Shown: piece by piece, positions 1-64,000 of the stretch
Numbering within the stretch: position 1 is the stretch's first letter
Layout: every line of letters starts with the position of its first letter
Assembly: GCA_028819005.1 (NCBI GenBank)
Contig: JAPPMP010000042.1
Span: 1-64,000, forward strand
Direction: 5' to 3'
DNA: 64,000 bases
DNA from: Acidimicrobiaceae bacterium
GTDB lineage: Bacteria > Actinomycetota > Acidimicrobiia > Acidimicrobiales > Aldehydirespiratoraceae
The notes under the pieces: model-generated
Told to the model about the DNA's origin: nothing
Seen by the model: the letters and a program-made list of their open reading frames with translations, nothing else
The model's database searches: none
Position numbers and translations under genes: made by a program

Positions 1-75
1 CCGCCGCCCCCCCCAAAACCCCCCCCCCCCCCCCCAAACCCCCCCCACCCCCCCACCCCCCCGGGGGGGGGGGGG
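1..75. other. Homopolymer-rich contig edge
   Basis: The first 75 bases are runs of C broken by short A runs and then a run of G. No coding or structural signal can be assigned. Such runs at the very end of a sequence are more typical of a consensus or assembly artefact than of biology, so repeat calls next to it should be treated with some care. Confidence 0.6.
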
Positions 76-280
76 TTCGCAGCAGACACCGACACCGACC
101 GCGCCGCAGCCGCGTCTGTTCCCGCAGGAACCCTGCCCGTCGCCTTTGATGCGTCCATCACAACCACCTGCTCCCTGCGCTGCATTTACGACGATGCCCG
201 GCGCACGCCGACCTGCACACAACATACCAAAACCATCGATCCGCACGCAACACACCAAACCGCAGACAACGCCCACCCCG

Positions 281-603
281 CACACCCGCGGTAGCGCACC
301 CCGAGTACTCGACGCGCTCGACCTCGACGCCCCCACCCCGGCACACCCGCGGCAGCGCACCCCGAGTACTCGACGCGCTCGACCTCGACGCCCCCACCCC
401 GGCACACCCGCGGCAGCGCCCCCGAGGATCAGCAGCTTCTCGCGTTTGCGGTGCTCACTCCCGCACACCCGGGGCAGCGCACCCGCGCTCGCATCAGCTC
501 CGTCGCCGTGTCCCGCCCCACCTCCGCCCACTCCCGTACACCGCGGCAGCGCCCCCGAGGATCAGCAGCTTCTCGCGTTTGCGGTGCTCACTCCCGCACA
601 CCC
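281..603. repeat. GC-rich short tandem repeats, 60-61 bp units
   Basis: Two adjacent 61-bp units (281-341 and 342-402) are near identical and begin with CACACCCGCGG. A second unit of about 60 bp, beginning CGGCAGCGCC and containing AGGATCAGCAGCTTCTCGCG, occurs at 411-470 and 544-603. The core 'CACACCCGCGGYAGCGC' recurs at each boundary. Open frames here translate into the same low-complexity Arg/Pro/Ala text in several frames and are not believable genes. From 1 to 1030 I see no gene, only repeats. Confidence 0.75.
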
Positions 604-800
604 GCGGTAGCGCCCTGCAATGGGCGCACCCCGCTGTCGTATGGGAGCGCCCACCCGCATACCCGCGGCGGCACCGCTGTGAAGCGGACGCTGTCCGCCA
701 ACCCCCGCCGCAGCGAACCCGCAGCGGCAAAGACCCCGCAGCCAGGCACAGCGGCCCGCGGGCGGCACGTCGAGAATCGGCCTCTGCGACCCGCCTGCGG

Positions 801-904
801 CCGAGCGGCCGGTGAGCGCAGCGAACAAGAGCGGGAGTGGCGCGAAGCGAGCCAAGAGCGGGGCGCAGAGGCCGCAACTCGAAGGCCTGCCTATTCGCGT
901 GCGC
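801..904 (+). repeat. Dispersed ~104-bp repeat, copy 1
   Basis: The reverse complement of this segment matches 30881-30982 over its whole length, by eye about 85-90% identical, including shared blocks such as AGGCAGGCCTTCGAGTTGC, CGCTCTTGGCTCGCTTCG and TCACCGGCCGCTCGG. Both copies lie in gene-free DNA. No transposase or clear terminal inverted repeat is attached, so it could be a MITE-like or other intergenic element. Confidence 0.75.
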
Positions 905-910
905 CCTTAG

Positions 911-1030
911 CCGGGCGCAGCCGGAGCCGCGGGGGCTGGTATCCCACACATCCAACCGCGCCGTGGTCAACCCGGGCGCAGCCGGAGCCGCGGGGCTGGT
1001 AAGCGGTCTCGGCCGGGCGCAGCCGGAGCG
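911..1030. repeat. Three copies of an 18-bp GC-rich motif
   Basis: CCGGGCGCAGCCGGAGCC occurs at 911-928 and 972-989 and, with one change, at 1013-1030, giving spacings of 61 and 41 bp. The same motif with T for C (CCGGGCGTAGCCGGAGCC) occurs four times inside the P450 gene at 3575-5011. The last copy here abuts the stop codon of the minus-strand gene that ends at 1031. Confidence 0.75.
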
Positions 1031-2245
1031 TTACTGCGACTCTTGGGCGAGGCGGGAGAAACCGTCGCGGGTTTGGGGGAGTTTCATATCCAATACCCGG
1101 GAAGCGACGACCGTGCGCAAGATTTGAGCGGTCCCGCCGCCGATGGTGAACATGCGAACATCGCGGTACATCCGCTCCAGGGGGTTGCGCCGTGAATATC
1201 CGGCAGCACCGAACAGCTGCAGAGCGTCGCTCACCACCGAGATCGACGTCTCGGCTGTGAAGAGCTTGGCTTGGGCGGCAAGAGTGGGATCAGGAAAGGA
1301 ACTGTTGTTGGGACCGCGGGACTCGGCGGCCCGATAGGTGAGACTTCTGGCAGCCTCAAGTTGAGTGGCCATATCCGCGACCATCCACTGCAAGCCTTGG
1401 AACTCTGCGATCGGTCTCCCGAACTGTCGGCGTTGTTTCACAAAATCCACGCCAAGTTCGCAAGCACCGGCTGCCAAGCCCAGCGCCACAGTTCCCGCTC
1501 CCACACGCTGGCTGTTGTAGGCGTCCATCAGCTCGGCGAAACCGCGCCGAAACCCAGACGGCGGCAACAGCACCATGTCGTCTTGGACTTCCATGTCCTC
1601 GAAGATCACCTCGCGTTCGGGAATCCCCCGCAAGCCCATGGTCGGTTCGCGCCGGCCGAAGGAGAGACCAGGAGTCTCGTCCCGGACGGCCAGAAACCCG
1701 CCGATTCCCTGTTCACTGCCGTCCTCATCGAAGACTCGAGCGAAGACCAGGTGGAGTTTCGATACGCCGGCTCCGGTGATCCAGTGTTTCTTGCCGTTGA
1801 CCACGTAGCGATCACCGCGCTGGTCAGCTCGGGTGGTCATCTCCGAAGCAGCACTGCCGGCATCGGGTTCGGTGATGCAGATTGCCGGTTTGTCACCGGC
1901 CAGCACCAACGCAGCGGCCCGTTCACGCTGGTAGTCGGTGCCGTAGGCCATGACCGCTGAAATCGCGCCCATGTTGCACTCGACAGCGATACGGCCGGTG
2001 ACCCCGCAAACCTTGGCCATCTCCTCGACTACGAGCACTGCATCGAACAGTGACAAGCCCGGACCGCCGAACTGCTTGGGAATGGTCATGCCCGCGAGAC
2101 CCGCATCAGTCAGCGCTGCCACATTGCCCCACGGATACTCTTCGGACTGGTCGATCTCAGCGGCGCGGGGAGCGATCACCTCTTTTGCCAGATCGCGGGC
2201 TCGGCGCTGTAGAGCCAGTTGATCGTCGGTGAGCGTCGAGGTCAT
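1031..2245 (-). CDS. acdA: Acyl-CoA dehydrogenase-fold protein, probable 3-sulfinopropanoyl-CoA desulfinase
   Basis: This 404-residue protein has the full acyl-CoA dehydrogenase fold: the FAD/substrate loop 'ITEPDAGSAASEMTT' near 125-138, 'WITGAG' near 155, and the C-terminal 'FGAAGYSRRNPLERMYRD'. Both positions that can supply the catalytic Glu in this family are changed: the YEGT-type site reads 'IGGGTAQI' (about 368-375) and the isovaleryl-type site has Gln246 ('YNSQRV'). That pattern, Arg85 and the ending 'MKLPQTRDG' fit 3-sulfinopropanoyl-CoA desulfinase of Advenella (as I recall it, Arg84 and Gln246 are named there), which releases sulfite instead of oxidising its substrate. The match is from memory and unchecked. 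It is the last gene of the operon, and its ATG overlaps the stop of a duplicated mini-ORF. A plain acyl-CoA dehydrogenase is the alternative but would need another base. Confidence 0.75.
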   Translation of the reverse strand: MTSTLTDDQLALQRRARDLAKEVIAPRAAEIDQSEEYPWGNVAALTDAGLAGMTIPKQFGGPGLSLFDAVLVVEEMAKVCGVTGRIAVECNMGAISAVMAYGTDYQRERAAALVLAGDKPAICITEPDAGSAASEMTTRADQRGDRYVVNGKKHWITGAGVSKLHLVFARVFDEDGSEQGIGGFLAVRDETPGLSFGRREPTMGLRGIPEREVIFEDMEVQDDMVLLPPSGFRRGFAELMDAYNSQRVGAGTVALGLAAGACELGVDFVKQRRQFGRPIAEFQGLQWMVADMATQLEAARSLTYRAAESRGPNNSSFPDPTLAAQAKLFTAETSISVVSDALQLFGAAGYSRRNPLERMYRDVRMFTIGGGTAQILRTVVASRVLDMKLPQTRDGFSRLAQESQ

Positions 2246-2352
2246 ATTGATGTTGCCTTGGTAGGCGCTGGATGCTGGCTACAGCCTGTCACGTGCTGAG
2301 GAGTGAGCGTCGAGGTCATTGTTTGTGAAGTCATCGTGATGCTGCCTTGGTA
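2229..2352 (-). repeat. Partial tandem duplication of the acdA start region
   Basis: The 17 bases at 2229-2245, the first codons of acdA, recur exactly at 2303-2319. The upstream Shine-Dalgarno-like block 'TGATGTTGCCTTGGTA' (2248-2263, plus-strand sense) recurs with one mismatch at 2337-2352. The duplication therefore covers the ribosome-binding site and start of acdA and also forms the C-terminus of the TPR gene. Confidence 0.85.
2242..2334 (-). other. 30-codon bridging mini-ORF
   Basis: An ATG at 2334 overlaps the TPR gene stop (ATGA) and opens a 30-codon frame beginning MTSQTMTSTLTP. Its TGA overlaps the acdA ATG (again ATGA). The frame arises from the duplicated acdA start and keeps translation continuous from the TPR gene into acdA. 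It probably has no protein function of its own. It is too short for the ORF track. Confidence 0.6.
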
Positions 2353-3578
2353 TTGCCTTGGTTGTGGGACAGAGATCGGGCGGAAGCGTCTCGGGTCAGG
2401 GTGAATATCTCGTGTTGGGCATGGCTGCCGCCGATGCGATGAATGTCGGGGCTCAGACGGTCGAGTTCGGAGACCGCAACAGCGTGATCCCCGTCGACAT
2501 GAGCGCGGACTGCTCCAAGCAGCGGTCGTACGACCTCGCCGAATGCGCGCGCGTTCTCCGAAACGGGAGCGGGGTGAGCGGCCGCAAGCCCGGCAAAGAA
2601 CGGCGCCGCTCCGGGATGCTCAGAACGGCGAAGAAACACCAGACAGGCATGCATATCAATGAAGCCGCAAGTATGGCGCTCGGCGATTGTGGCCCAGCGA
2701 TCAGCCAGCAGCGACCAACGGTCGGCCACATCAACACCGACGAGTTCGAGCCGCCAAAGCAGCGATGTCAGATCACACAAACGAAACGCGGTGTTGGCGA
2801 CCGCCAACTCCTGATCGTGGATGGACAGCACCCGCTGGTACTCGCCAGCCGAGATGAGCCTGAGCGCCAGATGCCACCAGATATGGGTTGAGAGCGCGTC
2901 CTGGTCGTGCCACAGTGCGCCAGGCCCATCTAGGAGGCCCAGCGCGCCCTGTTGGTCATCTGCGGTCTCATAGACGTGCGCGAGAGCGTGACGAGCCCAC
3001 AGGTCGTGCGGATCGAGATCCAGAGCCGCGCGCCCGACCTGCTCGGCTTCGTCGAGACGACCGGACTCCTCGAGGGCGAAGGCGAGCTGGCCCTGCACAA
3101 ATCCATAACCGTGATCGTCGGGCCGCCAGCTGTCTGCCGCTGCCCGCGAAGACCTCATCCGACCCTCGGAGTCTCCGACGTGAAGATAGACGTCGTGCGC
3201 TATCCGAACCGCGGCGAAGTCGTGGCTCGTCGCAGCGATTTCGTCCCACGCCTCTGCAGCCCTGCTGTAGTCGCCGGCCAACATGCGTTTCAAAGCCCTC
3301 GCGTGGGCCTGTTCTCGTTCACCTGCGGCGTCCACCCGCTGCTCGACCCGTTCAACTTCAGATCGCAGAGGCGCCGCGTCAGGGGGAGTCCCGCAGAGAA
3401 CGTAGTACGCAGCGTTGAACACCGGGCCGAGAACGAACGCAGGATCATCCCGGTTGGCCTCTTCGAGTTCGGTCATGGGGTCGCCCCGATAGTGCAGCAG
3501 CCTGGCCCAGGCCCGGTCCCAACAGGCAACGCTGTCGGCCGTTCCGCTGACCGGTTCGCCCCAGGAGTCGACATTCAT
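2331..3578 (-). CDS. TTC38-like tetratricopeptide repeat protein
   Basis: This 415-residue soluble protein has no signal peptide and many helical TPR-like repeats. A recognisable one is 'EESGRLDEAEQVGRAALDLDPHDLWARHALAHVYE' at about 170-205. The layout resembles bacterial proteins of the TTC38 family, which have an alpha-solenoid fold and no assigned enzymatic role. It overlaps the upstream P450 stop by four bases, so it is translationally coupled. Its last codons (NTKAASR) derive from the duplicated acdA leader. A binding or scaffold function for the pathway enzymes is only a guess. Confidence 0.7.
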   Translation of the reverse strand: MNVDSWGEPVSGTADSVACWDRAWARLLHYRGDPMTELEEANRDDPAFVLGPVFNAAYYVLCGTPPDAAPLRSEVERVEQRVDAAGEREQAHARALKRMLAGDYSRAAEAWDEIAATSHDFAAVRIAHDVYLHVGDSEGRMRSSRAAADSWRPDDHGYGFVQGQLAFALEESGRLDEAEQVGRAALDLDPHDLWARHALAHVYETADDQQGALGLLDGPGALWHDQDALSTHIWWHLALRLISAGEYQRVLSIHDQELAVANTAFRLCDLTSLLWRLELVGVDVADRWSLLADRWATIAERHTCGFIDMHACLVFLRRSEHPGAAPFFAGLAAAHPAPVSENARAFGEVVRPLLGAVRAHVDGDHAVAVSELDRLSPDIHRIGGSHAQHEIFTLTRDASARSLSHNQGNTKAASR

Positions 3579-5011
3579 TGGATTCGGACCTCGACATGCT
3601 CGATTCCGTTCACGAAGTTCGAACGGACGAACTCCGGCTCACCGACCACCTCGATTGTCAGATTCCGCGCGGCGATCTCGTCGAGCAGAATGGCGAGCTC
3701 CAAGCGTGCCAGTGGGGCGCCGAGACAGAAGTGCGCTCCGCCGCCGCCGAAGGCGACGCTGGCGGGGGGAACCGGTCTGCTCAGGTCGAACCGGTGGGGA
3801 TCGTCGAAAACTGTCTCGTCGAAGTTGGCGGCCGCATACCACATGACAACCTTGTCTCCTTCTTTGAGCGGGGTCCCGGAGAGCTCGGCGTCGCGGGTGA
3901 CGGTTCGCCGGAAATACAGGATCGGCGACGAGTAGCGGATCACCTCCTCGGCCCCGGACTCGATCAGACTGCGGTCGTCGGTGAGGCGGGCGAACTCCTC
4001 ACCGAAGCGATGACACAACAGGGCCAGGTGGCCGATCGCGGAACGAGTGGTCTCGTTGCCGGCGAAGATCATCAGCCGGAAGAAGTTGGTGAACTCGTTG
4101 TCGCTGAGCCGCTCGCCGTCGACCTCAGTGTTGATGAGCTTGGTGATCAGATCATCGGCGGGCTGCCGACGCCGCTGTTCGCCCAGTTCACGTGCGTATT
4201 CGTTGATGCCGTGCGCGGCGGGGCTGTTGAAGGGGAGCAGGCGGAGCTCGGTGGTGTTGCCGTAGGCGTCGGGTTCAAGTGGTTCGTTGGAGGTTCCAGC
4301 CACGAGGTAGTCCGAAAGTTCGATCATGTAGTCGTGATCGGCTTCGGGCACGCCCATCAGGTCGCAGATGACCGAGATCGGGATCGGCTTGGCGACGGCG
4401 GCTATCCAGTCGCCTCCCCCGGTTGCAGTGATGTCGTCGAGACACCGACGGACTCTGTCGCGGATCATGCGCTGGTATTCGAGGACATGCCGAGGTGTGA
4501 AAGCGGAACTCACAAGGCGCCGCAGCCGGGTGTGGACCGGGGGATCCATGTCGATCATCGAAGCCCTGGCTTCGAGAGCGTCTTCGTCGATGTCGTATAT
4601 CTGAATGTGGCCGACCGCTGACGAATAGGTCGTGGCGTCGCGCGAGATCTCGACCACGTCCGCGTATCGAGTGACTGCCCAGAACCCGTTGCTGTCGCCG
4701 GGCGCTCTGCTGTTGCCGGGCGTAGCCGGAGCCGCCGAAGCTTGTGCGGTGCCCACGCCGGGCGCTGTGTTGTTGCCGGGCGTAGCCGGAGCCGCGGAAG
4801 CTTGTGCGGTGCCCACGCCGGGCGTAGCCGGAGCCGTTGCAGCTTGTGCGGTGCCCACGCCGGGCGTAGCCGGAGCTTGATCACTTCCGGTGATTTGGTT
4901 CCAACAGAGACCTGGTGTGGCTCTGACCGCGGCGAACACCTCGTGTGGAATCCCCTGTGAATACAGGTCGACGTCGGCGAGGTCGACAGGGGTTCGGGCC
5001 GCGGTCGCCAA
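3575..5011 (-). CDS. Cytochrome P450 with an in-frame Ala/Pro/Thr/Gly repeat insertion
   Basis: This is a 478-residue P450 monooxygenase. The oxygen-activation helix has 'AGNETT' (317-322), the K-helix ExxR is at 356-359, and the heme loop 'FGGGGAHFCLG' gives the thiolate Cys429. It is closely similar to the P450 at 6746-8026. Between 'GLCWNQI' and 'GFWAV' it carries about 62 extra residues (45-106) made of APATPGVGTAQAS-like units, where the sister protein has only a short loop. This stretch is encoded by the repeat described below. The only start in frame near the upstream stop is TTG at 5011, three bases after the aldehyde dehydrogenase stop, so coupling is likely. The electron donor is probably the ferredoxin two genes upstream. 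The substrate is unknown. Confidence 0.85.
   Translation of the reverse strand: MATAARTPVDLADVDLYSQGIPHEVFAAVRATPGLCWNQITGSDQAPATPGVGTAQAATAPATPGVGTAQASAAPATPGNNTAPGVGTAQASAAPATPGNSRAPGDSNGFWAVTRYADVVEISRDATTYSSAVGHIQIYDIDEDALEARASMIDMDPPVHTRLRRLVSSAFTPRHVLEYQRMIRDRVRRCLDDITATGGGDWIAAVAKPIPISVICDLMGVPEADHDYMIELSDYLVAGTSNEPLEPDAYGNTTELRLLPFNSPAAHGINEYARELGEQRRRQPADDLITKLINTEVDGERLSDNEFTNFFRLMIFAGNETTRSAIGHLALLCHRFGEEFARLTDDRSLIESGAEEVIRYSSPILYFRRTVTRDAELSGTPLKEGDKVVMWYAAANFDETVFDDPHRFDLSRPVPPASVAFGGGGAHFCLGAPLARLELAILLDEIAARNLTIEVVGEPEFVRSNFVNGIEHVEVRIQ
4694..4879 (-). repeat. In-frame repeat array inside the P450 gene
   Basis: CCGGGCGTAGCCGGAGCC occurs at 4716, 4776 and 4818, and in slightly altered form at 4860, embedded in longer repeats that include GCTTGTGCGGTGCCCACGCC. 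The unit spacings are 60, 42 and 42 bp, all multiples of three, and the minus strand reads APATPGVGTAQA repeatedly. The same motif between genes at 911-1030 has spacings of 61 and 41, which are not multiples of three. I infer that a dispersed repeat invaded the gene and was kept in frame. Confidence 0.85.
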
Positions 5012-5014
5012 CGT

Positions 5015-6499
5015 TCAGCCGATCACGAACGGGTCGCGGGTCTTGCCGCTCAACTCGACCCAGACAACCTTGGTGTTGACGAATCCATCGACCGCCTCAA
5101 TCCCGTTGTCCTTGCCGTGACCCGACTGTTTGAAGCCGCCGAACGGCGTGTTGTAACTGACGGTGCGGTAGGAGTTGATCCAGACCGTGCCAACATCGAG
5201 CGCACGTGCCACTCGATGAGCGCGGCGAATGTCGGTGGTCCAGATTCCTGCCGCCAATCCGAAGTCTGAATCGTTCGCCAAGCCGATCACCTCGTCTTCG
5301 TCGCGGAAGGTCATCACTGCCAGAACCGGACCGAACACCTCTTCGCGCACGATCGTGGTCTCGTTGCTGACATCAACGATCACAGTCGGCCTGACGAAAC
5401 GTCCGCCGAGTTCGGGATCGACCACACCGCCGGTGGCGACCGTCGCGCCTTCGGTTCGGGCCACCTCGATCATCTCCAGGATCCGGTCGCGTTGTGCGTC
5501 GGACGCGGCCGGCCCCATTTCGGTGGCAGGGTCGCCGGGATCGCCGAGAACCAGGCTCTCGGCTCGCGCGACCACTCTGGCGATCACCTCATCGGCGATG
5601 TCTTCGTGGATGTACGCACGGGAGCCGGCAACGCAGGTCTGGCCGCTCGCGGCGAAGATACCTGAGAGCAGACCATTGGTCACGGCCTCTGGATCGACGT
5701 CGTCGAAGATGATCTGAGGCGATTTGCCGCCGAGCTCAAGCACTGTGGGGGTCAAGTTGTCCGCCGCGGCGCGAGCCACGTGGCGTGCGGTCGCCCCGCC
5801 GCCGGTGAAAGTGATCTTGTCGATACCTGGGTGCGAGGTGATGGCTGCGCCGACAGCCGCTCCGCCCGTCACCACGTTTATCACGCCGGGAGGGAAGCCT
5901 GCCTCGGCGGCCCGCCGGGCCAGCAGCAGCGACGTGACCGGGGTTATGTCGGAGGGTTTGACCACCGCGGTACACCCGGCTGCAAGCAACGGTCCGAGCT
6001 TCCAGGTGAGCAGCATCAACGGCGAGTTCCAGGGCACGATCACGCCCACCACACCGACCGGCACCTTCTCGGTGTAGACCAAGAAATCCGGTGAGGGGTT
6101 CGGCAGTTGCTCGCCGTGGATCTTGTCCGCTACGCCCGCAAAGTAATCGAGATAGCTGCTCAACGCCGCGGTTTGCGCCGACGTCTCGCGAATGATCTTG
6201 CCGTTGTCGCGAGTTTCGATAACAGCTAGCTCTTTCGCGTCGCGGGCCAGCGAGTCGCCCAGCGCGCGCATCAACCGGCCTCGCTCCACCGCTGACATCG
6301 TGGCCCAAGGCCCGGTTTCAAAAGCCTTGCGTGCGGCGGCGACCGCAGCGTCGACGGCCCCGGGATCGTCTGGCACTTCTGCCCAGACCCTGCCGGTGAA
6401 CGGGTTGCTCGTCTGCATTCGCTTCCCGCTGACAGGGGGTACGAAAGCACCGTCTATGAAGTTGTCGAAGCTCTCAACAGAGCCTGTGGGGTCGGTCAT
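5015..6499 (-). CDS. NAD(P)-dependent aldehyde dehydrogenase
   Basis: This 494-residue protein has the length and motifs of the ALDH superfamily: general-base Glu in 'LELGGKS', catalytic Cys in 'SGQTCVAGSR', and C-terminal 'NTPFGGFKQSG'. I chose the ATG at 6499 rather than the longer ORF start at 6541 because GAGGAGGAAAG lies just upstream and the start overlaps the ferredoxin stop as ATGA. In this operon it is well placed to oxidise an aldehyde formed by the P450s or the alcohol dehydrogenase. A role like PuuC, oxidising a gamma-glutamyl-aminoaldehyde, fits the nearby glutamine-synthetase-like ligase, but the substrate cannot be read from the sequence. Confidence 0.9.
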   Translation of the reverse strand: MTDPTGSVESFDNFIDGAFVPPVSGKRMQTSNPFTGRVWAEVPDDPGAVDAAVAAARKAFETGPWATMSAVERGRLMRALGDSLARDAKELAVIETRDNGKIIRETSAQTAALSSYLDYFAGVADKIHGEQLPNPSPDFLVYTEKVPVGVVGVIVPWNSPLMLLTWKLGPLLAAGCTAVVKPSDITPVTSLLLARRAAEAGFPPGVINVVTGGAAVGAAITSHPGIDKITFTGGGATARHVARAAADNLTPTVLELGGKSPQIIFDDVDPEAVTNGLLSGIFAASGQTCVAGSRAYIHEDIADEVIARVVARAESLVLGDPGDPATEMGPAASDAQRDRILEMIEVARTEGATVATGGVVDPELGGRFVRPTVIVDVSNETTIVREEVFGPVLAVMTFRDEDEVIGLANDSDFGLAAGIWTTDIRRAHRVARALDVGTVWINSYRTVSYNTPFGGFKQSGHGKDNGIEAVDGFVNTKVVWVELSGKTRDPFVIG

Positions 6500-6753
6500 T
6501 GCCTTTCCTCCTCGCAGATTGAGATAGCGCTGCTGGGGCATTTTTCCACGACGATCTCAGCTTTTCGGCGCGGGAGCCGGCCATCTCCGATCACCGTGGA
6601 GATGCCCTCGTCGTCGTCGAGTCGGAAGACTCCGCTTTCGAGCAGTTCGCACTGTCCGACGCCGACACAGACGTCCTGGTCGAGTTCGACGGTCACGAGC
6701 CCGTCGGTAACGTCGGCAACGTCGGCAACGTCGGCCGGGTGAGCTTCAGCCAC
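6496..6753 (-). CDS. P450-type [3Fe-4S] ferredoxin
   Basis: This 85-residue ferredoxin starts at GTG 6753. The start has GGAGG six bases upstream and overlaps the P450 stop by eight bases. The ORF track shows a falsely long version starting at 7011. Three cluster cysteines are visible, two in 'CVGVGQC' and one in 'CPSSAI', as in the [3Fe-4S] ferredoxins that feed actinobacterial P450s. The N-terminus carries a small 'DVADVADV' repeat from a 9-bp DNA repeat. It probably transfers electrons to the P450s on either side. No ferredoxin reductase gene is seen in the window. Confidence 0.88.
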   Translation of the reverse strand: MAEAHPADVADVADVTDGLVTVELDQDVCVGVGQCELLESGVFRLDDDEGISTVIGDGRLPRRKAEIVVEKCPSSAISICEEERQ

Positions 6754-8026
6754 GAGAAGCCTCCATCTCGACCGAGAGCACGCCATGGACGAAGTTCGAA
6801 GGCGCATGCACCGCCTCGCCTCGGCGCTCGAGCACCATGGAGCGCTTGCGCATCTCAGACACAAGCACCGATATCTCCATGCGAGCCAGAAAGGCCCCGA
6901 GGCAGAAGTGGGGGCCGCCGCCTCCGAACGCGAAATGGGGATTGTCCTGTCGACCGACGTCGAACACGAACGGATCATCGAAAACTGTCTCGTCGCGGTT
7001 GGCCGACACATACCACATCACGACCTTGTCTCCCGCCGAGATCGGAGTGCCCGACAATTCGGCGTCTGTTGCGGCAGTTCGGCGCATGTGCAGCACCGGC
7101 GTCGCCCAGCGAAGCACCTCCTCGACGCCGGATTCGAGCAGCGTCTCGTCGGCGAGGATCCGCTGCCACTGGTCGGGACAGTCGGCGAATGCCATGGCCC
7201 CGTGGGTGATGGCAGTTCGGGTGGTCTCGTTCCCCGCGAACACGAGGACGTGAAAGAAATTGCGGTACTCGTCGTGAGACAGGCGGTCGCCGTCTTCGGA
7301 GGCTTGTATCAGCATCGTGACCATGTCGTCACGGGGATCGTCACGACGTTTCGCGCCCAGGTTCTCGCCGTACTCGTACAACGCGTGGCTCGCCGGACTG
7401 CCGAAGGGCAGAAGCCGCAGATCGGTTGTGTTCCCGTAAGCATCGGGCGGCAGAGAAGGCCCCTCGCCGGTTCCCTCCACCAGGTGGTTCGACAGTTCGA
7501 CCAGAAAATCCGCGTCTTCGGCGGGAACGCCCAGGATCGCCAGAATCACCCTGATCGGCAGGGGAGCGGCGACCATCTCCACCCAGTCGCCTCCCCCCGA
7601 CGCCAGGTAGTCGTCGAGCAATTCCTCGGTGATCTCACGGGTGAGGTTCTCCCACTGTCGAATGTTGCGCGGGGTGAAGGCCTTGCTGACCAGTCGGCGC
7701 AATCTCGTGTGGTCGGGAGGGTCGGTGTCGATGATGGAGCGGCGAGCTTCCAGGGCGTCGGGTTCAAGATCCCAGAGATTGGTGTGGCCAAGTCCTGAGG
7801 AGAACTCCTTGGCCCGCTTGGACGCTTCTTTGACGTCGGCGTGGCGAGTCACCGCCCAGAATCCCGAAGCTTCGTAGGGGTGCCAGGTGAGACCCGGTCG
7901 CTCCCGCATCTCCGCGAAGCGATCATGTGGCGCTCCGTTGAGATACAGCGACGGGGTGGTGACGTCCACCCGCGCACTGTCGGCAGAGCTGGTGATGGCA
8001 GCGGCGGAGTCGGCGGCGGCGGTCAT
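6746..8026 (-). CDS. Cytochrome P450
   Basis: This 426-residue bacterial class I P450 has 'AGNETT' at 264-269, ExxR at 303-306 and the heme loop 'FGGGGPHFCLG' with Cys375. The sequence 'DPPDHTRLRRLVSKAFTPR' (102-120) is the usual C-helix region. It lacks the repeat insertion of its paralogue at 3575-5011. It follows the glutamine-synthetase-like gene by six bases and overlaps the ferredoxin gene. P450 - ferredoxin - glutamine-synthetase-like genes are also found together in mycobacterial clusters for cyclic secondary amines (piperidine, morpholine), which suggests an amine substrate. That is inference only. Confidence 0.9.
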   Translation of the reverse strand: MTAAADSAAAITSSADSARVDVTTPSLYLNGAPHDRFAEMRERPGLTWHPYEASGFWAVTRHADVKEASKRAKEFSSGLGHTNLWDLEPDALEARRSIIDTDPPDHTRLRRLVSKAFTPRNIRQWENLTREITEELLDDYLASGGGDWVEMVAAPLPIRVILAILGVPAEDADFLVELSNHLVEGTGEGPSLPPDAYGNTTDLRLLPFGSPASHALYEYGENLGAKRRDDPRDDMVTMLIQASEDGDRLSHDEYRNFFHVLVFAGNETTRTAITHGAMAFADCPDQWQRILADETLLESGVEEVLRWATPVLHMRRTAATDAELSGTPISAGDKVVMWYVSANRDETVFDDPFVFDVGRQDNPHFAFGGGGPHFCLGAFLARMEISVLVSEMRKRSMVLERRGEAVHAPSNFVHGVLSVEMEASRG

Positions 8027-8032
8027 CGGGGT

Positions 8033-9367
8033 TCAGCAGTGCTCGATGAAGCGGTCCCGCTCCCATTGGCTGACATGGTCGGGGTCATCGGATTCGGAGT
8101 TCTCGGCTTCGAGTGCCACTTCGGCGGCAGCGATGCTCGCGTAACTGCGTGAGAACATGTCTCCGAGCTGCTGCGCCAGCGTGCTCGACTCGTACGCGGC
8201 GACAGCCCCGGAGAGGTCTGTGGGCAGCGGCGTGCAATCGCCGGGGTTGGTGTACATGTCGCCCTGGCTCATCGGCGGGGGGACAAGGCTCCGCTCCACG
8301 CCGTCGGCGCCCGCAGCCAGAACACCGGCGATGATCAGGTAGGGGTTGGCGTCTGCGCCCGCGGGCCGGAACTCCACGCGGTTTGCCGATGATCCCGATT
8401 CGGTGATGCAACGGGCCAGAACCGTGCGGTTGTCGAGTCCCCAGTGAACGTGTGTGGGAGCGAAGGTGTAGGGCCGGATCCGCTTTGGACCGTTGGATGT
8501 GGGCGAACCGAGCAGGGTCAGCGGCAACGTGTGTTCCAAGAGCCCGGCGAGCCATTTTGACATCAACTCGTTCGGCTCCTCGTCGGAGTCGGCAAAGGCG
8601 TTGGCTCCGTCGACGTTGAGGCTGGTATGAACGTGCATCCCCGAACCTGAGGCCTCGGTCCAGGGTTTCGGCATGAACGTTGCTCGCAGGCCGTGTTGCA
8701 CCGCAACCTGCTTGATGATGCTCTTGTACAACACGGTGTTGTCGGCCGCGGTCATTGCATCAGCGGGACCGGTGTTGAGTTCTATCTGGCCGGGTCCGTA
8801 CTCCGCGTTGGACGACTCAACCTCGATACCCGCCCCGGCGATTGCATGGCGCATGTCGCGCAGAACCTCTTCGAGTTCGAGCGCGTCGGTGAGCGAGCTG
8901 TACTGGATGTGGTTCTGCACCGGCTCCCAGTCCGGAGTGCAGAGATAGAACTCCATCTCGGTCGCCACAAGGGGGTCGAGTCCTTGTTCTCGGCAGCGTT
9001 CGATCTGGTTCGCCAGGACTGATCGAGGCGCCAGCGGGTGCGGTTCGTTGTTGGGATCGAACGCGTCCGCGAAGACGAGCGCGTATCCGGGGCGGTACGT
9101 CAAGATCCGCATGGACTGGAGATCCGGCACCAGGCGACAGTCGAGGTAGCCGGTGTCCATGTTGACGAACTCGTTGTCGGGCAGGTCGTCTTGCATGTCG
9201 AAGACGAACATGGCGTCGGCGATGCTCACACCGCTCTCCGCGACGCTCGTGAAGAAGCGGTCGACGGGTACACGCTTGCCGCGCAGTCGACCCTGCGTGT
9301 CGGGAGCTCCGACTTCAACTGTGTGGATGTCGTGCTCGGCGGCTTTCTCTCGGAGTTCGCTGATCAT
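8033..9367 (-). CDS. Glutamine synthetase-like gamma-glutamyl-amine ligase
   Basis: This 444-residue protein has the catalytic domain of the glutamine synthetase superfamily: 'EMEF' (137-140), 'NAEYGPGQIELN' (187-198), 'GSGMHVHTSLN' (241-251) and 'SANRVEFRPAGADANPY'. It resembles the PuuA/GlnA3-like branch, which uses ATP to join glutamate to an amine rather than ammonia. In this operon, with an alcohol and an aldehyde dehydrogenase beside it and a PuuD-type hydrolase at 22364, gamma-glutamylation of a catabolised amine is the most economical reading. Ordinary glutamine synthesis is less likely given the P450 operon context. Confidence 0.82.
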   Translation of the reverse strand: MISELREKAAEHDIHTVEVGAPDTQGRLRGKRVPVDRFFTSVAESGVSIADAMFVFDMQDDLPDNEFVNMDTGYLDCRLVPDLQSMRILTYRPGYALVFADAFDPNNEPHPLAPRSVLANQIERCREQGLDPLVATEMEFYLCTPDWEPVQNHIQYSSLTDALELEEVLRDMRHAIAGAGIEVESSNAEYGPGQIELNTGPADAMTAADNTVLYKSIIKQVAVQHGLRATFMPKPWTEASGSGMHVHTSLNVDGANAFADSDEEPNELMSKWLAGLLEHTLPLTLLGSPTSNGPKRIRPYTFAPTHVHWGLDNRTVLARCITESGSSANRVEFRPAGADANPYLIIAGVLAAGADGVERSLVPPPMSQGDMYTNPGDCTPLPTDLSGAVAAYESSTLAQQLGDMFSRSYASIAAAEVALEAENSESDDPDHVSQWERDRFIEHC

Positions 9368-9415
9368 GTGAAGTCCCTTTCACTGATTGGATGTTGACTG
9401 GTTTCTTGGTTGGGT

Positions 9416-10417
9416 CTACAACTCGGTCGGGTTGGGACCGTGGTTGGGATTGGCAATAAGGACGATACGGCCGCGAGCCTCTCCGGCTCGGAGCCGGTCG
9501 TGGGCTTGTTGAGCTTCGGCAAGCGGCAGGGTCTCGACCGGTTGAATGATCGAAGGCTCGCGACGGGCAAGGTCCAACAGTTCGTCGAGTTGGCTGCGGC
9601 TGCCCCAAATGCTGGACAAGAAACGGGCTTCGTGGGGCACCGCGCCGAAACCGAAGGGAATGCGCCCGCCTCGGAGTCCGACGACTGCGACCATGCCGCG
9701 CCTGGCGACGACCGCAGCGGCAGTGGTGAGAGTGGCTCGCGCACCGACGAAATCGATCACGACGTCGGCTGCAGAGAGGTCATCATCGGGTGAAGCAGCA
9801 GCGTGTGCCCCTATCTCGAGTGCTGTTGCTCGCTTGTGGTCCGAGGAGTCCAGAGCGGTCACATGGGCATCGCTCAGCAAACGCAGAAAGCGAACGGCGA
9901 ACTGGCCCAGCCCGCCTGCCCCGATGACCAGAGCACGACCGGCCGGCCCGCGCTCTGCCAGGATGCCCAGCCCGTGGTTGACGGCCCGATATGCAGTCAG
10001 TCCACCGCAGGCCAGCGGAGCGGAGGCCACAGGATCCAAGTCGCCGAGCGGTGCCAGATAACGGCGGTTTCTCACCCACATTCGCTCACAGTAGCCACCG
10101 TCGACCAACAGGCCGGCTTCGGTGCTGTTGCTGCAGATCATCTCAAGGTCGGCGTCGCACTCAGCGCAGTCACGGCAGCCCCAGGGAGCGTAGACCATCA
10201 CGGCGCCGAGTTCGGGGTGCTGTCCGGTGACCTCGTGGCCCAGCACGATCGGGTAGCTGCTCGCGTACTCCCCGTCGACGACATGAAGATCTGAGCGGCA
10301 CACACCACAGGCCGTGACCTCGATGATCTCCCCGCCCGCCTTGCCGGCTCCCGGCTCAGGGTGGAGTTCATCGACTTCCAGGGCTTGGCCCGGCGCGGGC
10401 AGAACTACGGCGCGCAT
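9416..10417 (-). CDS. Zinc-dependent alcohol dehydrogenase (MDR family)
   Basis: This 333-residue medium-chain dehydrogenase has the catalytic zinc motifs 'CGVCRSDLH' and 'LGHE', the structural zinc loop 'CRDCAECDADLEMIC', and the Rossmann motif 'GAGGLGQ'. I chose ATG 10417, which overlaps the upstream acyl-CoA dehydrogenase stop as TGATG. The longer ORF start at 10591 adds 58 unrelated residues read out of the neighbouring gene. It probably oxidises an alcohol made by P450 hydroxylation and passes the aldehyde to the dehydrogenase at 5015. Confidence 0.9.
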   Translation of the reverse strand: MRAVVLPAPGQALEVDELHPEPGAGKAGGEIIEVTACGVCRSDLHVVDGEYASSYPIVLGHEVTGQHPELGAVMVYAPWGCRDCAECDADLEMICSNSTEAGLLVDGGYCERMWVRNRRYLAPLGDLDPVASAPLACGGLTAYRAVNHGLGILAERGPAGRALVIGAGGLGQFAVRFLRLLSDAHVTALDSSDHKRATALEIGAHAAASPDDDLSAADVVIDFVGARATLTTAAAVVARRGMVAVVGLRGGRIPFGFGAVPHEARFLSSIWGSRSQLDELLDLARREPSIIQPVETLPLAEAQQAHDRLRAGEARGRIVLIANPNHGPNPTEL

Positions 10418-11619
10418 CAGTAACTCTTGGGTAGGCCGAGGCACTTCTGTGCGACGAAAGCGAGGACGAGATTGTTGTTGACCGGGGCCACCTGGTAGAG
10501 GCGGGTCTCGCGAAGCTTGCGCTCGATGTCGTATTCGACCGCGAACCCGAATCCGCCGTGAGTGTTGAGAGCCGCGTTGCCGGCTTCCCACGAAGCCTCA
10601 GAAGCGAGCATCTTCGCCATGTTGGCCTCGACTCCGCACGGCAGGTGAGCGTCGAACAGGTTGGCTGCTTTCCAGCGCATCAGGTCTGCGGCAGCGAGGT
10701 TGGTGTGCGCCTTGGCGAGGGGGAATTGCACACCCTGGTTCATGCCGATGGGGCGACCGAACACCTCCCGCTCGCGGGCGTAGGCGCTGGCCCGTTCCAA
10801 GAAGAAGCGGCCATCACCGATGCACTCGGCCGCGATCAGGATCCGTTCGGCGTTCATCCCGGTGAGAATGTGTCGAAAGCCGTTGCCCTCGCTTCCTACC
10901 AGGGCGTTCGCGGGAATCACCACATCGTCGAAGAACACTTCGGTGGTGTTGTGATTCATCCAGGTCGGTATGGGGTTGATGGTCAGTCCGTCGATGATTT
11001 CGCCGTTGCCGTCCCTCAATTCGAAGATGAACACCGACAGGCCGTCAAGTCGGCCCTCTGTTTGGCCGGTCGGGGTCGTGCGTGCGAGGAGGATCATCAG
11101 ATCCGAATGGAACGCTCGGGAAGTCCAGATTTTCTGACCGTTGATCAACCAGTTGTCGCCGCGGCGCTCTGCTCGGGTGCGAATGGCCGATGTCTCCGAA
11201 CCGGCGACCGGTTCGGTGACGCCGAAGGCCTGAAGGCGCTTGCGGCCATCGGCGATCTGCGGAAGGTAATGCCGTTTCTGTTCCTCAGAACCGTGGCGCA
11301 GCAGCGTGCCCATCACATACATCTGGGCATGGCAGACCGCTGGATTCCCGCCGCTGGCAGAAATCTCCTCGAGGATGACCGATGCTCCGGCGAGACTGAG
11401 ACCGCCGCCCCCGTACTCCTCGGGAATCAGCGAACCCAGCCACCCCTGGGCAGTGAGCTCCTCAACGAACTCCTCGGGATAGCGGTCGGGTTCGAGTCCG
11501 CGCCAGTATTCGTTGCCGTACTTGTCGCATAGCCGTCGCACCTCTGTGCGGATCACTTCGAAGTCCTCAGGCGCCTGGGCGACATGGGCGGCGTCGGTGG
11601 TCGTGTGCGTCGCGGCCAT
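10417..11619 (-). CDS. Acyl-CoA dehydrogenase
   Basis: This 400-residue FAD-dependent acyl-CoA dehydrogenase has N-terminal helical, middle beta and C-terminal helical domains, with 'VTEPVAGSETSAIRT' and 'WLINGQKIWTS' in the middle domain. The YEGT-type catalytic site is replaced by 'YQVAPVNN', but the helix G motif 'GMNAERILIA' keeps the Glu used by isovaleryl-CoA-type enzymes, so it is probably active. It follows the GntR gene with a two-base gap. The substrate is likely a short or branched acyl-CoA from the same pathway. Confidence 0.88.
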   Translation of the reverse strand: MAATHTTTDAAHVAQAPEDFEVIRTEVRRLCDKYGNEYWRGLEPDRYPEEFVEELTAQGWLGSLIPEEYGGGGLSLAGASVILEEISASGGNPAVCHAQMYVMGTLLRHGSEEQKRHYLPQIADGRKRLQAFGVTEPVAGSETSAIRTRAERRGDNWLINGQKIWTSRAFHSDLMILLARTTPTGQTEGRLDGLSVFIFELRDGNGEIIDGLTINPIPTWMNHNTTEVFFDDVVIPANALVGSEGNGFRHILTGMNAERILIAAECIGDGRFFLERASAYAREREVFGRPIGMNQGVQFPLAKAHTNLAAADLMRWKAANLFDAHLPCGVEANMAKMLASEASWEAGNAALNTHGGFGFAVEYDIERKLRETRLYQVAPVNNNLVLAFVAQKCLGLPKSY

Positions 11620-11621
11620 GG

Positions 11622-12317
11622 TCAGTTCATTCCCCCCTCGTCGCTCCAGAATCCCTGCCTCCGCAGTGCTTCGGTGGCAGCGACGCCGCTTTCGTGCAGG
11701 TGGGTCTCCATCGCTTGTCGGGCTCCCTCAGCGTCGCGTTCGACTATCGCGTTGAGGATCTTGCGGTGATGTTCGACAGCTTTCTCGTCCCAACCATCGG
11801 CGAACTCGTAGTAGTTGGCGGGAACCGATCGAACCAGCAATCGCAGCAGCCAGCGGGTCCGGCGCGGCGCGGCGGCGTTGACGACCCGGTGGAACTCCTC
11901 GTTGAGCGACGACAGGTTCTCGTCCGAGTCCGCAACGAAGCGCTCCTGTATCGCTTCGAGCTCGGCGATCTGTTCGTCTTTGAGGGTGTCTGCGGCCATC
12001 GCCGCGGCTCTGCCCGAGACCACTCCGTAGAGTTCGTAGTGATCGATGATGTCGTCGGGGGTCAGGCGAGCGACGAAGAAGCCGCGCCTCGGCGCCACAT
12101 CGAGAAGGCCTTCCTGGCCAAGCACAATGAGCGCTTCACGGATCGGGCTGCGACTCACATCAAGCGCACCGGCGATGGCGTCCTGATCGATCTTCGCGCC
12201 GGGTTTCAGCGCACCGGTGAGGATCAAGTCTCGGACGCAGCCGGCGACCTCGTCGGCGAGTCCACCACGGCGCCGCGACTGCGGCTCTATCCGGAAATAG
12301 GGGTTGTCGTCGGTCAT
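11622..12317 (-). CDS. GntR family regulator, FCD (FadR-like) subfamily
   Basis: This 231-residue protein has an N-terminal winged helix-turn-helix ('AIAGALDVSRSPIREALIVLGQEGLL', about 48-73) and an all-helical FCD effector domain with the Asp/His pattern of metal-binding members ('DHYELYGVVSGRAA', 'LNEEFHRVV', 'EHHRKIL'). It lies between the transporter and the catabolic genes and is probably the operon's local regulator, responding to an acid intermediate. The TTGTATACAA palindrome upstream of the operon fits the TNGTNNNACNA consensus of this family. Confidence 0.9.
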   Translation of the reverse strand: MTDDNPYFRIEPQSRRRGGLADEVAGCVRDLILTGALKPGAKIDQDAIAGALDVSRSPIREALIVLGQEGLLDVAPRRGFFVARLTPDDIIDHYELYGVVSGRAAAMAADTLKDEQIAELEAIQERFVADSDENLSSLNEEFHRVVNAAAPRRTRWLLRLLVRSVPANYYEFADGWDEKAVEHHRKILNAIVERDAEGARQAMETHLHESGVAATEALRRQGFWSDEGGMN

Positions 12318-12347
12318 AGTGCCTGCTTAGAGGTTGTTTCGTCCATA

Positions 12348-14234
12348 TCAGACCGTTCTCTCGGTTCCGAGGTAAGCGGCCCGTACCAGTGGATCTGCCT
12401 GTACCTCTTCTGCTGAGCCGTGAGCTATCACTTCGCCGTGATCGAATACGTAGATCCGGTCGGAGACGCCGGTGATGAAGTTCAGGTCATGGTCGATGAC
12501 CAGCACTCCGGCGCCGACTGTCGCTGCCATGTGGCGGACCTGCTCGATCATCTCGGCGGACTCGAGGTCGCTCATTCCGCTGGTCGGTTCGTCGAGAAGC
12601 AGGAACGAGGGGGCGAGAGCTGCGGCGCGGGCCAGTTCCAGCCGTCGGGAATTGCCGTAGTCGAGTTCACGGGCTCGCCGATCGCGGTACTCCCACAGAT
12701 CGGCTTCGGCGATCACCGAGTCGACGTCGATCAGTGTTCGACCCTGCCGATGACTCGCCGCGATCAAAGCCGATACCTCCACGTTCTCGCGCACTGTGAG
12801 AGCCGCGAAGAGTCGGAGGTTCTGGAACGTTCGCACGACGCCGAGCCGAGCGAGTCGATACGTCGGGGTGGAGGTGACGTCGTCGCCGTTGAGAGAGAAC
12901 TTCCCCGACGACGGTTCGACCAGCCCGGTGATGACGTTGACCATGGTCGTCTTTCCGGCTCCGTTCGGGCCGATGATGCCTATGACTTCGCCGCTTCTGG
13001 CGATCAAGCCGACGTCGCTGAGGGCTTTGAAGCCACCGAATGAGACGTCGATCCCGTGTGCTTCAAGGACTGACGGCTCAACCGATTCAAGCTCGGGCAG
13101 CGGTTCCGGTCTGCTCTCGGCTGCAGCCGCCTTGGCTCTGCCTCCGGCTCGAAAGCGCCCGAAGCGTGAACGGAGCCATTCGTCGAACTCCCAGTCGCCG
13201 AGCAGTCCGGAGGGTCGAAGGATCATGAACCCCAACATCGAGGCGCCCAGGAAGACCGTCTGCAGATTCTCGCGGAACACCCAGTCGAGCGGTTCCCCGT
13301 CGAGTCCGATGCCGAATATCTCGAATCCGTCCTGTCCGAGCCGGCGGGCGAGCTCCCGGCCTGCTGTCATCACCGCCACTCCCAGCAGTGCGCCCGTCAC
13401 GCTGTTGCGGCCGCCCACGATCAGCATCACCAGCGTGAGCAACGTGTAGTTGAAGAAGAAATTCTGGGGTAGCAGCGAGCCGTCCTCATAGACCCGCAAA
13501 CTGGCGCCGACACTCACGACTGCCACCGAGATCAACAGGGCGGCCATCTGTTGGACCAGCGGGTTGACCCCCATGGCGCGGGCGGCGAGATTGTCTTCAC
13601 GGGCAGCTGCTGCGAGGCGTCCGCTGCGACTTTGGGCATAGACGCGAGCCACGACCAAAGCCCCGAACAAGGCAATATAGATCGGCGCCCGCGTATCGAG
13701 TTTCCCGCCGATCGGGAAGAACAGTCCTGCTCGTTCCCCGCCGGTCAGTTCGGGCCAGTTGCGGGCCACCTCGTGGGTGACGAAGAGCAAGGCGAGAGTG
13801 ATGACAGTGGCCGAGACCGCCCCGGACTGGGCGCCGGAACGTGCGAGTCCCACCCCGATGACGAAAGCGACAGCGACGGTCAACAGCACCGCTATCAGAA
13901 CCGCGGCGGTGGAGCTGACATCGACTTCAGCCAGGCCGAAAGGTGCGTCCGGGATTCGTTTGGCCTTCTCTGCCGGAGAGATCGCGAAGACGGCGAACGT
14001 GTAACCCGCAATGGCGCCGAATCCGATGTGGCCGAAGGACAGCACACCGGTGTTGCCGACGTAGATCTGGATTCCGAGCACGATCACCGCGTCGATCAAC
14101 ATCACCGTGACGAGCCTCTCCGCGGCCCCGCCCAGCCAGTTCTGATAGATCAGACCAGCACCGACGAACGCGCTGAAGAGCAGCACCGAACCGATCACCG
14201 GAAAGGCCACGTCCCGACCGAGGCTTGGGAACAT
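12348..14234 (-). CDS. Fused LivM-LivG-type ABC importer permease/ATPase
   Basis: This 628-residue fusion has an N-terminal branched-chain-type permease with about nine membrane segments (including 'NTGVLSFGHIGFGAIAGYTFAVFA') and a C-terminal ATPase from about residue 390. The ATPase has Walker A 'GPNGAGKTT', a LivG-style degenerate signature 'LDYGNSRRLELARA' and Walker B 'LLLDEPTSG'. I prefer ATG 14234, with GGAGAG upstream, over the GTG at 14303. Fusion of the two subunits is common for this family in actinobacteria. With the neighbouring genes it forms a complete importer, probably for the compound degraded by the operon. Confidence 0.9.
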   Translation of the reverse strand: MFPSLGRDVAFPVIGSVLLFSAFVGAGLIYQNWLGGAAERLVTVMLIDAVIVLGIQIYVGNTGVLSFGHIGFGAIAGYTFAVFAISPAEKAKRIPDAPFGLAEVDVSSTAAVLIAVLLTVAVAFVIGVGLARSGAQSGAVSATVITLALLFVTHEVARNWPELTGGERAGLFFPIGGKLDTRAPIYIALFGALVVARVYAQSRSGRLAAAAREDNLAARAMGVNPLVQQMAALLISVAVVSVGASLRVYEDGSLLPQNFFFNYTLLTLVMLIVGGRNSVTGALLGVAVMTAGRELARRLGQDGFEIFGIGLDGEPLDWVFRENLQTVFLGASMLGFMILRPSGLLGDWEFDEWLRSRFGRFRAGGRAKAAAAESRPEPLPELESVEPSVLEAHGIDVSFGGFKALSDVGLIARSGEVIGIIGPNGAGKTTMVNVITGLVEPSSGKFSLNGDDVTSTPTYRLARLGVVRTFQNLRLFAALTVRENVEVSALIAASHRQGRTLIDVDSVIAEADLWEYRDRRARELDYGNSRRLELARAAALAPSFLLLDEPTSGMSDLESAEMIEQVRHMAATVGAGVLVIDHDLNFITGVSDRIYVFDHGEVIAHGSAEEVQADPLVRAAYLGTERTV

Positions 14235-14321
14235 CACACACTCTCCGCGCGGTGACGGGAAGCAATATCGTGCTCGGCGGGTCCGTGCCCCGACATCACA
14301 CACGCTCCGCGTGGGCGACGG
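14231..14321 (-). repeat. Duplicated permease/ATPase gene junction
   Basis: About 28 bases around the start of the fusion gene (14231-14258, ACATCACACACTCTCCGCGC) recur with few changes at 14293-14321, around the stop of the upstream permease. Each copy reads GCGGAG(A/C)GTGTGTGATG on the minus strand, a stop overlapping an ATG. The 62-bp spacing encloses a 20-codon ORF (14234-14296, beginning MSGHGPAEHD) that overlaps the permease stop at one end and the fusion gene start at the other. Confidence 0.8.
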
Positions 14322-15183
14322 TGATCAGACCCTGAGGCCTGAAGATGAACAACAGTGCGATCAACACGAAGACCACGCCTTCGGTGAGGCTCGCTATCGA
14401 GTCGGGCAGCCGGCTGCGCAGCAGCACCTCGGCCAGCCCCAGCGCGAAGCCTCCGAGCACCGCCCCGCGCAAGCTTCCGAGTCCGCCGATGAGGGCTGCC
14501 AGAACGCCTTTGAGCATCGGATCGATGCCGGCGGAGGGGGTGGTGCTGCCAGAGCGCATCAGCCAGAAGACGCCTGCGATGCCTGCCAGCAGGCCGGACA
14601 GGGCGAACGCCCCGCGGATCACCGAATCAGATTTCACGCCCATGAGTCGGGCTGTGTCGAAGTCAGCCGATGCTGCGCGCAACGCCAGACCGAACATGGT
14701 CCGCTGCAGGAGCATCGTGGTGGCGATCAGGGTGATGATCGTGACCACGATTACCACGGTGTCGAACACCTCGATGTTGAGCGGCCCCAGCGAATAGGTG
14801 TTCGTGACCCACCCCGGACGCGGATACGTCTTGACGGACGCGGAGACGTACAGAAGGAAGACCGCCGACACCACGAAATGCACCCCGAAGGAGGTGAGCA
14901 GCAATGTGAAGTCGGATTCTCCGCGTACTCGACTGAAGGCAACCCGCTCGATCACCAACGATGAAACCACCGCGCAGACAACGATCAGAGGTGCGATGAT
15001 GTACCACGACCAGCCTTGTTGCCCCGCAGCGTAAGCCGCGTAGCCGCTGATGGTGATGAGTTCACCGTGCGCGAAGTTGAGAAGGTGCATGACGCCGAAC
15101 ACCACCGCCACGCCGAGGGCCAGCAGTGCATAGATGCTTCCTCTTCCGAGACCGTCGATGAGGTTCTGGAGCAGTTCGATCAT
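14296..15183 (-). CDS. LivH-type branched-chain ABC permease
   Basis: This 295-residue integral membrane protein has about eight hydrophobic segments and typical LivH text near the N-terminus: 'LGRGSIYALLALGVAVVFGVMHLLNFAHGELI', then 'GVLAALIGGLGSLRGAVLGG' near the C-terminus. It lies two bases downstream of the LivF-like ATPase gene. It pairs with the permease half of the fusion protein to form the importer channel. Confidence 0.92.
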   Translation of the reverse strand: MIELLQNLIDGLGRGSIYALLALGVAVVFGVMHLLNFAHGELITISGYAAYAAGQQGWSWYIIAPLIVVCAVVSSLVIERVAFSRVRGESDFTLLLTSFGVHFVVSAVFLLYVSASVKTYPRPGWVTNTYSLGPLNIEVFDTVVIVVTIITLIATTMLLQRTMFGLALRAASADFDTARLMGVKSDSVIRGAFALSGLLAGIAGVFWLMRSGSTTPSAGIDPMLKGVLAALIGGLGSLRGAVLGGFALGLAEVLLRSRLPDSIASLTEGVVFVLIALLFIFRPQGLITVAHAERV

Positions 15184-15185
15184 CC

Positions 15186-15887
15186 TCAGCCGCCGATGAA
15201 CGTGCCGAACAGGTCGTCGTGCTTGCCCAGTTCGCCGCCTGCGCCTTCCGCGACGATTTCGCCACTCCGCAAGACGTAGGCCCGGTCAGCGATCTCGAGC
15301 ATTCGGGTGGCGTTCTGCTCGACCACGAGGAGTGTTCGTCCCTGCTGCCGAAGGGAGTCAATGAGTTCAAACACGGCGTCGACAAGAATTGGCGCAAGAC
15401 CGAGCGACGGTTCGTCCATCATCAGCAGCCGAGGCCTTGACATCAGGGCTCGGGCGATTGCCAGTTGTTGCGCTTCGCCTCCAGAGAGAAAGCCTGCTGC
15501 TGTGTTCCATTTCGAGCGCAACACCGTGAAGAGTTCCGCCATCTCGTTCAGGTCTTGGGTGCGGTTCGCGCCCGACTGGGTGCTCCCGCCGATCTTGAGA
15601 TTCTCTTCCACGGTCATGTCGGTGAAGATGCGGCGGTGCTCTGGGACCAGGGCGAGCCCCGAAAGCAGGAGCCTCTCCGGAGGGTGCCCAGTGACGTCTC
15701 TGCCTTCGAAAGAAATCCTGCCCGCTGACGGTTTCAGGAGTCCCGCGATCGAGTTGAGCAGAGTCGTTTTGCCCGCACCGTTGGGTCCGATGAGGCCTAC
15801 CACCTCACCGGACCCGACGGTCAGCGTTGCATCTCGAAGTGCCGCAATCGCACCGTACTTGGTTGTCAACCCCGTGACTTCGAGCAC
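15186..15887 (-). CDS. LivF-type ABC importer ATPase
   Basis: This 233-residue ATPase has Walker A 'GPNGAGKTT', signature 'LSGGEAQQLAIARAL' (Glu instead of Gln at the fourth position, as in LivF), Walker B 'LLMMDEPSLGLAP' and 'VVEQN' as the H-loop equivalent. The start is GTG at 15887, seven bases after the binding-protein stop. It is the second ATPase of the importer. Confidence 0.92.
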   Translation of the reverse strand: MLEVTGLTTKYGAIAALRDATLTVGSGEVVGLIGPNGAGKTTLLNSIAGLLKPSAGRISFEGRDVTGHPPERLLLSGLALVPEHRRIFTDMTVEENLKIGGSTQSGANRTQDLNEMAELFTVLRSKWNTAAGFLSGGEAQQLAIARALMSRPRLLMMDEPSLGLAPILVDAVFELIDSLRQQGRTLLVVEQNATRMLEIADRAYVLRSGEIVAEGAGGELGKHDDLFGTFIGG

Positions 15888-15894
15888 GGTTTGA

Positions 15895-17235
15895 TCAGCT
15901 GCGAGTGTCGACTAGGACATCCTCGCCGTTGACGATCCGGTTGATCGGGACTGCCTTGGGCGGAATGCCGTTCGTGCCCGCGTAGGTGATCTCGCCGGAC
16001 ATGCCCTGGAATCCAGAGATCTGTTGGACTGCTTCGCCTATCCGGGCGGGTTCGTCACAACCGCAGTCGAGCATTCCCTGGATGCCGAGGAACATGGAGT
16101 CGACGTAGAGGGCCATGAAGCCGCGGCTCTCAAGCGCTTCCCCGTTGACAGCCTCGTAGTGGGCGAGCAGCGAGTCGATCGGGTCGCCTGCACTGATGCT
16201 GGTGTGCGGGGTGTGGGCGATGCCCTCGTTGTTGTCCTCGGATTGGATTCCGGTCGCGTCGAGCGCGTCGGTGCCGATATAGGTGAGTCCGTCGAGTCCC
16301 TGCCCCTCCAGCTGGCCCCGCAGAGCGGTGACCTGGTAGCCGAGAGCGGCGGAGAATACGGCCTCGGTGTTGTCGGAGATGCCGGCGATCTCGTTTACCT
16401 GGGCGGAGAAGTCTGTGTCTTCGAACCATACGTAGGTCTGTGTGCTGACGACTTCGCCGCCACCCGCAATGAACGCCGCGGCGAACGCGTCCGGGTTGAC
16501 GCCGGTGTAGGGGACGCCTTCGCCTTCGGTGAACAGGATTGCCCTGGTTATTCCCTGGTCGAGTGCCCAGTTGGCAGCTGCGGAAGACATCTGGTGGTCG
16601 TCGAAGGTGACCAGATAGGAGTTGATCGAGGCGTCAGCCAGTGTCGGCTCTGTGGACGCAGCGACGAACAGCGGAACCCGTCCTTCGGTGGTCTGCAGAA
16701 TCGGCAGGGCGAAGTCGGCAAACGGTGGCCCGATCAAGAAGTGGGCACCCCAGTCGAGCAGTTCTTCGGCGGCGAGAGCGGCGTCGTCACCGACTTCTGC
16801 CACTCGGACTTCCACGGGACGGCCGTTGACGCCGCCAGCGCAGTTTGCGAGGTCGGCCACGAAAGGCACCAGGTTGGAACCGGGGATGTCGACGAATCCG
16901 ACAACATCGCTGAAGTCCATGGCCATGCCAACCCGGATCGGGTCGCCACTCGGCGCGTCGGCGCAGTCGTCGAGGTCGGCGGCGAGGATGCCGGCAATAT
17001 CGACCGTGTCGTCCATGTGTGGTTCGTCGGCCATGTCGTCGCCGTCGTCGTCCATGTCGCCGTCGTCCATGTGTGGTTCGTCGTCCATATCATCACCGTC
17101 GCCGCCATTGTCATCGTCGCTTTCGTCAACCATGTCGTCAGCGTCGACAGAAGCGTCGTCGCCGTCGTCATCGCCACAGGCCGCGGCAAACAGCGTGAAG
17201 ATCGCGAACAGTGCGATCAGGGTCTTTAGTTTCAT
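15895..17235 (-). CDS. Branched-chain-type substrate-binding lipoprotein
   Basis: This 446-residue lipoprotein starts at ATG 17235, after a GAGGGGGA ribosome site. The ORF-track start at 17310 lies upstream of the signal peptide. It has a signal peptide with lipobox 'FAAAC', then about 70 residues of Asp-rich linker with 'DDEPHMDD' and 'DDMADEPHMDD', then a Peripla_BP_6-like two-lobe domain ('IRVGMAMDFSDVVGFVDIPG'). It is the first gene of the long operon and delivers the substrate to the LivHMGF-like importer. The acidic Met/His-containing tether is unusual and is shared in style with the orphan binding protein at 29260. Confidence 0.9.
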   Translation of the reverse strand: MKLKTLIALFAIFTLFAAACGDDDGDDASVDADDMVDESDDDNGGDGDDMDDEPHMDDGDMDDDGDDMADEPHMDDTVDIAGILAADLDDCADAPSGDPIRVGMAMDFSDVVGFVDIPGSNLVPFVADLANCAGGVNGRPVEVRVAEVGDDAALAAEELLDWGAHFLIGPPFADFALPILQTTEGRVPLFVAASTEPTLADASINSYLVTFDDHQMSSAAANWALDQGITRAILFTEGEGVPYTGVNPDAFAAAFIAGGGEVVSTQTYVWFEDTDFSAQVNEIAGISDNTEAVFSAALGYQVTALRGQLEGQGLDGLTYIGTDALDATGIQSEDNNEGIAHTPHTSISAGDPIDSLLAHYEAVNGEALESRGFMALYVDSMFLGIQGMLDCGCDEPARIGEAVQQISGFQGMSGEITYAGTNGIPPKAVPINRIVNGEDVLVDTRS

Positions 17236-17293
17236 CTGGAGTCCCCCTCTAGGACGATGATCGGAGCACGGCTCGGAAGCCGTTTCCATTGGT

Positions 17294-17326
17294 TTGTATA
17301 CAATACACAATATTCATCTGGTGCCA
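17294..17326 (-). promoter_or_regulatory. Candidate GntR operator and promoter of the catabolic operon
   Basis: TTGTATACAA at 17294-17303 is a perfect 10-bp palindrome about 60 bp upstream of the binding-protein start. It fits the FCD-type GntR consensus TNGTNNNACNA. On the minus strand TTGGCA (17321-17326) followed after 16 bp by TATTGT could be the -35 and -10, so the palindrome would overlap the -10. The assignment to the GntR at 11622 is inference. Confidence 0.5.
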
Positions 17327-17373
17327 AGTTGTTGGGCCCGCCCGCCGTTCTCAGTATTAGTACGCTCTGAAAC

Positions 17374-17634
17374 ATGAATGATGAGGCAGAAGGCCATCAC
17401 TTGACCGTGCGCCAAAAGATGCGCAACCCACTGAGGGTGTTCCGCTCGAATTGGCCGCTTGCCATCGGTGGTTCGTTCGGGGTAGCCATTCCCACGGCTT
17501 GGAGCGCTCGCGACGAGAGTTTGCTTCACCTGGTCGGCGTGACAGCGTTGACGATGGTCTTCGTCTTGTTTGTTGCCTGGCTAGGGGTAATCGCCCTACA
17601 GCGCTATCACCCTGAGCCAGGCAGCAAACTGTAG
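17374..17634 (+). CDS. Small two-segment membrane protein
   Basis: This predicted 86-residue protein has two hydrophobic segments, about 27-45 ('WPLAIGGSFGVAIPTAW') and about 50-74 ('LLHLVGVTALTMVFVLFVAWLGVIAL'), with a basic N-terminal region. I do not recognise the family. It is divergent from the binding-protein gene and has no strong ribosome-binding site, so the start is uncertain. The composition is coding-like. Confidence 0.5.
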   Translation: MNDEAEGHHLTVRQKMRNPLRVFRSNWPLAIGGSFGVAIPTAWSARDESLLHLVGVTALTMVFVLFVAWLGVIALQRYHPEPGSKL

Positions 17635-17687
17635 GGTCACGAGCTTGCGCAGTTGACGCGGAGTAACCGGCACCCACGAACGGCTTG

Positions 17688-17709
17688 AATCGTTTGGTGC
17701 CAAACGATT
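17688..17709. promoter_or_regulatory. 22-bp palindromic operator upstream of the ADC-like gene
   Basis: AATCGTTTGG and CCAAACGATT form 10-bp perfect arms around a TG centre. The palindrome ends 11 bases before the ATG at 17721, a position where a bound repressor would block transcription of the plus-strand operon (ADC-like, P450, LigB-like, amidotransferase). The regulator is not obvious in this window. The inner part TTTGGTGCCAAA recurs imperfectly at 17316-17327 in front of the divergent operon. Confidence 0.6.
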
Positions 17710-17720
17710 AGGGTTCGGCT

Positions 17721-18533
17721 ATGGCTGAACTGCAGGGGTTCATGTACCCGCGCACCCCGACGGGCGCCGCGGGGATACTCCCGGGACCGCCGTGGCACTA
17801 CTCGGGAGAGATGCTCACCATCGAGTTCCGCACCGATCCGGCCAATGTGGCGGAGCTTCTGCCGGCGCCTTTGCAACTGGCCGAAACCGACCCCGGAGCA
17901 GTCGCTTTGATCTGGGCCGATTGGCAGAGTTGCAGCGACAGCTTTGAAGAACTGCTCGACCCTGCGCGGGCCCAGTACAAGGAGGTCTTCTTGGTCGTGC
18001 GCTGCCAGTATCAAGACAAGACCTACAGCCGAGCTGCCTACATCTGGGTCGACAAGGACTTCGCCATGGCCCGAGGCGTCGTCCAGGGCTACCCCAAGAA
18101 ACTCAGCGAGATCTGGATGACCCGGGCTGTGAGTTTCGGGAAAGCCGGCCCACGGCTGGAGCCCGGCGGGCGATTCGGCGCCACCGTCAGCACTTGGGGA
18201 AGACGCATCGCCGATGCCGTTTTCACCATTACCGGCACGGCTGAAACCCCCGGGTTCGTAAACGCTCACCCCATGCTGCACAGCAGACAGATGCCCGCAA
18301 TCGAAATGGACGGACGCGACTCGCTCGACGAACTGGTAACCATGCGCGGCTTCGACGTTGAACTGGGTCCGGTCTACGCGGGAGACGCCGAACTGGAGAT
18401 ACACGACAACCCGACCGAGGAACTTGATCGTTTGAAACCCTTCGAGATCATCGGCGGCTACTACCGACAAGTGGGCAACTCCATGGCCGGCGGCACAACC
18501 GTATGGGCAGCCGGCAACCCGATGGCGAAATGA
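17721..18533 (+). CDS. Acetoacetate decarboxylase family protein
   Basis: This 270-residue protein resembles the acetoacetate decarboxylase (ADC) superfamily: 'GVVQGYPKKLSEIWMTR' around residue 120 carries the Lys-Lys pair that in ADC includes the Schiff-base Lys. Family members decarboxylate beta-keto acids or act as related aldolase/dehydratase-like enzymes. The gene directly follows a palindromic operator and overlaps the next P450 gene by ATGA, so it probably works in the same oxidative pathway. The actual substrate is unknown. Confidence 0.8.
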   Translation: MAELQGFMYPRTPTGAAGILPGPPWHYSGEMLTIEFRTDPANVAELLPAPLQLAETDPGAVALIWADWQSCSDSFEELLDPARAQYKEVFLVVRCQYQDKTYSRAAYIWVDKDFAMARGVVQGYPKKLSEIWMTRAVSFGKAGPRLEPGGRFGATVSTWGRRIADAVFTITGTAETPGFVNAHPMLHSRQMPAIEMDGRDSLDELVTMRGFDVELGPVYAGDAELEIHDNPTEELDRLKPFEIIGGYYRQVGNSMAGGTTVWAAGNPMAK

Positions 18534-19801
18534 GCGCCGCAACCTTCGTCGACGGCTACCTGGCTGACATGGGTCCGGACGACGCTGATATAACCAGCCA
18601 CGACGCCTACACAAACGGCGTTCCCCACGCCACCTTCAACCGCCTCCGCTCATGCGACCCGGTCCACTGGACCGCAGAGACCGACGGGTCGGGATTCTGG
18701 TCGATCCTGCGCTATGACGACGCCCTCGCGGTGAGCCGCGACTACGACACGTTCACCTCGACCAAGGGCATCCGGCTCGAGGAGATGGACGAGGAGCAGC
18801 TCCTCGCCCGGCGCACGATGATGGAACTCGACCCGCCCGAACACACCCGCTACCGGCGGCTCGTCAACAAGGGTTTCACCCGACGCACGGTCGACACCTT
18901 TGAAGATGTGATCCGCCAGCTTGCAGCCGAAGTCGTGGAAGCCGCTCTCCTCAAGGGCGAGTTCGACTTCGTCGCCGAAATCTCAGAACAGCTGCCGATG
19001 CGGATGCTCGGACGGTTGCTCGGCACCAGCGACGAACACGGCCACCAACTAGTGGCATGGGGAGACGCACTGCTGGGAAACACCGATCCCGATTTCACCG
19101 ACTTCCCCGTAGACCTCACCGACACCGAACAGTACCGAATGGTCCCATTCCGCAGTCCCGCCGCGCTGGAGATCTTCCAGTTCGCCCAACAGCAGGCCAA
19201 AGAGAGGCGCAGTTGCCCACGCGACGACGTCATCACCAAGCTGCTCGAACCGACCCGCGACGGCGACCCGCTCAGCGATCTCGAGTTCAACAACTTCTTC
19301 ACTCTGCTGGTGGCTGCAGGCAATGACACCACCCGCTACACGATGACCCACGGTGTGTGGAACATGATGAACCATCCCCAGTTGTGGAACGCCCTGCGTG
19401 AACGCCCGGAGCTGATGACGTCTGGTGTGGAGGAGGTGCTGCGCACCAGTTCTGTCACGATGCACTTCCGTCGTACTGCCACTCGCGACATCGAGATGCG
19501 GAGCCGCAGGATCAAAGCCGGTGACAAGGTTGTTATCTGGTTCAACTCCGCCAACCACGATCCGGACGGTTTTCCGATCCCCTTCCGGTTCGACCTCGCC
19601 CGAGAGAAGAACGACCACATGGCGTTCGGCCGCAACGGTCCCCATTTCTGTCTTGGAGCCTGGTTGGCTCGGATGGAGGTCAGACTGGTATTCGAAGAAC
19701 TCATGAAGCGCATCGACCACCTGGAACCTGCCGGGCCGATCGAGCGATTGCGGTCCAACTTCATCTCCGGAATCAAGCGCCTGCCCGTGAAGGTCGTATG
19801 A
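18530..19801 (+). CDS. Cytochrome P450
   Basis: This 423-residue P450 has 'AAGNDTT' (262-268), ExxR in 'EEVLR' (302-305) and the heme loop 'FGRNGPHFCLG' with Cys374. I chose the ATG at 18530, which overlaps the ADC-like stop, over the upstream ORF start at 18503. It is a different branch from the two P450s of the minus-strand operon but shares the 'NHDPDGFP' and 'FISGIKRLPV' style C-terminal text of actinobacterial class I enzymes. It may use the ferredoxin at 6496. Confidence 0.9.
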   Translation: MSAATFVDGYLADMGPDDADITSHDAYTNGVPHATFNRLRSCDPVHWTAETDGSGFWSILRYDDALAVSRDYDTFTSTKGIRLEEMDEEQLLARRTMMELDPPEHTRYRRLVNKGFTRRTVDTFEDVIRQLAAEVVEAALLKGEFDFVAEISEQLPMRMLGRLLGTSDEHGHQLVAWGDALLGNTDPDFTDFPVDLTDTEQYRMVPFRSPAALEIFQFAQQQAKERRSCPRDDVITKLLEPTRDGDPLSDLEFNNFFTLLVAAGNDTTRYTMTHGVWNMMNHPQLWNALRERPELMTSGVEEVLRTSSVTMHFRRTATRDIEMRSRRIKAGDKVVIWFNSANHDPDGFPIPFRFDLAREKNDHMAFGRNGPHFCLGAWLARMEVRLVFEELMKRIDHLEPAGPIERLRSNFISGIKRLPVKVV

Positions 19802-19810
19802 GAATGCGAC

Positions 19811-19843
19811 GGCATCTGCTAATGAAAGGCATCTACTGATGAA
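19811..19843 (+). repeat. Duplicated spacer before the LigB-like gene
   Basis: GGCATCTGCTAATGAA (19811-19826) recurs with two mismatches at 19828-19843, a 17-bp spacing. Together they create overlapping mini-ORFs: ATG 19798 overlaps the P450 stop and runs 13 codons to a TGA that overlaps the next ATG. This keeps ribosomes close to the LigB-like start at 19853. Confidence 0.65.
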
Positions 19844-19852
19844 GGCAACAGC

Positions 19853-20713
19853 ATGGGAGAGATAGTCGGCGCCGCTCTGGTATCGCATGTGCCGCCGTTG
19901 GTGATGCCCGAAAGCGAGCGACGGGAAATGAACAACGGTCAAGACACGACGCTGTTCGCCGGTCTCCATCAGCTCGCGTCCGAAAAGTTGTGGCCCGCGG
20001 GACCAGACACCGTGGTGGTGATCGACACACACTGGTTCACCACCATCGAGCACATTGTCAGTTCCCACGGCGTCAGGCAGGGCCTGTTCACCTCCGACGA
20101 ACTGCCCCGCGGAATGGCGCAGATGCCCTACAAGATCGTTGGTGACCCTGAACTGGCCGAGACTTGGGCCGCATGTGCCGACGACCGCGACGACACCTGG
20201 ATCACGGCCATCGACGATCCTCATCTGCCGATCCACTATCCCACCGTCAACCTGCTCGAGTTTCTCCAGACAAACCAGAGATGGGTCTCAGCAGGCGTCT
20301 GCCAGACCGCTGACCCCCAGGATTTTCTGCTGTTCGGCGAGCTGCTAGCTGCCGCGGTACGCGGAATCGACCGGAGGGTCGTGGTACTGGCCAGCGGCGG
20401 ACTGAGCCACCGTTTCTGGCCGTTGCGCGAGTTCCGCTCACACGAGGCCGCCGACCCCGACCGCCATATTCGAACGCCACAAGCCGCCGTTGCCGACCGT
20501 CAGGTCATCGAATGGCTCAAAGCCGGGAACCACGCCGCAGTGCTCGACTTCGTGCCCGAGTATCGCAGTCACGCGCCAGAAGGCTATTTCGGTCACTATC
20601 TGACAATGCTCGGCGCACTCGGGGCGGCGGGTTGCACAGCTCGCGGGACACAGTTCGGCGAATACGAATCTGTGTCCGGCACCGGCCAAGTCCACATATG
20701 GTTTGACCTGTGA
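19853..20713 (+). CDS. LigB-type (class III) extradiol dioxygenase family protein
   Basis: This 286-residue protein resembles the catalytic subunit fold of class III extradiol dioxygenases such as HpaD/HpcB. Candidate metal ligands are His in 'ALVSHVPPL' near residue 11 and His in 'VIDTHWF' near 60, with 'ASGGLSHRF' further on and the C-terminal 'YESVSGTGQVHIWF'. These Fe(II) enzymes open catechol-type rings. It lies behind a P450 that could hydroxylate the ring, and in front of an amidotransferase. The ring substrate is not known. Confidence 0.8.
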   Translation: MGEIVGAALVSHVPPLVMPESERREMNNGQDTTLFAGLHQLASEKLWPAGPDTVVVIDTHWFTTIEHIVSSHGVRQGLFTSDELPRGMAQMPYKIVGDPELAETWAACADDRDDTWITAIDDPHLPIHYPTVNLLEFLQTNQRWVSAGVCQTADPQDFLLFGELLAAAVRGIDRRVVVLASGGLSHRFWPLREFRSHEAADPDRHIRTPQAAVADRQVIEWLKAGNHAAVLDFVPEYRSHAPEGYFGHYLTMLGALGAAGCTARGTQFGEYESVSGTGQVHIWFDL

Positions 20714-20738
20714 GCCCAATATGGTTCGACCTGTGAGC
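20696..20738 (+). repeat. Duplicated LigB-like/amidotransferase junction
   Basis: ATATGGTTTGACCTGTGAGC (20696-20715), which encodes the last codons and stop of the LigB-like gene, recurs with one mismatch at 20719-20738, exactly 23 bp downstream. The second copy supplies the start of the amidotransferase. A single ancestral copy would have given a GTGA stop/start overlap. Confidence 0.85.
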
Positions 20739-21446
20739 AACGCCCCGCAAGCACTCATCATCGTGCATGAACCCGACGGCGTCGGCTGTCAGATTGAAGC
20801 GAGGCTCAGCGAAATCGGCTGGGATGTCCACAACCATGTCGTCACCGCCGACTACGAGCGTCCCAACGATCCCGCGCCCTGGCCGGACTTCGATGACTAC
20901 GACGTCATCGTGCCGATGGGCTCGATCCGCTCACTCACCGACAAGGACGAGATCTCCAACTGGATCTACGCCGAACTCGAGTTGTTGAGAGCTGCTCACG
21001 AGCGTGGCACGCCGATCCTCGGAGTGTGCTTCGGGGGTCAACTGCTGGCCGAAGCGCTGGGCGGTTCAGTGGAGGCGTCGCCCGTGACTGAGATCGGCTG
21101 GTATGAGATCGATGCGGTGGACGGCGTTGAGAACCCGGTCGGCCCGGGGCCTTGGTTCGAATGGCATCATGACCGTTTCACCGTGCCGCCCGGCGCTGAG
21201 GTTCTGGCCGTCAACGAGAACGCCGTCCAACTCTTCCGAATCGGTCGCTCGGTCGGCACCCAGTTTCACCCCGAGGTCGACCCGGGCCATGTGGCAGGTT
21301 TCCTGGCGGGATCGGCTGAAGAATACCTCGCCTCGTTGAACCTCGACCGCAAGCAGATGATGGACGAGATGCACTTTCACGAAACGCGCAACACCAAACA
21401 GTGCCACGCCCTCGTCGACTGGTTCCTCGAACTGTCACAGCCTTGA
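20721..21446 (+). CDS. Class I glutamine amidotransferase-like protein
   Basis: This protein of about 241 residues has the GATase1 fold seen in GMP synthase-like amidotransferases: nucleophile Cys in 'GVCFGGQLLAEALGG', and His/Glu in 'TQFHPEVD'. The start is uncertain (ATG 20721 or GTG 20733) because the junction is duplicated. The TTG at 20703 used by the ORF track is less likely. Relatives in amine-degradation clusters act as gamma-glutamyl hydrolases, so it may process a gamma-glutamylated intermediate, but no ammonia-accepting partner is seen. Confidence 0.82.
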   Translation: MVRPVSNAPQALIIVHEPDGVGCQIEARLSEIGWDVHNHVVTADYERPNDPAPWPDFDDYDVIVPMGSIRSLTDKDEISNWIYAELELLRAAHERGTPILGVCFGGQLLAEALGGSVEASPVTEIGWYEIDAVDGVENPVGPGPWFEWHHDRFTVPPGAEVLAVNENAVQLFRIGRSVGTQFHPEVDPGHVAGFLAGSAEEYLASLNLDRKQMMDEMHFHETRNTKQCHALVDWFLELSQP

Positions 21447-21460
21447 CAGGCAATCGTGGA

Positions 21461-21883
21461 TCAGCGGTGAACGACGAAGGCTTGGTGCAGTCCGGGTCCG
21501 AAGCGGTACACGGAGAAGTCGATGTCGAAGGCCACTGCCTCGGTGATCCCGCAGCGCTCCATGACGGCCCAGCTCGTCCTGTCGACTATTGAGAAGTCCT
21601 GGTCGGCGAAGGTCTCGCTGATACGCAGCGCAGCCAGAATGTCTTGGGGGGTGGCGGTGAGCACTTCGGCGACGCGGTGGTCGATGATCGTGGACACGAG
21701 TTCGTCCGCGGCGGCGCGATGTCGTCGGTTTCGTGCAACCGCCCAGGTCTCGACGAGCACATGGTCGGTGGTCGCCAGTCGACCTTGGTGCTCGCCAAGA
21801 AGGCGTACGGCGCGCTGATGTGAGACATCGTCTGCCGCCACCAGCGCGTACCAAGCGCTGGTGTCGACGAAGACGCGGCTCAC
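21461..21883 (-). CDS. VapC-like PIN-domain toxin
   Basis: This 140-residue PIN-domain ribonuclease has 'VFVDTSAWYALVAADD' at the N-terminus with the first metal-binding Asp, 'HVLVETWAV' with the conserved Glu, and 'DQDFSIVDRTSWAVM' with the later Asp pair. It starts at GTG 21883, overlapping the antitoxin stop by GTGA. VapC toxins usually cleave tRNA or rRNA when freed from the antitoxin. Confidence 0.88.
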   Translation of the reverse strand: MSRVFVDTSAWYALVAADDVSHQRAVRLLGEHQGRLATTDHVLVETWAVARNRRHRAAADELVSTIIDHRVAEVLTATPQDILAALRISETFADQDFSIVDRTSWAVMERCGITEAVAFDIDFSVYRFGPGLHQAFVVHR

Positions 21884-22161
21884 TCGTGGCCTGTTCGGGC
21901 CCGCCGCTTGGAGTCGAGGTCCTGGCTGAAAGCCTGCTGGACCATCTCGTGTTTGTGGCGGGCGATGTCGGTGGGTTCGGCTCCGGTGCCGAGCATGCCG
22001 ATCAAAGGAGCGATTTCGCCGCTGGTGGCGCTGGTTGCTTCATCGTCGGAGCGGATCAGCTCGCGGATGTAGGCGGAGACGCTGAGGCCGCGTTCGTTGG
22101 CGCGGCGCTTGGCCACGGCTCGCAGGGCGGGGCTCAGCAACACGTTGGTAGGTTTGGCCAT
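21880..22161 (-). CDS. VapB-like ribbon-helix-helix antitoxin
   Basis: This 93-residue protein has an N-terminal ribbon-helix-helix region ('NVLLSPALRAVAKRRANERGLSVSAYIRELIRS') and a variable acidic C-terminus expected to wrap the toxin. It is the first gene of a two-gene unit with the PIN toxin. The AT-richer upstream region carries repeated ATGCGCAA sites that are likely autoregulatory. Confidence 0.82.
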   Translation of the reverse strand: MAKPTNVLLSPALRAVAKRRANERGLSVSAYIRELIRSDDEATSATSGEIAPLIGMLGTGAEPTDIARHKHEMVQQAFSQDLDSKRRARTGHE

Positions 22162-22180
22162 GCCGCCACACTAGATGTGC

Positions 22181-22197
22181 ATGCGCAATATGCGCAA
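22181..22197 (-). promoter_or_regulatory. Candidate VapB operator
   Basis: ATGCGCAA occurs at 22181-22188 and again at 22190-22197. Each copy contains the palindrome TGCGCA, and a related TACGCATTG lies close by. On the minus strand TATAGT just upstream could be a -10. The site lies 20-40 bp before the antitoxin start, the normal place for toxin-antitoxin autoregulation. Confidence 0.45.
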
Positions 22198-22363
22198 CAC
22201 TATATACGCATTGCCGAACGACTGCTCAACCCCGGCCAGGTCCGGCTCCGGTCGCGCGGTTCAGCCACCCGCACGACCAGAACAGAACCTTGCGGCCCTG
22301 TCTGTGGCAGTGCATGCCTTTCTCGCTACTGTTTGACACCTGACGAATCGTGGAGCGAATGAC

Positions 22364-23074
22364 ATGACCACCCGTCCTTTGATCGGACTGCCCGGTCGTC
22401 GCAAGGCTGGACGCGACGTAGCCGGAATGTTGACGACCTTCGCTGATATGCAGATCGACTTGTATTTCGCGAACTACGCGAAGGGTGTGATCGCTGCCGG
22501 CGGGCTCCCCGTTCATCTGCCCATCGACGTCGATCCGCTGTTGATCATCGACCGGCTCGACGGATTAGTCCTCACGGGAGGGACCGACATCGAGCCGAGC
22601 CTCTACGGCGCGGAGTCGGAAACAGATATCTACCCTCCCGAACCCGAGCGAGACGACCTCGAGCTCGGCCTGTACAAGGGAGCGCTTCATCGCCGGATTC
22701 CTGTGCTGGGCATCTGCCGTGGACAACAGATCGTCAACGTCGGCGCCGGGGGCACCTTGCACCAGGACGTGCCACCCCATTCCGGCGTCGGACATGCTGC
22801 TGACCACGAGCTCCACGAGGTCCGGCTCGAACCGAATTCAGTATTGAGAGAGCTGTACGGCGCAACGGTCTGGGTCAACTCGCTCCATCATCAGGCGGTA
22901 GACGCCGTGGGGGAGGACCTCCGCGTGACCGGATGGTCTGAAGATGGGATTGCAGAGGGACTTGAACACACGAGCCTGCCGATCGTCTGTGTGCAGTGGC
23001 ACCCCGAGATGATGTCCACTCGTGACACCGACCCGGCCTTCAGCTGGCTTGTCGAGGCCGCCGGCCGTGGATAG
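22364..23074 (+). CDS. PuuD-like gamma-glutamyl hydrolase (peptidase C26)
   Basis: This 236-residue class I amidotransferase-fold hydrolase has Cys in 'LGICRGQQIVNVGAGG' and His/Glu in 'VQWHPEM'. The 'LTGGTDIEPSLYG' segment is typical of gamma-glutamyl-gamma-aminobutyrate hydrolase. A GGAGCGA ribosome site precedes the ATG. It probably removes glutamate from a gamma-glutamylated amine product and so could complete the pathway begun by the ligase at 8033. It overlaps the CoA-transferase gene by eight bases, so the two are co-expressed. Confidence 0.88.
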   Translation: MTTRPLIGLPGRRKAGRDVAGMLTTFADMQIDLYFANYAKGVIAAGGLPVHLPIDVDPLLIIDRLDGLVLTGGTDIEPSLYGAESETDIYPPEPERDDLELGLYKGALHRRIPVLGICRGQQIVNVGAGGTLHQDVPPHSGVGHAADHELHEVRLEPNSVLRELYGATVWVNSLHHQAVDAVGEDLRVTGWSEDGIAEGLEHTSLPIVCVQWHPEMMSTRDTDPAFSWLVEAAGRG

Positions 23075-24248
23075 GCCGCTCGACGGGGTTGCCGTTGTAG
23101 CTCTCGAACAGGCAGTAGCGGCTCCCTTCGCCACGCGTCAATTGGCTGATCTCGGTGCGACAGTGCTCAAGGTCGAGCGACCGGGCGAGGGCGACTTTGC
23201 GCGTGACTACGACTCCGCGATGGGCGGCACGTCGGCGTTCTTCGTCTGGTCCAACCGCGGAAAGCAGAGCATCGAGCTGGACCTGAAGGATCCGCAACAG
23301 CGGTCGACGTTCGACCAGTTGGTGGCCGGCGCCGACGTTTTCATTCAGAACCTGTCGCCTGCAGCGGCTCAACGCGCCGGGATCCTTGCCGAGCAGCTGC
23401 GAGCAGAGCAACCCCAACTCATCGCCTGCGACGTCTCGGGGTATGGACTCGGCGGGCCTCGAACCGATGACAAGGCATACGACCTCGCGGTGCAGGCCGA
23501 AGCCGGCGCGGTCGCCCTCACCGGTACTGTCGATCAAGCCTGCAAAGTCGGGTTCTCGGTGGCGGACGTGTCGGCGGCCATGTACGCGTTCTCGTCGATT
23601 CTGGCTGCTCTGTACCGCAAGCAGGCGACGGGTGAGGGTGCCACAATCGAAGTGTCGATGCTCGAGAGCCTCGCGGAATGGACGTCGGCGCCGACCTTCG
23701 CGGCCGTGGGCACAGGGGTGATTCCGCCGAGAGCGGGTCATCGCCACACGATGATCGCGCCTTACGGGCTGTATCAGATGAGCAACGGAGAGAACATCAT
23801 GATCGGCTGTCAAAGCAACCGGGAATGGGTGTCGTTTGCAACCCATGTGCTCGGTGATCAGAGCCTTTGCGAGGACCCGCGGTTTTTCGACAACGTTGAT
23901 CGGGTCGCAAACATCGACGATCTCGAACTGTTGATCAACAGCGTGTTCGCAGCACTTTCGCCCGAGGAGCTACTTGAAAGGCTCGAGCGCGGCCGTGTGG
24001 CGCACAGCTCGGTCCGCGACCCGCACTCGCTGTGGCAGCACGAACAGCTTCGGGCCAGAGACAGGTTCATGACCGTGACCACGCCCACCGGTACCGCAGA
24101 GGTGTACCGCCCGCCGTTCAACATCAGCGGAATCGGTGACCCGGTCGCCTCAGTCCCCGAACTCGGAGCCCACGACCCCGCCTTCGTCCAACACCTCCTC
24201 AGCCGCGCCAAAACCCGACGGGCCGAGAACGGATCGATGCAGCGCTGA
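23067..24248 (+). CDS. CaiB/BaiF family CoA-transferase (class III)
   Basis: This 393-residue class III CoA-transferase has 'LDGVAVVALEQAVAAPFATRQLADLGATVLKVERPGEGD' at the N-terminus and the catalytic Asp probably in 'KAYDLAVQAEAG'. I chose GTG 23067, which overlaps the hydrolase stop by eight bases. The ORF track start at 23022 lies inside the upstream gene. It would activate a carboxylate, such as the one freed by the hydrolase, to its CoA thioester for the acyl-CoA dehydrogenases. Confidence 0.9.
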   Translation: MDRPLDGVAVVALEQAVAAPFATRQLADLGATVLKVERPGEGDFARDYDSAMGGTSAFFVWSNRGKQSIELDLKDPQQRSTFDQLVAGADVFIQNLSPAAAQRAGILAEQLRAEQPQLIACDVSGYGLGGPRTDDKAYDLAVQAEAGAVALTGTVDQACKVGFSVADVSAAMYAFSSILAALYRKQATGEGATIEVSMLESLAEWTSAPTFAAVGTGVIPPRAGHRHTMIAPYGLYQMSNGENIMIGCQSNREWVSFATHVLGDQSLCEDPRFFDNVDRVANIDDLELLINSVFAALSPEELLERLERGRVAHSSVRDPHSLWQHEQLRARDRFMTVTTPTGTAEVYRPPFNISGIGDPVASVPELGAHDPAFVQHLLSRAKTRRAENGSMQR

Positions 24249-24277
24249 GCGCCGTGGTCGTCTCCCGCATCGACCGG

Positions 24278-25423
24278 TTACTCGGTGGCGTCGTCGGCGA
24301 GGATGTCAAGGAAGGGCGAGTAGCGATAGACGCGGTTGCGTCGGTGGCCAGTGATTTCAACAACCAACCCCAATTCGACTAATCGATCGAACAGGCTGCC
24401 GATGGTCGTGGAGGTCGCGCCCAGTTTGGCTGTTGCATACTTGATCGTCAGGATCGGCTGTTCGGCCAGCAGGTTCAGCAGCGGCCAACCGTACTTGCCG
24501 AAGTTCTCAGACGTAGCGATTCGGCGGTGCTCGTCGGTCAGCGCTGACAGTTCACCCGCGACTCGCACCGCATCGCTTGCGGTGGAGTTGACCCCGGTGA
24601 GGAAGAACTTGAGCCAGCCCTCCCAGTCACCGTGGGTTCTGACGGCGTTGAGCCGGTCGTAGTACTCGAGTCGGTTCTGCTTCAAGAAGAGGCTCAGGTA
24701 CAGCAGTGGGCGAGACAGCGCACCACGTTGCACCAACAACAGGGTGATGAGCAATCGGCCGATACGACCATTTCCGTCGAGGAACGGGTGGATTGTCTCG
24801 AATTGTGCGTGAGCAAGTCCGGCCAGCACGAGCGGCGGATCGTCGCTGTCGTTCAAGTAGACCTCCAAATCACGAATGGCTGTTCCGAGGTCGTCAGGCG
24901 ACGGCGGAACGAATGCCGCGGTTTCCAGCGTGCAACCCGCGGGACCGACCCAGTTCTGTGACTTGCGAAACTCTCCGGGCGTGCGTTCTTGGCCCCGCGT
25001 CCCGGTCATTAGTTCTTGGTGAACGTTGCGGATGAGCCGACCCGAAAGCGGCAACTCGCTGAGGAGTTCAAGCCCTAGACGCATTGCACGCACGTAGTTG
25101 ACTGTCTCGTGGATGTCGGCCACCGGGCTGGTCACACGTGCCTGCACCTCGTGGGCGAACAAGTCGTCGAGGCTCGACTGGGTGCCTTCGATTTGCGAGC
25201 TGAGCACTGCTTCCCGCCGAACATACGATGCGACGAACCAATCGGGATCGGGCAAGGTACCTGCCATCCCGTCCAAACGCCCCAGAGCTGTGGTGGCGTC
25301 AGACAGCAGACCAAGAAGTTCAGCGTCCCATTGAAGAGGTGGATCGGGTGGCAAGGGTTTCGGCATGAACGCGTTGTATCCGGTTATTTGTGGTCGGAAC
25401 CTGCCCGCTCGTTCGCTGGTCAT
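24278..25423 (-). CDS. Fic-domain protein with N-terminal inhibitory motif
   Basis: This 381-residue protein has a Fic core 'HPFLDGNGRIGR' (212-223), the catalytic motif for AMP transfer to target proteins, and an upstream 'SSQIEG' (75-80) matching the (S/T)xxxE(G/N) self-inhibitory helix of class II Fic proteins. The C-terminal 100 residues look like a winged helix ('ILTIKYATAKLGATSTTIGSLFDRLVELGLV'). AAGGAG precedes the ATG. Such Fic-wHTH proteins may act as stress regulators. The upstream DNA carries repeated TATTCYAT sites. Confidence 0.9.
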   Translation of the reverse strand: MTSERAGRFRPQITGYNAFMPKPLPPDPPLQWDAELLGLLSDATTALGRLDGMAGTLPDPDWFVASYVRREAVLSSQIEGTQSSLDDLFAHEVQARVTSPVADIHETVNYVRAMRLGLELLSELPLSGRLIRNVHQELMTGTRGQERTPGEFRKSQNWVGPAGCTLETAAFVPPSPDDLGTAIRDLEVYLNDSDDPPLVLAGLAHAQFETIHPFLDGNGRIGRLLITLLLVQRGALSRPLLYLSLFLKQNRLEYYDRLNAVRTHGDWEGWLKFFLTGVNSTASDAVRVAGELSALTDEHRRIATSENFGKYGWPLLNLLAEQPILTIKYATAKLGATSTTIGSLFDRLVELGLVVEITGHRRNRVYRYSPFLDILADDATE

Positions 25424-25430
25424 CTCGCTC

Positions 25431-25501
25431 CTTATTCCATTCGTTGGAGATTGTAGCCAGCGGATTGCCTCTTATTCTATTATTACGTAAAAAATGGAAT
25501 A
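25431..25501 (-). promoter_or_regulatory. Repeated TATTCYAT sites upstream of the Fic gene
   Basis: CTTATTCCAT (25431-25440) and CTTATTCTAT (25471-25480) are direct repeats 40 bp apart. TATTCCATT (25433-25441) also forms a 9-bp inverted repeat with AATGGAATA (25493-25501). Another TATTCTA lies near 25529. The region is AT-rich against its surroundings. I read it as a promoter with operators, possibly bound by the winged-helix part of the Fic protein itself. Confidence 0.5.
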
Positions 25502-25577
25502 GATGTGCTCGCGGGAACTCGCCGCCTCATATTCTAGTATTTGTTCGGGTCCGTTGGTAGCCCGTGCTAGTCGCCGA

Positions 25578-26018
25578 TCAGGTGTCAAACGACAGGCCTG
25601 CGTTGGTCACCTCGACGCGCAGATTCTCGGCGCGCAGGGCTTCTTCCAGTCGAGGGGATTCGGCGGCCAGGAACACGTCGGCATGTAGATGAACAGCGGC
25701 AGCAAGTGCTTCAGCACCGAGCAGGTTCAAACTATGGCGCCGCTTGAGATCACCTATGAGAGGTCCCAAGGTTCGCATGCTCAGCAGGCCGATGTCTTCA
25801 GGCAAGTCCAACAACTTGCTCAATGCCTGTCGGCGGATCATCGGCGGCTGTTTTGCGAAGGGCCCGGAGAGAACACCGGCTCGGTCGGCCCCGTTCATCG
25901 CCGCTTGGCACAGGCGCACATACCAGCAACCGGTGGTGAAGACAGGTTCGTCAAGGTTCGGGGGCTCATTGCCACGCAGCAACGAGCCAAGGATCTGGTC
26001 GTCTACTAGTTGTGTCAC
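25578..26018 (-). CDS. PIN-domain toxin-like protein
   Basis: This 146-residue protein has a C-terminal half that reads like a PIN domain ('LNLLGAEALAAAVHLHADVFLAAESPRLEEALRAENLRV'), although the N-terminal metal-binding segment is atypical: the usual 'xxDTS' start is absent. It starts at GTG 26018, overlapping the stop of an AbrB-like antitoxin by GTGA. The arrangement is that of a type II toxin-antitoxin pair, possibly with a weakened toxin. Confidence 0.65.
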   Translation of the reverse strand: MTQLVDDQILGSLLRGNEPPNLDEPVFTTGCWYVRLCQAAMNGADRAGVLSGPFAKQPPMIRRQALSKLLDLPEDIGLLSMRTLGPLIGDLKRRHSLNLLGAEALAAAVHLHADVFLAAESPRLEEALRAENLRVEVTNAGLSFDT

Positions 26019-26257
26019 TCGGTGGCCAGTTCCGGATCCCCGAAGCCTCGGCTTGAGTTCTCCCAGTCTGCGTCGGTGATCGATGCCAGCACCTCGGCAC
26101 GCAGATCCGCTATCCGGCCAGGGAGTAGGAGCATCGCGTCGCCCAGGTCAAGGTAGGCCACATCGCCGCCGTCATGGAGGCCCCAACGCCGCCGCGGTGC
26201 CGCGGGCAGGCTCATCTGTCCCCGGTGCGATACGCGCAGGTCGCCTGTGTTCGTCAT
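26015..26257 (-). CDS. AbrB/MazE-like antitoxin
   Basis: This 80-residue protein has a SpoVT/AbrB-like swapped-hairpin motif ('LRVSHRGQMSLPAAPRRRWGLHDGGDVAYLDLGDAMLLLPG') followed by a helical tail. This matches the antitoxins found ahead of PIN toxins. It overlaps the toxin gene by four bases. Confidence 0.78.
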   Translation of the reverse strand: MTNTGDLRVSHRGQMSLPAAPRRRWGLHDGGDVAYLDLGDAMLLLPGRIADLRAEVLASITDADWENSSRGFGDPELATE

Positions 26258-26442
26258 ACGATCACCCTACAAGGAGCTTCGGGATTCTACAAGGCGTGTC
26301 GAGATGTGGGCGTCTGCCACGGGTCGTCGGCAAAGAAACGGCGGCAACTCGAAGGGATGGAAGATACACGCGCCCGGCCCCAACAAGTATTACCTGAGGC
26401 GGCATATCCTTGGGGCTGGCACCGAATCAGAAAGCGGCAAGA

Positions 26443-27330
26443 ATGAACACAGAGCAGTTCAACAAGATCAAGCAGGCAGACGGTTTCGTTGCCGCGCTCG
26501 ACCAGAGCGGTGGGAGCACGCCCAAGGCCCTGAAGCTCTACGGAGTCGCCGAAGACACTTATCAGGGTGACGCTGAGATGTTTGACCTCGTGCACGAGAT
26601 GCGCAGCCGCATAGTGACCAGCTCCAGCTTCAACGGTGACCGGATCCTCGGCGCGATCCTCTTCGAGATGACGATGGATCGCGATATCTCAGGGCAACCG
26701 AGCGCCTCCTACCTGTGGGAAGAGAAGCGTGTGGTGCCGTTTCTCAAGGTGGACAAGGGTCTGGACACGGAATCCAACAGCACCCAGATCATGAAGCCGA
26801 TGCCCGCACTCGGCGAACTGCTCGAGCGGGCCACTGACAAGGGCGTTTTCGGCACCAAGATGCGCTCGGTCATCAACGAAGCTGACCAGGCCGGCGTCGA
26901 TGCGGTTGTCGAGCAGCAATTCGAGGTAGGCGAGCAGATCCTCGCGGCCGGCCTGATGCCGATCATCGAGCCCGAAGTCAACATCAACAGCTCCACCAAA
27001 GCGGAAGCCGAAATGATGCTGAAGGCGGCGATTCTCGCGCATCTCGACCAACTGGGCGAAGACCAGTCGGTGATGCTGAAGCTCACCCTGCCCTCCGAGG
27101 ACGGGTTCTACAGCGACGTGATCGCCCATCCGCGGGTCCTGCGGGTCGTGGCCCTGTCAGGCGGATACAGCCGTCAAGAATCCAACGAACGGCTCTCCCG
27201 CCAGCATGGAATGGTCGCCAGTTTCTCACGGGCGCTCACCGAGGGGCTCAACGCTCAGCAGAGCAAAGAAGAGTTCGACGCCATGCTCGACTCCTCTATC
27301 GGAAGCATCTTCGAAGCTTCCTGCACATGA
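26443..27330 (+). CDS. fda: Class I fructose-bisphosphate aldolase
   Basis: This 295-residue protein is close in length and sequence to the bacterial class I aldolases of the Staphylococcus FdaB type: 'FVAALDQSGGSTPKAL' near residue 12, 'GAILFEMTMDRD', 'VPFLKVDKGLD', and 'VMLKLTLPSEDG' with the likely Schiff-base Lys. It reversibly cleaves fructose 1,6-bisphosphate in glycolysis and gluconeogenesis. I chose ATG 26443 over 26410 because family members begin at 'MNTEQFNKI'. The 185 bases upstream hold no other gene I can support. Confidence 0.9.
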   Translation: MNTEQFNKIKQADGFVAALDQSGGSTPKALKLYGVAEDTYQGDAEMFDLVHEMRSRIVTSSSFNGDRILGAILFEMTMDRDISGQPSASYLWEEKRVVPFLKVDKGLDTESNSTQIMKPMPALGELLERATDKGVFGTKMRSVINEADQAGVDAVVEQQFEVGEQILAAGLMPIIEPEVNINSSTKAEAEMMLKAAILAHLDQLGEDQSVMLKLTLPSEDGFYSDVIAHPRVLRVVALSGGYSRQESNERLSRQHGMVASFSRALTEGLNAQQSKEEFDAMLDSSIGSIFEASCT

Positions 27331-27404
27331 CCCCCACGGACGCGACCGGGACGACCGGATTGAGTGTCAGGCGGGTCGGCGCATAGACAAATTGGAGGCA
27401 CATC

Positions 27405-27557
27405 ATGGGTCGAATCGGTGACTGCTATGACGACATAGCCCCTGTTGCGGTGTTCTTGGCGAGTGAGGGTTGCGGCTATATGACAGGCAACACCCTGTTC
27501 GTCGATGGCGGAGGCCACATCAACGGCTCGTCATGGGCCCCCGACCTCGGCGAGTGA
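27405..27557 (+). pseudogene. C-terminal fragment of a short-chain dehydrogenase
   Basis: A 50-codon frame (below the ORF-track cut-off) reads 'IAPVAVFLASEGCGYMTGNTLFVDGGGHIN', the unmistakable C-terminal strand and loop of SDR enzymes. Nothing of the Rossmann fold or active site remains. GGAGG lies seven bases before its ATG, so it may still be translated. The rest of 27331-27583 holds no other gene. Confidence 0.75.
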
Positions 27558-27566
27558 ACGGGCCGC

Positions 27567-27594
27567 GGCTAGTTGACGCGGGGCTAGTTGACGC
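27567..27594 (-). repeat. Duplicated stop-codon region of the acyl-CoA ligase gene
   Basis: GGCTAGTTGACGC occurs at 27582-27594, where it encodes the last codons and TAG stop of the ligase on the minus strand, and exactly again at 27567-27579, just beyond the stop. The spacing is 15 bp. Confidence 0.8.
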
Positions 27595-29152
27595 CTCTGC
27601 CGTGGTCTTCCCAGTAAGGCGCTCGTAGCTCCCGTTTGAGAACTTTCATCGCACCCGAAAGGGGCAGCGGCTCGCTGCGGAACTCCACAGACTTCGGGAC
27701 TTTGTAGCCCGCGATCGACTCCCTCGCGAAGGCTTGGATCTCTTCTTCGCTCGTCTCGGTCCCCTCGGCACAGACCACGACTGCGTGGACCTGTTCTCCC
27801 CAGGTGTCGTGCGGGATGCCGATCACAGCGACCTGCGCTACCGCTGGATGTTTGGAAATGGCACTCTCGACCTCGGCCGAGTAGACGTTCTCACCGCCGG
27901 TGACGATCATGTCCTTGACACGGTCGACGAGGAACAGATAACCGTCTTCATCGAGATATCCGGCGTCCCCCGTGTGGTACCAGCCGCCTTCGAAGGCTTC
28001 CGCGGTCGCGGTCGGCTTCTGCCAGTACTCCTGCATGAAGTTGCCGCCCTTGGCCCACACTTCGCCCGTTTCACCTCGTGCGACTTCGTTGCCGGATTCG
28101 TCGCGGATCGACAGCAGAACTCCAGGGACGGCCCTGCCCGCGGAACGTAGACGATCACCGCCATCTCGGTGTTCCTTGGCTCCGAGCATGGTGAGCACCG
28201 CAGAACACTCGGTCATCCCGTAGCCCTGCAGAACCTCCATCTCGGGCCAGGTCGACAGGATGGTGTCGAGGATGGCCGCAGGCATGGGACTCGCGCCGTA
28301 GAGGAGTTGTTTCACGGAGTTGAGACGGTCCGGTGAGAAATCGGGATGTTGCAGCATCATTCCGATCATGGTGGGGACCATCACGGTCTGGGTCACGCCG
28401 TGGGCCTCGATCAGAGCCATGGCGCCCGCGGGATCGAACATCGGGATGCTGACAGCGGTGCCCCCGCTTGACGGCGTCCCCAAAATTGCGCCCATCGTTG
28501 CCGCGTGGAACATCGGTGTTTGGACGAGGTTGACGGCATCGTCGTCGAACCCGAACACGATGGCGATGTGGTACAGGTTGAGCATCTCAGCCCGGTTGTC
28601 GACAAGAACACCCTTGGGCAGCCCTGTGGTTCCGCCGGTATACATGAGCACGACGGGATCTTCTTCCTCGGGTTCTTCGGGCACAGATGAGTCGGCACCG
28701 TCGATCAAGTCCTCGTAGGTGAGGTCGTGGGGAACGTCACCCTCGCCGATGAGCACGACGCTGCGAACGCTGTGCGGTTCTTCGCTCGACTCGAGGACCT
28801 GTTGTATTGCGGCCGCGAAGTAAGCGTCGGCGAAGATCACTTCGGTACCGGAGTTGCGAAGGATGTAGTCGAGTTCCGCACCGGCGAGACGCAGGTTGAG
28901 CGGGTTGATGATCCCGGCGCCGAGGAAGGCAGCGTGGTACAGCTCCAGGTACTGGTGGCTGTTGAGCGCCATCACCGCGAATCGGTCGGAGCGGGTTACG
29001 CCCAGGCGGTCTTTGAGTGCGTTGCTCAGTCGGAAGACACGATCAGCGTGCTCGGCGTAGCCGGCTCGGTACCCCCCGTCGATGATCAGGGTCTTGTCGG
29101 CGTAGCGGTCCACTGCGGGAAGCAGGCTGCGGTGATAGATGAGCTCTTTCAT
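27584..29152 (-). CDS. Acyl-CoA synthetase (AMP-forming, FadD/LuxE-type ligase)
   Basis: This 522-residue adenylate-forming enzyme has the P-loop 'YTGGTTGLPKG' (about 170-180), 'YGMTE', 'GWYHTGD', 'DRVKDMIVTGGENVYSAEVE' and a C-terminal catalytic Lys in 'LSGAMKVLKREL'. It activates a fatty or aromatic carboxylate to its CoA thioester. It lies downstream of an orphan binding-protein gene on the same strand but behind a strong terminator, so it probably has its own promoter. Confidence 0.9.
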   Translation of the reverse strand: MKELIYHRSLLPAVDRYADKTLIIDGGYRAGYAEHADRVFRLSNALKDRLGVTRSDRFAVMALNSHQYLELYHAAFLGAGIINPLNLRLAGAELDYILRNSGTEVIFADAYFAAAIQQVLESSEEPHSVRSVVLIGEGDVPHDLTYEDLIDGADSSVPEEPEEEDPVVLMYTGGTTGLPKGVLVDNRAEMLNLYHIAIVFGFDDDAVNLVQTPMFHAATMGAILGTPSSGGTAVSIPMFDPAGAMALIEAHGVTQTVMVPTMIGMMLQHPDFSPDRLNSVKQLLYGASPMPAAILDTILSTWPEMEVLQGYGMTECSAVLTMLGAKEHRDGGDRLRSAGRAVPGVLLSIRDESGNEVARGETGEVWAKGGNFMQEYWQKPTATAEAFEGGWYHTGDAGYLDEDGYLFLVDRVKDMIVTGGENVYSAEVESAISKHPAVAQVAVIGIPHDTWGEQVHAVVVCAEGTETSEEEIQAFARESIAGYKVPKSVEFRSEPLPLSGAMKVLKRELRAPYWEDHGRGVN

Positions 29153-29185
29153 CTATTGACTATGCCCGAGCATCGACGGAAAACG

Positions 29186-29222
29186 GCACAGGCGACCACC
29201 CGAAACGGGCGGTCGCCTGTGC
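29186..29222 (-). terminator. Strong rho-independent terminator
   Basis: GCACAGGCGACC (29186-29197) pairs perfectly with GGTCGCCTGTGC (29211-29222), and the inner CCCG/CGGG extends the stem across one mismatch. On the minus strand the stem is followed by CGTTTTCC. It lies 38 bases past the stop of the binding-protein gene that ends at 29260. Confidence 0.85.
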
Positions 29223-29259
29223 TTGTGTTCAGTTATGAAGCCCGTGGGCTATTCCCGGT

Positions 29260-30756
29260 CTAGGGGAAGACGTCGATGAGGTCAGTCACCGGTACGGTCT
29301 GGCCGTCGCCCTCGGTGTGGTCGTAGGCGGCGAGCCGCACCAGATCATCTGCACCGAGCTTGGTGGCGCTGAGCGAGGCAGCACCGCCAGGAAGCGTGAA
29401 GTCGGTGAGGCTCTCAGCCCCTGCCTTGAAACTGTCGTGGGTGAGGTTGACCCCGGCAGCGGTGGCAATCTCCACGAACAGCGCCAGATGGCGACAGTAG
29501 CGTCGGACCGGGTTGAACCAGTTCTCCTCGCCTTCGGCGTAGTCGGTCGGCGGCCGGAGGTCGGCGTCGGGCATGGCTGCTGCGACCACGTCGTTGCATG
29601 CCGATTGATAGAGCGGGTGCTCGTATATCTCGGTGTCGGTCGGGCCGAGCGAAGTGAGCACCCCGTCGGCGATCGACTTGTCGGTGATCGTCTCGCCGAG
29701 GTTGTTGAGCCCACCGGGGTTGTTGTTCCACACCGGGACCTGCCCGTTGAGGCCCGCCAATCCGATACCGCGGATTGTGGCTGCGGGATTGCCCGGGATC
29801 ATGATTGCTTCGGCGCCTGACTCCTTGAAGCGCTCCAGAATAACTTCCAGCTGCTGGTTCTGAGCAAGGGTCTCGCCGTCGTTGGCCTCGATGATCGAGC
29901 GACCGACCACGTTGGCGCCGCGCGCTTCGAAAGCTGCGATAACCGGGTCGACAGTGGCCTCGGCGGCCCGTCCGGCGATTACGTAGACCGGCATCCCCTC
30001 GGTCAGGCGACCGGTCTCGACCAGCAGTCCGAGAAGGTTTTCAGTCGAGAATTCGATGGTGGGGCCGGGGTGATACCAAGGAGCCCGGGACTGTTCGAGT
30101 TCGGCCGCGTTGATTTCGCCTCCGATGAGGATGGTCTCGTTCAGGCCGGTGATGCAGGGGTCCGCGGTTCCAGCGAGTGGTCCGACGAAACCGCCGAGCA
30201 CAGCGAATGTCTCGTTGTCCTCGGTGAGAGCAGTGCATACGCGTTCGGCGTCCACAGGGTCGATCGGGCTGTAATACTCATACACCGCTTCAACAGTTCG
30301 GCCGTTGATGCCGCCGTTGGCGTTGAGGTTGGCGATCAGAGCTTCCCAGACGCCCTGCTGGTCTCCCCAGCCTGCTGGTGACAGGTTGATATCGACAAGA
30401 AGCTCAAAGTTGAGCATTGCGACGCCGACGGTGATCGTGTCTTCGGTGACGCCTCTCCATGAGGCGGTACGAGGTTCGGGTTCGGGCTCTGGTTCGGCCA
30501 TGTCGTCGCCGTCGTCTGCCATGTCGCCGTCGTCGTCGCTGTCTGCCATGTCATCGCTGTCGGCCATGTCATCGTCGTCTGCCATGTCGTCGCTGTCGTC
30601 GGCCATGTCATCGTCGTCTGCCATGTCGCCGCCGCCGTCACCGCTCACTGGTTCGGCGTCGTCGCCGTCGTCGCCTCCGCAGGCAGCGGCCAGCAAAAGG
30701 AAGCTGAGCAGAAGCGCCAGAAGGCGCAAGATCGTGTTCGGTCGCTTGCGAGTCAT
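29260..30756 (-). CDS. Orphan branched-chain-type substrate-binding lipoprotein
   Basis: This 498-residue lipoprotein has a signal peptide with lipobox 'LAAAC', about 65 residues of Asp/Met-rich linker ('DDMADDDDMADSDD', then 'EPEPEPEP'), and a Peripla_BP_6-like domain starting 'ITVGVAMLNFELLVDINLSP'. GGGGGGAGA precedes the ATG. No permease or ATPase gene adjoins it, so it may feed a transporter encoded elsewhere, possibly the one at 12348-15887. The acidic linker resembles that of the binding protein at 15895. Confidence 0.88.
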   Translation of the reverse strand: MTRKRPNTILRLLALLLSFLLLAAACGGDDGDDAEPVSGDGGGDMADDDDMADDSDDMADDDDMADSDDMADSDDDGDMADDGDDMAEPEPEPEPRTASWRGVTEDTITVGVAMLNFELLVDINLSPAGWGDQQGVWEALIANLNANGGINGRTVEAVYEYYSPIDPVDAERVCTALTEDNETFAVLGGFVGPLAGTADPCITGLNETILIGGEINAAELEQSRAPWYHPGPTIEFSTENLLGLLVETGRLTEGMPVYVIAGRAAEATVDPVIAAFEARGANVVGRSIIEANDGETLAQNQQLEVILERFKESGAEAIMIPGNPAATIRGIGLAGLNGQVPVWNNNPGGLNNLGETITDKSIADGVLTSLGPTDTEIYEHPLYQSACNDVVAAAMPDADLRPPTDYAEGEENWFNPVRRYCRHLALFVEIATAAGVNLTHDSFKAGAESLTDFTLPGGAASLSATKLGADDLVRLAAYDHTEGDGQTVPVTDLIDVFP

Positions 30757-30880
30757 TCTCCCCCCAGGGTGTCAGTACAAACTCAAGCTCGCAGTATAAA
30801 GGTGTCGCGGATCACAGGCGAAATCGGCCTGCCCGGTTGGCTTGTCTATCGCGGTCGAACGATCGAATCACCGTTAGAGC

Positions 30881-30982
30881 GCGCGCAAATAGGCAGGCCT
30901 TCGAGTTGCAGCCCGTTGTCCCCGCTCTTGGCTCGCTTCGCTCCACCCCCGCTCTTGTTCGCCGCGCTCACCGGCCGCTCGG
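30881..30982 (-). repeat. Dispersed ~104-bp repeat, copy 2
   Basis: This inverted copy matches 801-904, with the same blocks (AGGCAGGCCTTCGAGTTGC, CGCTCTTGGCTCGCTTCG, TCACCGGCCGCTCGG). It sits in the 0.55-kb gene-free stretch between the orphan lipoprotein and the glycerol kinase. Confidence 0.75.
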
Positions 30983-31260
30983 GCGCGGGCGGGCCAGCGT
31001 GGCCGTGACCTGCACCTGCACCTGCACCTGCACCTGCACCTGCACCTGGTCCTTCACCGGCCGCTCGGGCGCGGGCGGGCCCAGTAGCCTGAACAACGCC
31101 GAAGGGGGAGCCAGGACGCGGCTGCTCGGGCGCGGGCGGGCCTAGTCCGTAACCCTGCACATGTGCTCGTCTCCTTCACCGGCTGCTCGGGCGCGGGCGG
31201 GCACAGTCCGCAACCCTGCACATGTGCTCGTCTCGTTCACCGGCCGCTCGGGCCACGGCC
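30968..31260. repeat. Short tandem and interspersed repeat array
   Basis: CCGGCYGCTCGGGCGCGGGCGGGC recurs around 30971, 31057, 31121 (truncated) and 31180, and starts again near 31241. A 61-bp unit containing CCCTGCACATGTGCTCGTCT is present at 31146-31206 and again from 31207. A CTGCAC hexanucleotide array runs through about 31010-31047. Open frames here are low complexity in all frames, and I see no gene between 30757 and 31313. Confidence 0.75.
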
Positions 31261-31310
31261 CCGCAAATCAAGCCGTTCGCACTCGGAATCCTCTGTCTGT
31301 TTGCGGGGCC
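31257..31310 (-). terminator. Long-loop inverted repeat after the glycerol operon
   Basis: GGCCCCGCAAA (31257-31267) and TTTGCGGGGCC (31300-31310) form a perfect 11-bp stem with a 32-base loop, starting four bases past the glycerol kinase stop on the minus strand. It could act as a terminator or 3'-end stabiliser. The long loop makes it less certain than the one at 29186. Confidence 0.55.
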
Positions 31311-31313
31311 TCA

Positions 31314-32615
31314 TCAGTTGTCGCGATTGGCCAACAACGCGATGCCGCGGACGGTTGTTTCGTGATCTGGAGCAGGGTGAATCTCCAGAGCGGTCGTCTC
31401 CCGGACGGCTTCAAGCAGCACCTGCGACTGGCTCAATCCGCCGTCCACCAACAGCGTGCCGGTTACGTCCATGTGGGCGGTCAACTCAGCTACCCGAGTG
31501 GCGATCCCTCTCAGAGCGCCAAGGACGACGTCGGCGGCCGTGGTCTCCAGCCCGATCCCGCGGATCGTACCCCGAGCTTCAGGATCCTGGTGAGGCGAAC
31601 CGAGTCCCGCCAATGAGGGGACGAACTCCACTCCGGGCGAACCGGAGCGGGCGACTTCATCGAGATGTTCGACGCGATCCAGCAAACCAGCCCTGACCAG
31701 CCATTCGATCACCGAACCCGCGGTCAGGATCGAGCCCTCCACCAAGAACTCGTCGACGAGCACTCCGTCGACGGTGCGGCGCCACAACGGCAAGGCGTAA
31801 CAACCGGTTGGGGCATCGGCAATGGTCGAGCCGGTGCCGACATCGAGCATGCCTGAGCTACCGAGCGTGAGTTTTGCAGTCCCGTCGACCATGCCGTGAG
31901 CCGCACACGCGGCCATCTGATCCCCACACCGGGCCGCTAGCGGGACAGCCGCACCGACGAGTTCCGGGTCGCAATGACCGACGGTCTCATCTGACGCCGC
32001 AACGGTTGCCATCGCTTCGCGAGGCACCCCGAACAAGGCCAGCACATCGTTCGACCAGTCACCGCCGTACAGGTCGTACAAGCCCGTTGCCCCTGCATTC
32101 GAAGGATCCGTGACGCAAACCGCTCCACCGCTCAACGCCCAAGTCAGCCAGGTATCGACGGTTCCGAAGCGAAGGGCACCCGTCGAATGAGCGTGGGCGA
32201 CAGAGTCGTCATTGGCCATCAGCCACTCGAGTTTGGTGCACGAGGCCGAAGTGTTGAGGGGGATTCCGGCAGACACGAACTCCGCGACCCGCTCTTTGGT
32301 GCGAGTGTCCTGCCAGCCGATCAGCGGCCGCAGAGCGTGCCCGGTGTCTCCGTCCCAGGCGACAACGCTGGACCGTTGGTTGGTGATACCCAACGCGTCA
32401 ATATCGGCTGCTTGGAGGTCGGCCTCCGCCAAACTCCTGCGGAACACGGTCAAGGAGGTACTGACAAGCTCGTCGGGGTCCTGTTCGACGGCTCCGGCGA
32501 AAGGATGCCGAGAACCAAGAGTGGCACGGGCGATGCTGAGGCGTTCGCCGTTCCCGTCGAACACCGCTGAACGAACCGTGGTGGTGCCGACGTCGATCGC
32601 AGCTGTCAGACTCAT
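31314..32615 (-). CDS. glpK: FGGY-family kinase, probable glycerol kinase
   Basis: This 433-residue sugar-kinase-fold protein has 'AAIDVGTTTVRSAVFD' (phosphate 1), 'LGITNQRSSVVAWD', 'GWQDTRT', 'TDPSNAGATGLYDL' and 'LTLGSSGMLDVGTG'. These are closest to glycerol kinase, although it is shorter than the usual 500 residues. It overlaps the lipoprotein gene upstream and is the last gene of an operon headed by glycerol-3-phosphate dehydrogenase, which supports glycerol as substrate. Another polyol kinase is possible. Confidence 0.8.
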   Translation of the reverse strand: MSLTAAIDVGTTTVRSAVFDGNGERLSIARATLGSRHPFAGAVEQDPDELVSTSLTVFRRSLAEADLQAADIDALGITNQRSSVVAWDGDTGHALRPLIGWQDTRTKERVAEFVSAGIPLNTSASCTKLEWLMANDDSVAHAHSTGALRFGTVDTWLTWALSGGAVCVTDPSNAGATGLYDLYGGDWSNDVLALFGVPREAMATVAASDETVGHCDPELVGAAVPLAARCGDQMAACAAHGMVDGTAKLTLGSSGMLDVGTGSTIADAPTGCYALPLWRRTVDGVLVDEFLVEGSILTAGSVIEWLVRAGLLDRVEHLDEVARSGSPGVEFVPSLAGLGSPHQDPEARGTIRGIGLETTAADVVLGALRGIATRVAELTAHMDVTGTLLVDGGLSQSQVLLEAVRETTALEIHPAPDHETTVRGIALLANRDN

Positions 32616-34054
32616 GGTTCCGGCACTTTCAAGGGGATGGTTGCGCCGAGGAAATCGCTGTCGTCGACGGGGGGATACTCGCCGACTCGCAATCGGTACT
32701 CCCCTGGCTCAAGGTCGTCGATCGTGAACACGAAGGTGCCCCAGGACTCGAGCCAGCCGGTGGCGGTCAGGCCCCAACGGCTGCCGACACCCGGATTGAA
32801 CACTTGCGGTCCGGTGACCGTGGCGGCCGTTCCCGTTCCGTCGGAGTGCTGGATCTCAACAATGCCCGAAGATTCGAACCAACGGGAGTAGCCGCGCACG
32901 GTCAGAGGCAGCGTGACCTCGGTGGGGTTTTCGTAGTCGAGTTCGCCGGGCCAGACCACAAAGCTGCCTGAACGGGCGTGGAGTTGCGGGGCGGCCGAAG
33001 CCGACGGGTCGTCGTTGGCGCCTTGAGCGGGAATCACGTCGACCAGCAGACGAGCGGGGTCGCTCAACCTCTGTGCTGCGAACAGTGACGGCTGAGGTGC
33101 GTAGACGTCGATTACGAACTTGCCATCGGGGGCCCGCGCCACGATGGAAGCGAGGTTCCAACTGTCCTCGGATGCGGCGTCGAGACGCGCTCCCTCAAGT
33201 CCTGCGACGCTGATCCTTGCCCAGGTACCGAAGGCGTCGATAGTCAGATCTTCGGGCAGATCCGCGGCCAGCAGCCCACCGCTGTCGTAGTCCCACGCGC
33301 TGCCGAAAGCGATGTGCAAACGATCGCATCCCGGCCCGAGCAGGTGCCACATCTGTGCCACATGGTCGACTCGCGCCTCGCCGTGGCTGACTCCGGTCTC
33401 CCCGTTTATCGGTGCGGGGCCGACGGCTGTGCCGACTGTGGCGCAGGGGTCGTCGAAATAGGAGGTCTGCGCGGCGAAGTTGATTTCCAATCGGTCCGCT
33501 TCCACCCAACCGGTTAGTCGGCGACCCACCTTCAGCTCGCGCCAGGCACCCTCCTGCTCATCGGTTCGTATTGCGCCTGTGCCCTCGATGGCCACCCTTG
33601 GCACGGCGATCATAGCGACCCCGTCGTGTTCGACGCCCGGACCGGAGCGCAAGGTTGCGCGCAGCATGTCGCCCGCAGTCCCCGGATACCACTCGCCGTC
33701 TGCCACGAGGAGGTCGAACAGCAGTGGCGCTTCCTCGTGTCGTTCCGGTGCTGTGGTGGTGGGCGGCTCTGTGGTGGTGGGCGGTGCTGTGGTGGTGGGC
33801 GGTGCTGTGGTGGTGGGCGGTGCTGTTGTCGTGGTGATGGGTGGTGCCGCTGTTGTTGTCGTGGTGGCCGGCTCCGGGGCGGTCGTGTCGGGCGACACAG
33901 TTGTATCGATCGACACGGTCGCATCGGGTGCTGATGGAGAACTGTCATCGGGGCGGTCGGCGGAGTCGCCTCCGCAACCAGATATCAGCAGGGTCGCGCC
34001 GACGACCAGAGCCGCACCGCACCGCACGGACCAGGGTGCATCCGCGAGGCTCAC
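32612..34054 (-). CDS. Lipoprotein with Thr/Pro linker and putative Ig-like C-terminal domain
   Basis: This 480-residue protein has a signal peptide and lipobox 'LLISGC', then a linker rich in 'TTTAPP' encoded by 18-bp tandem repeats (GTGGTGGTGGGCGGTGCT on the plus strand). Two domains follow: an SH3-like or propeptide-like region ('GDMLRATLRSGPGVEHDG'), and near the C-terminus a region ('LDYENPTEVTLPLTVRGYSRWFESSGIVEIQ...WGTFVFTI') that resembles the Gmad2 immunoglobulin-like domain of spore and envelope lipoproteins. It starts at GTG 34054 with GTGA coupling. Why it sits inside a glycerol operon is unclear. Confidence 0.75.
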   Translation of the reverse strand: MSLADAPWSVRCGAALVVGATLLISGCGGDSADRPDDSSPSAPDATVSIDTTVSPDTTAPEPATTTTTAAPPITTTTAPPTTTAPPTTTAPPTTTEPPTTTAPERHEEAPLLFDLLVADGEWYPGTAGDMLRATLRSGPGVEHDGVAMIAVPRVAIEGTGAIRTDEQEGAWRELKVGRRLTGWVEADRLEINFAAQTSYFDDPCATVGTAVGPAPINGETGVSHGEARVDHVAQMWHLLGPGCDRLHIAFGSAWDYDSGGLLAADLPEDLTIDAFGTWARISVAGLEGARLDAASEDSWNLASIVARAPDGKFVIDVYAPQPSLFAAQRLSDPARLLVDVIPAQGANDDPSASAAPQLHARSGSFVVWPGELDYENPTEVTLPLTVRGYSRWFESSGIVEIQHSDGTGTAATVTGPQVFNPGVGSRWGLTATGWLESWGTFVFTIDDLEPGEYRLRVGEYPPVDDSDFLGATIPLKVPEP

Positions 34055-35445
34055 GGCACCAGGACCCCGGGGTTCATGAGGCCGTGGGGGTCAATCGCCT
34101 TTTTGACCGAACGCAGCATCGACAGGCCGCCGATTCCCAGTTCCTCGCGCATCCAGTCGCGGCGAACTCGTCCCACACCATGGTGATGGGCCAGACCTGC
34201 TCCTATGCCTGCGGCTGCGTTCATGGCTGCTGACCAGAATGCATCATAGGTCGATGTGTAGTCCTCGGGTGCTGCGGGTGTGGCCGCCACCGTGAAATAG
34301 AGATTCGCCCCCGAGCGATATGCGTGCGAGGAATGAGCGCTTGCTGCAACAACACCATCCACTGCTTCGAGAGCATCGATCACCGCGCGGTAGAGCTTCG
34401 GAAGCCGAGTCCAATCACCGGCGATCTCGATTGTGTCTGCGACGATCCCCTGAGCCAGCAACTCGTCCCAGGTGGGAACCGTGTTGCGATGTTCGAACCA
34501 GCCGTTCACGACCTCGGCTGAGGCTTTGGCGCCGCGGCTGGATTCACAGATGGTCGATACGGCGTCCACTTCGACCGCGGTCAATGCCGCTGGGCCCATG
34601 TGAGCCAAGATGAGCATCGCGTCGCCCTTGGGCAGGCGTTCGCGGAAATGCCGCCAGGATTCGCGACCGTCGTAGAGTCGCAGCACCGCGGGACGCCAAC
34701 CGGCTCGCATGAGCTTGCGGGCCGCTTCGAGTCCTGCCTCGAAGTCGCCGAAATGAAATGCCTGACGCGCTTCGGATTCAGGCTGTTGACGAACCGAGAA
34801 CGTGACCTCGGTGATCACCCCCAGAGTGCCCTCGCTGCCCATCAGAAGATGGCGCAGGTCCGGTCCCGCGCCGGCGCGCGGAGTGTCACGACTGCGATAG
34901 ATCGACCCGTCAGCGAGCACGGCTTCCAGCGAATACACCATGTCTTCAATGTTGCCGAAAGCGGTCGAGTACTGGCCCGAGGCTCTTGTCGCCACCCAAC
35001 CTCCAACCGTGGACAGCTCGATCGACTGGGGCCAGTGTCCGATGCTGAGGCCTTCGGACTGCATGCGTTTCTCTGCTTCTAGGCCGTTGGTGCCGGCGCC
35101 GAAAGCAGCGAGGAGATCGCTGGAAGAAAAAGCTCTCAACCCAGTCATCCGTTCCGTGCTCAACACGACCGCGTCGGCGCCGGCCAGCACTCCGCCAACC
35201 ACTCCTGATCCTCCGCCGCGCGGAATCATTGCTGTGTCGTGAGCGGAACAGGCGCGGACCACCTCGGCCAACTCTTCACTGCTGGTCGGGGCGCACACCG
35301 CCATCGGCGCAATGACTGGAGATCCCGCGGTGATCGGAATCTGTGATCGCATCCACGTATCACGAGCGCGGGCGCTGCGTTCGACTTCGGTTTGCAACAG
35401 GCCGTCGCCCAAGATCGCGGCCAGGTCATCTATGAGCTTGCTCAT
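34051..35445 (-). CDS. FAD-linked oxidoreductase, alkylglycerone-phosphate synthase-like
   Basis: This 464-residue PCMH-type flavoprotein has FAD-binding text 'IPRGGGSGVVGG' and 'TVGGWVATRASGQYSTAFGNIEDMV', plus the C-terminal motif 'AHHHGVGRVRRDWM', which is typical of alkyldihydroxyacetonephosphate synthase and its relatives. ADPS exchanges an acyl for an alkyl group in ether-lipid synthesis. Relatives oxidise D-hydroxy acids. Its place between glycerol-3-phosphate dehydrogenase and glycerol kinase favours a glycerolipid or ether-lipid role. It overlaps the upstream gene by ATGA. Confidence 0.82.
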   Translation of the reverse strand: MSKLIDDLAAILGDGLLQTEVERSARARDTWMRSQIPITAGSPVIAPMAVCAPTSSEELAEVVRACSAHDTAMIPRGGGSGVVGGVLAGADAVVLSTERMTGLRAFSSSDLLAAFGAGTNGLEAEKRMQSEGLSIGHWPQSIELSTVGGWVATRASGQYSTAFGNIEDMVYSLEAVLADGSIYRSRDTPRAGAGPDLRHLLMGSEGTLGVITEVTFSVRQQPESEARQAFHFGDFEAGLEAARKLMRAGWRPAVLRLYDGRESWRHFRERLPKGDAMLILAHMGPAALTAVEVDAVSTICESSRGAKASAEVVNGWFEHRNTVPTWDELLAQGIVADTIEIAGDWTRLPKLYRAVIDALEAVDGVVAASAHSSHAYRSGANLYFTVAATPAAPEDYTSTYDAFWSAAMNAAAGIGAGLAHHHGVGRVRRDWMREELGIGGLSMLRSVKKAIDPHGLMNPGVLVP

Positions 35446-37070
35446 CGGGAAGCCCCGGACGCGCTTGCCGTCCGTGACGCGTCCGCCGCCTGAGACGCGA
35501 ATGCGAGTTCGTCGTCGAAATGACAGCGCACACTCGCCAGTTCGGCGCTGAGTCGTTCATCTGACCAACCAACCTGCACGGCCATCCGCTCAGCAATCGC
35601 GGTTGCCAGTTCCCAGCGGTGCTGGGGTACGAACCAGGCAACTCTCAGCCGACGATAAACGACGTCCACCAGCGTTATTGCCGCCTCAACTCGCACGGCC
35701 CAGTCAATTTCGCCTCCAACCACGGGCGCATCATCGACTAGGCGCCCGGGATCAAGTGAACGGATCTCTTCGGCCTCGCTGCCGTACAGGCGCCACAGCC
35801 GCAGAGCCTCTTGATCTCCAGGGTCGACAGACGTTGGATCGCCGCCGGGAATCGGGGCCGTACCGGGACCTTCCGGCAGGTCCTTGCCGAGTTGCTCGCC
35901 CACGACCTTGAGGACGTCTTCGGCCATGCGGCGAAAGCCTGTGAGTTTGCCGCCCGCAATGGAGATCATCCGACTGCGGCCGACTGTCACCTCGTCTTTG
36001 CGGGACAGCTCTTCTGGGGCCTTGCCTTTTGTGGCGATCAGCGGGCGCACTCCGGCCCAAGCTGCCACAACGTCGCTGGGTGTGAGAGGCTCGGCGTTGA
36101 AATAGCGGGTCAGAGGCTCCAACAGGTACTCAACGTCGTCCAGGTCGATCTCTGGCCACAGAGGACGGTCGCCGTAATAGCTGGTGTCAGTGGTGCCGAT
36201 GTACACGACATCGCCGCGGGGAATTGCAAAGATCGAACGCCGGTCCGGGGTGTTGCAGATGACCAGGTGGTTGATCGAGAACCGTTCGCGGGGCACGACC
36301 ACGTGGATCCCCTTTGAGAGGTGCAGCAGCGCTGCGGGCGGGTCTTGTTCCATGCGAGCGATCTCGTCGACCCATGGACCTGCGGCGTTGACCACGACGT
36401 CTGCGGCCACGCGCACTTCTCGCCCGGTGATCGAGCATTCGGCAGTCACCCCGTTGATCTGTCCGTTCCGGTCGTTGAGATCAGTCACCTTCAGACGGGA
36501 GGCCACGGCCGCACCAGACTGCGCCGCGGCCCGGAGAACCGCGAGCACGAGCCGAGCGTCGTCGGTCAGATATTCGCGGTAAGCGACCGCAGAATCGTAG
36601 ACGTCCGTCCGCAGAAGCGGTTCGCGGGCGTGGATCTCGTCCCGGCGCCAGAGTTGATGCCGATCTTCGCCGGCAACTGCACCCAACCGTTCGTAGGTTG
36701 TGATACCGGCACGAAACTTGGTGGCGGTCACACGGTTGCGAGCGGGTACGACCATCCAACACGGCTCAGCCAGATGGGGTGCCATGGCGTGGACCGCGGT
36801 GCGTTCGGTAACGGTCTTGCGGACCAGATCAACCTCCCCGCCGGCCAGGTACCGGAGCCCGCCGTGAATGAGTTTCGAGGATCGCCCGGAGGTGCCCGCG
36901 GCGAAGTCGTCGGCTTCCACAAGGGCTGTTCGCAATCCCCTGCCGGCAGCTTCGCGGGCGATCCCCGCACCTGTGATTCCCCCGCCGACCACAACCACGT
37001 CGTAGGCGTCCGACTCGAGTTCATCGAGCAGATCCGCTCGGCTCGCGGGGGTAAGGCGGGGATTGCTCAC
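35442..37070 (-). CDS. glpD: Glycerol-3-phosphate dehydrogenase (FAD)
   Basis: This 542-residue flavoprotein has the dinucleotide-binding 'DVVVVGGGITGAGIAREAAGRGL', 'GTSGRSSKLIHGGLRYL', 'GPWVDEIA' and 'AWAGVRPLI', all standard for GlpD, followed by the C-terminal helical domain. It oxidises glycerol 3-phosphate to dihydroxyacetone phosphate and passes electrons to quinone. It starts at GTG 37070 and is the first gene of the four-gene operon. The 40 bases to the divergent repair gene must hold both promoters. Confidence 0.92.
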   Translation of the reverse strand: MSNPRLTPASRADLLDELESDAYDVVVVGGGITGAGIAREAAGRGLRTALVEADDFAAGTSGRSSKLIHGGLRYLAGGEVDLVRKTVTERTAVHAMAPHLAEPCWMVVPARNRVTATKFRAGITTYERLGAVAGEDRHQLWRRDEIHAREPLLRTDVYDSAVAYREYLTDDARLVLAVLRAAAQSGAAVASRLKVTDLNDRNGQINGVTAECSITGREVRVAADVVVNAAGPWVDEIARMEQDPPAALLHLSKGIHVVVPRERFSINHLVICNTPDRRSIFAIPRGDVVYIGTTDTSYYGDRPLWPEIDLDDVEYLLEPLTRYFNAEPLTPSDVVAAWAGVRPLIATKGKAPEELSRKDEVTVGRSRMISIAGGKLTGFRRMAEDVLKVVGEQLGKDLPEGPGTAPIPGGDPTSVDPGDQEALRLWRLYGSEAEEIRSLDPGRLVDDAPVVGGEIDWAVRVEAAITLVDVVYRRLRVAWFVPQHRWELATAIAERMAVQVGWSDERLSAELASVRCHFDDELAFASQAADASRTASASGASR

Positions 37071-37110
37071 GCACTGTTTCTAGTCCAGTTCGCGGTGGTA
37101 GTATCGGCGA

Positions 37111-37605
37111 ATGATCTTGACCAGACAAGTTGATTCGCCGATCGGACGCCTGCGTCTGGTTGCGACTGACCAAGGCTTGAGTCATCTGCTGTTCGAGCAG
37201 CAGGCGGGTGACGACACAGGTTCGGACGGCGACTCGGCCGAGGCCGATAACCATCCGGTGCTTGTTGCCGCAACCGCTCAACTCGAGGAGTACTTCGCGG
37301 GGCAACGCCAAGAATTTGATATTCCCCTCGATCTATCCGGGACCGAGTTCCAGAGGGCTGCCTGGTCGGCTCTGGCAGGTGTGCCCTTCGGTGAGACCCG
37401 GTCCTATCGGCAGCAAGCCGAGGCCGTCGGCCGCCCGGAAGCTGTTCGCGCGATCGGCGCGGCCAACGGCCGCAATCCGGTTCCGATAGTTCTGCCGTGC
37501 CATCGCATCGTCGGTTCCGACGGATCGCTCACTGGCTACGGCGGCGGTTTGCCGATCAAGGAATTCCTCTTGAACCACGAGCAGTCGCAGTCAAAAAAGC
37601 ACTGA
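37111..37605 (+). CDS. ogt: Methylated-DNA-protein cysteine methyltransferase
   Basis: This 164-residue protein has the invariant 'PCHRIV' acceptor motif and 'RAIGAANGRNPVPIVLPCHR', giving direct suicidal repair of O6-alkylguanine. Upstream 'FQRAAWSALAGVPFGETRSY' is the family's DNA-recognition helix. The length fits Ogt/MGMT enzymes without an Ada domain. It is convergent with the malate synthase gene, 17 bases away. Confidence 0.94.
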   Translation: MILTRQVDSPIGRLRLVATDQGLSHLLFEQQAGDDTGSDGDSAEADNHPVLVAATAQLEEYFAGQRQEFDIPLDLSGTEFQRAAWSALAGVPFGETRSYRQQAEAVGRPEAVRAIGAANGRNPVPIVLPCHRIVGSDGSLTGYGGGLPIKEFLLNHEQSQSKKH

Positions 37606-37621
37606 CGCCGCGCACCGTTGC

Positions 37622-39790
37622 CTATGCAGTCGCTTTCATGCGGAGGCGATTGTTGCGCAGGATTCGCTCGGTGTAGCCGTTCGGTTCGTCGCGGCCCCCG
37701 AACACGAGTGATAAAGCTGCTTGATAGGGGATCGAGGCGTCGGGGTCCGGGGCCATCGGCTGGTAGCTCGGGTCGTCGGCGTTCTGCTGGTCTACCTGGG
37801 CAGCTATGCGGGTCATGGTCGCTCGGACCTGCGCCTCGTCGAGGATTCCGTGGTGCAGCCAGTTGGCGACGTGTTGACTGGAGATCCGCAGCGTGGCGAG
37901 GTCTTCCATGAGGCCCACATTGTGGATGTTGGGCACGGTGGAGCAGCCGACGCCGCTCCCGACCCAGCGCACGATGTATCCGAGGATGCTCTGGGCGTTG
38001 TTGTCGAGCTCGGTCTGGATCTCCTCGGCGCTGAGATCACGATCAAGCAGCGGGATGGCGGTCAGGTCTTCAGTGGTGCGCCGCGGTCGGCTTGACAATT
38101 CGTCTTGACGCGCAGCCACATCGACCTCGAAGTAGTGCGTGGCGTGGAGAGTGGCGGCAGTCGGCGACGGCACCCAGGCGCAAGTGGCGCCGCCGTTCGG
38201 GTGGTCGATCTTGGAGGCGAGCATCTCGGCCATGTCGGACGGTTGTGCCCACATTCCCTTGCCGATTTGGGCTCGATTCGCGAAGCCGCATGCCAGGCCC
38301 GCATCGACGTTGTTGTCTTCGTAGGCCGAGAACCAGGTGGCGCCCTTTATCTCGGCCTTGGGAAGAACCGGCCCGGCTTCCATGTCGGTGTGGATCCCGT
38401 CTCCTGTGCGGTCGAGGAAACCGGTGTTGATGAACACGACCCGTTCTTCGGCTCGGTCGACAGCGGCCGCAAGGTTGAGCGACATGCGCCGTTCTTCGTC
38501 CATGATCCCCATCTTGAGGGTATGGCGCTCGAGCTTGAGGGCGTCCTCGACGCGGTCGAACAAATCGCAGGCCAACGCCACCTCATCGGGGCCGTGGAGC
38601 TTGGGTTTGACGATGTAGACCGATCCAGTGTGGCTGTTGCGGTACTTGCCGTTGCCGTCGAGATCGTGTTTGGCCGCCAGGGAGGTGACCATGGTGTCGA
38701 GAATGGTCTCGAAGACGGGTTCACCGTCGAAGGCGACCGCATCCGTGCGAATGTGGTGCCCGGTGTTGCGCACGAGCATCAGGGCGCGACCCGCCATCGG
38801 CAGCGGAGACCCGTCGGGAGCGGTGAAGCTCCTGTCCGGGTTGAGGCGGCGATTGATCGTCTCGCCTGCCCTTTCAAAAGAGCTCGTGAGGGTGCCCTTC
38901 AACAGCCCCAACCAGTTTCGGTAGACGACCACCCTGTCCTGGGCGTCAACGGCAGCCACAGAGTCCTCGCAGTCCATAATGGTGGTGACCGCAGCCTCGA
39001 GCAGAAGGTCGCTGACGCCTGCGGCGTCGTCTCGGCCGATGCTGTCGGACCGGTCAATCTCAATCGACAGATGCAGACCGTGCTTGCGCAGCAGCACCGA
39101 GGTCGGCGTGTCGGGGTCGCCCATGTACCCCACGAACTGGGAAGGGTCTTCGAGCGCGGTGGGTTTCTTGTCGGCGAGGGTGACGGTGAGCGATCCGTGG
39201 GTGACGGTGTAGGCGGTGGCGTCGGCGTGGCTGCCGGCTTCCAAGGGCATATGGCGGTCGAGAAATGCTCGGGCGTAGGCGATGACCCTGCTGCCGCGGA
39301 CGGGGTTGTAGCTTTTTTTGGCCTCCGCGCCGCCCTCGTCACCGATCACGTCGGTCCCGTAGAGCGCATCGTAGAAGCTGCCCCAGCGGGCGTTGGCTGC
39401 GTTGAGTGCGTAGCGGGCGTTGTCGAGGGGCACGACGAGCTGAGGTGCGGCGATCGAGGTGATCTCGGAATCGACGTTGCGGGTCTTGATCGCGACGCCG
39501 CGTGGTTCGTCCTGCAGGTAGCCGATCTCGCGCAGGAACTCGATGTATGCACTCGAGTCATAGTGCCCGCGGTTGGCATTCTCACGGTTTGCAACGTGCC
39601 AAGAGTCGATCTTGTGTTGAAGCTCTTCGCGCCGGTCCAGCAGCGCCGCGTAGCGGGGACCGAGATCGGTCGCAATCGTTTCAAAGGATGCCCAGAACTC
39701 TTCGGCGGTGACGCCCGAGTCCGGTGTCAACTCATTTGCAACGAAGTCGATAAGCGCGGCCGTCACCTCGAGTCGACCGACGTCTGCCAT
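37622..39790 (-). CDS. glcB: Malate synthase G
   Basis: This 722-residue protein has the length of isoform G (about 720-730) and its characteristic segments 'TTIMDCEDSVAAVDAQDRVVVYRNWLGLL', 'MEAGPVLPKAEIKGATWFSAYEDNNVDAGLACGFANRAQIGKGMW' and 'CSTVPNIHNVGLMEDLATLRISSQHVANW'. It condenses glyoxylate with acetyl-CoA to malate. It follows the sarcosine oxidase operon by 61 bases on the same strand. Glyoxylate made from glycine after sarcosine breakdown would be a sensible feed. Confidence 0.95.
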   Translation of the reverse strand: MADVGRLEVTAALIDFVANELTPDSGVTAEEFWASFETIATDLGPRYAALLDRREELQHKIDSWHVANRENANRGHYDSSAYIEFLREIGYLQDEPRGVAIKTRNVDSEITSIAAPQLVVPLDNARYALNAANARWGSFYDALYGTDVIGDEGGAEAKKSYNPVRGSRVIAYARAFLDRHMPLEAGSHADATAYTVTHGSLTVTLADKKPTALEDPSQFVGYMGDPDTPTSVLLRKHGLHLSIEIDRSDSIGRDDAAGVSDLLLEAAVTTIMDCEDSVAAVDAQDRVVVYRNWLGLLKGTLTSSFERAGETINRRLNPDRSFTAPDGSPLPMAGRALMLVRNTGHHIRTDAVAFDGEPVFETILDTMVTSLAAKHDLDGNGKYRNSHTGSVYIVKPKLHGPDEVALACDLFDRVEDALKLERHTLKMGIMDEERRMSLNLAAAVDRAEERVVFINTGFLDRTGDGIHTDMEAGPVLPKAEIKGATWFSAYEDNNVDAGLACGFANRAQIGKGMWAQPSDMAEMLASKIDHPNGGATCAWVPSPTAATLHATHYFEVDVAARQDELSSRPRRTTEDLTAIPLLDRDLSAEEIQTELDNNAQSILGYIVRWVGSGVGCSTVPNIHNVGLMEDLATLRISSQHVANWLHHGILDEAQVRATMTRIAAQVDQQNADDPSYQPMAPDPDASIPYQAALSLVFGGRDEPNGYTERILRNNRLRMKATA

Positions 39791-39851
39791 GGACTGAAGC
39801 TAACGCCACAACGATTGATCTCAACAGTCGGGCGGTTCTGGCCGCCGTCGG

Positions 39852-40391
39852 CTAAAGGGCGTCTGCGAACTCCGTGGTTGCGTCGTGGATCGCGTCGTAC
39901 AGATATTGTCCGAAAGAACGATCGGCGAGCAGCAGATATGAGGGCTCGCCATCGATGTCGTCGCGGATCAGGTCGGAACTGACCTTGGCCACCGAAGCGG
40001 AGCCGGTCGCTCCGTCGGGAAACATCGTGTCGTCGAAGTCGAGACTGCAGACTTTTTCAAGAGCAGACGCGCTGCGCGCCCCGGTCAAACGCAGGCACAG
40101 GCGACTGTGCGTGATGTCGATCCGGTTCACGGACGCATCGAACCGGGCCGTGGCCAGCAGAGCCTCCACGTCGTTCGCACTGCCCAACAGCAGCCATTCG
40201 TCGGGACGGATGGCTGCGATTAGAACGCCGTCGCGCTTAGCCGTGCGAGTGAAGTCGACGCCGAGCGGCGAGGCCCCAACTTGAGCTCTCACGCTGGCCT
40301 TGGTCAGCGCAGACTCGTCGGTCAACGCCGGTGCGCCTGCGGGCGTAGCAGTGAGCGTCGTTACAGAGCTTCGGAACTCGGGTTCAGCCAC
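39852..40391 (-). CDS. soxG: Sarcosine oxidase gamma subunit
   Basis: This 179-residue protein matches the short gamma subunit of heterotetrameric sarcosine oxidase, with a GcvT-like fold ('DITHSRLCLRLTGARSASALEKVCSLDFDDTMFP', then 'FGQYLYDAI' near the C-terminus). It starts at GTG 40391, overlapping the alpha-subunit stop by eight bases. It has no cofactor of its own and is needed for assembly of the complex. Confidence 0.88.
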   Translation of the reverse strand: MAEPEFRSSVTTLTATPAGAPALTDESALTKASVRAQVGASPLGVDFTRTAKRDGVLIAAIRPDEWLLLGSANDVEALLATARFDASVNRIDITHSRLCLRLTGARSASALEKVCSLDFDDTMFPDGATGSASVAKVSSDLIRDDIDGEPSYLLLADRSFGQYLYDAIHDATTEFADAL

Positions 40392-43239
40392 GGAGACGCA
40401 CCCCCTCGGGGTCGAAGTGGGCGTGATGCTCCATCACCTTGGCCGTGGCGTCGGAACCGTCACACAGGCGCACGGTCAGTGTGGTGCCGGCCGCAGCGAA
40501 TTCGGGCGTCACCTGGCCCAGGCAGATTGAGCGCTGCAGGCTGGGTGAGAAACGGGAACTGGTGATGCGTCCGACAATCTCGGTTGTGCCTTCACGCAGA
40601 ATCTGACAGGCCTCGTCGGGTACGAGGCGGGGGTCTGTCGGAGTGATGGCGACCAGCACGGGCAACTCGGGCGCCTCGGGAGCGAGCGCCCATTCGAGCT
40701 CGGGTTTGCCGGCGAAGTCGTCCTTGTCGAGTTTGATAAGCGCCCTCAGGCCCGTGGTCGGGGCCTTGGTCAGCCCGTCGGTGTCCTGGCCGACGATGAA
40801 ATGCCCCTTCTCCAGCCGCATGATCCTCTGCGCTTCGAGACCGAAAGGTCCGATTCCGAGGTCCGCACCCTTTTCGATCAGCTGCTCCCAGACATGCAGG
40901 CCGAAACCGGCCGGCACATGAACTTCGAAGCTGAGCTCACCGGTGAAGCCGATGCGCCACATGAAGCAGTCAGGAACTCCGGCGATTGTGCCGGTGCGGA
41001 CGTTCATGTACTCGAACGCCTCCGCGCTGAGGTCCACGTCGTCGACCAGGCGCATCAGCAGCTCACGGGACTTGGGTCCGGCGATGTTGATGCTTGTGAG
41101 CCCTGTCGTGACCGGAGTGACATGCACCTGCCAGTCGGGGTGCTCGGTTTGGAGCCACATTTCGACCCATTGCCAGATCTGCCCGGCGCCGGAACTGGTG
41201 GTGGTCATCAGATAGTGGTCTTCGCCCAGTCGGCCGGTCACGCCGTCGTCGAGGACCACACCGTCCTCGGCGCACATCATGCCGTAGCGGACTCGACCGA
41301 CAGGCAGTTTCGACCACTTGTTGGTGTAGAGCAGGTTGAGCAGTTTGGGAACGTCGGGCCCCCGCAGATCCAGCTTCCCGAGCGGGGTCACGTCGATGAT
41401 TCCGACGTTGGTCCGCACGTTGGTGACTTCGGCGCCGGGATCGCCGTAGTGCTCGGGCCGGATCCATTGGCCTGCGAGAATGGGAGTCATGTTGTGGGCG
41501 GTGTGCCACTCGTGAAGCGACGACACTCGCACCGGTTCAAAGACTCGACCGGCCAGCGCACCGAGACTGATCGGAGCGTAAGGGGGGCGCCACACGGTGG
41601 TTCCGACCTCCTCGATGGTTTCACCGCGTGCCTCAGCAAGAACAGCGACCGTGTTGACGGTCTCGAGCTTGCCCTGCGACGGTCCCATCGTGGCAGTGGT
41701 GAAGCGCTTGACGAGCTCGACCGAGTCGAAGCCTTCAGCGGCCGCGCTCACGAGGTCTTTCGAGCTGACGTCTTCGGAGAAGTCGACCATTCCGTGAGTG
41801 TCGGACCGGTACAACTCGGGGTGCGGAGCGCGTGACAGGCCAATGCGGCGGTCCGGTTGCACGGGCGGTTCCGGGCCCTGCGGGTTCTGGGCGCGGGTGA
41901 CCGTGGAGCGCAACCTGTGTTTGACGGCTGCCGCTCGCTGCGCGGCCAATTCTCCGCTGCTGATGCCGTGGGCGATCAGTTCGTCGAGGCTTCCGTCACC
42001 CACGAGACCCCCGGTGGCGATCACATTGTCGGGCAGTGCGGTGGGGAAGAAGCGTGCCGCGGCCGGGTCGTAGCTCGGTCGATCGCCTGACATGTTGAGC
42101 AGGGAGGTGGGGGCAGTCCAGCCTGCCGCGGTGACCAACAGGTCGGCTTTGACTGTCGAGCCGTCTGCCAAGGTGACCGAACCGAGTTGTTTTGAACTGC
42201 CGGCGGCCTTCGATATCGTCTCGCCGGCTCGGGCGTCCACCACGCGAGCCACCTCGACGCCGGCGCGTTCGAGATCGGCGACAGCGGCGTCGCCTTCGGC
42301 GTTGGCCGTGAGCACAACTGCACGATTCCCGGGACGGACGGCATACATGTTGATCAGCCGTCGGACTGCTCCGGACAGCATCACCCCGGGCAGGTCGTTG
42401 CCCGAGAACACATAGGGCCGCTCGACCAGTCCGGCGGCCACCACCAGGGTCTTGGCTCGAGCCTTGATGAGCCGTTCGACCACGCCGGGATGGTCTCGTT
42501 GGGAGATCGCGATCCAATTGTCGTCGTAGCGCCCGGTCACCGCAGAGTCGGTCAGGATCTCCACTCCCGCGTCCCGTGCGGACTCTTCAAGGTCATCGGC
42601 GGTCTCTCGATCTTGGTCGGTTCCCCAGCGGAGATGACCCCCGAGACGGTGGTTCTGTTCGACGAGCATCACGCTCATGCCCGCCTTGGCAGCGCTGATG
42701 GCCGCGGCAAGCCCCGCCGGGCCACCGCCGGCGACGACAACATCAGGGTGCGCGTAGCGCTTGTCGTGATAGCCGTGAGGCGTGTTGAGATCGACGACTC
42801 CTCCGGGGGCGAAACGGGCCAGCACCTTCTCGTACAGCGGCCAGAGTCGCTGCGGTTTGATGAAGGTCTTGTAGTAGAAGCCCGCGGTCAGGAATCGGCC
42901 GAACAGCCCGTTGGCCGCTTTGATATCGAAATCGAGTGACGGCCAGGCGTTTTGCGCCGAAACCTTCATGTCGGCCTCAAGCAGGCGGTGCGCTCCTCGT
43001 ACATTGGGTTCGGTTCCGACCTGTACGGTCGTGTTCGGGTCCCAATAGTCGGCGGTCAGCACCCCCCGAGGCCGGTGGTACTTCATCGAGCGGGAGAAGA
43101 CCTGCCGGTTGTTGGCCAGCAGGGCCGAAACGATGGTGTCACCCGCGTAGCCGACGTATTTCTTGGAGTTCCAGGTGAACTTGAGTGGGCTCTCGCGATC
43201 AATGACTTCACCGGATTGGGGTTCGAGTCGGCGGATCAC
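40384..43239 (-). CDS. soxA: Sarcosine oxidase alpha subunit
   Basis: This 951-residue subunit has an N-terminal 2Fe-2S-ferredoxin-like domain ('GYAGDTIVSALLANNRQVFSRSMKYHRPRG'), an NAD-binding domain ('VVVAGGGPAGLAAAISAAKAGM'), and a C-terminal GcvT/tetrahydrofolate-binding half ('GIIDVTPLGKLDLRGPDVPKLLNLLYTN', 'GLTSINIAGPKSRELL'). It carries the folate site that captures the formaldehyde from sarcosine as methylene-THF. It starts at GTG 43239, with GTGA overlap to soxD. Confidence 0.95.
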   Translation of the reverse strand: MIRRLEPQSGEVIDRESPLKFTWNSKKYVGYAGDTIVSALLANNRQVFSRSMKYHRPRGVLTADYWDPNTTVQVGTEPNVRGAHRLLEADMKVSAQNAWPSLDFDIKAANGLFGRFLTAGFYYKTFIKPQRLWPLYEKVLARFAPGGVVDLNTPHGYHDKRYAHPDVVVAGGGPAGLAAAISAAKAGMSVMLVEQNHRLGGHLRWGTDQDRETADDLEESARDAGVEILTDSAVTGRYDDNWIAISQRDHPGVVERLIKARAKTLVVAAGLVERPYVFSGNDLPGVMLSGAVRRLINMYAVRPGNRAVVLTANAEGDAAVADLERAGVEVARVVDARAGETISKAAGSSKQLGSVTLADGSTVKADLLVTAAGWTAPTSLLNMSGDRPSYDPAAARFFPTALPDNVIATGGLVGDGSLDELIAHGISSGELAAQRAAAVKHRLRSTVTRAQNPQGPEPPVQPDRRIGLSRAPHPELYRSDTHGMVDFSEDVSSKDLVSAAAEGFDSVELVKRFTTATMGPSQGKLETVNTVAVLAEARGETIEEVGTTVWRPPYAPISLGALAGRVFEPVRVSSLHEWHTAHNMTPILAGQWIRPEHYGDPGAEVTNVRTNVGIIDVTPLGKLDLRGPDVPKLLNLLYTNKWSKLPVGRVRYGMMCAEDGVVLDDGVTGRLGEDHYLMTTTSSGAGQIWQWVEMWLQTEHPDWQVHVTPVTTGLTSINIAGPKSRELLMRLVDDVDLSAEAFEYMNVRTGTIAGVPDCFMWRIGFTGELSFEVHVPAGFGLHVWEQLIEKGADLGIGPFGLEAQRIMRLEKGHFIVGQDTDGLTKAPTTGLRALIKLDKDDFAGKPELEWALAPEAPELPVLVAITPTDPRLVPDEACQILREGTTEIVGRITSSRFSPSLQRSICLGQVTPEFAAAGTTLTVRLCDGSDATAKVMEHHAHFDPEGVRLRG

Positions 43240-43559
43240 TTCTCACCCCCCTGCTGGTCGGTTCCGGCGCCTGCCTCGGCGGTTTTGGACAAAGGCAGCG
43301 CGGTCTTGGATCCGGGCAGCGGCGGCTCGCGGAACTCAGATGTGACGGTGTGGCGCTCGACGGTGAAGAAGCGACGGCAGCCGCTGCTGCAGTACCAATT
43401 CTCCCTCAGCCAACCTGCGGGGTTGTGCTCCATGTAGAGGTAGTCACGCCACTGGGCGGGCGTTGTCGATGCTGGATCGGGACGGCTCGACGCCTCGCCC
43501 CGGTAGGACATGTCGGCGGAGTTCCGGGGACCGCAATGAGGACAGGGGACCAACAACAT
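43236..43559 (-). CDS. soxD: Sarcosine oxidase delta subunit
   Basis: This 107-residue zinc-binding subunit has 'CPHCGPRN' at the N-terminus and 'WYCSSGCRRFFTVERHTVT', the usual metal ligands and core of SoxD. The C-terminal 30 residues are a variable tail. TGATG and GTGA overlaps tie it to soxB and soxA. Confidence 0.92.
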   Translation of the reverse strand: MLLVPCPHCGPRNSADMSYRGEASSRPDPASTTPAQWRDYLYMEHNPAGWLRENWYCSSGCRRFFTVERHTVTSEFREPPLPGSKTALPLSKTAEAGAGTDQQGGEK

Positions 43560-44854
43560 CAGTGGCCCACCGCCGCTGCGCCCTTTTCGCCCACGAGGAC
43601 GCCGTCGTCAAAACGTGACAGCGCAAAGGGAGAGATCAAATCGGGTGTGGCCTGGTCCGCGACGCATTTCGCCATCTGTTCACCCGAAACCGGCCCGGCT
43701 TTGAAGCCGTACGTCCCCCAGCCGACGTCGCAGAGGAAGCCTTCGACGGGAGTGAAGCCCATCACCGGGGAGTAGTCGGGGGTGATGTCGCAAAGGCCGG
43801 CCCACTGCCGCAGAAGCCGCATTTGAGACACGGCAGGCATCAACTCAAGGACGTGACCTGCAAGTTCTTCGGTGAAGTCGAGGGTTCCGCGCATGTCGTA
43901 GGTAGCGAACGGGTCGACCGACGCTCCGAATACGAGTTCTCCGCGGTCGGTTTGGCTGACGTACACGTGCAGCGAACCGGAGACGACCACCGTCGGCAGG
44001 AAGACCTTGACCGGTTCTGTGACCGCGGCCTGCAGCGGATGTGTGGTGATCGGGAGTTGGATTCCGGCCATCGCGGCGATGAGACTGGCCCAGCCGGCCG
44101 TGCAGTTGATCACCACCGGAGTGGAGATATCTCCCTTTGAAGTCCGAACTCCTGTGACCTTTGCGCCGGGACCTTTGCCGTCGGGGCCGTCGCCGCCTTC
44201 GCAGACGACGTCGACCACCTCGGTTTTCTGGTGCATGTCCACGCCGTAGGCATCGGCGGCTCGGGCGTAGGCCCAGACGACCGCGTCGTGGCGAATCGTT
44301 CCACCGGGAGGGTGGTACAACGCCGCGAGGATCGGGTAGCGGGTGTTGGGCGAGGTGTCGAGGCTCGGGGCGATCTTTTTGATCTCGTCGGGGCCGATGA
44401 CGCTGGAGTCGATGTTCTGCAGTTTGTTGACCTCGGCCCGCCAGCGCATCGTGCGCACCGCCGAATCCGTGTGGGCGAGGGTCAGGTGGCCGCGTTCGGA
44501 GAACATGACGTTCAGGTTCAGGTCCGCCGACATCGTGTTGTAGAGATCGAGCGAGCGGTCGTAGAAGGCCACGCCCTCCGGAGTCAGGTAGTTCGAGCGA
44601 ACGATTGCGGTGTTGCGTCCGGAGCCGCCGCTTCCGAGGTATGCCTTGTCGAGAACCGCCACATTCTTGATGCCGTGGTTTGCGGCCAGATAGTAGGCAG
44701 TCGCGAGCCCGTGCACGCCTCCACCGACAACGACCACGTCGTACGACTTCTTGAGCGCCGGGTCACGCCATACGCGCGGCCAACTGTCGTTGCGAGCGCC
44801 TCGCCATAGCAGTGCTGCAGCGGAGTAGCGCGGAGCCCGGTTCCTGCGGATCAC
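43559..44854 (-). CDS. soxB: Sarcosine oxidase beta subunit
   Basis: This 431-residue flavin subunit has the N-terminal 'RYSAAALLWRGAR' region and 'DVVVVGGGVHGLATAYYLA', then 'GSGGSGRNTAIVRSNYL', all typical of SoxB. 'GGTIRHDAVVWAYARAADAYGVD' includes the His expected to bind FMN covalently. It is slightly long because of a Gly/Lys-rich loop near 'GGDGPDGKGPG'. It oxidises sarcosine to glycine and formaldehyde with peroxide release. It starts at GTG 44854 and is the first gene of soxBDAG. Confidence 0.95.
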   Translation of the reverse strand: MIRRNRAPRYSAAALLWRGARNDSWPRVWRDPALKKSYDVVVVGGGVHGLATAYYLAANHGIKNVAVLDKAYLGSGGSGRNTAIVRSNYLTPEGVAFYDRSLDLYNTMSADLNLNVMFSERGHLTLAHTDSAVRTMRWRAEVNKLQNIDSSVIGPDEIKKIAPSLDTSPNTRYPILAALYHPPGGTIRHDAVVWAYARAADAYGVDMHQKTEVVDVVCEGGDGPDGKGPGAKVTGVRTSKGDISTPVVINCTAGWASLIAAMAGIQLPITTHPLQAAVTEPVKVFLPTVVVSGSLHVYVSQTDRGELVFGASVDPFATYDMRGTLDFTEELAGHVLELMPAVSQMRLLRQWAGLCDITPDYSPVMGFTPVEGFLCDVGWGTYGFKAGPVSGEQMAKCVADQATPDLISPFALSRFDDGVLVGEKGAAAVGH

Positions 44855-44884
44855 GGGTGCTAGTTTGACAGACTTTTCAGATAA

Positions 44885-44912
44885 CTTAATTACTTGTTTT
44901 CTAATAATTAAG
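44885..44912. promoter_or_regulatory. LysR-type operator between soxB and the regulator
   Basis: CTTAATTA (44885-44892) and TAATTAAG (44905-44912) are perfect 8-bp inverted arms 12 bases apart, in an AT-rich island of the short divergent intergenic region. The arm contains a T-N-A pattern expected of LysR-type sites. Binding here would control both soxBDAG and the regulator. Confidence 0.65.
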
Positions 44913-44940
44913 ATGTTGTGATTATGGATCTGCGGTGACT

Positions 44941-45855
44941 ATGGATATACAGGCGTTGACCCTCCGGCGGTTGAACTATTTCGTTACCGTCGCCGACGAA
45001 CTGCACTTCGGTCGTGCCGCTGAGATCCTTCATGTCGCCCAACCCGCTTTGAGCCAACAGATTCGTCAACTCGAGTCGGATCTCGGACTGCAGCTCTTCC
45101 AACGCACGACCCGGCGAGTCGCCCTGACTCCTCCGGGTGCGGCATTGGTTCCCCATGTTCGGCAACTGCTCGTCACCGCGCAGGGGGTGGCTCGGGCCGC
45201 TGCGGAACTGCGAGCCGGCCGGCGTGGACACCTGCGTGTCGGTTTCGTCGACTCGGCCGCATATGAGTTCGTGCCGCGCTTCCTGCATCGGTTCCGGCAG
45301 GTGAGTCCTGCGGTGACACTGCAACTCCACACGATGTCCTCCGATGAACAGGCCGAAGCGCTGGTGGCCGGAAGAATCGACATCGGGATTGCCCGAATCA
45401 CCCTCGACAATGCCGGCTTGGAGGCGACGGTCCTCGACAATGAACCGCTGGTCGCGGCGATGCCGAGCAGCCATCGACTGGCGAGCGAGTCCTCGGTCCG
45501 GCTCGGCGACCTGCGCAACGACGAGTTCGTCGGGTTCTCGCGGGAGCAATCCCCGACGCTTCACGCCAGGCTGCGCGTTATGTTGGCACCCCATGGAGTC
45601 GACTACTCACCTGCGATCGAAGCCACTGAATACACGACCATCCTGGGCCTCGTTGCGGCAGGCGAAGGTGTGGCGCTTGTTCCCGCGGGCGTGCAGTCCC
45701 TGCGGTTACCGGGTCTGACATTCGTGTCGATCTCCGATCCGGAGGCCGGCGTGCAACTCCTTTGCCTGACCCGCGTTGATGAACCGTTGGCCATCGTCGC
45801 CGGCGCGCTCAAAGAACTGATCGACACAGTCTTCGCACCGATGCAGCAATCGTGA
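44941..45855 (+). CDS. LysR family regulator of the sarcosine oxidase operon
   Basis: This protein of about 304 residues has an N-terminal HTH ('LHFGRAAEILHVAQPALSQQIRQLESDLGLQLFQRTTRRVALT') and a periplasmic-binding-like effector domain. It is transcribed divergently from soxB with a palindrome between them, so it is probably the sox regulator responding to sarcosine, dimethylglycine or a product. The start may be ATG 44941 or the GTG six bases earlier. No clear ribosome-binding site is present, so the mRNA may be leaderless. Confidence 0.88.
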   Translation: MDIQALTLRRLNYFVTVADELHFGRAAEILHVAQPALSQQIRQLESDLGLQLFQRTTRRVALTPPGAALVPHVRQLLVTAQGVARAAAELRAGRRGHLRVGFVDSAAYEFVPRFLHRFRQVSPAVTLQLHTMSSDEQAEALVAGRIDIGIARITLDNAGLEATVLDNEPLVAAMPSSHRLASESSVRLGDLRNDEFVGFSREQSPTLHARLRVMLAPHGVDYSPAIEATEYTTILGLVAAGEGVALVPAGVQSLRLPGLTFVSISDPEAGVQLLCLTRVDEPLAIVAGALKELIDTVFAPMQQS

Positions 45856-45871
45856 CCGAACCCGTCTCCGT

Positions 45872-46093
45872 GCCGGTGCTGTAAGCGGCCCGTTCATCGC
45901 CGGTTTCAACATGGCTGCGGGCGTCGGCAGCCTGCTCGGGCCGGTAATCGTCGGATGGGCGGCGCAATCGATAGGACTGGGCGCCTCGGCCGTCGCACTT
46001 GCCATCACCTTGGAATTCGGGCTCTCATGGATCGTGTTCGTGATCGGAGAGACAGGAAGGCCGAACCGTGCGGGCGGTTCAGCTTGGTCTTGA
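45872..46093 (+). pseudogene. C-terminal remnant of an MFS transporter
   Basis: The frame running from about 45872 to the stop at 46093 reads 'SGPFIAGFNMAAGVGSLLGPVIVGWAAQSIGLG' followed by another membrane segment, the last two helices of a major facilitator transporter. No upstream part exists: the LysR stop lies 17 bases before it. It is a truncated leftover, perhaps of a choline- or amine-related permease deleted from the locus. Confidence 0.75.
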
Positions 46094-46226
46094 CGAGTCG
46101 AAACTGCGAGACGACTTCTCTGAACTACATAGACCACTACGGCGTCGCCCTCGACGCCTGATGGAGGCCGTCCACGTAGAATCGCCGAATTCTCACCGGT
46201 TCCCTGGTAGAGATAGGCTGGCACCC

Positions 46227-47102
46227 ATGGGGTCATCGTCTGTGGCAACACCCGCCCAACTCGAGGTGCGACCGATCGCCGGCTCGCTCGGAGCCGAAGT
46301 CATCGGGCTCGATTTCAGTGCGGTCAATGCGGTTGCCGACGAGTTGAAGAAGGCATTGAACGAGAATCTGGTCCTCTTCATGCCGGGGTTGGATCCGACC
46401 GCCGAGGGTCTTCGCGACATTGCGGCGGCGTTCGGCCCACTTGAGGTTCACCCCTACCTCGACAAGGTCGATCCTGAGATTCCCGAAGTAATCGTGCTGG
46501 ACACCTCGACGACCCCCAAAGCCGATGTCTGGCACACCGACTTCACGTGCTCGGACCATCCTCCCGTCGCCGCGCTGCTGCACATGGTCGAATCCCCGCC
46601 GTGGGGTGGCGACACGATGTGGATCAACTGCTACGAGGTCTACGACTCGTTGTCGGTGGCAATGAAGCAGTTCCTCGAAGGGTTGACCTGCCTGCATGAG
46701 GACACGCGCACCGGCGGAGCACCCGCGGCGGAGCATCCCGTAGTGCGGGTGCATCCGGATACGGGGCGCAGGAGCCTGTATGTCAACAAGCAGTTCAGTC
46801 GGCGAATCCCGCAGCTCTCGAGGCCCGAATCGCAGAATCTCCTGTCTTTCCTGTTCCGCTGGGAAGAGCAGGTGAAGTTCAGTTGTCGCTGGCGTTGGAA
46901 CGTGGGCGATGTGGTGCTCTGGGATGAACGGGTCACTTTGCACTCAGTGGTTGACGACACGTCCGAGCGTAGGGTTCTGCGACGCGCCACGGTGCTCGGC
47001 GACGATCCTGCTCCGCCTGATGACGTGAAGATCCTGCCCCGTCACCGCACCCCCAAGACAGCCTCGAGCGGCTTCTACGGCATCGGCGGCTACGAGTTCT
47101 AA
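46227..47102 (+). CDS. TauD/TfdA family Fe(II)/2-oxoglutarate dioxygenase
   Basis: This 291-residue protein has the metal motif 'WHTDFTC' (HxD), the distal His in 'RVTLHSVVDD' and an Arg in 'ERRVLRRATVLGD' for 2-oxoglutarate. The start at ATG 46227 precedes 'ATPAQLEVRPIAGSLGAEVIGLDF', the conserved N-terminal strand. Family members hydroxylate taurine, chlorophenoxy-acids or alkylsulfates. Taurine would link to sulfite-releasing chemistry elsewhere in the window, but the substrate cannot be decided. Its stop overlaps that of the convergent glycohydrolase gene (CTAA). Confidence 0.88.
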   Translation: MGSSSVATPAQLEVRPIAGSLGAEVIGLDFSAVNAVADELKKALNENLVLFMPGLDPTAEGLRDIAAAFGPLEVHPYLDKVDPEIPEVIVLDTSTTPKADVWHTDFTCSDHPPVAALLHMVESPPWGGDTMWINCYEVYDSLSVAMKQFLEGLTCLHEDTRTGGAPAAEHPVVRVHPDTGRRSLYVNKQFSRRIPQLSRPESQNLLSFLFRWEEQVKFSCRWRWNVGDVVLWDERVTLHSVVDDTSERRVLRRATVLGDDPAPPDDVKILPRHRTPKTASSGFYGIGGYEF

Positions 47103-48814
47103 GTTTGGCGCAGATCGTCGCGGAGATCAGTGACCAAAGCAGCTAGGTCCGCGATAGTTCCATCCCGGGCGACTCGTCGGACGGTGTATCCGAGCGCGGC
47201 GTCGTCGAAGATCTGTTCCTTGGCGTACTCGATCGCGTCGTCGACTTTGATTCCTCGGTCTAACGGTATGGGTTTGAGTTTGCGCTCATCCCGGCTGTCT
47301 GGTTTGGCTAGCCTGTTGGTGTCTCTTTTCCTTGGAGGTTGGGGCGGGGTGAATTTGTTGCCAGCCTCTAGGAAGATGATTTGAGGGCGGCGCTTGATCA
47401 ACAGCGTCTGGCCAAAGTGGGCCTTTACCCACTCCCAAGCGAAGTCCTTCCGTGGAGTGTAGATCGCGCTTTCAGCCAGTTGAGTCGCTGGTCCGAGACC
47501 CTCCACCGCTAAAGCACCATTATCGTTGACTAAGGCGTCTGCCTGAGTCCTGGGTGCAGTCCAAGTGAGGATGTCCGGATAGCGATGGCTCTCGACCCGG
47601 TGGCCTAGGGAGATGGCCGTCAACCGCTCGGCCTCTTGCAGAAGATACTCGCTGTCTAAGGGCTTCTCGGGCGGATCTGCTGCCGCGTCGCACGCGCCCA
47701 CGAGGGCTCCAACCATGGTGGCGATCGTGTCGGTGTCGGTGCCGATAGCGTTCGCGGCCACAACTACGCCTTCGTGAGCCTTCGAAGCTGTAGCTGCTGC
47801 AGCGACAGCGGCAACAGTTGTCAGAATCCCGCTGCCCTGCTGTTTTGGACTCTTGAGACCCAGACGGGCGACGATTTCTGGGTAAGACGTTTCGAGCGTC
47901 GCTGTGATTTCTGCGACTGCGCCGATTGCGCCAATCAACTCATCAACCGTTTTCCTCCATGTGTCGCCGAACCGCTCTCCGATAGCTTGATCCCACAGAT
48001 CGATCCAAATTGATCCCAGAATTGCGTGCTCCTCGATCAAGCGAAGCGCCTTAACGCCGATTCTGCCTGCGATGTTCACGCATGTTTCGGGGTCCGGAAC
48101 AGTGCCGTAGCGGAGGCAATGAGCCAACGTCTCAGCGTGGAAGCATGCTCCGACGATGGCCCGGGGATGTCCGTGGGTGCAGACGCTGTTTGCGATCACG
48201 TCGTTCAAGTAGCCGCCCTCAAGATCAGGCGAGGCCCATACGTGAGGTTGAATGCGCATGGCGGCGCCGTTGCCGCCAGCGCTTGTCCATCCGCGGAAGG
48301 TGTTTGCGTACCACAGCGTCCGTGGCTTTCCGAGGTTCATAGCTGCTGCTTTGGAAGCCCGTCCGCCACCGAGGGCGTATGACAACCATACCGGAAGTTC
48401 GATCTGGGAGAATGTGTCAATATCGAAGCCGTGGTTGCCGATAGAACGGCTCACTGCCATGCGCAGTTGAGTGTCGTCAGACCAGCATCCCGCGGGAAGT
48501 GTCACGTTGACACCCGATTTGCCGCCGACCCGTCGTTGCCAGTCCATGAGGTGGTCCAGAGGCGCACCGTGTGTCCGCTGCTCGAGACGCTTGCAGTCCA
48601 CTAACTCGCTGATGAAGCCGAGCGCATCGCCGTACGCCGCCCACAGCATCGAGTTGCGGGTTCGCGCCGCTCGTTTGTCGTCCGTGCTGCAGTCGGCGAC
48701 ATCGAGGCCCGCGTGCTGCTGGCGCGACAAGTCCCGAGTCTCGACCGGTTGGTTGTCGCTGTCGCTGGCGAACAGATCCGGTTGCTCGTGATCTGCAGTG
48801 CTTGGGTCGGTCAT
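47099..48814 (-). CDS. ADP-ribosylglycohydrolase with C-terminal extension
   Basis: This 571-residue DraG/ARH-like protein has metal-binding segments 'GCWSDDTQLRMA' (109-120), 'GGNGAAMRI' (180-188) and 'GTDTDTIATMVGAL' (358-371). The usual domain is about 300-350 residues. Here another 130-150 follow ('DFAWEWVKAHFGQTLLIKRRPQIIF', then a basic segment and 'DDAIEYAKEQIFDDAALG'), and the N-terminus has a 50-residue polar tail. It probably removes ADP-ribose, and its ATGA overlap with a DarT-like gene makes it the likely antitoxin. Its family is unrelated to the macrodomain of DarG. Confidence 0.85.
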   Translation of the reverse strand: MTDPSTADHEQPDLFASDSDNQPVETRDLSRQQHAGLDVADCSTDDKRAARTRNSMLWAAYGDALGFISELVDCKRLEQRTHGAPLDHLMDWQRRVGGKSGVNVTLPAGCWSDDTQLRMAVSRSIGNHGFDIDTFSQIELPVWLSYALGGGRASKAAAMNLGKPRTLWYANTFRGWTSAGGNGAAMRIQPHVWASPDLEGGYLNDVIANSVCTHGHPRAIVGACFHAETLAHCLRYGTVPDPETCVNIAGRIGVKALRLIEEHAILGSIWIDLWDQAIGERFGDTWRKTVDELIGAIGAVAEITATLETSYPEIVARLGLKSPKQQGSGILTTVAAVAAAATASKAHEGVVVAANAIGTDTDTIATMVGALVGACDAAADPPEKPLDSEYLLQEAERLTAISLGHRVESHRYPDILTWTAPRTQADALVNDNGALAVEGLGPATQLAESAIYTPRKDFAWEWVKAHFGQTLLIKRRPQIIFLEAGNKFTPPQPPRKRDTNRLAKPDSRDERKLKPIPLDRGIKVDDAIEYAKEQIFDDAALGYTVRRVARDGTIADLAALVTDLRDDLRQT

Positions 48815-49503
48815 CGGAATGCCTTTGGATCCAGCTTGATCTTAGGCTCATCAGGCAGGTTCCACAGATTTGCCAGGAGCGCGTCGACAGCATCGCGAGT
48901 GCTGTCTTCGTCCGCTGTGATCGTATGGAGGTGTTGCAGAGAAAGTTCGAATGGGTAGAGCACTTCGGCCTGAGGATCGGTTGTCTCGTGGGGCTGACGC
49001 CCGTCTCGCGTGTTCGTGCTCCCGTGGTAACCCCAGGGGACTTCAGGAGCGAACATCTGCTCAAAGCCGGCGGAGCCAATGGCCCGATGCACAGTCGGAT
49101 AGGCGTTGTTGGTCGTGCAGAACACGACACCGTCGTCGCTGAGGATCTCCGGGCCGAACTCCAAGATCACCCACTTATCGTCTTTGTGCCATCTCTTCGA
49201 ATGTTTGAACATGTGGAGATTGATGATTGAAATAGAGAGATTAACGTAAGTGTGCCATGGCCAGTCACGGCTACGGTCGGCGGCGTTCGGTTCGTACACG
49301 TGTTTGACGTAGGCGTCCTCTGGAAGGTCGTCTCGGCTTTTGATTGCTGAACTAGCCAGAATTCCCTTGAGTCCGTTGATTCGAGTGAAGTGTACGACGC
49401 TCGTAATGCCGCGCTCCCGTGCTGCGTCTGCGAGCTCGGGGCACGTCACGGAACCATGCTCTTCCCGGCGGATTTGCGGCGCGGCTTCGGGCGCCCACTT
49501 CAC
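48811..49503 (-). CDS. DarT-like ADP-ribosyltransferase
   Basis: This 230-residue protein resembles the DUF4433/DarT family: 'GITSVVHFTRINGLKGILASSAI' (32-54) with the NAD-binding His, 'VNLSIS' (87-92), 'WVILEFGPEIL', 'VFCTTNNAYP' and the catalytic Glu in 'QAEVLYPFEL' (Glu180). DarT modifies thymidine in single-stranded DNA. Here the target is unknown, and the insert 'EPNAADRSRDWPWHTY' replaces the Pro/Ser/Leu-rich loop usual in DarT, so a different substrate is possible. It overlaps the helicase and the glycohydrolase genes by four bases each. Confidence 0.75.
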   Translation of the reverse strand: MKWAPEAAPQIRREEHGSVTCPELADAARERGITSVVHFTRINGLKGILASSAIKSRDDLPEDAYVKHVYEPNAADRSRDWPWHTYVNLSISIINLHMFKHSKRWHKDDKWVILEFGPEILSDDGVVFCTTNNAYPTVHRAIGSAGFEQMFAPEVPWGYHGSTNTRDGRQPHETTDPQAEVLYPFELSLQHLHTITADEDSTRDAVDALLANLWNLPDEPKIKLDPKAFR

Positions 49504-50939
49504 GGTTCTCGTACCTTCACCAGTTCGTAGGTGTTTGAATCGAGTAATCCGATCAGTGATGACTCCTCTCCCGGTTTGTATCCGACCATCACGGAATTGC
49601 GGGCTCGCCCGACAGCCATCGCCAGCATCCGGCGGAGTCGTTCAAGGTCGGCGTCGCCGGCTTCGGGTCCGTGTGGCGTTACTTGTTGGCTGAGTCCGGG
49701 CAGCAGAACATGGTCGAACTCAAGCCCCTTCGCTGAGTGGATTGTGCATAGCGCGACGACCTCTGGACCGGTGGGCCACTCGTTCTGCCGGGTCAATTCG
49801 CAGTAGGGGATTCCTCGGTTGTGCAGTTCGGTTCGAACCTTGTCGAACCAGCCGCCGCCGCGAGGCTTCAGTATTGCTACGGACTCACGCTTCAGGTCGG
49901 CGGTGCTCTCCAGCCTGTCCAGCATCACTTCGAGTTGTTCGCCGTATTTTCCGGCCACAACCAGCGGTTTTGCTCCCAATCGATGGCATGCCGAGAAGTC
50001 CGGCAACGTACCGTCGTCCTCAGAAGGGAGCTCGTTCACCAGGGGGTAGGCGAACGAAGCGATCTCCGCGGTGTTGCGGTAGTTCTCTTTGAGCGTGTAG
50101 ATGACCTCGGGTCGGGCCTGAATGCCGACTTCGGACCATTTGAAGAATCGTGGATAGATGCGTTGAATTGCGTCGAGCACGAACGTGGTATTGTGTCGGT
50201 CCTGCAGATGTTTGAGGATGGCGCGGACCTGGTTGGCCGAAAAGTCTTGCGCTTCGTCCACGACCACGACATCGTAAAGAAGGTCTGGCCCAGTCTTGGC
50301 GGCAAGCAGGGCAAGGTCGTCCCAGTCGATCTTGCCGCGCTTCTGCTTGGTGTTCACGTAGGCGGGTATGACTTCCCAGATCAACTTTTCGCGGGTTGGC
50401 CGAGCCATGCGGGGCGCGGAGCCTCGGCCTTCTCGGACAACCGTCAGATACTCCGACAGGCTTTCTGGCTCAAAGTTATCGGGGTCGTACGCGAAGCGAC
50501 CCAATATGTATTGGATCTCGTCGAATAGAAACTCATGTTGGCGCGATGTCGCGAAGTCATTTAGGTGCGGCCGTAGCATTGCTGAGGTTTCGTCGCCCCC
50601 AGCAATGTCAACATCGCCGACGAGAGACCTCGCCCAGCTACTGAATGTGCTGATCTCCAACTGGAGCGCATCATGTTCGGGTGCGGAACTGCGGGCGAGT
50701 TCTGTTATGTAGCCCCTGAGGGTTTGATTGAATGTCAACACCAACATCCGCACGGGGGCGACGTGTTCTGAGCGTTCGCGGCGTTTTTCTCGGACTCGGA
50801 TCTGTTCACGCAGTCGCAGCAGGGCGGTCGTAGTCTTGCCGCTTCCAGCAGCCCCTCTGATTATTCGGAACCCCGGCTTCACATCGGCCAGCACCTTCAA
50901 CTGCTCGGGCGTTGGATTGACCTTCGGCAAGAGGCGCAT
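49500..50939 (-). CDS. UvrD/PcrA-like superfamily 1 helicase
   Basis: This protein of about 479 residues has motif I 'GAAGSGKTTTALLRL', motif II 'DEAQDFS', 'LKENYRNT' (motif IV region), 'CTIHSAKGLEFDHVLLPGL' (motif V) and 'MAVGRARNSVMVGY' (motif VI). It is much shorter than UvrD because the accessory 1B/2B insertions are reduced. I prefer ATG 50939 (GTGGAG upstream) to the GTG at 50951. It is the first gene of the three-gene operon with the ADP-ribosylation pair and may act on the modified DNA. Confidence 0.9.
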   Translation of the reverse strand: MRLLPKVNPTPEQLKVLADVKPGFRIIRGAAGSGKTTTALLRLREQIRVREKRRERSEHVAPVRMLVLTFNQTLRGYITELARSSAPEHDALQLEISTFSSWARSLVGDVDIAGGDETSAMLRPHLNDFATSRQHEFLFDEIQYILGRFAYDPDNFEPESLSEYLTVVREGRGSAPRMARPTREKLIWEVIPAYVNTKQKRGKIDWDDLALLAAKTGPDLLYDVVVVDEAQDFSANQVRAILKHLQDRHNTTFVLDAIQRIYPRFFKWSEVGIQARPEVIYTLKENYRNTAEIASFAYPLVNELPSEDDGTLPDFSACHRLGAKPLVVAGKYGEQLEVMLDRLESTADLKRESVAILKPRGGGWFDKVRTELHNRGIPYCELTRQNEWPTGPEVVALCTIHSAKGLEFDHVLLPGLSQQVTPHGPEAGDADLERLRRMLAMAVGRARNSVMVGYKPGEESSLIGLLDSNTYELVKVREP

Positions 50940-51040
50940 CTCGGACTCCACATGTTGTCGGTCCCACTGCCTGGGACCACGTGGAAATCATCTTAGCGGA
51001 TTGTGCACCGTCGGATGAGCATCCTCCGGCGCTCGGGCCT

Positions 51041-51745
51041 CTAGGCGTTCAGGTGGGTTTTCAGGAACGCTGACGTGCGGGCCCAGGAAGCGGCCGCGGC
51101 CGACGGGTTGGCGAACATCGGGTTCTTGTCGTTGTCGAAAGCATGGCCAGCCCCCTCTTGCACCAGGATCTCAACGTTGTCCATCCCCTCGGTGGCTGCG
51201 CGAAGGCCGTCCACGTGCTCGTTGGGCAGGAAAGGATCGTCATCGCCGAAGTGGAACAAGATCGGGCAGGTGATCCCAGAGGCCTTGTCGAGGTTCTCGC
51301 CGATCATCGATCCGTAGTACGACACAGCGCAGGTCGGCTCGTGAGCTGCTGCGGCCAGGTAGGTCATCGAGCCGCCGAAGCAGAACCCCATCACCGCAAC
51401 GCCGCCCCGTACCTCGGAGCGGCTCGACAGATGATCCAGTGCAGCGCCGATGTCGGCGACGCCGTCTTCAGGAGCATGCTGATTGGCGATTTCGAAGGCC
51501 GGCCCCAAGTCCTCCGGGCCTCGGGCGTCGACGCGGAACGGGTGCTGGATCCGCCAGTACATGTGGGGCGCCAGTACGACGTAGCCCTCGTTGGCGAGAC
51601 GCTCGGCAACGCTGCGGATGTAGTCGTTGATCCCGAAGATCTCCTGGATCAGCACGACACCGGGTCCGCTGCCGCTGTCGGGAGTACACAAGATTGAGGG
51701 AATGTCGCCTGAGGCACTGGATATTGCTTGGTCTGTTGTTGGCAT
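51041..51745 (-). CDS. Dienelactone hydrolase family protein
   Basis: This 234-residue alpha/beta hydrolase has the Cys nucleophile in 'GFCFGG', Asp in 'HFGDDDPFLPNEH' and His in 'GAGHAFDND', the classic dienelactone hydrolase triad. It could hydrolyse dienelactones from ring cleavage or related lactones. It is divergent from the SDR gene, separated by 61 bases. Confidence 0.9.
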   Translation of the reverse strand: MPTTDQAISSASGDIPSILCTPDSGSGPGVVLIQEIFGINDYIRSVAERLANEGYVVLAPHMYWRIQHPFRVDARGPEDLGPAFEIANQHAPEDGVADIGAALDHLSSRSEVRGGVAVMGFCFGGSMTYLAAAAHEPTCAVSYYGSMIGENLDKASGITCPILFHFGDDDPFLPNEHVDGLRAATEGMDNVEILVQEGAGHAFDNDKNPMFANPSAAAASWARTSAFLKTHLNA

Positions 51746-51806
51746 GGCTCGGAGTTTATGGGCGTTAGGGTGCTGGCGCAGGTCTGCGGATCGTTAAGGA
51801 GTTCTC

Positions 51807-52622
51807 ATGGACGTCAATCGGATCACTTCACTGTTCGGGCTACAGGGTCGGCGTGCCGTTGTCACAGGCGGCAGTCGCGGTATCGGCAGGATGATCGCGG
51901 AGGGGTTGCTCGACGCCGGATGTGAGGTGATCATCACCGCTCGCAAAATCGAACAGGTCACGTCGGCCGCTGATGAGATGTCAACGAAAGGCACCTGCAT
52001 CGCAGTTCCCAGCGACCTCTCCACTGACGAGGGCATCGATCATCTTGCCGCCGCTGTCAACGAACGCTGGGATTCGCTGGACATTCTGGTCAACAACGCG
52101 GGCGCGTCGTGGGGTCAACCTCTGGACGACTTCAGCGCGCAGGGTTGGGACAAGGTCATGAACGTGAATGTCCGAGGAGTGTTCTTTCTCACCCAACGGT
52201 TGCTGCCGCTGCTTCGCGCTGCTGCCCTAGAGTCACATCCAGCCCGAATTATCAACACCGGTTCGGTCAACGGTCTGACTCCACCGGAGATGGACACGTT
52301 CTCTTATTCGTCGTCGAAAGCAGCGGTGCACATGCTGACCCGCCACCTTGCCAAACAACTGGCCGGTGAGCACATCACGGTCAACGCCATCGCCCCCGGG
52401 CCCTTCGATTCCCAGATGATGGCCTTTGCCCTCAACGATCCCAAGGCTCGTGCCGGTATTGCCCGAGACGTGCCCCTCGGCAGGATCGGCATGCCTGATG
52501 ACATGGCCGGAGTAGCGATTTACCTGGCGTCTGCTGCCGCCTCCTATGTCACCGGCGCGGTCGTACCCGTCGGCGGCGGCCTGTCCACCGTCGCCGAGAA
52601 CACTGCGTGGGGGCGGGACTAG
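51807..52622 (+). CDS. Short-chain dehydrogenase/reductase
   Basis: This 271-residue SDR has 'TGGSRGIGRMIAEGLLDAGCEVI', 'LVNNAGASWG', the active-site 'YSSSKAAVHML' and C-terminal 'IYLASAAASYVTGAVVPVGGG'. TTAAGGAG precedes the ATG. It is probably an NAD(P)-dependent oxidoreductase of the glucose/RhlG-like group. Its TAG stop shares the palindrome CTAG with the stop of the convergent P450. Confidence 0.9.
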   Translation: MDVNRITSLFGLQGRRAVVTGGSRGIGRMIAEGLLDAGCEVIITARKIEQVTSAADEMSTKGTCIAVPSDLSTDEGIDHLAAAVNERWDSLDILVNNAGASWGQPLDDFSAQGWDKVMNVNVRGVFFLTQRLLPLLRAAALESHPARIINTGSVNGLTPPEMDTFSYSSSKAAVHMLTRHLAKQLAGEHITVNAIAPGPFDSQMMAFALNDPKARAGIARDVPLGRIGMPDDMAGVAIYLASAAASYVTGAVVPVGGGLSTVAENTAWGRD

Positions 52623-53851
52623 CGAACCAGGCGGACCGGGAGGTGTTTCAGGGAGTTGTTGAGGTTCGACTGCTGGCGTCTCGGCTCGCCGGTCAACTCG
52701 ATGTGTGACCAGCGTTTGAGGACCTCGTCGAAGAAGACTCGACCCTCGAGGCGCGCCAGGTGAACTCCAAGGCAGAAATGGGTGCCGAAGCCGAAGGAGA
52801 GATGATGGTTGGGGTCTCGGGTGATGTCGAACGCCTGCGGGTTCTCGAACACCGCCTCGTCGCGGTTGGCGGACGTGTAGATCATCGCGACCTTGTCGCC
52901 CGCGGCAATTGACTTGCCGCCGAGTTCGGTGTCGACAAGCGCTGTGCGCCGGAAATAGTGCAGAGGGTTGGCCCATCGCAAGATCTCCTCGACTGCCTTG
53001 GCTGTCAGTGCCCTGTCGTCGCGCAGGAGTTGCAACTGCTCGGGATGTTGCAGCAGTGCGAGCAGACCGCTCGACAACATTGTGCGGGTGGTGTCGTTGC
53101 CTGCGGTGACCAACTGCACGAAGAAACGACCGAAGTCGACGTCGGTCATCAACTTGCCGTCGAACTCCGTTCCCAGAAGCAGGTCGGTCAGATCACCCTG
53201 CAATGGTTCGTTCCGACGTTTGGCTGCGAACGCCATGGCGTACATGGCCATGTCGATGCTCGATGAGCCGCGTTCCTCTGCGGCGGCTATATCGGGGTCC
53301 TGACCGCCGCTGTTGCGTTCGGCCATGGCGTGGATCTCGGGCCAATCCTCTTGTGGCAACCCCATGAGTTCGCCGACGACCTGGCTGGGCAGATGGGCGC
53401 AAACGTCGTGGACGAACTCGACCTCGCGACCCTCTGCTTGTTCAGCCAGAACCTCGGCGCGGTCGAGGATCTCTATTGTGATGGTGCGGATTCGCTCTTC
53501 CATAGCGCCGATCACCCGGGCTTTGAACTCTGGAGAGATGGGTCGTCGGTAGGCGGTGTGACGAGGCGGATCCATGGCCAACAACATGTCCCGCATCTGC
53601 GCGAGACCGGGCGGGTCCAGGTTCTCGATCACCACTCCGCCCTCGTGGGCTGAGAAGATCTCAGGGTGTTTGGCGACGTGCATCACATCGGCGTGCCGCA
53701 GCACCGCCCAGTAGCCGGGCTCGTCCTCCATCTCTTGAAAAACCACAGGTTCCTCACGGCGCAGACGCGTGAAAAGGTCGTGCGGCGGCGCGTCGACGTA
53801 TGTTTCCGGCCGGTGCAGCGCCAGTTGATCTGGGTTCGCGTCGATGCTCAC
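52619..53851 (-). CDS. Cytochrome P450
   Basis: This 410-residue P450 has 'TAGNDTT' (249-255), ExxR in 'EEILR' and the heme loop 'FGFGTHFCLG' with Cys360. The pattern 'EPGYWAVLRHADV' and 'DPPRHTAYRR' places it with the same actinobacterial class as the other three, but it is the most diverged. No ferredoxin is next to it, so it may share the one at 6496. Confidence 0.9.
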   Translation of the reverse strand: MSIDANPDQLALHRPETYVDAPPHDLFTRLRREEPVVFQEMEDEPGYWAVLRHADVMHVAKHPEIFSAHEGGVVIENLDPPGLAQMRDMLLAMDPPRHTAYRRPISPEFKARVIGAMEERIRTITIEILDRAEVLAEQAEGREVEFVHDVCAHLPSQVVGELMGLPQEDWPEIHAMAERNSGGQDPDIAAAEERGSSSIDMAMYAMAFAAKRRNEPLQGDLTDLLLGTEFDGKLMTDVDFGRFFVQLVTAGNDTTRTMLSSGLLALLQHPEQLQLLRDDRALTAKAVEEILRWANPLHYFRRTALVDTELGGKSIAAGDKVAMIYTSANRDEAVFENPQAFDITRDPNHHLSFGFGTHFCLGVHLARLEGRVFFDEVLKRWSHIELTGEPRRQQSNLNNSLKHLPVRLVR

Positions 53852-53954
53852 ACCGACAACTTATCGCGGCCCTTCGTTGGAGAATGGGCATCGGTGCTCG
53901 TACCCTCAACAGTCGGTCCAGGTCAATGCGTCGTCGACCGGAGAGGAGCCCGCA

Positions 53955-54227
53955 ATGGCAACCGGACGATCCAGTTTTGCGAAACGGCAGCGTGACATGG
54001 CCAAGAAGGCCAAGGCACAGGCCAAGAGGGAGAAGCGTCTCGACAAGAGCGAGTATGGCGACGACTCTGACAGCGAAGTAGTCGACGACGACGTCCCCGC
54101 GTTGTCGAACGATGATGTGATGGCTCGTATCGAGGATCTGCACCGCCGCTACGACGACGGTCAGATGGATCTCGACACTTTCGATGAACAGCGGGCCGCG
54201 TTGATGGCCCAGATTTCTGTCGACTGA
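53955..54227 (+). CDS. Small highly charged protein
   Basis: This 90-residue protein has a basic N-terminal half (alternating Lys/Arg/Ala, 'AKKAKAQAKREKRLDKSE') and an acidic middle ('DDSDSEVVDDDVP'), ending in a helix ('NDDVMARIEDLHRRYDDGQMDLDTFDEQRAAL'). GGAGAGGAG precedes the ATG at 53955; the ORF track start at 53844 is too early. I do not recognise a family. The basic tail suggests nucleic-acid or ribosome contact. Confidence 0.7.
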   Translation: MATGRSSFAKRQRDMAKKAKAQAKREKRLDKSEYGDDSDSEVVDDDVPALSNDDVMARIEDLHRRYDDGQMDLDTFDEQRAALMAQISVD

Positions 54228-54325
54228 CTCAGTACCGCAGGCCGGACCCGCAGATCGAGCGGTTTTGACTGTCGGAGAGGCAGTTGGTCTCGCTGCCTGA
54301 TGGCATGCACTTGAACGCACGGGTT

Positions 54326-54649
54326 CTAGATGCCTTGGATCGCCCCTACGATCAAGACAATGAAGAGCAGTGGGACCGTCCAGCGGTTGTGTTTGCCCCA
54401 TGTTGGCCGGGGAGGCATAGCACGGTGCCTGATTCGATATATCGCCAGATCACCGAGCACCCAGACCACGTAAAGCCCCAGCGATATGGCGTTCCGCAGA
54501 GGGGACTGGGTCAGGGCTATCCAAGCCCACGCCAGCAAGGGCAAACCGAAGAGGTAGTCCGAGGTCAGAACATCGACAGAAAGCAGCCGTGGTCTTTGGT
54601 CTACCGGCTCGGTCTGTGTGGCTTCTTCGGTTGATTCTGTTTGTGTCAT
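54326..54649 (-). CDS. 107-residue membrane protein, copy A
   Basis: This is one of three paralogues of exactly 107 residues. Three hydrophobic segments are visible ('YLFGLPLLAWAWIAL', 'NAISLGLYVVWVLGDLAIY', 'RWTVPLLFIVLIVGAIQGI') with the conserved loop 'MPPRPTWGKHNRWTVP' between the last two. I do not recognise the family. The minus frame is the one intact in all three copies; the plus-strand frames have a stop in copy C. It lies downstream of a remnant of the FN3-like ORF (54779-54817). Confidence 0.65.
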   Translation of the reverse strand: MTQTESTEEATQTEPVDQRPRLLSVDVLTSDYLFGLPLLAWAWIALTQSPLRNAISLGLYVVWVLGDLAIYRIRHRAMPPRPTWGKHNRWTVPLLFIVLIVGAIQGI

Positions 54650-54778
54650 TAGATTGTCATCCTAACTGCCAGCCTGGTTCGGCGCAGACCGGTCGGTTTG
54701 CGGGCGTGGTGTTCGTGTGAGCGCTTGTGTCAACGGTGAGTCGTCTGACGGGCATCGGCTCGACTTTCCTAGCCGCCG

Positions 54779-54817
54779 GGGCAGTCGGTGCGGGCCCATA
54801 TCCAGCAGGGGAAGGTC
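54779..54817 (-). pseudogene. Remnant of the FN3-like ORF 3' end
   Basis: CTAGCCGCCGGGGCAGTCGG and the following bases match the 3' end of the ORF at 55284, reading 'TDCPGG' and stop on the minus strand. The rest of the ORF is missing here. It shows that copy A of the module was once complete. Confidence 0.6.
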
Positions 54818-54835
54818 CCTACCCAACCGGGATGT

Positions 54836-55159
54836 CTAGATGCCTTGGATCGCCCTTACGATGAAGACGGTAAAGAGCAGCGGGACTGTCCAGCGGTTGT
54901 GTTTGCCCCATGTTGGCCGGGGAGGCATAGTACGGTGTCTGATTCCATATATCGCCAGATCGCCAAGTATCCCGACCACGTAACCCCCCAGCGATATGGC
55001 GTTCGACAGGGGGGAGTGAGTCGCTGTTATCCAAGCCCACACCAACAGGGGCAAACCAAAGAAGAAGTCCGAGGCCAAAGCTTCAATAAAGAACAGACGC
55101 GGCCTTTCGTCTGTCGGCCCGGTCTGTGCGGGTACTTCGGTCGTATCCGTATGTGTCAT
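54836..55159 (-). CDS. 107-residue membrane protein, copy B
   Basis: This second paralogue has the same length, the same three hydrophobic segments and the same 'MPPRPTWGKHNRWTVPLLF' loop as copy A. Substitutions concentrate in the N-terminal tail and the first segment. It follows the FN3-like ORF at 55284 by 124 bases. Confidence 0.65.
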   Translation of the reverse strand: MTHTDTTEVPAQTGPTDERPRLFFIEALASDFFFGLPLLVWAWITATHSPLSNAISLGGYVVGILGDLAIYGIRHRTMPPRPTWGKHNRWTVPLLFTVFIVRAIQGI

Positions 55160-55283
55160 TTGATTGTCATCCTAACTGCCCTCCTGGGTTTGCGCAGACC
55201 GGTCGGTTTGCGGGTGTGGTGTTCGTGTTGGTTGGGCGTTTGTGTCATCGGTGAGTCGTCTGACGGGCATCGGCTCGGCTTTC

Positions 55284-55529
55284 CTAGCCGCCGGGGCAGT
55301 CGGCGTAGGTCCATACCCAGCCGGAGTGTTTAGACGCTCCCACCGAGGAGACCAGCACGAGGTTGCTTGAGCGCGAGACGGTTTTTGACACTGAGTAGCT
55401 CCCCGGTACCTGGGGAATCGGGTTGTCTGCTGGAATCGACCCCCAGGAACCACCCAGGTAGTACCGGTAAGACTCGATGGGTGTCGGTGAAGTTTTTTCG
55501 GGGAGCTTGGTGTGTATGTGTACCGGCAT
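55284..55529 (-). CDS. FN3-like small ORF, copy B
   Basis: This 81-residue frame reads 'SPTPIESYRYYLGGSWGSIPADNPIPQVPGSYSVSKTV' and ends 'SGWVWTYADCPGG', which resembles the last strands of a fibronectin type III or similar beta-sandwich domain. It is about 80% identical to the ORF at 57823. It has no signal peptide or clear ribosome site, so it is probably the separated 3' part of a longer, broken gene. Confidence 0.4.
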   Translation of the reverse strand: MPVHIHTKLPEKTSPTPIESYRYYLGGSWGSIPADNPIPQVPGSYSVSKTVSRSSNLVLVSSVGASKHSGWVWTYADCPGG

Positions 55530-55716
55530 CGGTTTCTGCCGCCGCTGCCACGGTTGAGCCCTGTGCTCTTCGCGCTGGTAGCCTCGTGGCTTTCATGACG
55601 GTACGAGCTTGGCCAATCCTGTCCTAACCTTCCGAAGCCTCTCGGCCTTCCGTTCAGTTCTTTTTCAAGCGCTGGTTCGCGCCACTCTCCGGCACTCCGA
55701 GTTGCTGCAACCAGAG
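55476..55716. repeat. 241-bp near-identical block, copy 1
   Basis: This block matches 58015-58255 over 241 bases with only two differences by eye (an A/G in GTRCCGGC and an A/G near the end). The neighbouring paralogous DNA on the module side is clearly more diverged. It begins near GATGGGTGTCGG and ends at CCAGAG. Each copy lies at the 5' end of its FN3-like ORF on the minus strand. Confidence 0.9.
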
Positions 55717-55960
55717 GTTGATAAGCCCAGTGATTCTCGTTGTTGTTGAACTTGTAGTCTTTGCTGACACACGTGTAGGGGCCTGATCGTTGCGATGCCA
55801 GCGGACCTCGTAACGTGTCGTGCTAGGCGCATGAAACGGCCGTTCCCAAGAGATCTCAATAACAGAATCACCAGAACTCACCAACAAATTGCGGGGTTCT
55901 CGTTTCGGGACTGCAACAGGTGTAGCGCTCGCTTCGACGTACGCGCTTTTCCGGCTTTTC
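55654..55960 (-). pseudogene. Truncated fibronectin type III domain gene
   Basis: The C-terminal 90 residues of the ORF at 55654-56295 read 'PRNLLVSSGDSVIEISWERPFHAPSTTRYEVRWHR' and 'TTTRITGL', a good FN3 domain. Upstream the frame turns into low-complexity Thr/Pro text antisense to the ISL3-like element, so the true 5' part has been replaced. It is a broken surface or secreted protein gene. The end point near 55960 is approximate. Confidence 0.6.
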
Positions 55961-56016
55961 GCGAATGAGGTTGGAGTAGGGGTTTGTGGGGTGTCCGCGG
56001 TTGGGTGGGTGGGGTC

Positions 56017-57372
56017 CTCCGGAGTCGGGGTTGTGATCACGCCTGAGCCTGGAGGAACCCCTGTGGGACGTGACCCTATGCGTATGTGTGAGTTGTTGGC
56101 AGGTCTCGGCGAGGTCGACGTGTTGGGCGTCGACCACGGTGTGGGCGGCGAGCCGTTGATGTTGCATGTGCGTTGCCGGGCGCCGCGGCCGTTGTGTGCA
56201 GGGTGCGGGGGAGGGTTGTGGTCCGACGGCGGCCGGGCGGTGGTGCTGGTGGATCTGCCGGTGTTCGGCCGGCCGGTGAGGTTGGTGTGGCGCAAAGGTC
56301 GATGGAGACGCCCCGACAGAGGCTGCGGGACGGGCTCGGTGACACAGCAGAACCCTCAGATCGCGCCGCGGCGGGCGTTGTTGACGACGCGGGCCGCGAG
56401 GTGGGCGACCCGTCAAGTCGGTCGGGGTCGCCCTGTCGGCGATGCCGCAGCAGAGTTGGGGTGTTGCCGGTCAGCGGCGAGCCAATCGGTTCTGGTGTGG
56501 GGTCAAGGGTTGCTCGACGCTGATGTAGAACGGATCGGCGCAACGAACGCGGCAGGTCTTGACGAGACGCTGTTTTGCCGTGGGGGCCGTTATAGACGCA
56601 AAGAGTGGCGCGCCAGCATCGTTGACGCGTCCGGGGGCAGGTTGTTGGACGTCGCTGCCGGCAGAACCGCTAAAGCGCCCGCGCAGTGGCTGCTTGATCA
56701 ACCACAACACTGGCGTGATGGCGTTCGATGGGCCGCTTTGGACCTGTCCGGGCCGTATCGGGCGGCGCTGGACACTGTGCTGCCGCACGCAGCTCAAGTC
56801 GCGGATCCGTTCCATGTGATCAGGCTCGCCGACAACACGCTTGACGACGCTGAGGCGCCGGGCGCAGAACCAGACTCTGAGACATCGGGGCCGCGAAGGC
56901 GGCCCCCTGTATCGCAGTCGGAAACTGCTGTTGTGCGCCCACGAAACCGTCAACGCTGCCGCCGAGACGAAACTGCTCAGCCTGTTGGAGGCCGGCGACC
57001 CCCGCGGGGAGGCCCGCGACGCCTGGCACGCCAAAGAGACCCTGCGCGGGATCTACGACATCTCAGACCCCGAACTCGGCAAGATCACCGTCGATCAGCT
57101 CGCTGACGAGTTCTGCGACCCCTGCCTTCCCAAAGAAGTCAACCGGCTAAGACGCACCCTGGCCCGTTGGCGCACCCAAATCTCGAACTGGCACCACGCC
57201 CGGGTCGCCAACGCCGCCACCGAAACCGCTGACAACCCGATCAAACGAGTCAAACGCGCCGCCTTCGAGTGAACCGACTTCAACAACCACCGGACCAGAG
57301 CACTCCTATACGCCGCCAAACCCAACTGGAACCTGCTCAACACCCTCACCCCGACCCAAAACGCGAAGACCC
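56017..57372 (+). mobile_element. Decayed ISL3-like insertion sequence
   Basis: The element is defined by a degenerate ISL3-family transposase, interrupts the FN3 module and truncates the FN3 gene. A possible left end GGGGTCCTCC near 56017 resembles the inverted right end (GGGGTCTTCG read from 57372 inward). The boundaries are tentative, and I could not find a convincing 8-bp target duplication. Confidence 0.6.
56078..57360 (+). pseudogene. ISL3-family transposase, frameshifted with premature stop
   Basis: Translation from ATG 56078 gives a Cys-rich zinc-finger-like N-terminus ('VRCRAPRPLCAGCGG') and DDE-domain text 'AGLDETLFCRGGRYRRKEW', 'ALDLSGPYRAAL' and 'VADPFHVIRLADNTLDD'. Near 56845 the frame breaks: the rest ('LRRRAQNQTLRHRGREGG', 'PLYRSRKLLLCAHE') continues in another frame to 'NPIKRVKRAAFE', where a TGA at 57270 interrupts before 'TDFNNHRTRALLYAAKPNWN'. 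At least two lesions make it non-functional. Confidence 0.85.
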
Positions 57373-57375
57373 CCT

Positions 57376-57699
57376 TTAGATGCCTTGGATCGCTCGGATG
57401 GTCAAGACGAGGAAATACAGCGGGACGGTCCAACGGCTATGCCTGCCCCATGCTGGCCGGGGAGGCATAGCGTGGTGTCTTATTCGATATATCGCTAGAT
57501 CGCCGATTACCCAAACTGCGTAAGCTCCAAGCGCCAGAGCACTCCAGACTGGAGCGGTGTTTGCTGCTATCCAAACCCAAACCAGCAGAGACAGGCCGGA
57601 GAGGTAGTCCACAGTCAATGCATCCACAGAGTACAGCCGTGGTCTTTGGTCTACCGGCTCGGTCTGTTTGGCCGCGTCGGTTGATTCTGTTTGTGCCAT
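57376..57699 (-). CDS. 107-residue membrane protein, copy C
   Basis: This third paralogue has the loop 'MPPRPAWGRHSRWTVPLYF' and ends 'TIRAIQGI'. It is the most diverged in the middle segment ('APVWSALALGAYAVWVIGD') but keeps length and topology. Retention of an open minus frame in all three copies suggests a real protein under some selection. It lies immediately past the right end of the ISL3-like element. Confidence 0.65.
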   Translation of the reverse strand: MAQTESTDAAKQTEPVDQRPRLYSVDALTVDYLSGLSLLVWVWIAANTAPVWSALALGAYAVWVIGDLAIYRIRHHAMPPRPAWGRHSRWTVPLYFLVLTIRAIQGI

Positions 57700-57822
57700 T
57701 AGGTTGTCATCCTAACTGCCGTCCTGGTTCGGCGCAGACCGGTCGGCATGCGGGTGTGATGTTTGTGTCGAATGGGCGTTTGTGTCAGTGGTGAGTCGCC
57801 TACGGGCATCGGCTCGACTTCT

Positions 57823-58068
57823 CTAGCTGCCGGTGCAGTCGGCGCGAGTCCATGCCCAGCCGGAGCGTCGAGACGCTCCCTGAGAGGAGACCAGCACGAG
57901 CGTGTTCGAGCGCGGGACGGTTTTTGACACTGTGTAGCTCCCCGGTACCTGGGGAATCGGGTTGTCCGCTGGAACCGATCCCCAGACGCCGCCTATGTAG
58001 TACCGGTAAGACTTGATGGGTGTCGGTGAAGTTTTTTCGGGGAGCTTGGTGTGTATGTGTGCCGGCAT
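57823..58068 (-). CDS. FN3-like small ORF, copy C
   Basis: This 81-residue paralogue of the ORF at 55284 has 'SYRYYIGGVWGSVPADNPIPQVPGSYTVSKTV' and ends 'SGWAWTRADCTGS'. Conservation of the frame and of hydrophobic positions favours a former or present coding function. No export signal is seen. The upstream 241-bp block may contain its promoter. Confidence 0.4.
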   Translation of the reverse strand: MPAHIHTKLPEKTSPTPIKSYRYYIGGVWGSVPADNPIPQVPGSYTVSKTVPRSNTLVLVSSQGASRRSGWAWTRADCTGS

Positions 58069-58255
58069 CGGTTTCTGCCGCCGCTGCCACGGTTGAGCCC
58101 TGTGCTCTTCGCGCTGGTAGCCTCGTGGCTTTCATGACGGTACGAGCTTGGCCAATCCTGTCCTAACCTTCCGAAGCCTCTCGGCCTTCCGTTCAGTTCT
58201 TTTTCAAGCGCTGGTTCGCGCCACTCTCCGGCACTCCGAGTTGCTGCGACCAGAG
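58015..58255. repeat. 241-bp near-identical block, copy 2
   Basis: This is the second copy of the block at 55476-55716. It lies between the FN3-like ORF and the 3' end of the EngB gene. Its high identity compared with the flanking module suggests recent gene conversion or a separate mobile unit. Confidence 0.9.
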
Positions 58256-58300
58256 ACAGCCACAGCAGTCGTGTGGTGTTCCTGCAAGCGCGGAAGCCAA

Positions 58301-58900
58301 CTAGCCGCGAATCCCGAGAAGGTCGCTGATGCGGGTGCGCAGCTCGGCGATGCCGGTGCCCTTGTTGGCGCTGACCCAGGTGATTTCGGACTTGTCGACC
58401 CCGAGTTTTTGAGCCAGGTCGATTCGGCGCCTTTTGGATTTGGCGGGCCGGACCTTGTCCGCTTTGGTCGCGACGAAACAGATTTGACGGTTGAGATGCT
58501 CAAGCCACTGGCAGGTTTGCAAGTCGAGAGCGGTGGGCCCGACCTCGGAATCAATGAGCAGCAGGACCGAGACGAGGTTCTCCCGTTCTTCGATGTAGGT
58601 GTTGAGCATCTCAGCCCATCTCTGCTGTTCGGTCTTGGACACCTTCGCGAAGCCGTAGCCGGGCAGGTCCATCAGCCAACGCCCCGAATCTGAGGCCCCG
58701 ACTTCAAAGGCGTTCAACAGCCGGGTCGCGCCCGGCGACTTCGATGTCCTGGCGAGGGATTTTCGTTGTGCCAGTGCGTTGATCAGTGACGACTTTCCGA
58801 CATTGCTGCGACCCACCAAAGCGATTTCTGCATGCACATGCGGAAGATCGGCCGCCCGCGTGTACGAGCGCAGGAAACGCATGGGGAGTGGGCCTGCCAT
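58301..58900 (-). CDS. engB: Ribosome biogenesis GTPase EngB (YihA/YsxC)
   Basis: This 199-residue GTPase has G1 'GRSNVGKSS', G3 'DLPGYGFAKV', G4 'TKADK' and G5 'SANKGTGI', in order and spacing normal for EngB, which assists large-subunit assembly. It is the one clear housekeeping gene near the repeat module and lies upstream of that module on the same strand. Confidence 0.95.
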   Translation of the reverse strand: MAGPLPMRFLRSYTRAADLPHVHAEIALVGRSNVGKSSLINALAQRKSLARTSKSPGATRLLNAFEVGASDSGRWLMDLPGYGFAKVSKTEQQRWAEMLNTYIEERENLVSVLLLIDSEVGPTALDLQTCQWLEHLNRQICFVATKADKVRPAKSKRRRIDLAQKLGVDKSEITWVSANKGTGIAELRTRISDLLGIRG

Positions 58901-59096
58901 CCCGCAAGGTTACGTGCGTGACAGTCGAGCCGAGCGCAGACACCGATGAGTGAAGCAGTCACTGAGGGTTTTCGCATGCCAAGAGTTGCGCCGATCATCG
59001 GGCTCAGTCCAGCGGGCACCCCTTGTTCGCTCATACGCAAATCGCTGCGTAGGCTATGGTATGGCACCGCGTAGCGCCGTAGACGGGGAGTAGGCG

Positions 59097-60242
59097 ATGG
59101 CAGAAGTGGTTCTTGAGAAGGTCACCAAGGTCTACGAAAACGGATTTCAAGCCGTTACGGACCTTGATCTCAATATCGAGGACGGGGAGTTCCTGGTGCT
59201 GGTCGGTCCGTCCGGTTGTGGCAAGTCCACTGCTCTGCGCATGATCGCGGGTCTTGAGGAGATCTCCGGTGGTGAGATGCGGATCGGTGACCGTGTCGTG
59301 AACGATGTGGAGTCCAAAGATCGCGATATCGCGATGGTGTTCCAGAATTACGCGTTGTATCCCCATATGACGGTCTACGACAACATTGGTTTTGCTCTCA
59401 AACTCGCCAAGACGCCGAAGGCCGAGCTGGATCAACGCGTGCGTGAAGCCGCCAAGATCCTTGAGTTGGACGATTATCTCGATCGCAAGCCGGGCCAGCT
59501 TTCAGGTGGTCAGCGTCAACGGGTGGCAATGGGTCGAGCCATCGTGCGCCAGCCCGCCGCTTTCCTGATGGACGAGCCGCTGTCGAACCTCGACGCCAAG
59601 CTCCGTGTCCAGATGCGAGCTGAGATCGCCAAACTGCAGAGAGAACTGGGAGTCACCACGTTTTATGTGACCCACGATCAGGTCGAGGCGATGACCATGG
59701 GAGATCGGGTAGCGGTCATCAAAGACGGCTTCCTTCAACAGGTGGACACCCCGCAGAATCTGTACGATCACCCCGAGAACATCTTTGTCGCCGCCTTCAT
59801 CGGTTCGCCCTCGATGAACCTCTACGAGGCCACCGTGACCGGCTCGACAATGCAGCTGGGCAGCCACAGCATTGAGCTGGGACATGTTCCGGCAGGGGTC
59901 GCCGCCCGCGAAGGCCAAACGGTGGTGGTGGGTATTCGTCCTGAAGACATGGATGACGCGAACCTTGTGGATGGCGACACCCACGGCCACGTCATCACGG
60001 CCACCGCATCACTGGTCGAGTCGCTCGGTGCGGAAATCATGGTCCACTTCGAAATTGACGCGCGAGCGGTGGACGCCGGCGATCCAGATGTGCTCGAGGA
60101 GTTGTCCGACGAAGAGGTTGCAGATGCGGTGGCCCGTTTCAACCCGCGCAGCGGCGCTCGGGCCGGTGAGACGATCTCGGCAGTGATCGACATCGAACGT
60201 CTGCATTTCTTCGACCTCGAAACCGGTCTGGCACTGCGTTGA
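59097..60242 (+). CDS. aglK: Sugar ABC transporter ATPase (MsmK/UgpC/AglK-like)
   Basis: This 381-residue ATPase has Walker A 'GPSGCGKST', signature '[14 protein letters not shown]', Walker B '[12 protein letters not shown]' and '[14 protein letters not shown]', followed by an OB-fold regulatory domain ('[14 protein letters not shown]'). GGGGAGTAGGCG precedes the ATG. It is convergent with the agl-type permease genes and is the likely energy module of that importer. A duplicated stop region follows. Confidence 0.9.
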
Positions 60243-60265
60243 AAGCAGGTCTGGCACTGCGCTGA
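60225..60265 (+). repeat. Duplicated 3' end of the ATPase gene
   Basis: GGTCTGGCACTGCGTTGA, the last codons and stop of the ATPase (60225-60242), recurs with a single T/C change at 60248-60265. The spacing is 23 bp, the same as at the junction near 20719. Confidence 0.85.
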
Positions 60266-60286
60266 CTGCAGGGCCGGAACGAGGCG

Positions 60287-61216
60287 CTAACCCTTGACAG
60301 AACCTGCCAGGATCCCTCGCACGAAGAAGCGTTGCAGGGCGAAGAACACGACTAGCGGGAAGAATGCCTGTACGAACGCGGCCGCGGGCAGCAAGTGCTC
60401 ATTTCGGCCGAAGTCGCCGGCGAGGTTGGCAATTCGGATTGTTGTCGCGATCGCGTCCGGGTTGGTTCCAGCCATCGTGTTGGCGATCAGGAAGTCATTC
60501 CAGGTCCATAGAAACTGGAAAATGGCGAAGGCTGCGAGGACCGGGATCGACAGCGGCAGCACCAGCCGCCAGAAGATCGTGAAGTGGTCGGCGCCGTCGA
60601 TGCGTGCGGCTTCGAACAGATCACTGGGCAGTTCAGAGATGTAGTTGTGAAGCAGGAAGATGGCGAATGGAAGCGCGAAACCGGTGTGGGTGAGCCAGAC
60701 CGCGGTCGTGGTGTTCACCAGATCGAAATCGGGAATCAGGGTGACGGTCTTCTCAAGGAAGGGAATGGTCCAGTGAGAGCCGAAGTTGTAGAGCCTCAAC
60801 AGCGGGATCAACGCGACTTGGAGCGGTATCGCCAGCAGCGAAACGGTGGCGATGAACAGCCATTTGCGGCCCTTGAAATCGATCCATGCGAAGGCATAGG
60901 CAGCGAAGGCGGCGAAGGCGATCGGAATGACCGTTGCGGGGATGGCAATGGCGAAGGAGTTGAGCAACGACTCCTTGAGACCGGCGGTGGCGCTGGCCGA
61001 GAAGACCACATCGTAGTTCTCCAGCGTCAGGCCGTCGTCGCGCCAGACATTCCACCAGCCGGCATTGCGCTGGTTGTCGCGGGTTCGAAACGAGTTCACC
61101 GCGAGGCCCAATGTCGGCAAGCTCCACAGCAGCACGATCAGCCAGAGCACACCGGTCGGGATACGGCGCAGGAATCCATAGATTGCGGTGTCTACTCCAG
61201 GGCGGTTGCTGCCCAT
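60287..61216 (-). CDS. aglG: Sugar ABC permease, AglG/MalG-like
   Basis: This 309-residue permease has about six membrane segments and the EAA loop 'EAARIDGADHFTIFWRLVLPLSIP' that contacts the ATPase. It starts one base after the stop of the partner permease, so the two are coupled. The length is normal for the second permease of alpha-glucoside or maltose-type importers. Confidence 0.9.
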   Translation of the reverse strand: MGSNRPGVDTAIYGFLRRIPTGVLWLIVLLWSLPTLGLAVNSFRTRDNQRNAGWWNVWRDDGLTLENYDVVFSASATAGLKESLLNSFAIAIPATVIPIAFAAFAAYAFAWIDFKGRKWLFIATVSLLAIPLQVALIPLLRLYNFGSHWTIPFLEKTVTLIPDFDLVNTTTAVWLTHTGFALPFAIFLLHNYISELPSDLFEAARIDGADHFTIFWRLVLPLSIPVLAAFAIFQFLWTWNDFLIANTMAGTNPDAIATTIRIANLAGDFGRNEHLLPAAAFVQAFFPLVVFFALQRFFVRGILAGSVKG

Positions 61217-61217
61217 C

Positions 61218-63167
61218 TCAGGCCTCCCGCTGCATGCGACGAATGTTCAAGACCATCACTGGCAGAACCGAGACGAACAGAATCACCGCGAGAGCGGCTC
61301 CAACGCCGGTGTTCGAGAACAAGAAGGCTTCCTCGAACATGTCGTTGGCGAGAACTTGGGATCCGAAGTTTCCGTTGGTGACCACCTTCACGATGTCGTA
61401 CACCTTCATGACCAACACGATGAGCGTGGTGACGACCACCCCTATGGTCGTGCGGATCTGAGGCAACGTCACCCGCCAGAACACCTGAGACTCGGTGGCG
61501 CCGTCGACCTTCGCCGCCTCGATGAGTTCGGTGGGCACGGCCTTGATTGCAGCCGACATGATCACCATCGCGAACCCGGTCTGAATCCAGATCAGGATCA
61601 CCATCAGCCAGACGTTGTTGAAGGGTTGATCCTGAACGAAGAAGATCGTGTCGGACACGGTTTCGCCGGCGGAGTTGGTCCTGAATCCGCCGATCCCGTC
61701 GAAGGTGAAGCGGTAGGCGATCCACAGCAGAACTATTGTTGCCAAAGCTCGGAGCGGGACCTTGTCGTAGGCTCTCGATGTCAGGGATCGGCTGATCGAC
61801 GCCACCCCCAACGCAACCAATACCCAGACGAGGACGGTGCCGAGCACCGTGGGTATTCCGCTTCCGGTGCTCCAACGCCCGAGTTCAACCCAGACCGCAT
61901 TCATCAAACCCGTTTGAGACTTGCTGGTGTCTCGAGCCACGTACACCAAGCGCCAGATGATCGAAGCACCGACCAGTGAAATGGCCATGGGCATGAAGAT
62001 GATCGACTTGGCCACCGATTCGAGCTTCGCGCGGTCGGCGAGCACTGCGATTGCCAATCCCAGTCCGGTGGAGAACACGGTCACCGTGAAGACCCACCAG
62101 AGGTTGTTCATGATCGTGCCGCGCAACACCGACAGCACTCCGAAGACGATCATGACCATGGCGATCATCAGGGGAGCGAAAGCCGGCCCCCCGGCCGAGA
62201 AGCCATCGCCGGTGCGTTTGCGCAACACCAGACCGATTGCAAGCCCGCCGAGTCCGATCAGCACGCCCAGGATGAACAACAAGCTGGTGAAGATGTTGGT
62301 CCAGTCACCGACATCGAAAGAGTTGACGTCGGTGAACACCGAGCCGTAGTTCTCGAACCAGACGAAGTCCACCGAGTCTTCGTCCTTGAGCGAGAGCCAG
62401 ATCGTGGTCAGCGTCGGCGCGATCAGCGAGACCGTGACGAAGAACAGGGCGGGAACCAGGAAGATGGCGCCCCTGGACTTCGCGTCGATGCGGGCCCGGC
62501 CGGCCACATCGGCGTTCTTGCTGAGCCCGATGCGAGCCCCGAACGCCAGGCCTGGAACCGCTGCCGCGATCGCAGATTCAACGGCCGATCCGTCGCCCAG
62601 CTCGGGCACTCCGAAACCACCGATCAGCCAGCCGAGCGCGGCGCCGATGAGGGCTGCGGGCACCGGGTTGCGGCTACGAAGCAGCGCGACGCCCGCGCTG
62701 AGTGCGGCGATGACGATTGTCGAAAGCAGCAGCGGCAGGATTTCCAGTTCCGGGCGGGCGTCTTCGGCAAGTCGGATCCCGATGAAACCGCCGAGCAGCA
62801 GGCCCGAGCCCGAGGTGATCCAGAGGCGTTGGGCCTGGTCGTCGTTGTTCGCGAGAATGACCGCCAGGGCCGAGAATATCAGGGCGCCGAGCAGGGGAGT
62901 CCACAGCAGCTCTCCGAGCCGCGTGATCGAGTCGGCGTCGGGGCCGTGCGGTTTGAGAAGCCGGTTCCCCTGAAGCAGCAGCAGCAGCAAGAAGCCGACT
63001 GCGTAGCCTGCGAGCGCGTTGAACCGAGTCCAACTTGTACGGACCTGGTTGAAGAGCAGGTTGACGCCTATCCACAGAATCGCGCTGGCGCCCACGGCGA
63101 CCACGATCAGGACCAAGGTGCTGATGATCTTGCTGAGGTCGTCCCCGCTGAGGATCGCTCCCTGCAC
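61218..63167 (-). CDS. aglF: Sugar ABC permease, AglF/MalF-like, with long N-terminal extension
   Basis: This 649-residue protein is about twice the usual 300-330. The C-terminal part is a typical permease with the EAA loop 'EAAKVDGATESQVFWRVTLPQIRT' (about 565-590). The first ~220 residues are an added region with about six hydrophobic segments ('IISTLVLIVVAVGASAILWIG', 'NALAGYAVGFLLLLLL', 'LGALIFSALAVILA'). Extra segments also appear between the extension and the permease core ('LLFILGVLIGLGGLAIGLVL'). The extension function is unknown. Confidence 0.88.
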   Translation of the reverse strand: MQGAILSGDDLSKIISTLVLIVVAVGASAILWIGVNLLFNQVRTSWTRFNALAGYAVGFLLLLLLQGNRLLKPHGPDADSITRLGELLWTPLLGALIFSALAVILANNDDQAQRLWITSGSGLLLGGFIGIRLAEDARPELEILPLLLSTIVIAALSAGVALLRSRNPVPAALIGAALGWLIGGFGVPELGDGSAVESAIAAAVPGLAFGARIGLSKNADVAGRARIDAKSRGAIFLVPALFFVTVSLIAPTLTTIWLSLKDEDSVDFVWFENYGSVFTDVNSFDVGDWTNIFTSLLFILGVLIGLGGLAIGLVLRKRTGDGFSAGGPAFAPLMIAMVMIVFGVLSVLRGTIMNNLWWVFTVTVFSTGLGLAIAVLADRAKLESVAKSIIFMPMAISLVGASIIWRLVYVARDTSKSQTGLMNAVWVELGRWSTGSGIPTVLGTVLVWVLVALGVASISRSLTSRAYDKVPLRALATIVLLWIAYRFTFDGIGGFRTNSAGETVSDTIFFVQDQPFNNVWLMVILIWIQTGFAMVIMSAAIKAVPTELIEAAKVDGATESQVFWRVTLPQIRTTIGVVVTTLIVLVMKVYDIVKVVTNGNFGSQVLANDMFEEAFLFSNTGVGAALAVILFVSVLPVMVLNIRRMQREA

Positions 63168-63239
63168 CGCCCCTCCCTTTGATGCACGCGCGGCATCGGC
63201 TGAAACCTAGCTGATCTTGAAGCTGCTCGCAGAACCAGA

Positions 63240-63267
63240 GTGGGGGTGGCCCGGAAGCCACCCCCAC
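63240..63267 (-). terminator. Strong intercistronic hairpin in the agl operon
   Basis: GTGGGGGTGGC (63240-63250) pairs perfectly with GCCACCCCCAC (63257-63267) around a 6-base loop. It lies 50 bases past the binding-protein stop and 73 before the permease start, on their strand. No T-run follows, so it is more likely a partial terminator or RNA-stabilising hairpin that raises binding protein over permease. Confidence 0.75.
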
Positions 63268-63316
63268 TTCATTGGATTTCAATTGTGAGAGTCTCAGTTG
63301 CGAGACCCGTCGACCA

Positions 63317-64000
63317 TTAGGGCCAACTGGCCTCGATGCGGTCAGCTGCTTCTTGGGCGGTGATGTCACCGTTCACTGCTGAAGTGCCTTCGGTCCAGAA
63401 GGTTCCTGCACCCACATCTGGGGGCATCAGGTCAGAAGCGTCGAAGCGGACGATGGCCGCGGTTTCGAGCACGTTGAGGAACGACTGCTCGAGCGGCTGA
63501 TAGACGCTCGGATCCTGGCCCTGAGCGGCTGACAGGAACCCGGAGAGGGTCGCACCGCCGCCCTTGCGGGTCGCCTGAGCAATCTGGCGGGCCTCCGCAT
63601 AGTCAGGGGTTGACAGGTAGGCGAGAAGCGCCATGGTTGCATCGTTGTCGTTGAATGCGGCAGCAAGGGTGCCGGCACCGAGCACAGGACGGTCACCGTT
63701 GATGTCGGGGAAGTAGAAGACGTTCACTTCGCCTTCACCGTCACCGAAGGCTGTGCCCTCAGGCATGAATGCGCTGAAGAAGCTGGCCTGGCGGTGCATG
63801 AAGCAGTCACCGTCCACGAGCGGCTGGCCATTGTCCTGGAAAGCCGTTGCAGCGATCGAACCAGAGGAGGCGAAGACGTTGTCCTCGGTCCACAGATCGA
63901 GCACCGCCTGCATCGTCGAAACGATGCGCTCATCGTTGAACGGGATTTCATGGGCTACCCATTGGTCGTACACGTCGGGACCGTGCTGACGCAGCAACAT
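63317..64000 (-). CDS. aglE: Sugar ABC substrate-binding protein, AglE-like (partial)
   Basis: The 227 residues seen are the C-terminal part of an extracellular solute-binding protein; the gene runs off the window end. Text such as 'GSIAATAFQDNGQPLVDGDCFMHRQASFFSAFMPEG' and 'SDLMPPDVGAGTFWTEG' fits the alpha-glucoside-binding AglE group. It is upstream of aglF and aglG on the same strand. Confidence 0.85.
   Translation of the reverse strand: MLLRQHGPDVYDQWVAHEIPFNDERIVSTMQAVLDLWTEDNVFASSGSIAATAFQDNGQPLVDGDCFMHRQASFFSAFMPEGTAFGDGEGEVNVFYFPDINGDRPVLGAGTLAAAFNDNDATMALLAYLSTPDYAEARQIAQATRKGGGATLSGFLSAAQGQDPSVYQPLEQSFLNVLETAAIVRFDASDLMPPDVGAGTFWTEGTSAVNGDITAQEAADRIEASWP

Follow-up and report, generated by a model that had tools for sequence, protein, structure and literature searches.

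Intact copies of a small membrane-protein gene behind remnants of a secreted FN3-protein gene in an Acidimicrobiaceae genome

The window, i.e. the whole stretch of 64,000 nucleotides analysed from the genome of an Acidimicrobiaceae bacterium (G000), contains a block of DNA between two convergent genes, encoding a 127-aa protein and an EngB-type GTPase (Table 1). These two genes are adjacent, a few bases apart, and the block is missing in the genomes G001, G002 and G004; the region 54,228-58,300 is therefore an insertion between the convergent genes, or was lost in those three genomes. The sister genome G003 has the block too, broken up by contig ends and an IS. In the window, the block carries three minus-strand ORFs of exactly 107 aa each (hereafter M107), remnants of FN3-protein genes, a duplicated 224-nt segment and an insertion sequence.

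Table 1. Features of the block in the window, in order of position.
Feature	Positions	Strand	Remarks
Inserted block	54228..58300	.	from the stop of the 127-aa gene (53844-54227, +) to the stop of the EngB-type GTPase gene (58301-58900, -)
M107 copy 1, 107 aa	54326..54649	-	intact, ~3 predicted helices; same locus as G003:C10
5' spacer of copy 1, ~150 nt	54650..54799	-	starts within the final codons of the lost tail of the FN3 protein; ends AGTTAGGATGACA just before the ATG
M107 copy 2	54836..55159	-	ORF intact; apparently relaxed constraint
5' spacer of copy 2	55160..55314	-	conserved between copies
Truncated C-terminal FN3-protein tail, copy 2 unit	55284..55492	-	pseudogene remnant; homologous to the end of L030:8981-10003
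224-nt shared segment, first copy	55493..55716	.	+ strand: last ~21 codons of another small membrane-protein gene and its 3' flank
FN3 domain fragment	55717..55947	-	sole real FN3 sequence in the block; 89% DNA identity to L030:9710-9940
Decayed ISL3-family insertion sequence	55952..57370	+	frameshifted transposase, PF01610 in two frames; homologous C39 covers query 55952-57352
M107 copy 3	57376..57699	-	intact; sister of G003:C46a, 99% support
5' spacer of copy 3	57700..57854	-	conserved between copies
Truncated C-terminal FN3-protein tail, copy 3 unit	57823..58031	-	homologue of the copy 2 unit tail
224-nt shared segment, second copy	58032..58255	.	adjoins the GTPase gene; 2/224 bases differ from 55493-55716

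The other two M107 proteins of the window are 70-72% identical to copy 1, and at the DNA level copies 2 and 3 are 83% and 75% identical to it. Nine intact copies were detected in three genomes of one genus, all of them open, with no frameshift or stop; besides the three in the window, G000 has a fourth intact copy at locus C14 and a remnant at locus C12. An earlier note on this DNA had described three membrane proteins of the same length with a conserved loop, and the wider alignment agrees: the window copies share the loop PPRPxWGxHxRWTVP, of which 11 residues (P79, P80, P82, W84, G85, H87, R89, W90, T91, V92 and P93) are invariant in 9/9 copies. A profile search of 395 genomes of the class found M107 in none of the 392 others. 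No match was obtained in Pfam, NCBIfam, PHROGs, PADLOC or PDB, and no copy in the viral contigs or plasmids searched; plasmid cargo was rejected for lack of a plasmid match. Two weak matches from the search for relatives (G140 and G162) were rejected as distant homologues, as they were not recovered by the class profile search, whose evenly drawn sample may exclude one or both of them; the G162 match, by reading, falls among genes of oxidoreductase type. Related public records belong to Acidimicrobiaceae MAGs, probably, from their names, of sponge origin. M107 is a previously undescribed family of small membrane proteins, restricted to one genus as sampled by six genomes. The AlphaFold model, of low confidence, displays helices at residues 23-47, 50-77 and 91-105, with a mean pLDDT of 57, and was left out of the fold search at that value. 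The basic loop between helices 2 and 3 suggests an N-in, loop-in topology, and the conserved loop is probably cytoplasmic because it is strongly basic.

M107 had been described as alternating with FN3-like ORFs. The latter are the 81-aa ORFs 55284-55529 and 57823-58068, which are 81% identical to each other and match only the C-terminal tail of a 340-aa FN3 protein of G003 (L030:8981-10003); ORF 55284-55529, the one scanned, has no Pfam fn3 match. In the units of copies 2 and 3 the tail is joined at the same base to the 224-nt segment, and the 81-aa ORFs are therefore fusion remnants. The segment itself matches L031:2098-2290 in G003, a region that belongs to the 3' end of a different small membrane gene (77 aa), and 55492-55554 (+) shows 90% protein identity to that 77-aa protein. 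For the pair of copies 2 and 3, dN/dS is 0.82 in the FN3 tail and 0.36 in M107. Judged from their sequences, the FN3-like ORFs of the window are 5'-truncated remnants that evolve near-neutrally, and not genes: the alternation reflects a module with an FN3 protein in the ancestor, whereas what is left in the window are tails. Likewise, the loss of the FN3 part from one unit is correct for most of the tail, but copy 1 keeps about its last ten codons. The counterpart in G003 of the single true FN3 fragment (L030:9710-9940) is part of a gene in which Pfam detects two fn3 domains.

The insertion sequence sits between M107 copies 2 and 3. Its assignment to the ISL3 family stands, with the addition that the transposase itself is broken: a frameshift splits it into two ORFs, which match DDE_Tnp_ISL3 (PF01610; 3.1e-16 and 6.5e-16) at profile positions 2-96 and 95-228. 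Judged by eye, there is an in-frame stop at ~57271 and no clear matching target duplication. In the phylogenetic tree, copy 3 groups with a G003 copy (C46a, 99%) and copy 2 weakly with G001:C16, and copy 1 shares its locus with a copy of G003 (C10). Since the copies group with those of other genomes, simple local duplication does not account for the array, and the tree disfavours simple tandem duplication as the origin of the three copies; this agrees with the displacement model published for immunity arrays (PMC5361080). The near-identity of the two 224-nt segments indicates that recombination has recently homogenised parts of the array. The three M107 copies lie in a mobile, rearranged part of the chromosome, and each is preceded by what is left of a gene for a large secreted surface protein.

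Selection on M107, claimed in the earlier note, is supported by dN/dS values below 1, by the near absence of indels and by the 5' spacer described below. Pairwise dN/dS among the copies is 0.22-0.71, with 0.26-0.51 within the window (silent divergence 0.3-0.75) and 0.22-0.38 when copies 1 and 3 are each paired with their closest relative in another genome. Except for two small in-frame insertions in one copy, the nine copies show no indels. With neutral drift at 0.1-0.25 substitutions per site, the probability that eight independent copies all stay free of stops is ~1e-4 to 1e-9. Private changes were also counted for single copies; these counts are rough, the columns having been chosen for conservation and the silent-site numbers per copy being small. 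They give 4 replacement and 5 silent changes for copy 3 (p=0.008), 0 and 4 for G003:C46a and 5 and 4 for G003:C10 (p=0.03), all three constrained, and 9 and 2 for copy 2, where no constraint is detectable. By these substitution counts, constraint is clear on copy 3 and relaxed on copy 2. Retention is not absolute: the M107 locus G000:C12 is deleted whereas its orthologue G001:C16 has an intact M107, so loss also happens. The earlier note had taken dN/dS near 1 and absence from relatives as marks of decaying DNA; the values lie below 1 and orthologous loci are present in the sister genome, so that the block is not random decaying DNA.

Upstream of M107, a spacer of ~150 nt is conserved in 8/8 copies where it can be read, and AGTTAGGATGACA is invariant ahead of the ATG among the compared spacers. 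Identity between spacers is 69-90% (10-31% difference), while silent sites differ by 22-54%; the spacer is constrained, because it mostly differs less than silent sites. The motif TAGGAT lies nine bases 5' of the ATG. A simple scan found no sigma-70 consensus promoter in the spacer, Rfam gave no credible match in it, and for a conserved RNA structure the covariation term was unfavourable, with one pair only showing a double change. Given the TAGGAT motif, the spacer may hold a promoter; it may also hold a ribosome site. At the other end, homology between M107 loci stops at the M107 stop codon.

The tail of an FN3 gene is found upstream of nearly every M107 copy. At G003:C36, M107 follows by 163 nt an intact 1018-aa protein gene with four fn3 stretches; M107 is also located behind FN3 genes at G003:C46 and G001:C16, and the 340-aa FN3 protein of G003 ends just before an M107 gene other than that of C36. 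PF00041 was detected in L031:3937-6993 (3.6e-46) and in L030:8981-10003 (1.6e-19). In the ancestor, M107 was thus very probably encoded next to a secreted FN3 protein, and the window contains the remnants of the latter. The C-terminal tails that M107 follows are of two different-looking types, SYRYYIGG and GCRLWVLWE (the latter at C36 and C16), and in the secreted proteins these short conserved tails come after a Thr-rich linker. The matches of the secreted proteins are to fn3, to low-complexity sequence and, over the FN3 part, to phage tail-fibre J. None of them contains a known toxin domain in Pfam, NCBIfam or PHROGs, libraries in which an undescribed domain would go unlisted, nor a known delivery or trafficking part (T6SS, T7SS LXG, CDI, Rhs), and no sortase-like or other anchoring motif was recognised. 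A 'CPxG' core domain common to the secreted proteins was considered and rejected, since only those of C64 and C28 are related and the others are not significant. Concerning the surface or phage-exclusion role suggested previously, the former fits the secreted FN3 partner but not M107, whose basic loop is probably cytoplasmic; the latter finds no support, as M107 matched nothing in PADLOC or PHROGs, the viral contigs yielded no copy and no defence genes were seen beside the block.

The same layout is found with an unrelated small membrane family. At G003:C28, a gene for a 504-aa secreted repeat protein is followed after ~110 nt by a member of a second small membrane-protein family (M90); then come another copy of the secreted gene, truncated, and a doubled M90. 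M90 copies are also present at C64 and C9, with a conserved leader of their own; in G003 this family goes with one tail type, and at C9 the stretch read contains no secreted gene. At locus C14 of the window's genome, the gene of an 857-aa secreted protein overlaps that of an 85-aa two-helix protein by ATGA, and behind this pair lie an old tail remnant and an orphan M107. Profile comparison detected no relation between the M107, M90, 77-aa and 85-aa families. Behind the secreted protein of G003:C21, no small membrane gene was found.

We tentatively propose that M107 is a membrane immunity-like partner of a secreted repeat protein, kept as an orphan. In the ancestral state, the gene of M107, a small inner-membrane protein of about three predicted helices, very probably stood just downstream of that of a large secreted protein. 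The latter would have consisted of a signal peptide, YNYE/TRVRV repeats, FN3 domains, a Thr-rich linker and a short C-terminal tail. Repeated recombination and IS activity would then have inserted, swapped and truncated the secreted gene, and M107 with its own 5' spacer, probably including a promoter, would have been retained three times. M107 would protect its host against the C-terminal portion of that protein, whether made by the cell itself, by kin or by neighbours. This would account for the retention of M107 in the absence of its partner. The anatomy, the insertion, the FN3 tails as remnants, the intact and constrained M107 and the parallel layout in another family are observed, whereas topology, promoter, contact between the two proteins and the immunity role are inferred. 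Our support for this reading stays limited, because no toxin domain was found and because one M107 family follows two different-looking tails, an arrangement not predicted for a strict effector-immunity pair. The deleted locus G000:C12 and the secreted protein of G003:C21, with no small membrane gene found behind it, also count against it.

Alternatively, M107 could be an assembly, anchoring or export partner in the membrane, which holds or hands over the C-terminal tail with no toxin involved, the extra copies serving secreted proteins encoded elsewhere. An attachment end would be expected to have short conserved tails after a Thr-rich linker, the association with more than one type of tail is easier to reconcile with a general partner than with an antidote, and FN3 and Thr-rich proteins fit a surface role. 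However, four M107 genes are intact in G000, where no FN3 gene or protein with a matching tail is; a pure anchor would be left without a client, yet the copies look constrained. No anchoring motif was recognised either. We regard this main rival as somewhat less likely than the immunity-like role. An independent function of this small membrane protein, e.g. in modulating stress or transport, under a promoter of its own and behind FN3 genes as a by-product of shared mobile DNA, is unlikely: the conserved spacer, the persistence of M107 where the FN3 gene is gone and the end of homology at its stop codon would agree with this, but the FN3 tail upstream of nearly every copy and the same partnership in an unrelated small membrane family argue against it. 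Finally, that the block is decaying mobile DNA whose three ORFs survive only as recent copies is very improbable, since the M107 copies are old by silent divergence, all open and of low dN/dS, even though FN3 parts and IS alike are broken, constraint on copy 2 is relaxed, one M107 locus is deleted and three congeners lack the block.

If M107 is of the antidote type, it would point to a contact or surface competition system in uncultured, probably sponge-associated actinobacteria, unseen by family libraries. Even if it is not, the data define a pairing between large surface proteins and small membrane proteins that is restricted to one genus and involves two or more unrelated families. A broader proposal, to which we give little credence, is that this lineage of Acidimicrobiaceae carries an undescribed polymorphic class of effector-immunity systems, where YNYE-repeat/FN3/Thr-rich surface proteins with exchangeable C-terminal ends would each be paired with their own unrelated small membrane immunity protein (M107, M90, the 85-aa protein and perhaps the 77-aa protein) and displacement would create orphan arrays.

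Among known systems, fn3 domains are enriched in sponge microbiomes (PMC9531527), and the M107 partner, with four Pfam fn3 stretches and an N-terminus that looks like that of a secreted protein, resembles these; that literature concerns domain enrichment, and not a paired small membrane gene or arrays. The element of the window has the PF01610 transposase domain of ISL3-family IS but is frameshifted, with no clear target duplication. Immunity to pore-forming bacterial toxins is almost always conferred by polytopic membrane proteins, and membrane-depolarising toxins are countered in this way by ExiCD (against EsxX) and Tsi5 (against Tse5) (PMC12744356). Unlike those systems, the present loci contain no recognised glycine-zipper toxin and no LXG or Rhs delivery part; M107 is likened to ExiCD and Tsi5 by layout and not by sequence, as a polytopic membrane protein next to a large secreted protein. 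As no known delivery part was found, we do not count M107 among the polymorphic toxin systems. In the T6SS/Rhs orphan immunity arrays of Vibrio cholerae, copies are related to those of other genomes, from which displacement and not duplication was argued, and disruption by transposons is also known (PMC5361080). The present array differs in that no type VI machinery, VgrG, Rhs or known toxin domain was detected, the large protein, which has FN3 and Thr-rich parts, appears to be secreted by the Sec pathway, and the small membrane families were previously undescribed. It resembles the Vibrio arrays in the tandem arrangement of small genes that remain intact behind the truncated 3' remnants of a gene for a large secreted protein, in the relationship of its copies to those of other genomes and in insertion by recombination.

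The two 224-nt segments of the window, which lie beside the FN3-protein tails of the units of M107 copies 2 and 3 and each include, on the + strand, the 3' end of a different gene for a small membrane protein, are 99% identical, whereas the DNA adjoining them is only 71-86% identical, which suggests a recent gene conversion between them. Elsewhere in the same genome (G000), an M107 locus has been deleted: the FN3-protein tail is fused there with only the final ~20 M107 codons, and the intact orthologue is found in a congener (G001:C16).

In the sister genome G003, the 113-aa copy is the most divergent M107 and carries a five-residue insertion inside the otherwise conserved loop. In another copy, an IS256-like insertion lies exactly at the M107 3' end and, from our reading of the sequence, has apparently altered the last residues.

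Four secreted proteins form one family with tandem YNYE..TRVRVAPF-type repeats, a part without Pfam match, and long Thr runs. The gene of an 85-aa two-helix protein, for which no relatives were found in the genus, shares an ATGA overlap with the stop codon in the gene for a secreted FN3 protein of 857 aa. In G003, the gene of a secreted repeat protein and that of the small membrane protein M90 occur as a tandemly duplicated unit in which the second secreted gene is truncated; matches to the M90 family came from this genome only.

Coordinates of the features
Feature	Location	Positions	Strand
224-nt segments	window	55493-55716; 58032-58255	
Deleted M107 locus	L007 (G000:C12)	4957-5191	
M107 copy, 113 aa	L030 (G003:C46)	11395-11736	-
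IS256-like sequence	L032 (G003:C10)	342-760	
Secreted repeat protein	L006	9367-11940	-
Secreted repeat protein	L031	3937-6993	+
Secreted repeat protein	L053	1903-3765	+
Secreted repeat protein	L054	3869-5404	-
85-aa two-helix protein	L006 (G000:C14)	9113-9370	-
Secreted repeat protein and M90, tandem repeat	L073 (G003:C28)	5288-8738
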